Of a stretch of 27,743 nucleotides of DNA, positions 1-27,743 are shown piece by piece. Where the stretch lies: positions 1 to 27,743 of IMG/VR virus record IMGVR_UViG_3300025133_000493. One strand, 5' to 3'. Source of the stretch: a virus. Both the position numbers and the translations under genes were made by a program. The notes under the pieces were generated by a model. The model did no database searches. It was not told the DNA's origin and saw only the letters and a list, made by a program, of their open reading frames with translations. The first letter of the stretch is position 1, and the number at the start of each line of letters is the position of its first letter.

Positions 1-1068
1 TGGTTGATTCGGATGGAGGAACAGGCCGAAAAAAGTCTACTGGCAGACAGTGAGATCGGGCAGTACTACTGCAAGTTTAATGTGGATGCGCTATTGCGTG
101 GCACTATCAAAGAGCGATACGAGGCATACGCCATTGGAAAGCATAATGGTTTTTTAAGTGCAGATGATATACGGGATCGCGAGGATCTAAACCCGCTGCC
201 AGATGGGCAGGGGAATATCTACACCATACCGCTAAATATGCAAAGCGCGGCCGATTTGGCCAGGCCAGATGGCCAGGCCGATCCAATAAACGATGGTAAT
301 AGCGAAACCAAGGCAGCACCAACAGCAGACCAAGCCAGGGCCACGCGAAATAAAACCGTGGAATACCGCAGGCGGCTGCGTAGGGATTTCAGAAAAGTAT
401 TACATGGCGCAGCCAGCCAGGTGGTGCGTGCCGAATCCAGAGAGTTAAACAAGCTGCTAGAGAAGCATATAGGTCAGCGCAGCGCAGAGACACTGGGCGA
501 GGCTATCAGGCAGTACTATGGCGAGACAGCAGCAGCCATGATGGAAAAGCTACTTGGGCCAAGTTTCGCAGCCTATGGCGAGGCAGTGACATTGGCAGCA
601 GCCACAGAAATGGGTGGTGATGCGCCAGACATGGCAAAGTTTATCGCTGATTACACTGGCCAATTTGCAGCGCAGTATGGCGAAAAGCGCCAGGCAGAAA
701 TCGCACAGATTATAGCCAACGCAGATCCAGATCTGGTGGCTGCCGAAATCACAGATCGCATGGATGAGTGGAACGAAAAGACAGCAGATAAAGTGGCCAA
801 TAACCAGGTAGTGAAATTGGGCGATGCTATAGCCACTGCCACGTTTGCGGGGCTTGGTGCTACTGCGTTGGTGTGGGTGGCCAATGCTGGTGCCTGTCCA
901 CTGTGCGAGGAATTAGATGGCCAAACAGTTGGCATAGAACAGAGTTTTGTAGAGAAGTCTGGCACCGTGGATCCAGGCGATGAAAGCGTGCAGCCACTGG
1001 TGGCCAAAACCAATATCGGCCATGCGCCATTGCATGGTGGGTGCGAGTGCACCATAGCAGCTGGATAA
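1..1068 (+). CDS. Portal protein C-terminus fused to a Mu F-like head morphogenesis domain (5' partial)
   Basis: The frame is open from the first base, so the gene starts outside the window; the TTG at position 4 is only the first in-window start codon. Residues 1 to about 80 match the C-terminal end of HK97-family portal proteins, the ring at the capsid vertex through which DNA passes (LLRGTIKERYEAYAIG, then FLSADDIRDREDLNPLPDG). The rest, about residues 110-354, is a mostly helical region ending in the Cys/His signature of Mu gpF / SPP1 gp7 minor head proteins: CPLCEELDG with C298 and C301, then H340, H344, C347 and C349. The two functions are usually separate adjacent genes, so this is a portal-MuF fusion. 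The prohead protease follows 9 bp downstream. Portal identity is confident; the role of the fused domain (head morphogenesis or ejected protein) is inferred from the family. Confidence 0.85.
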   Translation, partial: WLIRMEEQAEKSLLADSEIGQYYCKFNVDALLRGTIKERYEAYAIGKHNGFLSADDIRDREDLNPLPDGQGNIYTIPLNMQSAADLARPDGQADPINDGNSETKAAPTADQARATRNKTVEYRRRLRRDFRKVLHGAASQVVRAESRELNKLLEKHIGQRSAETLGEAIRQYYGETAAAMMEKLLGPSFAAYGEAVTLAAATEMGGDAPDMAKFIADYTGQFAAQYGEKRQAEIAQIIANADPDLVAAEITDRMDEWNEKTADKVANNQVVKLGDAIATATFAGLGATALVWVANAGACPLCEELDGQTVGIEQSFVEKSGTVDPGDESVQPLVAKTNIGHAPLHGGCECTIAAG

Positions 1069-1077
1069 GGTGAAACC

Positions 1078-1737
1078 ATGAAACGAAAAAAACAGCAATT
1101 TGAAACCAGAAGCTATCCAGCTGGCGATTTCCAGGTGCGAGAGGCAGACGGCAAAACCAATATATTTGGCTATGCTGCCGTGTTCGATCAGGTTGCCTAT
1201 GATGAGGTGATCAGGGCTGGTGCCTTTACTAAGACTCTTCAAGAGCAAAAAGACATCCACTGCTATTGGAACCATGATAGCAGTATGCCACTGGGCAGGC
1301 AGAGCAATGGCACGCTGGAACTGCGCCAGGATGGCCATGGCCTATGGATGGAAGTGCAGCCCAATTTGGATACATCATGGGGCCGCGATGCATTGGCAGC
1401 CATATCGCGTGGCGATGTGCGCGGCATGTCGTTTGGTTTTCGTGTCACAGATGGCGTTTGGACACAGACAGAGGATGAGCAGGATATATACGAAATCCGT
1501 GGCGTGGCACTGCGCGAGGTTTCGCCGTGTACCGATCCGTGGTATGACCAGACAGAGGCCCACACCAGAGAAAACACTGATGGATCTACACCACCGAGTG
1601 GTGGCGCAGATATAAGCGAATCCAGCCAAGACGAAACCACTTTGGAGGCCGTCCCCAATGCGGACACCATCAAAGCCGGAGCGCTGGCAGTAAGGATCGC
1701 ACTTTTGAGAAAACAAAATGAAAGGTTTTCACCATGA
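1078..1737 (+). CDS. HK97-family prohead maturation protease
   Basis: Serine protease of the HK97 gp4 (peptidase U35) family, which trims the capsid protein scaffold region during head maturation. The 219-residue length is normal. Visible family features are the N-terminal GYAAVFDQVAYDEVIRAGAF block, the catalytic His in CYWNHD (H66) and the catalytic Ser in RGDVRGMSFGF (S118). The C-terminal third, from about residue 150, is low-complexity and acidic and is probably removed or flexible. The stop overlaps the capsid gene start by 4 bp (ATGA), so translation is coupled. The ATG at 1078 sits downstream of a weak AAGG. Confidence 0.95.
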   Translation: MKRKKQQFETRSYPAGDFQVREADGKTNIFGYAAVFDQVAYDEVIRAGAFTKTLQEQKDIHCYWNHDSSMPLGRQSNGTLELRQDGHGLWMEVQPNLDTSWGRDALAAISRGDVRGMSFGFRVTDGVWTQTEDEQDIYEIRGVALREVSPCTDPWYDQTEAHTRENTDGSTPPSGGADISESSQDETTLEAVPNADTIKAGALAVRIALLRKQNERFSP

Positions 1738-2942
1738 AGACTAAGATTGAAGAATTGCGCGCAAAGCGTGCTGGACTTATCGAGCAGTCACGCGATCTAT
1801 TGTCTGCTGATGATGTGTCTGCGGAAGATGTGCAGAGCGCAGAGCGTATGCACGACGAGATCGAAACCCTGGAATCTACCATTGCGACGATGGAGCGCGC
1901 AGCTGGCTTTGAAGTCGAAAAAGCTGTGCCAAACCAGGCGCGTATGGTGCCTGCTGGTGAAACCGATCAACGCGATACGGACACTGGCGAAACCGAGCAG
2001 CGTTCCAGCAGACAGCCACAGGGCCAAGAATACCAGCGCGGATTCGATGATTTCTTGCGGCGTGGACGCAGCCAGATCACTCGCGATCAGGTGCGAGCGT
2101 TGCAGGTTGGCACTAATTCCGAGGGTGGCTACCTGGTGCCAGACGAATTCTATAATGGCATTGTGTCTGGCCTGAATGATGAAAACGTCATGCGCCCATT
2201 GTCTACCGTGATCAATACCACCAACGGCACGCTGGAAATTCCAGTGCAATCCAGCCAGGGTAGTGCGGCATGGACGGCAGAGGAAGCAGCGTTCAACGAT
2301 TCCGATGATGCATTCGGCCAGGCCACGTTGTCTGCGTACAAACTGTCTCGGATCGTCAAGGTTTCCGACGAATTGGTGCAGGATGCTGCGTTTGATCTTG
2401 GTGCCTACCTACAAAACGAATTCGCACGGGCACTTGGTGCTGGTGAGGAGGCAGCGTTTGTATCGGGCGACGGATCCAGCAAACCCACTGGCATTGTGGG
2501 CAGTTCTGGCTTGGGTAAAACGGCTGCTGGTGCAGCTGCCATAACCACAGACGAACTGATGGATCTTTATCACAGTTTGGGCCGCAGCTATCGCAGGCGT
2601 GCCACGTTTATGCTGGCAGATGCCACAGCGCTGGCCATCCGAAAATTGAAGGATGGCGACAGCCAGTATATGTGGCAGCCTGGATTGCAGGCAGGCCAGC
2701 CAGATCGTTTGCTGGGCCGACCTGTGGAGATTTCCGACAGCATGCCAGCTATGACCACTGGCCTTAAATCGGTACTGTTTGCCGATTTCAGCTACTACTG
2801 GATCGGTGATCGTACTGCCACTGTGGTGCAGCGTCTGGACGAATTGTACGCAGCCACAGGCCAGGTGGGCTACCGGGCGTTCAAGCGCGTAGATGGCAAA
2901 CTTACCCTGGCAGCTGCTGCCAAGCACTTGATCCAGGCTTAA
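1734..2942 (+). CDS. HK97-fold major capsid protein
   Basis: Main shell protein, 402 residues. Residues 1-60 form a charged heptad-rich delta (scaffold) domain, followed by a Gln/Thr/Glu-rich linker (65-110) where the upstream protease would cut. The mature core begins near residue 120 with RALQVGTNSEGGYLVPDEF, the typical start of the HK97 N-arm and E-loop region. Later family hallmarks are VSDELVQDAAFDLGAYL in the spine helix, GDGSSKPTGIV, and a C-terminal DRTATVVQRLDELYAATGQV stretch. It is followed directly by a strong intrinsic terminator, which fits a separate high-abundance transcript. Confidence 0.96.
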   Translation: MKTKIEELRAKRAGLIEQSRDLLSADDVSAEDVQSAERMHDEIETLESTIATMERAAGFEVEKAVPNQARMVPAGETDQRDTDTGETEQRSSRQPQGQEYQRGFDDFLRRGRSQITRDQVRALQVGTNSEGGYLVPDEFYNGIVSGLNDENVMRPLSTVINTTNGTLEIPVQSSQGSAAWTAEEAAFNDSDDAFGQATLSAYKLSRIVKVSDELVQDAAFDLGAYLQNEFARALGAGEEAAFVSGDGSSKPTGIVGSSGLGKTAAGAAAITTDELMDLYHSLGRSYRRRATFMLADATALAIRKLKDGDSQYMWQPGLQAGQPDRLLGRPVEISDSMPAMTTGLKSVLFADFSYYWIGDRTATVVQRLDELYAATGQVGYRAFKRVDGKLTLAAAAKHLIQA

Positions 2943-2977
2943 TTGCCACAGGGTTAGGCGTAACAGTTTAAGAGCAT

Positions 2978-3011
2978 ACCCTGGCCAGGCAGTTGGCCTG
3001 GCCAGGGTTTT
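2978..3011 (+). terminator. Intrinsic terminator after the major capsid gene
   Basis: A perfect 12-bp G/C-rich stem, CCCTGGCCAGGC (2979-2990) paired with GCCTGGCCAGGG (2996-3007), closes a 5-nt loop and is followed by TTTT. It lies 36 bp after the capsid stop and before the next structural gene. It probably works as a partial terminator that raises capsid transcript levels over the downstream genes. Confidence 0.85.
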
Positions 3012-3031
3012 CATAAAATGGAGATCAAACG

Positions 3032-3217
3032 ATGCAAGTCAAGATCAATGTAAGCATAGCAGGTGCTGGTTTCAGTTATTCGCCAGGCGAAGTGGTGGAA
3101 GTGCCAGACGATGAGGAAGCACAGCGCTGGTGCGCAGCTGGCCATGCCACAGCAGTGGATAAGCAGGCACGCAAACCCAAGGCAAAGAAAACAGCCAACA
3201 AGCCACCGGTAAAGTAA
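3032..3217 (+). CDS. Small head protein of unknown function
   Basis: 61-residue protein with GGAG about 8 nt upstream of the ATG. The N-terminal 45 residues look like a small beta domain (VKINVSIAGAGFSYSPGEVVEVPDDEEAQRWCAAGHA), a pattern common in small phage proteins encoded between capsid and connector genes. The tail is very basic (KQARKPKAKKTANKPPVK). It could contact DNA, decorate the head or assist the connector; nothing in the sequence decides. The next gene starts 3 bp after its stop. Confidence 0.7.
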   Translation: MQVKINVSIAGAGFSYSPGEVVEVPDDEEAQRWCAAGHATAVDKQARKPKAKKTANKPPVK

Positions 3218-3220
3218 TCA

Positions 3221-4042
3221 ATGAACTGCTACGGAACACTGGCCGCGGTAAAGCGGATATTGGGCGAAACCAGCACCGATAATGATGCCGATATTCTGCA
3301 ATGTCTAATGGCAGCATCCAGGCGCGTGGATGGGCCATATGGTGCCAATCGCTTTTTCTATTCCAGCGAGGCCACGCTATATTTTGGTGTGCAGGATCGC
3401 TGGGAATCTGAAGTTATTATCCCAGATGTTTTGGCGGTTTCGGAAGTCACAGAGGATATAGATGGCGATGGCACATTTTCCAGAACCTGGACAGAGGGCA
3501 CACACTTTAGCTTATCGCCAGATGGTGGCTACCCAAAGCTAGGGATCGCAGCGCTACCGTGGGGTGATTATGCATTTTCATCCAAGGGCAAACGCGATAT
3601 AAAAGTGGTGGGCACTTGGGGTTTTGGTGATGGTGTGGATGGCGATCCATGGAAATCCAGCAGCACCACTGGCACTGTGGCAGACAGCGCAGGCACCACG
3701 TTTACACTAAGCGTGTCTGATGGCCTGGAGGCTGGGCAGACTATCAAGATCGGCACAGAACAGATATTTATCGAATCTGTTAGTGGCACCAGCGCCACTG
3801 TTAGGCGTGCTGTCAATGGCACCACAGGCGCAGCACACACAGCTGCTGCTATATCTACAGCGCTATACCCAGAGGATGTGATACGCACAGCACAGTGGCT
3901 GGCAGGCGAGGCATGGAAGCATAGCAAATTTGCTGGCCTGAAATCGCACAGGATTGGCGATTTTAGCGAGGCATTCGAGGCCACACCAACGGTGCAGATC
4001 CAGAACATGATCGGCAGGGTGCGCAAGGTGGTGATGCCATGA
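3221..4042 (+). CDS. Head-tail connector (gp6-like adaptor) with an inserted beta domain
   Basis: The N-terminal part (CYGTLAAVKRILGETSTDNDADILQCLMAASRRVD) and the C-terminal helix (YPEDVIRTAQWLAGEAWKHSK) match the helical bundle of HK97 gp6 / SPP1 gp15-type adaptors that sit under the portal. At 273 residues it is much longer than the usual ~100-200. The extra sequence includes a beta-rich module (about residues 150-215: TGTVADSAGTTFTLSVSDGL to TVRRAVNGTTGAAH). The same RG/RR-x-GTTGAAH signature recurs in the tail protein at 8430-9155. Overlaps the next gene by 4 bp. Confidence 0.8.
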   Translation: MNCYGTLAAVKRILGETSTDNDADILQCLMAASRRVDGPYGANRFFYSSEATLYFGVQDRWESEVIIPDVLAVSEVTEDIDGDGTFSRTWTEGTHFSLSPDGGYPKLGIAALPWGDYAFSSKGKRDIKVVGTWGFGDGVDGDPWKSSSTTGTVADSAGTTFTLSVSDGLEAGQTIKIGTEQIFIESVSGTSATVRRAVNGTTGAAHTAAAISTALYPEDVIRTAQWLAGEAWKHSKFAGLKSHRIGDFSEAFEATPTVQIQNMIGRVRKVVMP

Positions 4043-4368
4043 TCACGGGACTACTGGATCAAACATGCAGCACCAACAGGGCCACCGAATCCAAAACCAG
4101 CACTGGTGGAAACAAGCGCACATTTGCTGCCAATTTGTCTGGCGTTAAATGCAGACGGCAAAAGAGCAGTGGCACAGAGGGGCGCAGCACTGGTGGCACT
4201 GGCAGGTCTGCCATTGGCCAGCATCGATTGTGGTGCTTTTACGGCACAGACATTGTGCGCACAGACCAGGTGGTAATGGGTGGTGTGACATATGAGGTTA
4301 TAGATGTGGATCCAGATATGGGTGGCGCTGGCGAATTTATGGCACTTACCCTGCTGGAGGTAGGCTAA
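4039..4368 (+). CDS. Probable head-closure protein
   Basis: 109 residues encoded where SPP1 gp16 / HK97 gp7-type head-closure (stopper) proteins normally lie, between adaptor and gp10-like genes. The C-terminal half (WCFYGTDIVRTDQVVMGGVTYEVIDVDPDMGGAGEFMALTL) fits the small beta-barrel fold of that family, with the usual VTYEVIDVD strand. The N-terminal half is Ser/Thr/Gly-rich and poorly conserved. Start ATG overlaps the upstream stop (ATGATCA); the stop overlaps the next start by one base. Assignment rests mainly on position and length. Confidence 0.65.
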   Translation: MITGLLDQTCSTNRATESKTSTGGNKRTFAANLSGVKCRRQKSSGTEGRSTGGTGRSAIGQHRLWCFYGTDIVRTDQVVMGGVTYEVIDVDPDMGGAGEFMALTLLEVG

Positions 4369-4718
4369 TGGCTGTGTCAATTAAGGCCAGTGTACGCATG
4401 GGCCAGGATAATGTGGGGCAGGTTGTGGCCAGGGTTTCGGGATTAACCGAAAAGCAAATGGCCAAGTTTGCCATGGATGTGCGCGATAAGGCCAAAGAAA
4501 ACGCAGCTGGCCTAACGTTTGAGGATGGCACTGGCACACTGGCCAGTGGCATAGAAATGGTGGCTATTGGGCCAAAGCAGTACCGAATCCAAACCACCAG
4601 TGGCCATGCCAGCTATATAGAGCTTGGCACGCAATACATCCAGGGAAGAATGCCATTTTTGTGGCCAGCATATCGCTGGGCCAAAAACAAATTCTTTGCA
4701 TCGGTCCCGTGGGTATGA
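4368..4718 (+). CDS. HK97 gp10-like tail completion protein
   Basis: 116 residues, the usual length for the gp10-like family, which acts at the head-tail joint. The family pattern is visible: helix with MAKFAMDVRDKAKENA, then the beta segment YRIQTTSGHASYIELGTQYIQGRMPFLWPAYRWAK (the HASYIELGT...MPFLWPA core). Stop and next start overlap as ATGA at 4715-4718. Confidence 0.85.
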   Translation: MAVSIKASVRMGQDNVGQVVARVSGLTEKQMAKFAMDVRDKAKENAAGLTFEDGTGTLASGIEMVAIGPKQYRIQTTSGHASYIELGTQYIQGRMPFLWPAYRWAKNKFFASVPWV

Positions 4719-5131
4719 CAGATCCAGACGCTATAGCATATGAGGTTTTGACACAGGCCAGTACCACACTGGATGGCCTGCTGGATGGCAGGGTGGACTA
4801 TGCCAGAACACCGGCAGATTTCACCAACCAGGAGGCCAGGCTGGTTTTCAGGCCAGAGAATGGCGATGGCCAGCTATGGGGAAACCCGATCCAGGATGTA
4901 GATTATTTGTTCGAGTGCTATGGCGGCGATAAAGAAACAGACAGTTTTGAAGGCGCACAGGCTGTGCACGCAGCACTATACGATCTGTGGCATGGCGCAA
5001 ACGCAGTAACCGTGGCCAGTGGCGTATTGATGCAGGGCAGGGTTTTGGCAAAGGGTTTACCCGTTATCCATCCAGATAGCGGCATTTCGTATATGGTCGC
5101 CAGGTTTTCTGGCAAATTTAGAGGATTATAG
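4715..5131 (+). CDS. Probable tail terminator / minor tail protein (gp11-like)
   Basis: 138 residues from the ATG at 4715, chosen because it overlaps the previous stop (ATGA), although the frame is open further upstream to 4661. Position directly before the major tail protein and composition (ARTPADFTNQEARLVFRPENGDG, YLFECYGG, FEGAQAVHAALYDLWHG, C-terminal YMVARFSGKFRGL) agree with tail terminator proteins that cap the tail tube at the head end. The family is divergent, so assignment is by gene order. Confidence 0.7.
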   Translation: MTDPDAIAYEVLTQASTTLDGLLDGRVDYARTPADFTNQEARLVFRPENGDGQLWGNPIQDVDYLFECYGGDKETDSFEGAQAVHAALYDLWHGANAVTVASGVLMQGRVLAKGLPVIHPDSGISYMVARFSGKFRGL

Positions 5132-5133
5132 TT

Positions 5134-5676
5134 ATGGGCACCGAAGCAAACGTAATAGTGGTAAAACCGCAGGGCGTGTACTACGCTGCCGTGGCCACTG
5201 CCAGCCCCACTGCCACTGGTACGCTTGGTGGCTCTGTAAGTATGAGCGGCTGGACCGATCTGGGCTATGTCGATGGCGAAGGCGCGATCAAAATGACATT
5301 TGGCAAAGAAGTAAAGCGGGTTAGGCCAGCAGGCATGGAAGGCAATTTAAAAGGGCTTGTCACCAGCAAGATGGCTACCATTGAAGTTATGGGCATTGAG
5401 GAAATTATAGCCAATCTGGAGATCGCGCTAGGCGATGGCGTGCTGGCATCCAATGAAATACCAGATGGTGGTGCTGGCGAATTGGCCTATATTGCGCTGT
5501 GCGTAGTAACCACCAGGGCTGTATACCATTTTAAAAAGGTATCGCAGGCCGAAGAATTGGCCAAAGATGTAGACGATAACAGCGAGGCAAAAATGCCATT
5601 CAAGCTGGAAACATTCGTGGAAGCTGCTGCCACTGCTGGGGAACGCCAGTGGGTATGCATGGAGCGCACCGCGTAG
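5134..5676 (+). CDS. Major tail (tube) protein
   Basis: 180-residue protein placed between the tail terminator and the chaperone genes, where siphovirus tube proteins lie. It starts MGTEANVIVVKPQGVYYAAV and has the typical beta-sandwich pattern (WTDLGYVDGEGAIKMTFGKEVKRVRPAG, then ATIEVMGIEEIIANLEIALG), with a C-terminal KMPFKLETFVEA strand that in this family packs subunits in the hexameric ring. The chaperone gene begins one base after the stop. Confidence 0.85.
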   Translation: MGTEANVIVVKPQGVYYAAVATASPTATGTLGGSVSMSGWTDLGYVDGEGAIKMTFGKEVKRVRPAGMEGNLKGLVTSKMATIEVMGIEEIIANLEIALGDGVLASNEIPDGGAGELAYIALCVVTTRAVYHFKKVSQAEELAKDVDDNSEAKMPFKLETFVEAAATAGERQWVCMERTA

Positions 5677-5677
5677 C

Positions 5678-6112
5678 ATGGCTGTCGAATCCACAGATAC
5701 CAGAAGCGATGGCGATATTTTGGATCGGGTGGTGCCTGGGCACCAGGTGGTAACACTTGGTGCCCAGGATTACCCACTGCTGGAGCCATCCAACAAACGT
5801 GCCAGAGTAATCCGCAAGGCGTTTGCGGAATATGATCGGGATCGCCAGGCCATGGAGGAAACCGATCCTGGCCAGATGGATTTGATGGAGGATTTTCTGG
5901 ATCGCTGTCTTCAAAAACTGACACCAGAAATAGAAGCAGACTGGGCACGCATAGAGGATACAGCCACAGACACAGAAAGGCTGGCCGCTATGGCTGCCAT
6001 GCGCGATGCAGTGGTGGTGCCTTTTCAGCAGGCGGCAGCGATAAAGCAGGGCCAGGCGCTGCCGTCAAACAGGGCCAGCAGGCGATCCAAAAAGGGCGCG
6101 AATGGTCGCTAA
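5678..6112 (+). CDS. Tail assembly chaperone, short (G-like) form
   Basis: 144 residues, helical, in the position of lambda gpG / HK97 gp13: directly after the tube gene and before the tape measure gene. Such proteins coat the tape measure during tail assembly. The C-terminus is basic (SNRASRRSKKGANGR). Seven codons before the stop lies the slippery string CAAAAAG at 6088-6094. A -1 shift there enters an open frame that continues to 6306 (see next entries). Confidence 0.8.
   Translation: MAVESTDTRSDGDILDRVVPGHQVVTLGAQDYPLLEPSNKRARVIRKAFAEYDRDRQAMEETDPGQMDLMEDFLDRCLQKLTPEIEADWARIEDTATDTERLAAMAAMRDAVVVPFQQAAAIKQGQALPSNRASRRSKKGANGR
6088..6094 (+). other. Putative -1 programmed frameshift site (CAAAAAG)
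   Basis: In the zero frame the ribosome reads C-AAA-AAG. Sliding back one base keeps two Lys-type pairings (AAA and the A-site AAA). The -1 frame is open from here to 6303 with no stop, so the fused G-T product would be 209 residues. Lambda-type phages use a comparable heptamer (GGGAAAG) at the same place in the gene pair. The first base is C rather than the optimal A, so efficiency is expected to be low, as is typical for G-T. Confidence 0.65.
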
Positions 6113-6120
6113 TATATGAT

Positions 6121-6306
6121 GTGATCTTGAGTGAATACGGCACCAGCCTGGCAGAAATTGAAAACGAATGGACACCAGGTATTACCATGCTAATGGCCAG
6201 GAACATTACAGAGCGATACCAGCGCCAGAATGGAAAACAGACAAAAACCGATGATAACACTGTAAGCGAACACGAACTACTACAAACCGACATGATCAGA
6301 GGTTAA
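6121..6306 (+). CDS. Tail assembly chaperone, T-like extension (made by frameshift)
   Basis: Downstream frame of the chaperone pair. As a stand-alone ORF it would start at GTG 6121, but the frame is open upstream and reads GREWSLIYDVILSEYGTSLAEIENEW from the slippery site. That stretch fits T-like domains better than an isolated start would, so I think the part from 6094 is made only as a fusion to the G-like protein. The rest is a charged helical tail (ITERYQRQNGKQTKTDDN). The T region recruits tail tube subunits in lambda. It ends 3 bp before the tape measure start. Confidence 0.7.
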   Translation: MILSEYGTSLAEIENEWTPGITMLMARNITERYQRQNGKQTKTDDNTVSEHELLQTDMIRG

Positions 6307-6309
6307 ACG

Positions 6310-7644
6310 ATGCCAGCCAAGGCAGGTAATATAGTATTTGACATAACAGGCGACAACTCCAAATTGCGCTCTGTTTTGCAGGATTCCAAAGGCCATGCCA
6401 TGCGCGCAGGCCAAGCCATTGGCGCAGCTATGACGGCAGCAGGTGCGGCCATAACTGGTTTTGCTGTGCTGTCTGTTAGGGATTACGCCGCGGCTGGCGA
6501 TGAAATCCAGAAAATGGCACTCAAGACTGGATTCACCACCGAAAAACTTAGCGAATTAAAACACGCAGCAGAATTAGGTGGCACCAACCTGGCCACCATC
6601 GGCAAGGCATCCAAAACGCTATCCAAAAATATCACAGAGGCTGGCGATGGCACAGCCACGTATGTGGATGCGCTGGCACTGGTGGGGCTGACATATGAAG
6701 ATCTACAGGCACAAAATCCACAAGAACAGTTCATGACAACTGCCATGGCGCTGGCCGAAGTGGAAAACCAGACCACCAGGGCAGCTGCTGCACAATTGAT
6801 ATTCGGCAGGGCTGGCGTGGATATGCTGCCAATGCTGGCAGAGGGCAAGGCTGGCATAGATGCAGCTGCGCAAGCTGCGCGGGATCTTGGGCTTATTTTT
6901 GACCAGGAAGCAGCAGACGGGGCCGCACAATTTACGGATGCGCAGAAGGAAATGATCGACACACTGCGCGCACTATCTTTTGATGTGGCAGCAGCACTGT
7001 TACCAACACTTATCGAATTGATGGGATGGGTGCGGGAAAACATGGTGGCATTTAACGCCTGGCGCGATGCCAACGAGGGGCTATTTGGTGCCATAACCAA
7101 GATCACAGTGGTGATTGGTGGAATAATGACAGTATTAGGCCCACTGCTGATCATGCTGCCAGGGCTGGTTTCGGCGTTTGGGATATTGAAAGGTGCCATT
7201 GGCCTGGTGGTCGCTGCGTTTGGCCTGCTGGCTGGTGCAGTATCGGCACCAGTGGCGATCATTGTGGCTGCCGTGGGTGCTATAGCACTGGCTGGTGCCA
7301 CGCTCTATAACTACTGGGCCGAAGTTAAAACGTTTTTAATCTCGATCTGGCAGGGTATCGCAGCTGCATTCGAATTCATATTTGCGCCACTGTTTTGGGC
7401 ATGGGAAAAGCTGCAAGGCATCGCACTGGACGCACAGCGCATGTTGGTGGATGCTGGCAATGCAGGCGCACAAGCTGCACAGATACAGAGCCAGGGTGCG
7501 AATGTGGGCAGTGGTGGTGGCAGTGGTGGTGGCTCATTGGGCACAGTAACCAACCATTTCCATATATCTGGCAGTGGCCGCGATAGCAGCCAGCAGATCG
7601 CAGAAATCCTGCAGGGCGAATTATCGCAGAGAGGTTTCGCCTAA
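6310..7644 (+). CDS. Tail tape measure protein
   Basis: 444 residues, short for this family; at the usual ~0.15 nm per residue it implies a tail of roughly 65 nm. The N-terminal part (FDITGDNSKLRSVLQDSKGHA, then AAMTAAGAAITGFAVLSVRDYAAAGDEIQKMALKTGFTTEKLSELKHAAELGG) is the characteristic tape measure beginning. A hydrophobic cluster at about residues 265-340 (TVVIGGIMTVLGPLLIMLPG onward) is the membrane-active segment. A Gly/Ser linker precedes the conserved C-terminal end (ISGSGRDSSQQIAEILQGEL). Stop and next start share a base. Confidence 0.93.
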   Translation: MPAKAGNIVFDITGDNSKLRSVLQDSKGHAMRAGQAIGAAMTAAGAAITGFAVLSVRDYAAAGDEIQKMALKTGFTTEKLSELKHAAELGGTNLATIGKASKTLSKNITEAGDGTATYVDALALVGLTYEDLQAQNPQEQFMTTAMALAEVENQTTRAAAAQLIFGRAGVDMLPMLAEGKAGIDAAAQAARDLGLIFDQEAADGAAQFTDAQKEMIDTLRALSFDVAAALLPTLIELMGWVRENMVAFNAWRDANEGLFGAITKITVVIGGIMTVLGPLLIMLPGLVSAFGILKGAIGLVVAAFGLLAGAVSAPVAIIVAAVGAIALAGATLYNYWAEVKTFLISIWQGIAAAFEFIFAPLFWAWEKLQGIALDAQRMLVDAGNAGAQAAQIQSQGANVGSGGGSGGGSLGTVTNHFHISGSGRDSSQQIAEILQGELSQRGFA

Positions 7645-8108
7645 TGGCTAACTCACTAACTTACAATGCTGTGGATCTTGGTGGTGCCAGCTACGGTTTC
7701 ACCATCGAGGAAAACGCATTTGCATTGGCAAGCCCACCACCAAGGGTATACCGGAACGGATTGGCTAATGCGGATGGCGAGGTTAGCCAGGGTGCCACGT
7801 TTGGTGCCAGGGTGGGTGCAGTGCGTGGCACAGTGGCCGCAGCCAGTTACAGCGCACTACAGGCGGCCAGACAAAATATAGTTAACGCGCTAGCTGCTGG
7901 CCAGGAAGGCAATAAGGCGCTATCATTTGATGATGTGGCTGCTGGCAAACAGTGGTCTGCTAAAGTGATCGGGGTTTCGTTTGAAAACGAGACAGCCAGC
8001 ACACTGGATTTGTCGATCATTTTCTACGCCAGCCAGCCATGGCCAGTGGCCACCACCGAGACAGCCACAGCAGATACAGCAGTAAGCGCAGGAGGAACTA
8101 CGCTGTGA
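7644..8108 (+). CDS. Distal tail protein, N-terminal part
   Basis: 154 residues. The opening (SLTYNAVDLGGASYGFTIEE), RVYRNGLANADGEVSQGATFGARV and the region FDDVAAGKQWSAKVIGVSFENETASTLDLSIIFYASQPWP match the N-terminal belt domain of siphovirus Dit proteins, which form the hexameric ring at the tail tip. A full Dit continues with a second, galectin-like domain. Here a stop at 8106-8108 interrupts it and the second domain follows in the -1 frame (next gene), with GTGA overlap and an AGGAGG ribosome-binding site just upstream. Confidence 0.7.
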   Translation: MANSLTYNAVDLGGASYGFTIEENAFALASPPPRVYRNGLANADGEVSQGATFGARVGAVRGTVAAASYSALQAARQNIVNALAAGQEGNKALSFDDVAAGKQWSAKVIGVSFENETASTLDLSIIFYASQPWPVATTETATADTAVSAGGTTL

Positions 8109-8425
8109 CCATTAATGGCACCAGAAAAGCGCAAGCCACATGGCTTATAAAGGATGGTGGCACTGGAGCCAGCAGCGTGCAAATATACAATCCATCCACG
8201 GGCGAAACAGTGCTGTGGCCAAACGCATTGGCAGCCAGTGCCTGGTTACGACTAAAGAGCGATGGCCAGACGGCAGAAGTTAGCACAGACAGTGGATCTA
8301 ATTGGACATCCAGCCCAGCTGGGCTGGTGGGTATAATTCCCAAAGTGCAAGGTGGCGAGGATAACGCAGTTGTGGTAACAGGCGTGGATGGTACGGCTAA
8401 ACTTAGTTATTACGCAGTGGGATAA
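8105..8425 (+). CDS. Distal tail protein, C-terminal (galectin-like) part
   Basis: 106 residues from GTG 8105. I chose this start because it overlaps the previous stop (GTGA) and lies 9 nt after a strong AGGAGG at 8090-8095; the frame is open to 8039 but that segment is not protein-like. The sequence (TINGTRKAQATWLIKDGG, VQIYNPSTGETVLWPNAL, WLRLKSDGQTAEVSTDSGSNW, C-terminal VVVTGVDGTAKLSYYAV) matches the second domain of Dit proteins rather than an independent family. The two genes therefore look like one Dit split in two, made in equal amounts by termination-reinitiation. Confidence 0.65.
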   Translation: MTINGTRKAQATWLIKDGGTGASSVQIYNPSTGETVLWPNALAASAWLRLKSDGQTAEVSTDSGSNWTSSPAGLVGIIPKVQGGEDNAVVVTGVDGTAKLSYYAVG

Positions 8426-8429
8426 ACCA

Positions 8430-9155
8430 ATGGCACCAAACAAACTAAATAAAGCAGCAGACAACTGGATAGCCACTGGCAATGCAGCCATAACAGATGT
8501 GGCCACCAGCCTGGTGCTGGCTAGCAGTGGGGCTGCTGGGCTAACAGTGCCATGTGTAATCCATGAATATGGGAACGCAGAAAAGATCAAGGTAACAGCC
8601 ATAGCAGAGGATACACCAAGCAGTGGTCTGGATACGCTGACAATCGAACGTGGCCACGCTGGGACTACTGGCGCTGCGCATGGCAGTGGGGCCACCTATG
8701 TGCAGTGGTATTACAAAGAATACGCCAACCAGAAAGCCACCCAAATCGAGGCACTGAAAATGGCACTGGCCACAATCTTGGGCAGGTCCAATGGCATACC
8801 GCGATCAAGCGGATCGCCAGAATTACTGGTGGCTGCGCAGGGATCGCCAGATATGACAGTGGATGTGGCCATAGGTGCAGCGCTAATAGATGATGAGGTG
8901 GCAGGCATCATAGAGGCTGCCACACTGACATTTACAGCACCAACTACAAACCCGCGGATTGATATTGTGACGATAGACCAGGATGGCACAGTGGCCATTG
9001 TGGCAGGCACAGAGGCAGCCAGCCCAAGTGCACCAGCCACACCAGCTGCCGAATTGAAATTGGCAGAAGTCTACCACCGCACAGCAGAAACCAGTATAAA
9101 AGATACCGACGATAGCACCAATGGCTATATAACCGACAGCAGGGTTTTCGTGTAA
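8430..9155 (+). CDS. Tail / baseplate protein of unknown exact role
   Basis: 241 residues from ATG 8430; the frame is open to 8388 but the shorter start follows the previous stop closely. The N-terminal half carries TLTIERGHAGTTGAAHGSGATYVQWY, the same small module found in the connector at 3221-4042. The second half (SPDMTVDVAIGAALIDDEVAGIIEAATLTF onward, NPRIDIVTIDQDGTVAIVAGTEA, and a C-terminal GYITDSRVFV) is a beta domain often seen in phage baseplate or fibre-attachment proteins. It lies between Dit and the tail hub, suggesting a tail-tip part. Confidence 0.6.
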   Translation: MAPNKLNKAADNWIATGNAAITDVATSLVLASSGAAGLTVPCVIHEYGNAEKIKVTAIAEDTPSSGLDTLTIERGHAGTTGAAHGSGATYVQWYYKEYANQKATQIEALKMALATILGRSNGIPRSSGSPELLVAAQGSPDMTVDVAIGAALIDDEVAGIIEAATLTFTAPTTNPRIDIVTIDQDGTVAIVAGTEAASPSAPATPAAELKLAEVYHRTAETSIKDTDDSTNGYITDSRVFV

Positions 9156-10933
9156 TGTCTGGATATTCCATATCTGGCGCGTGTGGCATGTGGCCATGTG
9201 GTGTGCAGCCACTGATGCCAAACCAGGCTGTGGATGCTGGCGATATATTCAATACGCCATGGTGGAATAGGCCAACGGCAGACAATCCAACAGGTGGCAC
9301 AGGTGGAGGGGCACCACCAACCTGGCCAGCCAGTGGCTGGAATGGTGATGGATACGGTTATCCAGATTTATCCAGTCCATCTGGGTGGACTGGATCATTC
9401 CCTGGAATCTGGAACCTACCGGCAGATCCTACCGATCCAACCGATGGCGGGACAGTGACCACGCCAACAGGCGGCACTATCAATATCAGATCACACCGGC
9501 TGCACATTTACCGGCTGGAGGTATACGACGATTCCAACCAGAGGCTGGCAGGCATCGATCAATGGTTCGATGGCACCATGCGGCTGGGACTAGATGAGGC
9601 CAGCACATTGCGGTTTTCTATCGCTCGATCAGATTCCAGTGCAGCGCTAATGGTCCGGCCTAATACCATATGGATCCGGGATCGTTGGGGGTTCCTGGTG
9701 GATACATTCCAGATCCAGCAGACAGCTGGCAGGCGCACTGGTGATGCCACTTATCTGGATGTGATGTGCCAAAGCGCATTGGCGCAGCTGGGCGAAGAGC
9801 CAATAGTGCTATACGAAGGCGAAACAGACGATGGCGAAGCACTGACAGTGGCACAGCATGTGGCTAACCTGCTGGGCACGCAGGTTAGAGATAATGCGCT
9901 GGAATTGGGCATTGTAAGCGATGCCATCGCAGCAGAGTCTTTAGTATTCAGATCGCAGGATTCCACGATACTGGGCACACTGCGCAGGCTGCAAAGCGCA
10001 TTGCCAAAGGCAGTGGCTGGCCATTTTTATGTGGATGCCACCAGGCACTTGCATTGGACACTGGAAATGGGGCCACAGCCAGAGCGTTTTCTGGGACTGG
10101 GCCAAAACTTAAAAGATCTAAACTACACCACCGATTGGTCACAATTGATTAATCGCATTTATATGTATGGCGAGGGCGAGGATCCAGCCACCAGGTTAAA
10201 GCTAACCGACGCAGGCGAGGCCGAAGAGTACAAAGAGGATGCTACGTCTGTGGCCACCTATGGCCTGGCACCAAGGGTTAAGATAGATCGCAGAATACGA
10301 AAACCAGAAACCCTGGCCATGGTTGGCGATAGGATCCTGGAGGAATTCAGCACGCCGCAGATCCTAATCGAACTGGACGCACTGGATCTGGCGAAAAGCG
10401 ACGAATTCCCAGCAGTAGAAGATATATACATTGGCTCTAACTATAGAGTGGTGGATACTGCACAATCCATAGACACAGTGGTGGAAGTGGTGGCCATGGA
10501 AATAAACCTGGCGAATCCAGTACCAGTGGCGCTGGAATTAACCAACGCAGCCAGAAGGCTGGGCGATTTGATTGGCGATCTAATCGATGCGCTAACACAG
10601 CCACTAGATGTGGATGGTGATCGATATCCTACCATGGGCCGAAATTACAGCGATCAAGATGCCAGGGTGGCGCGTAAAGGTGATACGCGCTGGTCAGATG
10701 CAGATGACAAAGGACAAATGCACGATGGCAGCGAATGGCAAGACATGGGCGGCGGGTTTACTGTCTTTAAGGCCGCCAGTTTGATCGCATTGGAATCTGC
10801 GCATCCAGCAGCAGAGCAGGATATATGCGCACTGGCCGTGCTTACAGATGGCGATGATAAGTATGCATGGTATGAGATCGGCGAGGAATCAGAGGTACAG
10901 GTATGGCGTGGCCGCACCATCTGGGAAACATAA
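9155..10933 (+). CDS. Tail hub / tail tip protein (Tal-like)
   Basis: 592 residues. Residues 1-110 are a Gly/Pro/Trp-rich low-complexity region (GGTGGGAPPTWPASGWNGDG). From about 115 to 490 comes a gp27-like hub fold: RLEVYDDSNQRLAGIDQWFDG, STLRFSIARSD, RPNTIWIRDRWGFLVDTFQI and WSQLINRIYMYGEGEDP are all typical of siphovirus tail-associated hub proteins that close the tail tube. The last ~90 residues (GDTRWSDADDKGQMHDGSEW ... YAWYEIGEESEVQVWRGRTIWE) form a separate small C-terminal domain of a kind found on tail-tip and fibre proteins. I see no peptidase motif, so cell wall cleavage is not claimed. Confidence 0.75.
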   Translation: MSGYSISGACGMWPCGVQPLMPNQAVDAGDIFNTPWWNRPTADNPTGGTGGGAPPTWPASGWNGDGYGYPDLSSPSGWTGSFPGIWNLPADPTDPTDGGTVTTPTGGTINIRSHRLHIYRLEVYDDSNQRLAGIDQWFDGTMRLGLDEASTLRFSIARSDSSAALMVRPNTIWIRDRWGFLVDTFQIQQTAGRRTGDATYLDVMCQSALAQLGEEPIVLYEGETDDGEALTVAQHVANLLGTQVRDNALELGIVSDAIAAESLVFRSQDSTILGTLRRLQSALPKAVAGHFYVDATRHLHWTLEMGPQPERFLGLGQNLKDLNYTTDWSQLINRIYMYGEGEDPATRLKLTDAGEAEEYKEDATSVATYGLAPRVKIDRRIRKPETLAMVGDRILEEFSTPQILIELDALDLAKSDEFPAVEDIYIGSNYRVVDTAQSIDTVVEVVAMEINLANPVPVALELTNAARRLGDLIGDLIDALTQPLDVDGDRYPTMGRNYSDQDARVARKGDTRWSDADDKGQMHDGSEWQDMGGGFTVFKAASLIALESAHPAAEQDICALAVLTDGDDKYAWYEIGEESEVQVWRGRTIWET

Positions 10934-10936
10934 CCG

Positions 10937-11923
10937 ATGGCCTGGCCTGTAACAGATTTCGATGGCGTAACCTTTAATGATGGCACCGGCTGGGCTGAAA
11001 TAGTGGCCATCCATCTGGCCATTAAAGAGCGCGCAGATCTAACAGGGCACACACTTGGCGCTGGTGATTATTCCGATCCATGGGATACCGACGAGAAGGT
11101 TTTTCTATCAGAGCAGAGCAGCCTATCAGATCGCACCAATCTATACGATCAATTGGATAAGTTTTACGACGATATAGTGCTGCTGGTGGGTGGTGATCCT
11201 AAAATACGCTGGAGCAAAACCAGTGGCAGATCCGACGAATGGACCATGGCCGAACTTGTCACGGATATCGGACTTGGCGCGTTTGCTGACCTATTGACGA
11301 AACCAGCAAACCACTTGCCTTTTTTGTGGTTGCACGAATGCTTGGATCGGCTAATCTACACCAAGCGCACCACACAGGCACAGGCACCAGGCCAACTATA
11401 CTGGCATGATAACTATGGCGGGCTAGGAGCCAGTGAACAATTGGCATGGGATGCGCTGCTGGTAGATACACCGATACATGGCCAAACTGGACTGCCAGCG
11501 ATCTATTGGTCTGTCGGGCCAGTGTTCAGCAGCTATAGCGCCATCACCATAGATCATATGCTGGACATACCAGCCAAGGTGCTGCCAGCCATGACAGGTG
11601 GCACTGTAACCGATGTGGATCATAATTTGCGCCACGAAGACAGGGGCTATGTAAACCCTAATATAATTATTAGGATGGGCACCGAAATCCAAAACATAAA
11701 CGCTGGCACATTCCCAGCAGCCACCATAGCGTTTGAAGGTGTGCCAGGTGATGTGGATATACTAGGTGGCCAAACCACGATCGATTTTTCTTTTGTGACA
11801 GCATGGCCAGCCACTGTGCCATTCGCACCGGTGGCTGGACCTAGCGCCAATAGAATCTATTTTGAATATCTGAATTCTAGCGCATATGTGGACCTAGAGT
11901 TAGAGTTAACCGATCAAGCGTAA
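10937..11923 (+). CDS. Putative tail protein, family not recognised
   Basis: 328 residues, beginning 3 bp after the hub gene. No named family is recognised. The N-terminus (WPVTDFDGVTFNDGTGWAEI) has the style of a tail-attachment peptide, the middle is aromatic-rich (FLWLHECLDRLIY, LYWHDNYGGLGASEQLAWDALL), and the C-terminal ~120 residues are beta-rich and Gly/Pro-containing, ending YFEYLNSSAYVDLELELTDQ. No Cys motif, signal peptide or enzyme signature is visible. Position after the hub and before the fibre suggests a tail-tip or receptor-contact protein. Confidence 0.6.
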   Translation: MAWPVTDFDGVTFNDGTGWAEIVAIHLAIKERADLTGHTLGAGDYSDPWDTDEKVFLSEQSSLSDRTNLYDQLDKFYDDIVLLVGGDPKIRWSKTSGRSDEWTMAELVTDIGLGAFADLLTKPANHLPFLWLHECLDRLIYTKRTTQAQAPGQLYWHDNYGGLGASEQLAWDALLVDTPIHGQTGLPAIYWSVGPVFSSYSAITIDHMLDIPAKVLPAMTGGTVTDVDHNLRHEDRGYVNPNIIIRMGTEIQNINAGTFPAATIAFEGVPGDVDILGGQTTIDFSFVTAWPATVPFAPVAGPSANRIYFEYLNSSAYVDLELELTDQA

Positions 11924-11935
11924 AAGGATAAGGCT

Positions 11936-13300
11936 ATGCGGAAAATGAAAACAAGAAACGGACTATTTATAGCAGGTGGCCTGGTGTTCCTGGTTATGGT
12001 GGCAGCCAGTGCGCAGCGCATGATCGAATCGCTGGATATTGGTGGTGGCTATGGTGCCACTGGCATATCGCTGGAATCTGATGGCGATACCCTGGCCAAT
12101 GGAAACCACACCATAGATGGCGATCTGGTATTAAAAGAAAAAGCAGATCACAGCAGCACACCAGCTGCTGGCTATGGTTATATATGGGTTAAAAACGATG
12201 CGCCAACGGTCGTAAAGTATACCGACGATACAGGCGTGGATATTACACTGGGCACTGGTAGTGGCAGTGTGTCCAGTGTGAATGGATACACAGGCACCGT
12301 GGTGCTGGATCCAGATGATTTAGACGATACCAGCAGCACAGCCAAGTGGAATCAAAGCCACACAGGCGATGTAACAGGGGCCACAGCCCTGGCCATCGCC
12401 AATGGCGCAGTGGATATAGCGCACCACAGCGCTACAGGCACTGCTGATGCCACCACATTTTATCGAGGTGATAATGTGTGGGCTACACCAGCAGGTGGTG
12501 GCGATATGACACTGGCAGGATCTGGCCAAAATGTTACAGGAGATATAGCATTCGATGATGGTGGATTAATTATAAATGGTGCCACATCTGGCAGTACCAC
12601 AATTAAAGCAGCTGCTGTGGCTGGTACGACTATAGCCACATTTCAGGGTTCCACAGGCACCGTGGCATGGTCGGCAGACATACCAGCAAACACGGATTCC
12701 CTAGCAGAGGGTAGCACCAATCGGTATGTGACCACAGCAGACGAAACCACGCTTGGTTATATCACCATCACAGCTGCTGCCAATATCGACAGCATGATCA
12801 CAGATATAGCAGCCAATACGGCAAAGACAGGGAACGCCACACACACAGGCGATGTGACCGGGGCCACGGCCCTGGCCATTGCCAATGGGGCAGTGGATAT
12901 AGCACACCACAGCGCTACAGGCACTGCCGATGCCACCACATTTTATCGAGGTGATAATGTGTGGGCTACACCAGCCTCTGATAGAAGCGGCGAGGCGCTG
13001 ACCGACGCGGCCACAGTAGCAGTGGACAGTGATTATAATTTCGGCACAGTAACACTGGCCGGAAATCGCACATTGGGATCGCCATCTGGTACGCCAGTAG
13101 ATGGTCAATTATACGAATTGATCGCCATCCAGGATGGCACTGGCAGCAGGACACTGGCATACCATGCCGACTATGAATTTTCCACAGGGCTGGTGGAGCC
13201 AACATTAACCACCACCGCAGGCGCAGAGGATGTGCTATTGTTCCGCTATAGTAGCAGCGCCGCAAAGTGGCGTTTGTATGCGATCGTGCAGGGGTTTTAG
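11936..13300 (+). CDS. Tail fibre-like repeat protein with an N-terminal signal/anchor segment
   Basis: 454 residues. The first 26 (MRKMKTRNGLFIAGGLVFLV, then MVAASA) form a textbook export signal or membrane anchor, unusual for a virion fibre; an internal ATG at 11945 keeps the same hydrophobic core. The body is Gly/Ala/Thr/Asp-rich and beta-repetitive, with two near-identical 45-residue units (HTGDVTGATALAIANGAVDI ... TFYRGDNVWATPA) at 12359-12492 and 12842-12975. A FYRGDNVWATP motif is common in trimeric phage fibres. The last ~110 residues (DSDYNFGTVTLAGNRTLGSP ... WRLYAIVQGF) are a compact tip domain. The call as fibre is good; whether the signal is used is unknown. Confidence 0.7.
   Translation: MRKMKTRNGLFIAGGLVFLVMVAASAQRMIESLDIGGGYGATGISLESDGDTLANGNHTIDGDLVLKEKADHSSTPAAGYGYIWVKNDAPTVVKYTDDTGVDITLGTGSGSVSSVNGYTGTVVLDPDDLDDTSSTAKWNQSHTGDVTGATALAIANGAVDIAHHSATGTADATTFYRGDNVWATPAGGGDMTLAGSGQNVTGDIAFDDGGLIINGATSGSTTIKAAAVAGTTIATFQGSTGTVAWSADIPANTDSLAEGSTNRYVTTADETTLGYITITAAANIDSMITDIAANTAKTGNATHTGDVTGATALAIANGAVDIAHHSATGTADATTFYRGDNVWATPASDRSGEALTDAATVAVDSDYNFGTVTLAGNRTLGSPSGTPVDGQLYELIAIQDGTGSRTLAYHADYEFSTGLVEPTLTTTAGAEDVLLFRYSSSAAKWRLYAIVQGF
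12359..12492 (+). repeat. Fibre repeat unit 1 (134 bp)
   Basis: First copy of a direct repeat within the fibre gene, starting CACACAGGCGATGT and ending GGGCTACACCAGC. It differs from copy 2 at about seven positions that all fall in third codon positions and keep the protein identical. Confidence 0.9.
12842..12975 (+). repeat. Fibre repeat unit 2 (134 bp)
   Basis: Second copy, 483 bp downstream of the first and in the same reading phase, encoding the same 45 residues. The spacing between copies carries unrelated beta-rich fibre sequence. Confidence 0.9.
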
Positions 13301-13303
13301 GCT

Positions 13304-13918
13304 ATGAAACGGATCACAGCATACATACTGGCACTGGCCATGGTATTGGCCAGTATCCCAGCGGGCGCAGACACCACAGGCCACCAGGCTGGTGCCAGCA
13401 CTGGCGTGTACTCTTCAGTAGATTTTAGCTATACCCTATTGAACAATCTGCTAACAGACAATTCCAGCGCAGCCATCGCAAGCAGTGACGGGCGCGAAGA
13501 GGCTGACACGATAAAAGTTTTGTTTTCCCACACTGTGCCAACGGATGCCACGATAGATGGCATAGAGATCGCGATACGGTGGCGCAGTGAGGGTGGCGAT
13601 TATGATCAGACCAAAATCCAGCTAATCAAGGTGGCCACTACAGTGGGCACGGACAAAAGCACAGGCAGCAGCATACCGAGCAGCAACCAAACGATCACGT
13701 TTGGTGGCGCTGCCGATCTATGGGGCATTACCTGGACACCGGCAGAAGTTAACGCAGCCACGTTCGGCGTGGCGATCGGTGTTGAAGACACCACTAGCAG
13801 ATCAGATGATATATATATAGAATATGTGTCTAGTTCGATCACATACACACCAAGTGGTGGTGGTGGGCCATCTGCCGAAAGTATGGCGTATGGATTTTTT
13901 TTGATGGCACAGGAATAG
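13304..13918 (+). CDS. Exported beta-sandwich protein of unknown function
   Basis: 204 residues beginning with a clear Sec signal peptide: basic start MKR, hydrophobic core AYILALAMVLASI, and a likely cleavage after AGA (about residue 22). The mature part is a predicted beta-sandwich with PTDATIDGIEIAIRWRSEGG, WGITWTPAEVNAATFGVAIG and DIYIEYVSSSITYTPSGGGG, a lectin-like arrangement often found in phage adhesion domains. It follows the fibre gene by 3 bp and precedes the lysis genes. It could be a secreted or surface-modifying phage protein, or a structural protein with an unused signal. Confidence 0.65.
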   Translation: MKRITAYILALAMVLASIPAGADTTGHQAGASTGVYSSVDFSYTLLNNLLTDNSSAAIASSDGREEADTIKVLFSHTVPTDATIDGIEIAIRWRSEGGDYDQTKIQLIKVATTVGTDKSTGSSIPSSNQTITFGGAADLWGITWTPAEVNAATFGVAIGVEDTTSRSDDIYIEYVSSSITYTPSGGGGPSAESMAYGFFLMAQE

Positions 13919-13930
13919 AAGGCTAAACAT

Positions 13931-14245
13931 ATGGATAGCGGGACGAACTGGAGCGGCGTGGGTGTTGCGATAGCTGGTATACTTGGCGGGATTTCGGCCG
14001 CTTTAGGATGGCGCAAGGCCAAGCCAAAACCACCTAGAGAGCAAACAGAGACCATGGACAAACTACGATCAGAGATGGCAAACCACGAGAGACGGATCAC
14101 AGTAATCGAAACGAGCCAGCAGCTATATCACGATCAGGCAGAAGAGGCCCGGCGCGAAACCCGCGAAAATTTCCAGGCGGTTTTTAATAAATTCGATGGC
14201 CTAATCGATAAGGTGGGCCAACTGGCTGGCAAATCTGGTGGCTAA
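13931..14245 (+). CDS. Holin-like membrane protein with coiled coil
   Basis: 104 residues: one N-terminal transmembrane segment (GVGVAIAGILGGISAALGW, about 9-27), a short basic turn (RKAKPKPPRE), then a charged coiled coil to the end (MDKLRSEMANHERRITVIET, EEARRETRENFQAVFNKFD). It lies just upstream of the endolysin, the normal place for a holin or holin partner. XhlA-type proteins have the opposite order, so family assignment is uncertain. Confidence 0.55.
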   Translation: MDSGTNWSGVGVAIAGILGGISAALGWRKAKPKPPREQTETMDKLRSEMANHERRITVIETSQQLYHDQAEEARRETRENFQAVFNKFDGLIDKVGQLAGKSGG

Positions 14246-14345
14246 TCGCAGAATAATATCACCACCACTGCTGGAAATCCTGGGGCTGGTCGGTATCCTG
14301 ATGCTGGGATTTTGGCTGGGCTGGCAGGCCAAAGGCGATCACTAG
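14238..14345 (+). CDS. Very small single-pass membrane protein, possible holin partner
   Basis: 35-residue ORF from GTG 14238, overlapping the end of the preceding gene by 8 bp. After a basic start (MANRRIISPP) it has one uninterrupted hydrophobic stretch, LLEILGLVGILMLGFWLGW, and ends QAKGDH. The topology, size and position between a membrane protein and the endolysin fit a lysis component. No strong ribosome-binding site is visible, so translation would depend on coupling. Confidence 0.45.
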   Translation: MANRRIISPPLLEILGLVGILMLGFWLGWQAKGDH

Positions 14346-14390
14346 GATCGCCATCGAGGCACATAAAGTATTACATTCAAAGGGTAGCAA

Positions 14391-15200
14391 ATGAACAATC
14401 CAGTGTTGCGTTTACATGATGGCTACAGGCACACATCGCCAGAGCTGCAGCCAGATGTGCGAGAGCTACAAACCCTGGTGGGTGGCGAATTGGTGGCAGA
14501 TGGCTATTTCGGGCGTGATACAGACACAGCAGTGCAGCAATACCAAGCCTGCAATGGATTGGTGCCAGATGGTATTGTGGGGCCACTAACATGGGCCAGG
14601 CTGGAAGGCGTGGAACCTGGTAAGCCAGTGCAGTTTTGGACTAGCTACAGTCCAGAGAATAGGGCACTGGCACTGGACAATAAAACGGCACAGCAATACC
14701 ACAGCAGCATTAGAGCAGCAGCGCTATATGCTGGAGTGCCAGCAGCCATTGTGGTGGCCATCGGATCTAGGGAATCACATTGGGGCAGGGCTTTGTCGCC
14801 ATCTGGGCCATACGGTACTGGTGACAGGATAAAGCGCCAGCGCCCCAGGCCATGGCGTGATGGATCGTTGCCAGACGATGGCAAAGGTTTTGGCCGTGGC
14901 ATAATGCAGATTGATTACGATGCGCACGAATTTGCACGCACTGGGCCATGGCATGTGCCAGCCAAAAACATAGAATACGCTGGCAAGGTGCTGGCACATG
15001 ATATGCTATTTTTCCAGCGCCAGGATGTGCGCGCCACCCAAGTATTGCAGCTGGCAGTGGCAGCATATAACTGTGGTGCTGGCAATGTCAGGCGCGCATA
15101 TGAAGCAGGCCGCGATGTAGACTTCTACACGTCGCACCGAGACTACAGCAAAAATGTACTGGATCGGGCTGGCTGGTTTTACGCAGCTGGATGGATATAA
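14391..15200 (+). CDS. Endolysin: peptidoglycan-binding domain plus goose-type lysozyme / lytic transglycosylase
   Basis: 269 residues, with AAGGG about 9 nt before the ATG. Residues 15-75 are a PG_binding_1 domain (LQPDVRELQTLVGG...DGYFGRDTDTAVQQYQACNG...DGIVGPLTW). From about 100 the catalytic domain has the goose-lysozyme/SLT pattern: AIVVAIGSRESHWG with the catalytic Glu at about 128, GRGIMQIDYDAHE, and VAAYNCGAGNVRRAY. It cleaves the glycan strands at the end of infection. There is no signal peptide, so it needs a holin, in line with the neighbouring membrane proteins. Confidence 0.92.
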   Translation: MNNPVLRLHDGYRHTSPELQPDVRELQTLVGGELVADGYFGRDTDTAVQQYQACNGLVPDGIVGPLTWARLEGVEPGKPVQFWTSYSPENRALALDNKTAQQYHSSIRAAALYAGVPAAIVVAIGSRESHWGRALSPSGPYGTGDRIKRQRPRPWRDGSLPDDGKGFGRGIMQIDYDAHEFARTGPWHVPAKNIEYAGKVLAHDMLFFQRQDVRATQVLQLAVAAYNCGAGNVRRAYEAGRDVDFYTSHRDYSKNVLDRAGWFYAAGWI

Positions 15201-15219
15201 ACCAAACGAGGATCGCACC

Positions 15220-15975
15220 ATGCCAAAGAACATTGCCACCAAGGCAGCCACCAAAGTGGCCAACACAGCCAAGAGCAGAACCACACAGAATGTGATAGGC
15301 GCAGGCACCACCACAGCACTATTTGTGGCTGCTGGAATGTCTTGGTTGCGGGCGAACTATCCCGATCTGGTTTGGTGGGAACCTGGCCAAGATCTGGTGG
15401 TGGGCGGCATCGCAGCTGGTGTGGTGACGGGTTTTCTATCCAGGCTGGTTAGTTTTTGGCGCAATCCAGACAAGACCAAAAGATCGGCACCAATCCAGCG
15501 CGGTTTGTTGTTTTGTGTTGGTTTGTCTGTTGTCGCATCTGGCTGCGTAGGTATGGCACCAGCTGTGCGTGGCAAAACCAAGGCCATGGTGGATTTCACG
15601 ACTAACGGCGAAGATATAACGTACAAATCAGAATTGGTGGCACCAGCTGGTGTAGATGCTGCCGAATTGGCTGCAATGTCTGCTGGCGTGGATTCGGATG
15701 GCGCGTGGCAGATTTCAGTTAGTCAAGACACAGCAGCAGACACCACCACACAGGCTGCGATGCTAACAGAGATCGGGGCATTGCAGGTGCAGGCGTACCG
15801 GGATGCATTCGGGGTGGCACTGAATACCCTGGCACCAATACTTGGCCAGTATCTGGAGGCGCAGGCCAGGGTGGCAGAAATCGAGGCCAACAAACCACCA
15901 CCAGTGCTGCCAGAAATCCAGCCAGGTAATGTGCTGGCCGTTCCTACACTGCCACCACCATGGATCAAGCGATAA
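15220..15975 (+). CDS. Multi-pass membrane protein with an internal lipobox, possible holin/spanin-type protein
   Basis: 251 residues from ATG 15220; the frame is open to 15154 inside the endolysin gene, but 15220 follows the endolysin stop. Hydrophobic segments lie at about 25-43 (VIGAGTTTALFVAAGMSWL), 59-78 (LVVGGIAAGVVTGFLSRLVS) and 94-110 (GLLFCVGLSVVASGC). The third looks like a lipoprotein signal with a lipobox ending at Cys109. The remaining 140 residues are soluble, partly coiled, and end Pro-rich (NKPPPVLPEIQP, LPPPWIKR). It may join holin-like and outer-membrane spanin-like parts, or the lipoprotein part may be made separately; this is inference. A terminator follows. Confidence 0.6.
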   Translation: MPKNIATKAATKVANTAKSRTTQNVIGAGTTTALFVAAGMSWLRANYPDLVWWEPGQDLVVGGIAAGVVTGFLSRLVSFWRNPDKTKRSAPIQRGLLFCVGLSVVASGCVGMAPAVRGKTKAMVDFTTNGEDITYKSELVAPAGVDAAELAAMSAGVDSDGAWQISVSQDTAADTTTQAAMLTEIGALQVQAYRDAFGVALNTLAPILGQYLEAQARVAEIEANKPPPVLPEIQPGNVLAVPTLPPPWIKR

Positions 15976-15989
15976 GACAGAGCCAACGA

Positions 15990-16017
15990 AAAGCCAGCTA
16001 TAGCAGCTGGTTTTTTT
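15990..16017 (+). terminator. Intrinsic terminator at the end of the late operon
   Basis: Stem CCAGCT (15994-15999) / AGCTGG (16005-16010) with loop ATAGC, followed by seven T. The stem is lengthened by flanking A-T and G-T pairs. It lies 15 bp after the last lysis gene and just before the early promoter. Confidence 0.9.
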
Positions 16018-16021
16018 ATGC

Positions 16022-16050
16022 TTGACCGTATCCCAAAAACGTGATACTAT
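16022..16050 (+). promoter_or_regulatory. Sigma70-type promoter with extended -10
   Basis: -35 TTGACC (16022-16027, 5 of 6 consensus), 17-bp spacer, and TGaTACTAT at 16042-16050, giving an extended -10 (TGn) with TACTAT. The expected start is near 16057, about 45 nt before the first early gene. It follows a terminator and opens the whole early/replication operon. Confidence 0.75.
16028..16047. promoter_or_regulatory. Candidate repressor operator inside the promoter
   Basis: Inverted repeat GTATCCC-AAAAAC-GTGATAC: two 7-bp arms with one mismatch, filling the spacer between -35 and -10. Its position would block RNA polymerase, and an Xre-type DNA-binding protein is encoded 300 bp downstream in the same transcript, so autoregulation is plausible. 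Confidence 0.5.
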
Positions 16051-16101
16051 TTTCCGTGGGGGGCGGGACAGTTAAAGCGAACCAAACAACGGAGATAGAC
16101 A

Positions 16102-16317
16102 ATGGAATCATTAGCGCATGACTTCGGATTAAAAAACAACGAGGCGCGACGCGATAACAGAATGTGGGTTGGCACCATAGTATATAAGTGTAGCCACATT
16201 ATGCCCTTCGCACGCCCTATCGCCGATATGAACGGCGGCGACGGCGTGACGATTGGGAAAATGCGCAGAATCATCCGCACCGAGCGCGGCATGTGCTGCC
16301 CTGAGTGCCGCAAATAA
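16102..16317 (+). CDS. Small Cys-rich early protein, possible zinc-binding
   Basis: 71 residues, first gene after the early promoter, with GGAG 10 nt upstream of the ATG. Cys30 and His32 (YKCSH) and the C-terminal MCCPECRK (C65, C66, C69) could make one zinc site. No family is recognised. Base use differs from neighbours (runs such as GGCGGCGACGGCGTG, no TGGCCA), hinting at recent acquisition or a different constraint. Early position and size suit a host-takeover or anti-defence protein, but there is no direct evidence. Confidence 0.6.
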   Translation: MESLAHDFGLKNNEARRDNRMWVGTIVYKCSHIMPFARPIADMNGGDGVTIGKMRRIIRTERGMCCPECRK

Positions 16318-16356
16318 CACTGTTGGGGGCGACACAAGACAACTGGAGAAAACAAA

Positions 16357-16578
16357 ATGGCACAAGACACCACACAGCTGGCAGCGACGATTGGCCAGCG
16401 AATTCGCAGGCTAAGATTGGAGCGCGATATGACACAAAAAGAACTGGCCGATCTGATACCAATCAGGGAGCGCTATATCAGCGACTGGGAGCGCGGTATG
16501 CTGCTGCCAAATGTGCGGCGATTGGGGCCACTGTGCAATGCGCTGGGCGTTTCTGTTGACTATCTTATAAGCGGTTAG
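16357..16578 (+). CDS. Xre/Cro-family transcriptional regulator
   Basis: 73 residues forming a single helix-turn-helix domain: IGQRIRRLRLERDMTQKELADLI, recognition helix about residues 37-47 (RERYISDWERG), then RLGPLCNALGVSVDYLI. No dimerisation or cleavage domain is present, so it resembles a Cro or short repressor. The likely target is the inverted repeat in the upstream promoter. A lysogenic life style is possible but no integrase is seen in the window. Confidence 0.9.
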   Translation: MAQDTTQLAATIGQRIRRLRLERDMTQKELADLIPIRERYISDWERGMLLPNVRRLGPLCNALGVSVDYLISG

Positions 16579-16593
16579 TTTGATGATTTTTAC

Positions 16594-16653
16594 AAGGCCC
16601 GGCGTGGCCTGGCATGGCCCGGCTTGGCATGGCCCGGCAGGGCAGGGCAAGGC
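16594..16653 (+). repeat. (NNGGC)12 pentamer tract 1
   Basis: Twelve uninterrupted 5-bp units in which the last three bases are always GGC while the first two vary (AA, CC, GT, CT, AT, TT, AG occur). It is preceded by TTTTTAC and followed by AAGGAAACAA, lies between the Xre gene and the gene at 16682, and is matched in length and flanks by the tract at 17257. Confidence 0.92.
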
Positions 16654-16681
16654 AAGGAAACAACAAAGGAGAAGAGAAAAG

Positions 16682-17248
16682 ATGATTGATCGAATCGAAT
16701 TGGAAATTGAGGGTGTGTCGCCATTATTGATGCACAACGGGGAAATGGCAGACCCATTGAACCCCATGACGCAAGAACTTAAAAAGGTAAGTTCCAAGCG
16801 AGTCAAAACGGAGTCTGATCACAGAGAAATGGCCAAACTGGAGTGGCACGCAGGAATCTATCAGCAGGAGGGTGTGGTGGTGGTGCCTGGCGTGATGCTA
16901 GACAAGACAATTATTGAAGCGGCGCGCAAGTCCCGAAAAGGCAAACAGGTGCAATCTGGCGTGATGGTGGACGGCGATCCAGCGCTGGAGTTTCCAGACA
17001 AAGGCAAATCACTTACAGCACTCTATGAAAGTGGCAGCTACACAGACCGGCGCATGGTTGTGGTGCAGAAAAACAGGATTGCACGCACGCGGCCAAAATT
17101 CAATGTTTGGAGTCTTCAATTTTCTATCCAATTCGACGATGAATTAGTTTCCAGAAGCGAGTTGGTCGATATGGTCGATCTGGCGGGGCAAACTATTGGG
17201 ATCGGTGATTACCGACCGCGATTTGGACGTTTCCAGCGGCTGGTTTGA
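16682..17248 (+). CDS. Conserved early phage protein; possible RAMP/Cas7-like fold
   Basis: 188 residues from ATG 16682, which has AAAGGAGAAG upstream; the frame stays open back through the pentamer tract to 16580, so a longer form cannot be excluded. Recognisable family features, as I recall them from phage proteins without a settled function, are IEGVSPLLMHNGE at the start, VVVVPGVMLDKTIIEAAR in the middle, DRRMVVVQKNRIARTRPKF, and the glycine-rich ending LAGQTIGIGDYRPRFGRFQ. The SPLLMHN opening and C-terminal glycine-rich loop recall RAMP (Cas7-type) RRM folds that bind single-stranded nucleic acid. That link is a guess from pattern only. Neighbouring genes are early replication/recombination genes. 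Confidence 0.75.
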   Translation: MIDRIELEIEGVSPLLMHNGEMADPLNPMTQELKKVSSKRVKTESDHREMAKLEWHAGIYQQEGVVVVPGVMLDKTIIEAARKSRKGKQVQSGVMVDGDPALEFPDKGKSLTALYESGSYTDRRMVVVQKNRIARTRPKFNVWSLQFSIQFDDELVSRSELVDMVDLAGQTIGIGDYRPRFGRFQRLV

Positions 17249-17256
17249 TTTTTTAC

Positions 17257-17316
17257 ATGGCACGGCTTGGCCAGGCGAGGCGCGGCAGGGCTTGGCAAGG
17301 CATGGCAGGGCAAGGC
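17257..17316 (+). repeat. (NNGGC)12 pentamer tract 2
   Basis: Again exactly twelve units of NNGGC, with the same flanks as tract 1 (TTTTTAC before, AAGGAAACAA after) but a different series of variable dinucleotides. It starts 9 bp after the stop of the previous gene and ends 24 bp before the ATG at 17341. Confidence 0.92.
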
Positions 17317-17340
17317 AAGGAAACAAAGAAAGGAAAAAGC

Positions 17341-17838
17341 ATGGAAAAAACTACCGCATATCCCATGGATTTTGATCAGCTAGAAAAGGGATCTGTAATT
17401 ACTGCTGAACAGTTGGAGCAAATTACCGGGTTTGATCGCAAGGAGGCTGGGTTCTCGCTGGCGGTGATGAGGTTTAGTGGCCGTGTGACCAGGGAAATGG
17501 GAGCGCGTGGAATTGATGTTGTTACGCGAGTCAAGAAAAACAAGCTGCACATTCTGGAGGATGACGAGGCCAGCACATACACAGCGGAGCGTGGCAAAAT
17601 ATTCTATCGGGGCATGTGTCGATCATTGCGGCGTATGGCGTATATTGACCAGGCTAACTTGGGCGACAAGCAGAGGAAGCGCCACGAAAGGGCTGTGCAC
17701 ATCCTTGGACACATGGTTTTGGGCGCAAGGAAGGGCAGAGGGAAAGCAATAAAAGCAATGGAGTATAAGCGCGATACACCTCGGGTTTTGGAGGGGAATT
17801 CCATGGCACATAGCGATATAAAATCGAAGGAGGATTAA
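17341..17838 (+). CDS. Early protein of unknown function
   Basis: 165 residues from ATG 17341, preceded by AAGAAAGGAAAAAGC; the frame is open upstream through pentamer tract 2 to 17245. The N-terminus (MDFDQLEKGSVITAEQLEQI, TGFDRKEAGFSLAVMRFSGR) resembles a small winged-helix-like domain, and the middle is a basic helical segment (GKIFYRGMCRSLRRMAYIDQ, KQRKRHERAVHILGHM). No catalytic motif is visible. Composition suggests nucleic-acid binding, possibly a regulator; I do not recognise the family. Confidence 0.7.
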   Translation: MEKTTAYPMDFDQLEKGSVITAEQLEQITGFDRKEAGFSLAVMRFSGRVTREMGARGIDVVTRVKKNKLHILEDDEASTYTAERGKIFYRGMCRSLRRMAYIDQANLGDKQRKRHERAVHILGHMVLGARKGRGKAIKAMEYKRDTPRVLEGNSMAHSDIKSKED

Positions 17839-17839
17839 G

Positions 17840-18079
17840 ATGGAAGTTTTTTTTGTGGTATTCGGCGTGGTGGCTGGCTTTATATTGGCCGAAGAGTGGC
17901 ACATACGCAGGCAGGCCAAAGCACCAGAGCCACTACAAAGGCGGGTGGTGTGGTCTGAATCAGACGCTAGAGCGCGCCAGAGAATCGCAGACCAGTGGAA
18001 ACCACAGCGCAGCGCAGTGGGGCCATGGAGCATAACAAAGGGCGAAACCGCCAGCAGCACAAAACCAGACCAAAAGTAA
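17840..18079 (+). CDS. Small membrane-anchored protein
   Basis: 79 residues with a strong AGGAGG 6 nt before the ATG and one base after the previous stop. Residues 1-18 (MEVFFVVFGVVAGFILAE) are a single N-terminal membrane segment; the rest is soluble, basic and Arg/Gln-rich (LQRRVVWSESDARARQRIAD). It resembles small inner-membrane early phage proteins. Function unknown. Confidence 0.6.
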   Translation: MEVFFVVFGVVAGFILAEEWHIRRQAKAPEPLQRRVVWSESDARARQRIADQWKPQRSAVGPWSITKGETASSTKPDQK

Positions 18080-18148
18080 ACTGGCGCAGCCCAAGAGGAG
18101 CCACGCCAGCCAACCAAACCCAAGTCAAACAGAGAGGATAGTATAACC

Positions 18149-19453
18149 ATGGGTACACCAGGATTGCACGTTACCAGCGTGCAAATAGAAAACGTCAAAC
18201 GTGTAAAAGCGTTTGCGATGCAACCAACAGCCAAAGGGCTAACCATAGTTGGTGGCAAAAACAAGCAGGGTAAAACATCTGTTTTGGATGCCATCGCATG
18301 GGCCATTGGTGGTGGGCGCAAAGCACCAAGCGAACCAAAGCACAGTGGCTCAGTGTCCGATCCTGTAATCGAGGTGGAATTGTCCAACGGCGTAAAGGTG
18401 TCACGTAAAGGCAAAAATAGCGCACTGACAGTGCTGGATCCATCTGGCCAGCGCAGTGGCCAAGCGCTGCTGGATAGCCTGGTTTCCGAATTCGCATTGG
18501 ATCTGCCAAAGTTTATGGAGGCCACCAGCAAAGAGAAGGCGCGCACACTGCTGGGACTGCTGGGAATTGGTGACGATCTGGAGCGTTTGGCACTGGATGA
18601 AAAACGCCTATACGACGAACGGCACCAGCTGGGCGTTATGTGCACCAGCAAAACCAAACATGCCGAAGAATTGCCAGAGCATCCAAACATGGGACTGGAG
18701 CCAGTAAGCGTTTCCGATTTAATCCAGCAGCAGCAAACCATCTTGGCCACCAATGGTGCAAACCAAGCCAAACGAAACAGGGCCGCAGAGTTGGCGCAGC
18801 AATACGATCAGGCCAACCAGGAAGTGGCCAGGCTGGATGGACTATTGCAGGCAGCAATGGAGGCACGCAAGGCAATTAGCACTGATTGCACGATAGCCAG
18901 CCAGACAGCTGCCGAATTGCACGATGGCTGCACCGATGAAATTGAACAGCAGATCGCCGCGTTTGAAACCACCAACAGCCAAGTGGCAGCAAACCAGGCC
19001 AAGGCAGCTGCACAAGACGAGGCCACGCAGTTAGCCAGCCAGGTGGCTCTAAAGGATGATGCGCTGGAAGCTGTTAGGGCAGAGCGTTTGGCCATCCTGG
19101 ATAATGCAGAATTGCCATTGGCTGGCCTATCTGTGCAGGATGCCGAATTGGTCTACAATGGGACCAAGTGGGATGGGATGAGTGGCGCAGACCAGCTGCG
19201 GGTTGGCGTGGCCATCGTTCGAGCATTGAAACCGGAATGCAGTTTTGTGCTGCTGGATAAGCTGGAGCAGATGGACACAGACACACTGGCAGAATTTGGC
19301 CAGTGGCTGGAGGCAGAAGGGTTGCAGTGTATTGCCACCAGGGTATCCACCGGCGAAGAGTGCAGCATTATTATCGAGGATGGGTTGCCAGTGGGGAAAA
19401 CGTATGGCGAAATTGTGGCCAACGTTAAAACAGATGCTGGGCTGGAATTTTAA
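18149..19453 (+). CDS. RecF/SMC-like AAA ATPase (AAA_23 type)
   Basis: 434 residues. ATP-binding features of the RecF/Rad50/SMC class are clear: Walker A GGKNKQGKTS (35-44) after the typical ENVKRVKAFAM start, an ABC-like signature MSGADQLRVGVAI, and Walker B SFVLLDKLEQMD. Between them lies a coiled-coil-forming region (AAELAQQYDQANQEVARLDG through about residue 310). It probably works in phage recombination or DNA end processing with neighbouring nuclease and RecA-like proteins. RBS GAGAGG. Confidence 0.85.
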   Translation: MGTPGLHVTSVQIENVKRVKAFAMQPTAKGLTIVGGKNKQGKTSVLDAIAWAIGGGRKAPSEPKHSGSVSDPVIEVELSNGVKVSRKGKNSALTVLDPSGQRSGQALLDSLVSEFALDLPKFMEATSKEKARTLLGLLGIGDDLERLALDEKRLYDERHQLGVMCTSKTKHAEELPEHPNMGLEPVSVSDLIQQQQTILATNGANQAKRNRAAELAQQYDQANQEVARLDGLLQAAMEARKAISTDCTIASQTAAELHDGCTDEIEQQIAAFETTNSQVAANQAKAAAQDEATQLASQVALKDDALEAVRAERLAILDNAELPLAGLSVQDAELVYNGTKWDGMSGADQLRVGVAIVRALKPECSFVLLDKLEQMDTDTLAEFGQWLEAEGLQCIATRVSTGEECSIIIEDGLPVGKTYGEIVANVKTDAGLEF

Positions 19454-19473
19454 CCAGGAGAAAGGATCGACAA

Positions 19474-19644
19474 TTGAACAAGAACAGCAAAAAGAAGGCA
19501 CGCAAAAACAGGGCCAGCCAGAAAATGGAAAGCCAGCGGGTGCGAGACAGCCACAAGGCGTGGCACAAACTGACACCAGACCAGAAACAGGCCGAAATGA
19601 AACAGGCCGCGTATTGGAGGAACCTATACCATGCTGAAAATTAA
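19474..19644 (+). CDS. Small basic protein between two ATPase genes
   Basis: 56-residue ORF from TTG 19474 with AGGAGAAAGG upstream, overlapping the next gene by 14 bp. The N-terminal half is highly basic (NKNSKKKARKNRASQKMESQ), followed by KAWHKLTPDQKQAEMKQAAY, typical of a small helical phage protein. Real translation is likely because it fills a gap with a good ribosome-binding site, but the start is rare and function is unknown. Confidence 0.5.
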   Translation: MNKNSKKKARKNRASQKMESQRVRDSHKAWHKLTPDQKQAEMKQAAYWRNLYHAEN

Positions 19645-20659
19645 CACAGGCAAACAGTTGGGGCCATGTAAAGGCTTGATCTATGGGCCAGAGGGGGTGG
19701 GCAAATCCTGGCTGGCTGCCAATCTGCCAGGTGCGCTATTTATCGATGTGGAATCTGGCACTGGCGAAATGGACGTGGCGCGCACCGAGACACCAGAAAG
19801 CTGGGCACATCTGCTGCAAATTGTGGGCCAGCTGGCTGCGAATCCGATGGGATACCAGACACTGGTAATTGATACGGCAGACTGGGCAGAGCGTTTGGCC
19901 ATCCAGCAGGTATGCGCCACCAATGGGTTTTCCTCACTGGGAGGCCAAAACGATTTCGGCAAAAGCTACAATGAACTGGCCGAAATCTGGGCCAAGTTTC
20001 TAAACCAGCTACAGGCCGATCTTATCGCACCAGGCAAAATGCATGTGGTATTCCTGGCACACAGCACCACCAAAAAACACGAACTGCCAGAGGAAGAAGG
20101 AGCATATGATCGGTATATGCTTAAGCTGGAAAAGAAAACCGCGCCACTGCTGATGGAGTGGTGCAGCCTGGTGCTGTTTACCAACTACAAAACTATGGTA
20201 AGCGTAGACACCAAGACCAAGAAAGCAAAAGGCCAAGGTGGCACTAGGCGAGTTATGTATAGCCAGCACACTGCTGCATACGATGCCAAAAACAGATTCC
20301 AGCTGCCAGCAGAAATGGACATGGAATATAAGCACATTGCGCCATGTTTCGCCAACCTGAAATCGCAGCCAGCAGCGCCAGCGCCAGCAGCTGCACCAAA
20401 GCCAGAAGCAGCGTTATATGAAGCAGTACCAGTGGCACCAGAGCCAGCCAGCAGTGGGCTGTCACAGCCTAAGCGCGCACTGCAAAAAATGATGAGCAGC
20501 GCTGGCGTATCTTATGAGGATGTATTGGCCGTGGTCGTGGCGCGTGGCCAATTTCCAGCAGGCACACCACTGGAGGCACTGCCAGACGATTTTGTAGAAG
20601 GCTGGATTTCCCATAACTGGCCAAAGGTGCTGGAGTTTATCAACAAGCAGCGCCAGTAA
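19631..20659 (+). CDS. RecA-like AAA ATPase (AAA_24, Sak4-like) of the recombination module
   Basis: 342 residues. Walker A GPEGVGKS (19-26) and Walker B YQTLVIDTADW (76-85), with the FIDVESGTGEMD and VFLAHSTTKKHE segments (the latter sensor-like), match the phage AAA_24 group that includes Sak4-type single-strand annealing/recombinase ATPases. The C-terminal 110 residues hold an Ala/Pro linker (AAPAPAAAPKPEA) and a small helical domain ending FINKQRQ. It is followed by a DUF669 SSB-like gene, the usual partner. Confidence 0.85.
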   Translation: MLKINTGKQLGPCKGLIYGPEGVGKSWLAANLPGALFIDVESGTGEMDVARTETPESWAHLLQIVGQLAANPMGYQTLVIDTADWAERLAIQQVCATNGFSSLGGQNDFGKSYNELAEIWAKFLNQLQADLIAPGKMHVVFLAHSTTKKHELPEEEGAYDRYMLKLEKKTAPLLMEWCSLVLFTNYKTMVSVDTKTKKAKGQGGTRRVMYSQHTAAYDAKNRFQLPAEMDMEYKHIAPCFANLKSQPAAPAPAAAPKPEAALYEAVPVAPEPASSGLSQPKRALQKMMSSAGVSYEDVLAVVVARGQFPAGTPLEALPDDFVEGWISHNWPKVLEFINKQRQ

Positions 20660-20706
20660 CATAAGTGGCGCACAACATAACACAAACCAACAGAAAAGAG
20701 GACAGT

Positions 20707-21210
20707 ATGCCAGATCATGCATTTGGATGGGACAAGACAGGGATCGACAATCCCAAAATGGGTGGCGATTTCCAACTGCTGCCAAAGGGTGAATACAAAT
20801 TTACCGTGACCAAGATGGAGCGAGGCCGCTATGAGGGTGGGCCAGGTGCGAAGCTGGATCCATGTGACGTGGCGATCTTGCACATGGATGTGGATGCAGG
20901 CGAATTGGGCGTGGTGCCACACATACACAAGCTGCATCTACACACCAAAGTGGAAGGCATGATCACGGAGTTTTTTATCGCTGTGGGACTGCATGATCCA
21001 GAATCCAGCCACCTGGCACTGCGTTGGGGTGATCTCGTTACCAGGCAGGGTGTGGTGAAAATGGATCACCGCACATACGATGGCAAACAATACAACGATG
21101 CCAAAAAATTCCGAGCCATCAAAAACGGCACACCAGCACCAGCGCCAGCACCAGCACCAGCGCCAGTAGCAGCACCACCAGCGGCAGACAATGGCGAATT
21201 GCCATTCTAG
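20707..21210 (+). CDS. DUF669-type protein with SSB-like acidic tail
   Basis: 167 residues from ATG 20707, with GAGGA upstream; the frame is open to 20665 but that part is not conserved-looking. The core (PKGEYKFTVTKMERGRYEGG, PGAKLDPCDVAILHMDVDAG, ITEFFIAVGLHDPES) fits the DUF669 family of phage single-strand DNA binding proteins. A Pro/Ala linker (about residues 146-160) ends in DNGELPF, similar to the C-terminal tip of SSB proteins (D-D-D-I-P-F) that recruits partner proteins. Confidence 0.8.
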   Translation: MPDHAFGWDKTGIDNPKMGGDFQLLPKGEYKFTVTKMERGRYEGGPGAKLDPCDVAILHMDVDAGELGVVPHIHKLHLHTKVEGMITEFFIAVGLHDPESSHLALRWGDLVTRQGVVKMDHRTYDGKQYNDAKKFRAIKNGTPAPAPAPAPAPVAAPPAADNGELPF

Positions 21211-21443
21211 TGGTGCCAACTAACCTATCCGACTGGATCCAGGGCTTGGTGCCTGAAAAGCTGCCAATCTCTCTGTTCCGAATTCCAGGCAGCTGTGCCA
21301 CAGTCCTGGATCCAGTTTTATGGTTAGAGCAATTACAGCTGGATGCAGCAGACCCAAACCACCCAAGGGCAAAGACTGGCGCACTACAGAGTGATTTAGC
21401 CAGCCTGTATGCCATCGTAAACAGAGAGGATCTCAAATGGTAA
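21210..21443 (+). CDS. Small early protein of unknown function
   Basis: 77 residues from GTG 21210, sharing one base with the upstream stop and overlapping the helicase start by 7 bp. The sequence (MVPTNLSDWIQGLVPEKLPI, FRIPGSCATVLDPVLWLEQL) ends in RAKTGALQSDLASLYAIVNR, a pattern seen in small phage replication-region proteins. No enzyme motif. Function unknown. Confidence 0.65.
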   Translation: MVPTNLSDWIQGLVPEKLPISLFRIPGSCATVLDPVLWLEQLQLDAADPNHPRAKTGALQSDLASLYAIVNREDLKW

Positions 21444-23050
21444 CATTTGCAGTTAGGCCATACCAGGAGGCCAGCAAGGCAGCAGTGGAGCGCGAATGGT
21501 TGGAAGGCAGATCGCGCACACTGCTGGTACTGCCAACTGGCTGTGGAAAAACAATTGTATTTTGCCAGATAACAGAGGATCTGGTACGTATGGGAAAGCG
21601 GGTTTTGATCCTGGCACATCGAGGCGAACTACTGGATCAGGCCGCACAGAAAATGGAGGCAGCCACTGGGCTGCGATGCAGTGTAGAGAAGGCAGATCAA
21701 ACTTGTCTGGGCGAATGGTTTATGGTGGTGGTGGGATCAGTCCAAACCCTAATGCGCCAAACCAGGTTGGATAAATTCGATCCTGGCCACTTCGATGCCA
21801 TTATTGTGGATGAGGCACACCACTGTTTATCTGATAGCTATCAGCGGGTTTTATCCTATTTTGATCAGGCTGACGTGCTGGGCGTAACAGCCACACCAGA
21901 TCGTGGCGATATGCGGGATCTGGGCGAATATTTCGACAGCCTGGCATATCAATACAGCATGGCCACTGCCATCCAGGATGGCTATTTGTGCCCAATCAAG
22001 GCACTGCACATACCGCTGGAAATCGATCTATCGCAGGTGAAACAGCAAAGTGGCGATTTCCAGTTGGCAGCACTGGGCAGTGCGCTGGATCCATACCTGG
22101 AGCAAATAGCCACCGAAATGGTGCAGCACTGCACCGGCAGGAAAACAGTGGTATTTTTGCCACTAATAGCCACCAGCCAGAAATTCTGCGATATTCTGAA
22201 ATCCAAAGGATTAACAGCCAGGGAAATCAACGGCGAAAGCCAAGACAGAGCAGAAGTGCTGGCCGATTTCGATGCAGGCCATTTTGATGTGCTGTGTAAT
22301 TCGATGCTACTCACTGAGGGTTGGGACTGTCCAACTGTGGATTGTGTGGTGGTGTTACGGCCAACCAAGATCAGATCGCTCTATTGCCAGATGGTGGGCC
22401 GCGGTACCAGGCTGGCACCAGGCAAAGACCATCTATTGCTGCTGGATTTCCTATGGCACACAGAGCGCCACCTATTATGCCACCCAGCCACCATAGTGGC
22501 AGAATCACAGGAAGTGGCAGCACAGATCACGGCAAACATAGCAGCAGAGCCAAACGTGCCTGTGGACCTAATGGAGGCAGACGAAGTGGCGCAGGGCGAT
22601 TGTGTGGCAGAACGCGAAAGCAAGCTGGCCGAAAAACTGCGCGAAATGAAAAACCGAAAACGCAAGCTGGTGGATCCGTTACAGTTTGAAATTTCGATCC
22701 AGGCCGAAGATTTAAGCGGATTCGTGCCAGCGTTTGGCTGGGAAGCTGGGCCAGTCCAGGAGCAGCAGCAGCAGGAATTAGAGAAGGCTGGCATATACGC
22801 AGACGAAATAGAAACCGCTGGGAAGGCAGACAAGATACTGGAGCGCATAAACCAGCGCAGGGCCGAAAACCTAAGCACACCAAAGCAGATCAGGTTCCTG
22901 GAAAAGCGAGGGTTTCAGCATGTAGGCCAATGGCCATTTGGCCAGGCGCGCTCTATGATTGATCAGATAGCAGGCAATGGCTGGCGCACACCAAAGCATA
23001 TACAGCCAGCCAGCTACAAACCAGAGAAGGCAGAAACGACCAATGGCTAA
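21437..23050 (+). CDS. Superfamily 2 DNA/RNA helicase
   Basis: 537 residues with the SF2 (DEAH, UvsW/ResIII-like) motif set: motif I PTGCGKT (33-39), Ia LILAHRGELLDQ, II IIVDEAHH (DEAH at 125-128), III GVTATPDR, V LLTEGWDCPTVDCV and VI YCQMVGRGTRLAPG. Residues beyond about 400 form an extra region with LREMKNRKRKLVDPLQFEIS and a C-terminal LSTPKQIRFLEKRGFQHVGQ repeat-like helical domain. It probably unwinds forks or D-loops in phage replication and recombination. The nuclease start overlaps by 8 bp. Confidence 0.92.
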   Translation: MVTFAVRPYQEASKAAVEREWLEGRSRTLLVLPTGCGKTIVFCQITEDLVRMGKRVLILAHRGELLDQAAQKMEAATGLRCSVEKADQTCLGEWFMVVVGSVQTLMRQTRLDKFDPGHFDAIIVDEAHHCLSDSYQRVLSYFDQADVLGVTATPDRGDMRDLGEYFDSLAYQYSMATAIQDGYLCPIKALHIPLEIDLSQVKQQSGDFQLAALGSALDPYLEQIATEMVQHCTGRKTVVFLPLIATSQKFCDILKSKGLTAREINGESQDRAEVLADFDAGHFDVLCNSMLLTEGWDCPTVDCVVVLRPTKIRSLYCQMVGRGTRLAPGKDHLLLLDFLWHTERHLLCHPATIVAESQEVAAQITANIAAEPNVPVDLMEADEVAQGDCVAERESKLAEKLREMKNRKRKLVDPLQFEISIQAEDLSGFVPAFGWEAGPVQEQQQQELEKAGIYADEIETAGKADKILERINQRRAENLSTPKQIRFLEKRGFQHVGQWPFGQARSMIDQIAGNGWRTPKHIQPASYKPEKAETTNG

Positions 23051-23594
23051 TATAAAGAGCTTACCCACTGTCTATGGCGGCATACGATACAGATCCAGGC
23101 TGGAAGCACGCTGGGCCGTTTTCCTGGACTATATGGACATAGATTTTATCTACGAACCAGAAGGCTACACGGATGGCAAGGTGTGCTATTTGCCAGATTT
23201 CTGGCTGCCAGCGCACGAGCTATTTATTGAAATAAAACCTGGGCCGCTAAGTGATGCGGAGGAAGCAAAAGCAAAAATGGTGGTGGAGGGCACAGGGCAC
23301 AGGCTGCTGGCGCTAATAGGTTTTCCAATGGAGCCAATACAATTTATGGCCGATATGAAACGCACCAATTTATACGGACGGTTCGAGCGCGATGGCAAAA
23401 CGCGCTACAGAATGTCGTATTGTTCTTATTTTGTGCAATGTGGCTGTAGTCGTGTCGATATAAGGGATTATTCAGTGGAACCAGATTGGTTAACGTGTGA
23501 CTGTGATGATTTTCGGCCAAACTTTTTAAACCTTAATATGGCTGCACAAAAGGCCAGATCATTCCAATTTGTTGGTGGGGTGGCCAATGGCTGA
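23043..23594 (+). CDS. PD-(D/E)XK-fold nuclease
   Basis: 183 residues from ATG 23043, which overlaps the helicase stop; the frame is open to 22977. The fold is shown by YRSRLEARWAVFLDYMDIDF (Glu21 in the first helix), CYLPDFWLPAHELFIEIKPG with Asp52 and the E63-x-K65 pair, and YEPEGY between them. This TnsA/RecB-like arrangement is common in phage endonucleases. A Cys-containing C-terminal part (YFVQCGCSRVDI, LTCDCDDF) could bind a metal. Likely a structure-specific or recombination nuclease working with the adjacent helicase. Confidence 0.8.
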   Translation: MANIKSLPTVYGGIRYRSRLEARWAVFLDYMDIDFIYEPEGYTDGKVCYLPDFWLPAHELFIEIKPGPLSDAEEAKAKMVVEGTGHRLLALIGFPMEPIQFMADMKRTNLYGRFERDGKTRYRMSYCSYFVQCGCSRVDIRDYSVEPDWLTCDCDDFRPNFLNLNMAAQKARSFQFVGGVANG

Positions 23595-25992
23595 ATTACC
23601 AGAGCTATTAGAGGCCATCGATCCATCCAGGGTTAGCTATGAAGAGTGGACACAGATCGGAATGGCCACAATCGATAATGGTGGCAGTGTGGCAGACTGG
23701 GATCAGTGGTCTGCGAGAGATCCAGAGCGATACCAGGCTGGGCAGTGTGAAAGGAAAGCCAAATCATTTACCGGCAGCGCCACACCAGTTGGCCTGGGCA
23801 CCATCGCACAGATCGCCAAACGCCATGGATGGATTCCAGCACAGCACAGCGCAGGCCATGCATTGGATTGGAACGCCACCATAGACACCACCAAGCTGCT
23901 ATCTTTAGAAGTGGAGGATCCTGGCTGGGTGGAACCAATCGATGTGGTGCCACCAGACAGCTGGGACCCAATACAGCAGCTTATAAAGTATCTAAACACT
24001 CTGTTTTCCTCTGAGGAATACGTGGGATATGTAACCGAGTCATACGAATCTGATGGCCGATCACTGCCAAAGCGTGGCAGTTATTCCAGGACATGTGGCG
24101 AACTAATCCAGAACCTCGAGAAGTATGGCCAGATAGATATGGCACTGGGCACACCTGATCCAGATGTAGGGGCGTGGATCCGATTTAATCCACTGGATGG
24201 AAAAGGCGTAAAGGATACCAACGTTACTGCGCACCGCTATGCGCTCATTGAATCAGACACACTGCCAATTGATCGGCAGGCTGGCATCTACAAAGCCATG
24301 GAATTACCCATTGCAGCGCTGGTGCACAGTGGTGGCAAATCACTGCACGCCATTGTGCGCATCGATGCAGCCAGCAAAGAAGAATACCGGCAGCGGGTTA
24401 ATTACCTGCACAAAGTGTGCGCTGCCAACCATCTGGAAATAGATACACAAAACAAAAATCCATCCAGGTTATCCAGGATGCCAGGCGTTATGCGCAAGGG
24501 CCAGAAACAGTTTCTGGTGGATGTAAACCAGGGCCATAGCACTTGGGACGAGTGGGTGGAATATGTCGAAGATAAAAACGACAACCTGCCACCATTTACA
24601 CAGTTTGCGGATATATTCCACGATCTACCACCACTGGCCACCCCGTTAATTGATGGCATTCTGCGCGAGGGGCACAAAATGCTGTTGGCTGGGCCATCCA
24701 AAGCTGGCAAATCATTTATGCTGCTACAGCTGGCTGTGGCCGTGGCAGAGGGCAAAAGCTGGCTGGGCTGGCAGTGCAGACAGGGCCGCGTGCTATACGT
24801 CAACCTGGAAGTGGATGCATCCAGCTGCGCGCATCGAATCCGCGATCTGTATGACAAACGCGGGTGGGCACCAGATGCCACAAAAAACCTGGATGTGTGG
24901 AATCTGCGAGGAAAAGCAGCGCCATTGGATGTGCTGGCACCAAAACTAATAAACAGGGCAAAGGATAAGCAATACAAGGTAATTATCATCGATCCAATTT
25001 ACAAGGTAATTACAGGCGATGAAAACGCAGCAGATAAGATGGCGCACTTTTGCAACCAATTCGACAAAATTTGTGCAGAATTAGAATGCGCCGTAGTCTA
25101 CTGCCACCACCACAGCAAAGGCGCACAAGGTGCCAAGGAGGCCAAAGACAGGGCCAGTGGCAGTGGCGTATTTGCACGGGATCCAGATGCGCAACTGGAT
25201 GTGGTGCAATTGATGGTGCCAGAGGATGCCAGGAAAGCGATGGCAGATAGGGTTATGTGCCAGGCCATCGTGGCAGCAGCAGAGCGCCACACACCAGACT
25301 GGAGCGATAAACTGGGCCAAGATGATGTGCTGGTACTGGAAAAGGTGACAGAGGCAGCCAGGGCACTGCTGGGCAGCAGCCACCCAGCCTGGCAGCAGAT
25401 AAACCAGCTGCGCACCGAATTGGGATACACCACAGGCTGGCGCGTGGAATTAACACTGCGAGAATTCGCACCACAGCCACCCATAGCGTTCTGGTTTCGC
25501 CATCCAATACACACCACAGAGGGCGCAGACTTCCTGGCCAGTTGTAAAGCCAATGGCGAAGTACCACCCTGGGAATTAGAGCGCCAGGAGCGCCAGGAAA
25601 AGAAAAAGAAAGATTTCGACAAGATCGCCAGAGATATTGGATTCCACATTACTGGTGATCGCATGGATCTGGATGAATTGGCTGGGCTGCTGGGCCAGAC
25701 ACCGCGGCAGGTAAAGGGGTGGGTGAAGGATTCCAGCACGCACGAAAATGTGGCATTTCCAGACAAGCGGGAAGGCATAACCGTTTGCTTAAAAGGCCAA
25801 AAGCAGCTGGTTTTGAATGATTACTATTTCCGAAGGCTGGCTGATAGTGATGGCAAGTTAACTGTGGAATCCATCAAAAAAGACACCGGCAGGAAAACAG
25901 GCAGCACCATATTGGATTGGTTCCGTGGCGATCTGGCCAGCCTGTATACCATCGATGGCAATACCATTACCCAAAACAGAAAGGATCAATAA
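23587..25992 (+). CDS. Primase-helicase: AEP-type primase fused to a RepA/DnaB-like ATPase
   Basis: 801 residues from ATG 23587, overlapping the previous stop. Residues 10-85 look like a PriCT_2-type domain (SYEEWTQIGMA, WDQWS). About 190-315 carries archaeo-eukaryotic primase motifs: YALIESD (I), GGKSLHAIV (II, S-x-H) and LEIDTQNKNPSRLSRMPGV (III). About 355-550 is a RepA/AAA_25 helicase: Walker A GPSKAGKS (369-376), Walker B KVIIIDPIY (464-472) and CAVVYCHHHSKGA. The C-terminal 180 residues hold a charged linker and winged-helix-like segments. It is the likely replisome core. Confidence 0.88.
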   Translation: MAELPELLEAIDPSRVSYEEWTQIGMATIDNGGSVADWDQWSARDPERYQAGQCERKAKSFTGSATPVGLGTIAQIAKRHGWIPAQHSAGHALDWNATIDTTKLLSLEVEDPGWVEPIDVVPPDSWDPIQQLIKYLNTLFSSEEYVGYVTESYESDGRSLPKRGSYSRTCGELIQNLEKYGQIDMALGTPDPDVGAWIRFNPLDGKGVKDTNVTAHRYALIESDTLPIDRQAGIYKAMELPIAALVHSGGKSLHAIVRIDAASKEEYRQRVNYLHKVCAANHLEIDTQNKNPSRLSRMPGVMRKGQKQFLVDVNQGHSTWDEWVEYVEDKNDNLPPFTQFADIFHDLPPLATPLIDGILREGHKMLLAGPSKAGKSFMLLQLAVAVAEGKSWLGWQCRQGRVLYVNLEVDASSCAHRIRDLYDKRGWAPDATKNLDVWNLRGKAAPLDVLAPKLINRAKDKQYKVIIIDPIYKVITGDENAADKMAHFCNQFDKICAELECAVVYCHHHSKGAQGAKEAKDRASGSGVFARDPDAQLDVVQLMVPEDARKAMADRVMCQAIVAAAERHTPDWSDKLGQDDVLVLEKVTEAARALLGSSHPAWQQINQLRTELGYTTGWRVELTLREFAPQPPIAFWFRHPIHTTEGADFLASCKANGEVPPWELERQERQEKKKKDFDKIARDIGFHITGDRMDLDELAGLLGQTPRQVKGWVKDSSTHENVAFPDKREGITVCLKGQKQLVLNDYYFRRLADSDGKLTVESIKKDTGRKTGSTILDWFRGDLASLYTIDGNTITQNRKDQ

Positions 25993-27038
25993 TGTGGACA
26001 TGTTGCACTTATTTGCAGGCGCAGGGGGGGGGATCCTTGGATCCAACCTTGATGGCCACAGAACTATCGGCGCTGTCGAGATCGAAGAGTATCCCAGAAA
26101 AATACTACTGGCCCGGCAGCTTGACGGATCATTACCTGGTTTCCCTATTTGGAACGACGTTACCACGTTCCGAAGCGACAACCCAGACACAGCCAATTAC
26201 ATCGCCAGACTGCGCGCACACAAAAACTTGTGCATCGCGGGCGGGTTCCCATGCCAAGACATTAGCGCCGCTGGAAAAGGCGCAGGAATCACAGGAGAGC
26301 GTAGCGGGCTATGGTCTGAGTTTTCCCGCATCATCAGCGAGATACGACCGCGACACGTCTTCCTGGAGAATTCACCCTTGCTTGTTTCCAGAGGACTCGA
26401 TGTCGTGCTTAGTGACCTTGCCGAAATGGGGTACCATGCGGAGTGGGGAATTGTCGGAGCGCACCACGCCGGAGGAAGTCACAAACGGGATCGGATCTGG
26501 CTCTTGGCCCACGCCAATGTGTGATGGGGGTTTCAAATCAGAGGGGCAGGTGGATAAGTTAGCCCAAAACAATATTACATTTGGCGAGTTTCGTGGCATG
26601 TGTTATCGAGCCAGCGAAACACACAAAAAAGCAGCCTGGCCTACACCATGCGCTAGGGATTGGAAGGATACCCGGGGTATGGCGCACAGCGCTACCAATC
26701 CAGATGGCACACATAGAGATAGAACCGATTTGTTACCCACGCGAATATACTCCCAAACGTCCAAAGAGGTGTCTGGCACATTAAACCCCGATTGGGTAGA
26801 GTGGCTAATGGGTTGGCCCGTGGGCTGGACACAGCTGGAGCCACTGCCAGTGGCAGATTATCCAGCAGTTGGCCAGTGGAGCGAGGACCCTGCAATATTA
26901 GGAGCGCTTGACAGGGTAACACCACCACAGCCAGCCAGGAGGCCCAGGCTAAAGTGTATTGGCAATGGCCAAGTGCCAGCTGCTGCCAGCCTGGCGTGGA
27001 ACGTGCTAAATAGAATGGCCATGGAAAGCGCACCATGA
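25992..27038 (+). CDS. Methyltransferase partner / C-terminal half, overlapping in another frame
   Basis: This frame is open from inside the previous gene; the first start beside the ribosome-binding site is ATG 25992, giving 348 residues, though the true start may lie further in. Residues from about 74 onward (CAHTKTCASRAG, GLSFPASSARYDRDTSSWRI, LVTLPKWGTMRSGELSERTT, SGSWPTPMCDGG) match methyltransferase-associated phage proteins I recall, while the same bases encode motifs IV-VIII in the other frame. Past 26524 it carries LNPDWVEWLMGWPVGWT and ends RLKCIGNGQVPAAASLAWNV, equivalent to motif X. It probably supplies target recognition and completes the enzyme. The stop overlaps the RusA start (ATGA). 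Confidence 0.7.
   Translation: MWTCCTYLQAQGGGSLDPTLMATELSALSRSKSIPEKYYWPGSLTDHYLVSLFGTTLPRSEATTQTQPITSPDCAHTKTCASRAGSHAKTLAPLEKAQESQESVAGYGLSFPASSARYDRDTSSWRIHPCLFPEDSMSCLVTLPKWGTMRSGELSERTTPEEVTNGIGSGSWPTPMCDGGFKSEGQVDKLAQNNITFGEFRGMCYRASETHKKAAWPTPCARDWKDTRGMAHSATNPDGTHRDRTDLLPTRIYSQTSKEVSGTLNPDWVEWLMGWPVGWTQLEPLPVADYPAVGQWSEDPAILGALDRVTPPQPARRPRLKCIGNGQVPAAASLAWNVLNRMAMESAP
25994..26524 (+). CDS. DNA cytosine-5 methyltransferase, motifs I-VIII
   Basis: 176 residues from GTG 25994 (ATG 26000 is also possible), preceded by AAGGA. C5-methyltransferase motifs in order: I LHLFAGAGGG (SAM binding), IV GGFPCQDIS with catalytic Cys87, VI HVFLENS (E125-N126) and VIII HHAGGSHKRDRIWLLAHA, after which the frame stops. 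The target recognition region and motifs IX-X are missing; motif X-like sequence lies in the +1 frame (next entry). The gene may be a natural split enzyme like M.AquI, or may need a frameshift. A G9 run at 26024-26032 encodes the Gly triplet of motif I. Confidence 0.85.
   Translation: MDMLHLFAGAGGGILGSNLDGHRTIGAVEIEEYPRKILLARQLDGSLPGFPIWNDVTTFRSDNPDTANYIARLRAHKNLCIAGGFPCQDISAAGKGAGITGERSGLWSEFSRIISEIRPRHVFLENSPLLVSRGLDVVLSDLAEMGYHAEWGIVGAHHAGGSHKRDRIWLLAHANV
26024..26032 (+). repeat. G9 homopolymer in the methyltransferase gene
   Basis: Nine consecutive G encode Gly-Gly-Gly of motif I. Such runs change length easily. Losing one G would join the methyltransferase start to the partner frame; gaining one would join ATG 25992 to the methyltransferase frame. 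Confidence 0.9.
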
Positions 27039-27430
27039 TCGAATTTTTTATGGCCATGGAGCCACCAACAGCCACAGCACAGATGCACCAGGTGCAATGC
27101 AGGAATGGTAGACCAATCTTTTACGATCCACCAAGGGTTAGAGCCATGAAGGCAAAGCTATACGCTGCGCTGCTGCCACACAGGCCAGATGCACCAATGG
27201 ATGGGCCGCTGAGACTAACCACCAAGTGGATCTGGCACAATAAAGCCAGGAACGAAAACAGATACAAACCGACAAAACCAGACACCGACAACCTGGTCAA
27301 GGCACTAAAGGATTTAATGGAAACCGCTGGCTATTTCCGCGACGATGCGCAAGTTTGTAGCGAGATAATCGAGAAATTCTATGGCAGGCCAGCTGGCATC
27401 TACATCAAGCTGGAGGCCATCGAAACATGA
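27035..27430 (+). CDS. rusA: RusA-like Holliday junction resolvase
   Basis: 131 residues, usual length for RusA, overlapping the previous stop (ATGA). Catalytic aspartates are visible: KPDTDNLVKALKDLM (D83, D85) and FRDDAQVCSEIIEKFYG (D103, D104), with the family start PTATAQMHQVQCRNGRPIFY and basic patches (KWIWHNKARNENRYKPTK) for junction DNA. It resolves branched recombination or replication intermediates before packaging. It is the last gene of the early operon; two terminators follow. Confidence 0.9.
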   Translation: MIEFFMAMEPPTATAQMHQVQCRNGRPIFYDPPRVRAMKAKLYAALLPHRPDAPMDGPLRLTTKWIWHNKARNENRYKPTKPDTDNLVKALKDLMETAGYFRDDAQVCSEIIEKFYGRPAGIYIKLEAIET

Positions 27431-27473
27431 TAAATAGTACACATCTGCGCAGCCAGATTGGAGGGTATTGCCA

Positions 27474-27515
27474 GGAAAATAAATACCCGCATGCGGGTCT
27501 GTTTTATTTTTTTTT
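27474..27515. terminator. Bidirectional terminator 1 (palindrome with A and T tracts)
   Basis: Perfect palindrome ACCCGCATGCGGGT at 27485-27498, flanked on the left by AAAATAAA and on the right by CTG then TTTTATTTT, which pair to extend the stem. T tracts on both strands suggest termination in both directions. Confidence 0.75.
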
Positions 27516-27532
27516 GCGATGGGCCGAAAAAC

Positions 27533-27573
27533 GAAAAAAAAATAACCGCATGCGGGTCTGTTTTATTTTTTTT
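27533..27573. terminator. Bidirectional terminator 2, near copy of terminator 1
   Basis: CCGCATGCGGGT followed by CTGTTTTATTTTTTTT, the same as terminator 1 with one base change at the left arm (AACCGC instead of ACCCGC), placed exactly 60 bp downstream. An A tract lies on its left side. Confidence 0.75.
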
Positions 27574-27743
27574 CAAATAGGCCAGAAATGGGCACTTTTC
27601 AGGGCTTATTTCGGCCAAAAAAAAAACGTGCATCTAATAAATATAAAAAGTTTTTTTTTCACACATACACACACAGGCATGGCATGGGATCCTATTTTAG
27701 GGGTTCGTACCTCACCCCAAAAATTAATCTGGACGGGACCCAC

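Follow-up and report, generated by a model that had tools for sequence, protein, structure and literature searches.

What are two runs of (NNGGC)12 doing in the gaps on either side of a small phage gene? The DNA considered in this analysis, hereafter the window, is the whole of a 27,743-nt stretch, the IMG/VR virus record IMGVR_UViG_3300025133_000493, which carries phage portal, head and tail genes. An initial annotation, made from the letters, had described TTTTTAC-(NNGGC)12-AAGGAAACAA as occurring twice, in each case 24–28 bp before a start codon, and this description proved exact: the positions are those given in Table 1, all 12 units are perfect in both copies, TTTTTAC stands on the 5' side of each and AAGGAAACAA on the 3' side, and the distances from tract end to ATG are 28 nt (ATG at 16682) and 24 nt (ATG at 17341). 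The gaps between genes that the tracts occupy, counted from stop codon to next ATG, are about 100 nt long (16579–16681 and 17249–17340). A probe of five NNGGC units, allowed at most one mismatch, found 18 matches in the window, all inside the two tracts and all on the plus strand, as compared to a mean of 0.02 matches in 100 dinucleotide shuffles, placing the tracts far beyond chance. The same letters may be read as YNNGG, which gives 13 units per tract (C-AA-GG to C-AA-GG before AAACAA). The sequence AAGGAAACAA is common to both tracts but short, and the region that would form the tail has no stable predicted fold. A search of Rfam gave no match, and promoter and terminator scans did no better than on shuffles.

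Table 1. Features of the locus in the window. NN letters are the two variable bases of successive units.
Feature	Position	Strand	Basis
Cro/CI-type helix-turn-helix gene, 73 aa	16357..16578	+	Pfam HTH_3, E 2e-14
Predicted guide region of vrRNA 1, (NNGGC)12; NN letters AA CC GT CT AT CC TT AT CC AG AG AA, then AA (in the following AAGGA)	16594..16653	+	sequence; YNNGG vrRNA format of PMC13142463
Probable 3' tail of vrRNA 1, beginning AAGGAAACAA	16654..16681	+	position suggested by AAGGAAACAA, common to both tracts
vipr, RAMP-family effector protein, 188 aa	16682..17248	+	PDB 36pp_D, phrog_4652, AF2 fold
Predicted guide region of vrRNA 2, (NNGGC)12; NN letters AT AC TT CA GA GC AG TT AA AT AG AA, then AA	17257..17316	+	sequence; NN-only differences from L026
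Probable 3' tail of vrRNA 2	17317..17340	+	AAGGAAACAA, common to tract 1
Probable vap (Vipr accessory protein), 165 aa	17341..17838	+	homologues after vipr in L075 and L037

Initially, the gene flanked by the two tracts had been taken for one of two consecutive early genes. It is not anonymous. Its product matches PDB entry 36pp_D, "SUSP1 Vipr protein", with an E-value of 9.4e-27 over residues 5–185, and also matches phrog_4652. Relatives are present in 130 phage records, every one of them less than 60% identical to the protein of the window. The AF2 model, built with 25 sequences, has a pLDDT of 96, and its best structural matches are RAMP subunits of CRISPR systems, mainly Csm3/Cas7 (Z 10.8 over 150 residues, rmsd 3.7). 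A glycine-rich stretch near the C-terminus, GIGDYRPRFGRF, is conserved, with G173, R178 and G182 invariant in the 25 sequences. A tree of 31 Vipr proteins places the protein of the window outside a supported group that holds those of E. coli and Pseudomonas phages, and its nearest rows, L027 and L075, are joined to it without strong support. Homology and predicted fold together indicate that the gene almost certainly encodes the Vipr effector of a VIPR system.

VIPR is a viral RNA-guided, DNA-targeting system related to CRISPR (bioRxiv 2026.04.26.720920, PMC13142463), described in 2026 as an ancestor-like relative with which viruses turn RNA guides on one another. It comprises a phage RAMP protein, Vipr, and guide RNAs (vrRNAs) of 9–16 YNNGG repeats, with GGY constant and NN hypervariable; the NN letters pair with double-stranded DNA, one target base being skipped per unit, and the complex represses transcription, its natural targets being satellites and prophages (PMC13142463). 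Seven types have been published (PMC13142463), of which type II contains SUSP1 and the Pseudomonas fulva clade. VIPR occurs mostly in viruses and proviruses, and the window is itself a virus record. As a positive control, the tract finder was applied to phage SUSP1, where it recovered an 11-unit GGY tract at the vrRNA site upstream of vipr. I take it as very probable that each of the two tracts in the window is the guide region of a vrRNA in a phage VIPR system, with the gene between them encoding the effector. The earlier suggestion of an RNA element in the leader was close to right, in that the tracts match vrRNA guides and form part of the leaders of vipr and of a probable vap gene; the role most probably to be assigned to them is that of a guide.

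The association between tract and Vipr was assessed in IMG/VR loci chosen solely by the presence of (NNGGC)8 or more, with no protein criterion (n = 80), among which only one near-identical record, L026, closely resembles the window. The Vipr profile was made from seven proteins, that of the window and six from phage records, and 171 viral loci fetched for unrelated patterns served as controls. The profile matched in 56 of the 80 tract-selected loci and in 0 of the 171 controls. A search for NNGGC runs of eight or more units and their adjoining genes had been proposed initially, and this simple DNA pattern suffices to find VIPR loci in viral metagenomes with a yield of about 70%. The pattern is diagnostic in viruses and not in high-GC chromosomes, since only 3 of 80 bacterial loci fetched by a longer tract, many of them from GC-rich actinomycetes, contain Vipr. 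A Vipr relative was found in 13 of 398 Pseudomonadota genomes. In the reverse direction, a tract of at least six units was present in 6 of 10 bacterial loci found by the Vipr protein alone (0/171 in the controls).

The number of unbroken units in relatives ranges from 6 to 42 (mostly 6–16), and twelve is therefore one value among many: the count of exactly twelve holds for both tracts of the window and fails as a rule. A test of whether unit number is constrained had been suggested; the number differs from one lineage to another, and known vrRNAs likewise span a range (9–16, PMC13142463). Random unit numbers in relatives had been named as grounds for refutation, but such a refutation would mislead, because known vrRNAs also vary in this respect.

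A natural comparison is provided by L026 (source metagenome 3300006789), another record, 99.1% identical to the window over 7.2 kb and differing from it by less than 1% around the locus. Tract 1 and its tail are identical in the two, and vipr shows one difference in 567 nt. Tract 2, however, differs at 14 of 60 positions, all of them NN letters and none of them among the 36 GGC sites, with no changes in the 8 nt before the tract and the 24 nt after it. Judged from the aligned letters, the difference between the two versions of guide 2 would be explained most simply by loss of a TT unit, change of AG to CG, and gain of an AA unit, the total remaining at 12. If the guide is considered in terms of codons whose wobble base is the one skipped, one codon would be lost and the change would be synonymous if the codon is that for arginine. 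This is the appearance that would be expected of a changing guide on a fixed scaffold, and not proof of function. One might go further and suppose that a guide follows changes in its target by being altered one unit at a time, with its length kept constant and no adaptation machinery involved, and that guides in leaders couple synthesis of the effector to occupancy, a speculative extension that I consider rather improbable. Since only one guide has changed in a near-identical natural sibling, the turnover of guides is directly testable.

Four other accounts of the tracts may be weighed against that of guide regions. The one that survives best, though the chance that it is correct seems slight, is that the tracts act in the leader RNA solely to regulate vipr and vap, guiding nothing. 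The sites bound by the ring protein TRAP are likewise triplets with 2-nt spacers, and the tracts of the window do lie 24–28 nt before start codons, with 3' ends that run into the ribosome-binding region (the putative tail of tract 1 overlaps that of vipr, the tail of tract 2 that of the next gene). A regulatory leader offers no reason for hypervariable NN letters, however, and the arrangement at other loci does not suit it: among 35 viral loci with a strong Vipr match, 91 of the 130 tracts on the vipr strand are downstream of vipr, and many relatives have several tracts there, away from any start codon. Furthermore, the Vipr system that has been solved uses the same format for DNA targeting (PMC13142463).

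Even less credible is an array of DNA sites, spaced every half helical turn, for a regulator of the phage. The constant GGC with its 5-bp period and the helix-turn-helix gene just upstream would fit such an array. An operator should work on either strand, yet in the same 35 loci 130 of 131 tracts are on the vipr strand and a single one is opposite (127 tracts are within 1.5 kb of vipr). The tracts accompany a RAMP protein, which in its solved relative binds an RNA guide, and the fast change of NN between near-identical phages would be needless in operators. The earlier proposal of a protein-binding array is not supported.

The frames of both downstream genes are indeed open across the tracts, as initially noted, and it could be supposed that the tracts are translated, as N-terminal extensions or as repeat-coding sequence. 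Openness weighs little, because in a forward NNGGC run the sole possible stop is TAG, which arises from NN = TA in one frame out of three. A stop of this type is present in 52 of 185 tracts of related loci, and the open frames are therefore no evidence of translation; stops in frame are tolerated in relatives, and Vipr homologues begin at the ATG and not within the tract. The observation stands, the hint of an extension is not supported, and I regard translation as highly improbable. Equally improbable is a hotspot of recombination between gene cassettes, for although similar tracts at two gene junctions could misalign, the tracts flank one specific gene family rather than arbitrary cassettes, and in L026 the NN letters have changed while the flanks are unchanged, and the tracts are bordered by the same genes, themselves almost unaltered.

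Returning to the guide regions, the genes around them may now be considered. The helix-turn-helix gene ends 15 nt before tract 1 and perhaps belongs to the same operon. For the 165-aa gene that follows tract 2, homologues stand immediately downstream of vipr in L075 (E 1e-28) and L037 (E 9e-12), and L075 exhibits the same order of tract, vipr, tract and vap homologue. A profile of post-vipr genes from annotated phages matches the protein weakly (15.7 bits). Its AF2 model, from three sequences, has a pLDDT of 78 and consists of an N-terminal part of two helices and two strands, resembling a winged helix, and two long helices; no confident fold match to this model was found in PDB. From sequence and gene order, the gene is probably vap, with a weak link to known vap1. 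The order of the locus is then helix-turn-helix gene, vrRNA 1, vipr, vrRNA 2, probable vap.

Elsewhere in the window, the gene at 15154–15975 carries the lipobox-like sequence LSVVASGC, which would be in keeping with a Gram-negative host. A replication module (18149–25992), containing an SMC-like ATPase, a Sak4-like annealing protein, a helicase and a primase-helicase, has its closest counterparts in Firmicutes phages, with identity reaching about 65%. A C5 cytosine methylase is apparently split between two frames at 25917–27038: residues like those of a methylase N-terminus appear in 25925–26524, and the frame 25917–27038 continues with a methylase-like C-terminal end. Either the gene is broken or there is a sequencing error.

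Under the one-base skip, the gapped target sequences of the guides would be AANCCNGTNCTNATNCCNTTNATNCCNAGNAGNAA or ATNACNTTNCANGANGCNAGNTTNAANATNAGNAA. Patterns built by this rule were sought in IMG/VR and in 398 Pseudomonadota genomes, collections that need not contain the target, and no convincing match was found. With 17–18 fixed bases, IMG/VR gave no exact match for units 2–10 of tract 1 or for a core of tract 2 that covers both variants of the guide. Shorter target patterns found 78, at least 119, and 13 stretches, whose extensions showed no excess over what preselection and chance provide. The best stretch matches at 21 of 24 letters, in phage terminase-like open reading frames of L343, L355 and L452, where the skipped base is that of the wobble position. 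It is no more than a weak lead, because a 14-base segment of that guide had been used to fetch these loci. With units 1–8 of tract 2 as the pattern, 11 matches were obtained, of which the best (23/26) falls outside a reading frame. The 398 Pseudomonadota genomes contained no target for either guide at up to three mismatches. When 185 guides of related loci were compared with 3.9 Mb of fetched DNA, 18 matches with E < 0.5 were found at skip 1, as against 9, 4 and 4 at skips 0, 2 and 3, and nothing at E < 0.005 at any of these skips; the scan is no independent test of the skip rule, because the DNA set is biased by the loci fetched for skip 1.

Other loci with tracts show variations in form. Mycobacterium phage LittleE (L258) has tracts at 3676–3735, 3821–3870, 5167–5196 and 5266–5325, followed by 3' tails that contain a hairpin like the T-arm of tRNA. 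Such hairpins have a GTTCRANTC loop and a perfect stem, sit inside a short acceptor-like stem, and were seen in the tails of several vrRNA-like tracts, in L258, L255, L033, L018 and L121. The loop motif occurs within 100 nt of 10 of 432 tracts, as compared to about 1.8 expected, and ARAGORN reported no tRNA in L258, L255 or L033. The tail could be a tRNA-like processing signal for release of the guide in these lineages. Long arrays are found in L022 (1993–2351), L074 (2901–3318, reverse-strand coordinates) and L084 (6296–6472), where runs of 5–12 units are interrupted by 4-nt breaks (GTTC or AGGC) that shift the 5-nt register by one; these may be the overlapping "staggered arrays" of PMC13142463. 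In L016 (3079–3624, reverse-strand coordinates) and L034 (2143–2427) guides are arrayed in tandem, with a conserved insert, some tens of nucleotides long and of inverted-repeat character, between successive units. Finally, an alphaproteobacterial MAG contig (L207) has two vipr homologues within 4 kb (895–1767 and 3765–4442).

In the most likely scheme, the tracts of the window would be made into RNA by processing of the operon transcript on which vipr and the probable vap are also encoded. Vipr subunits would assemble along the guide RNA, with protein holding the constant GGC of each unit, and the NN letters would pair with double-stranded DNA, one target base being skipped in this lineage as well (mechanism of SUSP1 VIPR, PMC13142463). 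The complex would then keep a gene of a competing phage or satellite from being transcribed. If the guides do come from the operon transcript, Vipr bound to its own leader could influence translation, since the presumed tail and the ribosome-binding region overlap.

How does the locus compare with known systems? TRAP-binding leader RNAs also present, within a leader, triplets with two variable bases between them. In TRAP leaders, however, there are about 11 GAG/UAG triplets with spacers of 2–3 nt, whereas the triplets of the window are all GGC, the spacers are hypervariable, and the partner is a RAMP protein. To the RAMP proteins of class 1 CRISPR (Csm3/Cas7) the likeness lies in the predicted fold (Z about 10–11) and in the conserved glycine-rich stretch at the C-terminus, but identity is only 10–14%, a tandem-repeat scan of the window found no CRISPR-like array of constant repeats and unique spacers, and the guide would be a gapped pentamer code rather than a contiguous spacer. 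The closest comparison is with the type II VIPR of SUSP1 and P. fulva: a phage-borne Vipr RAMP protein of about 20 kDa, GGY/NN guide tracts within the range of 9–16 units, guides on both sides of vipr, and one small gene after it. The Vipr of the window differs in being only about one third identical and in lying outside the SUSP1/P. fulva-type group in the tree. Its units are nearly all GGC rather than GGT, a guide lies also between vipr and the accessory gene, there are only two guides, and the presumed tail is short, A-rich and overlaps the ribosome-binding region, in contrast to the structured pseudoknot of SUSP1. The locus is almost certainly a new, compact member of VIPR, that is to say of a kind of system already known. 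As an example it is unusually clean and minimal, and its uncultivated phage belongs to neither of the two most-studied clades.

Follow-up and report, generated by a model that had tools for sequence, protein, structure and literature searches.

A viral C5 cytosine methyltransferase very probably built from two subunits encoded in nested, overlapping frames

A C5 cytosine DNA methyltransferase locus in the virus record IMGVR_UViG_3300025133_000493 (IMG/VR) is in all probability a case of genuine dual coding, in which two subunits, alpha and beta, encoded by nested genes on the same strand behind one ribosome-binding site, would assemble into a heterodimeric enzyme; expression, complex formation and methylation are inferred here from sequence alone. 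The sequences do establish that alpha carries motifs I-VIII, that beta carries a conserved +1 N-terminal region followed by a variable region and motifs IX and X, and that selection acts on both frames across the family. All coordinates are positions in the window, the whole 27,743-nt stretch analysed, and the features discussed below are as follows, with their basis in brackets.

23569 to 25992, plus strand: upstream DNA primase/helicase gene (phrog_2597, E=1.2e-286; context)
25980 to 25985, plus strand: AAAGGA, likely ribosome-binding site common to both frames (sequence; inference)
25990 to 25996, plus strand: TAATGTG, nested stop and starts (sequence)
25992 to 27038, plus strand: beta subunit, 348 aa (phrog_1008, permutation score, family alignments)
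25994 to 26524, plus strand: 176-aa alpha subunit, the large domain of a C5 methyltransferase, with motifs I, IV, VI and VIII (PF00145, phrog_363, profile match to M.HhaI and M.HaeIII)
26340 to 26369, plus strand: beta RYDRDTSSWR over alpha RPRHVFLEN (26345-26371) (sequence, permutation, family codons)
26418 to 26453, plus strand: beta LPKWGTMRSGEL over alpha DLAEMGYHAEWG (sequence, family codons)
26522 to 26780, plus strand: variable region, putative target-recognition domain, beta frame alone coding (alpha stop; relatives' divergence by beta codon position)
26781 to 26831, plus strand: motif IX region of beta, LNPDWVEWLMGWPVGWT (alignment of 66 beta sequences, near-invariant)
26961 to 26978, plus strand: motif X GNGQVP in beta (sequence; motif X in alpha in most relatives)
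27035 to 27430, plus strand: downstream RusA Holliday-junction resolvase (PF05866, E=1.1e-23; context)

The genes are tightly interlocked: within TAATGTG, the primase/helicase stop (TAA, 25990-25992) shares one base with the beta ATG (25992-25994), which in turn shares one base with the alpha GTG (25994-25996), and the RusA start overlaps the 3' end of beta. AAAGGA lies 6 nt from the beta ATG and 8 nt from the alpha GTG, an alternative alpha start being the ATG at 26000, and alpha ends at the TGA at 26522-26524. Beta is read in the +1 frame relative to alpha, with about 530 nt read in both, and is composed, in order, of the dual-coded N-terminal region (25992-26524), the target-recognition region, motif IX and motif X. 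A first-pass annotation of the window had proposed a C5 methyltransferase spread over two long overlapping frames, which held at these coordinates, and a +1 frame open back to 25992, which held in part, since that frame is open further, to 25851, with beta's own ATG at 25992. It had also proposed that nested ATGTG starts serve both frames from one ribosome-binding site: the sequence is present with AAAGGA, and two distant relatives (L148 and L149) have a AATGTGGAC start identical to that of the window, while use of these codons as starts remains inferred. Nested starts in the wider family follow (A/G/T)TGAATGAG, and beta begins with a conserved MSW.

The motifs that define a C5 methyltransferase are divided between the two frames. 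Alpha contains motif I (FxGxGG; FAGAGGG, 26012-26032), motif IV (PCQ; GGFPCQ, 26240-26257), motif VI (ENx; ENS, 26366-26374) and motif VIII (RxR; HKRDRI, 26480-26497), matches phrog_363 (E=3e-49) and, in a profile search, M.HhaI and M.HaeIII, and aligns with PF00145 (E=1.8e-28) over positions 1-162 of 324, i.e. its first half only. The variable recognition region and motifs IX and X are also present, but in the +1 frame. Beta has no Pfam or NCBIfam match, and PADLOC has no model for it; it does match the PHROG family phrog_1008, 'DNA methyltransferase' (E=9.7e-25). AlphaFold2 models of beta were poor (mean pLDDT of 54, with residues 1-113 unstructured, and of 56 with a second alignment), fold searches against PDB and BFVD returned nothing informative, and the beta profile matched no PDB sequence; the low pLDDT and the empty fold search mean that a folded N-terminal domain of beta is not shown.

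Within the window, permuting the synonymous codons of alpha leaves the +1 frame stop-free in only 0.2% of cases with alpha's own codons and 0.01% with genome codon usage. When scored with a beta profile constructed without the window, its beta reaches 162 bits, against 110 +/- 10 for alpha-synonymous permutations (maximum 146.5, n=2000), i.e. a z of about 5 (5.1), with no stop in +1. Part of this resemblance is automatic because alpha is itself conserved, permuted sequences still scoring 110 bits, and the test is biased upward, as indicated by the z of 0.4-4.0 (vs 5.1 for the window) obtained for five annotated single-chain phage enzymes used as controls. A scan of viral_contigs for a set of single-chain relatives to serve as synonymous-site control found none. 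The closest relatives of the window share only about 68% (alpha) and 40% (beta) identity, and since no close relative was found, constraint cannot be measured within its own lineage.

Further evidence comes from the family, whose overlapping-frame loci, at least 230 and mostly unannotated, span related phages, bacteria and archaea. No +1 stop occurs across alpha motifs I-VIII in 211 of 231 distinct related loci, for a codon-permutation null of about 5. Silent third positions of alpha hardly vary at precisely those sites where D, W, P and G are conserved in beta: the RYDRDTSSWR segment of beta demands CGA for arginine and a Leu/Val codon ending in TG in alpha, LPKWGTMRSGEL demands GCC for alanine and GGG for glycine, and the family counts at these sites are 181/194 for CGA, 157/157 for GTG, 188/190 for GCC and 223/227 for GGG, whereas fourfold sites of alpha differ on average in 51.5% of comparisons at equal divergence. 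The codons of the window agree with these. In every block, beta columns have lower entropy than the alpha-synonymous null, with the strongest constraint at RYD..SSW and PKWG. Divergence at the three alpha codon positions is 19/10/72% in flanking genes, 28.5/12/59% over motifs I-VIII and 68/18/14% in the variable region, the last pattern indicating that beta is the conserved frame there. One relative (L277) carries a 321-codon intein within alpha motif IV, through which beta stays open, as in 0 of 20,000 permutations; beta is therefore read through from upstream. An Rfam search for introns in split relatives found none, and the insert of L277 was identified as an intein.

These homologue and synonymous-site comparisons, which the first-pass annotation had called for, support its claim of genuine dual coding. 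The cases it had named as refuting, a broken +1 frame or a fused gene, were looked for and exist in distant relatives only, being absent from the near family. Its likening of the second-frame pattern to methyltransferase-associated proteins must be amended, as RYDxDTSSWR is the +1 reading of the alpha motif VI region RPRxVFLEN under particular codon choices. Its argument that the absence of TGGCCA from 26060-26520 signals double constraint failed: with 86 copies in all, 1.4 would be expected in this interval, longer gaps occur elsewhere, and the absence is not significant.

A broken gene, or a one-base sequencing or assembly error after motif VIII, with upstream openness of +1 due to chance and to the shadow of a conserved protein, can be practically ruled out. 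Shuffled alpha sequences do retain part of the beta resemblance and fused homologues do exist, but hundreds of independent records, complete isolate genomes among them, show the same +1 layout, the silent codons are invariant, and the window itself combines its high z with a stop-free frame.

Programmed +1 ribosomal frameshifting near 26500, carrying ribosomes from alpha into the beta frame to yield one normal single-chain enzyme, is highly improbable. In its favour, the split falls directly after motif VIII, where a frameshift fusion would require it, and three distant relatives (L126, L282 and L300) are fused single-chain forms. Against it, no common slippery or stop context was found at the alpha end of 20 loci, beta possesses a conserved nested start of its own and stays open through the intein, beta-specific codon constraint lies far upstream of any shift point, and alpha regains motif X in most relatives, which a single shift cannot explain.

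A third alternative keeps two subunits but has beta start internally: the first third of the overlap would be merely passive, and beta would matter only from about 26340 onwards. It is supported by the early +1 stops of mycobacteriophage loci L290 and L291 and of Streptomyces phage phiBT1 (L134), in which the later part is kept, and by the peak of beta constraint at RYD..SSW and PKWG. We consider it unlikely, as the near family is also stop-free in the first part, where beta columns are less variable than the null, and initiation at the nested start is favoured by the conserved MSW and by the intein-bearing relative. The relatives that are fused or carry +1 stops in their first half (L126, L282, L300, L134 and L290) nevertheless imply that some lineages can do without the N-terminal part of beta.

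The dual-coding reading places the locus among known two-polypeptide enzymes. The first-pass annotation had cited as precedent M.AquI, a split C5 enzyme recognizing CYCGRG (Karreman and de Waard 1990; see PMC3404938); this is amended, M.EcoHK31I being the closer natural precedent and the window one of many such loci. M.EcoHK31I (like M.EaeI) is a two-polypeptide C5 methyltransferase recognizing YGGCCR (Lee et al. 1995, NAR 23:103; PMC3404938). Its beta gene lies within the alpha gene in a different frame, and the window resembles it in that the frame of its second subunit overlaps, and is shifted against, that of the first. Its larger polypeptide carries motifs I-VIII and X and the smaller one motif IX (PMC3404938), the layout of 201 of 231 related loci. 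In contrast, alpha of the window ends after motif VIII without X, and motif X lies in beta, a minority layout; the recognition region, predicted in the larger subunit of M.EcoHK31I (PMC3404938), is conserved in the beta frame in the window's family. Unlike M.EcoHK31I, which has a paired endonuclease, no endonuclease partner was found among the neighbouring window genes examined, and plasmid and E. coli collections checked for a restriction enzyme beside such loci gave prophage-like contexts only. M.AquI shares the motif partition of the window (alpha I-VIII; beta the distal variable region and IX-X), but no long dual-coding region was reported for it in the literature searched, whereas beta of the window adds about 175 residues over alpha. 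The M.AquI genes are not known to have appreciable dual coding, against about 530 nt here.

Among phages, phiBT1 gp9.1 ('DNA methylase may be inactive'), with alpha motifs I-VIII, and an unannotated +1 ORF carrying LPTP..., EWLMG and GNGVVP reproduce the window-like layout, with an overlap shortened by +1 stops in the first part. Mycobacteriophage cluster methylases (ShiLan; PMC11855218) belong to the same wider C5 set and also hide coding sequence in a second frame, but there it is an out-of-frame HNH homing endonuclease within an insertion, unlike in the window; no beta subunit is mentioned in the passages of PMC11855218 consulted.

How might such an enzyme be made and work? Ribosomes loaded at the single AAAGGA would start either on ATG 25992 (beta) or on GTG 25994 or ATG 26000 (alpha), and this initiation would be coupled to the 3' end of the preceding primase gene. 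Alpha would provide the AdoMet pocket and the catalytic PCQ, beta the DNA-target recognition and fold-completing elements, its dual-coded N-terminal region probably binding or stabilising alpha, and neither would be expected to methylate alone. Split C5 enzymes divided between motif VIII and the recognition domain do function by complementation (PMC3404938, PMC5944983). Since the genes examined include no evident partner endonuclease, the enzyme probably modifies the phage's own DNA to protect it from host restriction.

A bolder reading, which as a whole we hold to be probable, is that a large, mostly unannotated C5 family of phages, bacteria and archaea is an obligate two-subunit enzyme encoded in two frames over 500-1,000 bases, in which the N-terminal part of beta is overprinted on the catalytic domain, the frame of the recognition region and motifs IX and X switches by lineage, and fused, M.EcoHK31I-like and M.AquI-like forms interconvert by single indels in the doubly open region, the window falling in the smaller branch whose motif X is carried by beta.

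Enzymes of this kind are already known from M.EcoHK31I and M.AquI; what is new is how long and widespread the overlap is, together with the codon-level evidence for double selection and the minority layout. Long same-strand dual coding, which gene finders suppress, is thought to be rare in double-stranded DNA phages and bacteria. The silent-codon evidence is unusually clean, with CGA, GTG, GCC and GGG invariant across phyla and a second frame open through an intein. If this reading is true, many C5 methylases annotated as complete or 'possibly inactive' (phiBT1 gp9.1, for example) would be half enzymes whose partner is unannotated, and cloning of alpha without beta would fail, a possible reason for inactive or relaxed activities in single-gene tests. 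The locus would also offer a tractable system in which to ask how a protein that arose by overprinting comes to be indispensable to the one beneath it.

The window is a virus record of 27.7 kb in which two long same-strand frames have a primase/helicase gene upstream (phrog_2597, E=1.2e-286) and a RusA resolvase gene downstream (PF05866):

alpha, 25994-26524: C5 methyltransferase motifs I (26012), IV (26240), VI (26366) and VIII (26480), with the stop codon just past motif VIII
beta, ATG at 25992 to 27038, one base on from alpha: in order RYDRDTSSWR, LPKWGTMRSGEL, IGSGSWPTP, the motif IX region LNPDWVEWLMGWPVGWT and motif X GNGQVP
TAATGTG, 25990-25996: primase stop, beta ATG and alpha GTG joined
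AAAGGA: 6-8 nt 5' of the beta and alpha starts

Pfam and NCBIfam detect alpha only and leave beta unmatched, whereas PHROGs alone recognises beta (phrog_1008). The first-pass annotation had proposed dual coding of this DNA from nested ATGTG starts, and both claims held; its argument that local scarcity of TGGCCA reflects double constraint failed. TGGCCA occurs 86 times in 1-27743, against 7 expected from base composition, a count as expected from 5-mers, and TGGC/GCCA words are enriched across the whole genome. TGGCCA is one form of YGGCCR, the known target of M.EcoHK31I, and any link between the two facts would be conjecture. Elsewhere in the window, 5-base GGCNN units form two arrays of 90 nt (16587-16676 and 17250-17339, 79% alike), each ended by an A/G-rich stretch, near the starts of ORFs at 16580 and 17245, and a 134-nt direct repeat (12359-12492 and 12842-12975, 95% identical, 483 nt apart) occupies the same region as a 454-aa ORF. 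Past the RusA gene, CCGCATGCGGGTCTGTTTTATTTTTTTT is present in two 39-nt copies 59 nt apart (27476-27573), whose resemblance to tandem intrinsic terminators is a tentative inference from sequence alone.

Because reading the gene of a conserved protein in the neighbouring frame also gives apparent conservation, every test relied on permutations, in which alpha's codons were shuffled synonymously and the +1 frame re-read. Across the 176 codons in the window, the +1 frame has no stop. Permutations that keep alpha's own codons have 4.1 stops on average and are stop-free in only 0.2% of cases; with genome usage the figures are 7.7 and 0.01%. Scored with a beta profile built without the window, the real +1 frame reaches 162 bits (permutations 110 +/- 10, maximum 146.5). 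In single-chain controls (enzymes of Streptococcus, Weissella, Bacillus and Vibrio phages), +1 contains 4-11 stops and z is 0.4-4.0; the score test alone is therefore biased upward, and the window's z = 5.1 has to be read with that caution.

The window's arrangement is a member of a broad family, not a lone curiosity. Among the viral and genome contig loci retrieved, at least 267 (231 distinct) combine the complete alpha motifs I-VIII with a +1 beta match over the same bases; they come from phages, bacteria of many phyla and two archaeal bins. The +1 frame lacks stops over alpha columns 2-165 in 211 of the 231 distinct loci, with ~5 expected under a permutation null that also counts column 1, site of the normal TGA of ATGAATGAG. 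Both frames are open over 640-900 nt in six phages examined (Acinetobacter ABMM1, Salmonella S9-5, Pseudomonas phPA-G, Stenotrophomonas SOVA965, Manatee Spring phage and Vibrio ZQ26); five have nested starts of the ATGAATGAG kind, and in none does annotation cover both frames.

Selection on both frames is visible at silent sites. At fourfold-degenerate alpha sites, a mean of 51.5% of comparisons differ (pairwise identities 60-80%), yet four columns hardly vary: Arg CGA (181/194), Val GTG (157/157), Ala GCC (188/190) and Gly GGG (223/227), which in +1 give, respectively, D in RYD, W in SSW, the P that precedes WG and G in that WG; the window's codons there (CGA, CTG, GCC, GGG) match. Beta columns have lower entropy than the null in all blocks of motifs I-VIII, most strongly at RYDPDTSSWKT and SSVTWPKWGMMRNGE, and substitutions fall 28.5/12/59% by alpha codon position in these motifs, against 19/10/72% in flanking genes. 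In the variable region, 21 close pairs give a 68/18/14% split, beta being therefore the conserved frame there (amino-acid difference 7.5%, versus 21% for alpha). Target recognition most likely belongs to beta, an inference from this conservation in sequence alone.

Broken frames also occur. An in-frame alpha TGA, silent in beta, replaces the family Arg CGA (column 108) in two related loci (L019:1154-1156 and L056:3246-3248), the CGA required by beta being one transition away from an alpha stop. The alpha frame of L010 has a TAA, and those of L216 and L223 are also broken. In an E. coli prophage (L298:5001-5762) the gene is a RefSeq pseudogene (internal stop), and stop codons break the two frames at nearly the same point.

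In L277, from a Spirochaetaceae bin, a 321-codon intein (4031-4993; Pfam Hint_2 and intein splicing domain) splits the catalytic PCQ of alpha motif IV between C and Q. Across it the beta frame has no stops and the third frame has 29, and beta stayed stop-free in 0 of 20,000 permutations, as would be expected if beta translation runs through from the nested start. Frames switch again past motif VIII on this contig. L275 (2729-3466) has an HNH-endonuclease-like insertion in the alpha frame 5' of motif IV, after which the frame changes; its upstream beta frame is broken.

In the absence of expression, complex or methylation data, the best reading is that alpha and beta probably form one C5 methyltransferase, in which alpha would provide the cofactor pocket and catalytic cysteine, and beta would contribute the parts that recognise the target and close the fold. 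Known C5 enzymes whose split point lies after VIII and ahead of the recognition domain show good complementation (PMC3404938, PMC5944983). AlphaFold2 shows no structure over beta residues 1-113, and its confidence is moderate for 116-127 and 260-348; that the N-terminal part may bind alpha is a guess without binding data. Alternatively, a single chain begun in alpha could shift into the beta frame near the alpha end, but this is less likely than two subunits: there is no common shift site in the 20 loci compared, beta starts are independent, and alpha regains motif X in most relatives.

Two-polypeptide C5 enzymes exist naturally, namely M.AquI and M.EcoHK31I (PMC3404938). The window is partitioned as in M.AquI, with a long overlap in addition, while M.EcoHK31I, whose beta is reportedly read from a shifted frame within alpha, has the commoner layout of the related loci. 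No account of dual coding as a widespread family was found in the papers searched, a partial literature. A 2025 paper on ShiLan-type methylases describes out-of-frame HNH genes within insertions, and its relevant passages do not mention a second methylase frame (PMC11855218).

In the commoner layout (201 loci), alpha stays open beyond the variable region and bears motif X, preceded by VGRVAxGVPxRVDRL, which shares its bases with the beta motif IX stretch WVEWLMGxPxGWTDL. In the minority layout (~22 loci including the window), alpha ends past VIII and beta holds IX and X; among these loci are L009, L016, L026, L138, L143, L146, L148, L149, L210, L289, phiBT1 (L134) and L122-L124, and a AATGTGGAC start is common to the window, L148 and L149. 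In the Streptomyces phage phiBT1 (L134:1995-3042), gp9.1 carries the annotation 'DNA methylase may be inactive', and the recognition region, motif IX and motif X come from an unannotated +1 ORF downstream. Among distant actinobacterial forms, L126, L282 and ShiLan gp70 (L300) are fused, and in L290 and L291 the overlap is shortened. The fused single-chain methyltransferases (L300:1801-2970, L126:2242-4152, L282:3168-5357) retain a beta-like ORF in +1, with YDPxTSSW in L300 and L126; these ORFs may conceivably be left over from an ancestor that was split. With both frames open, one indel past motif VIII could, as we tentatively infer, fuse or split the enzyme.
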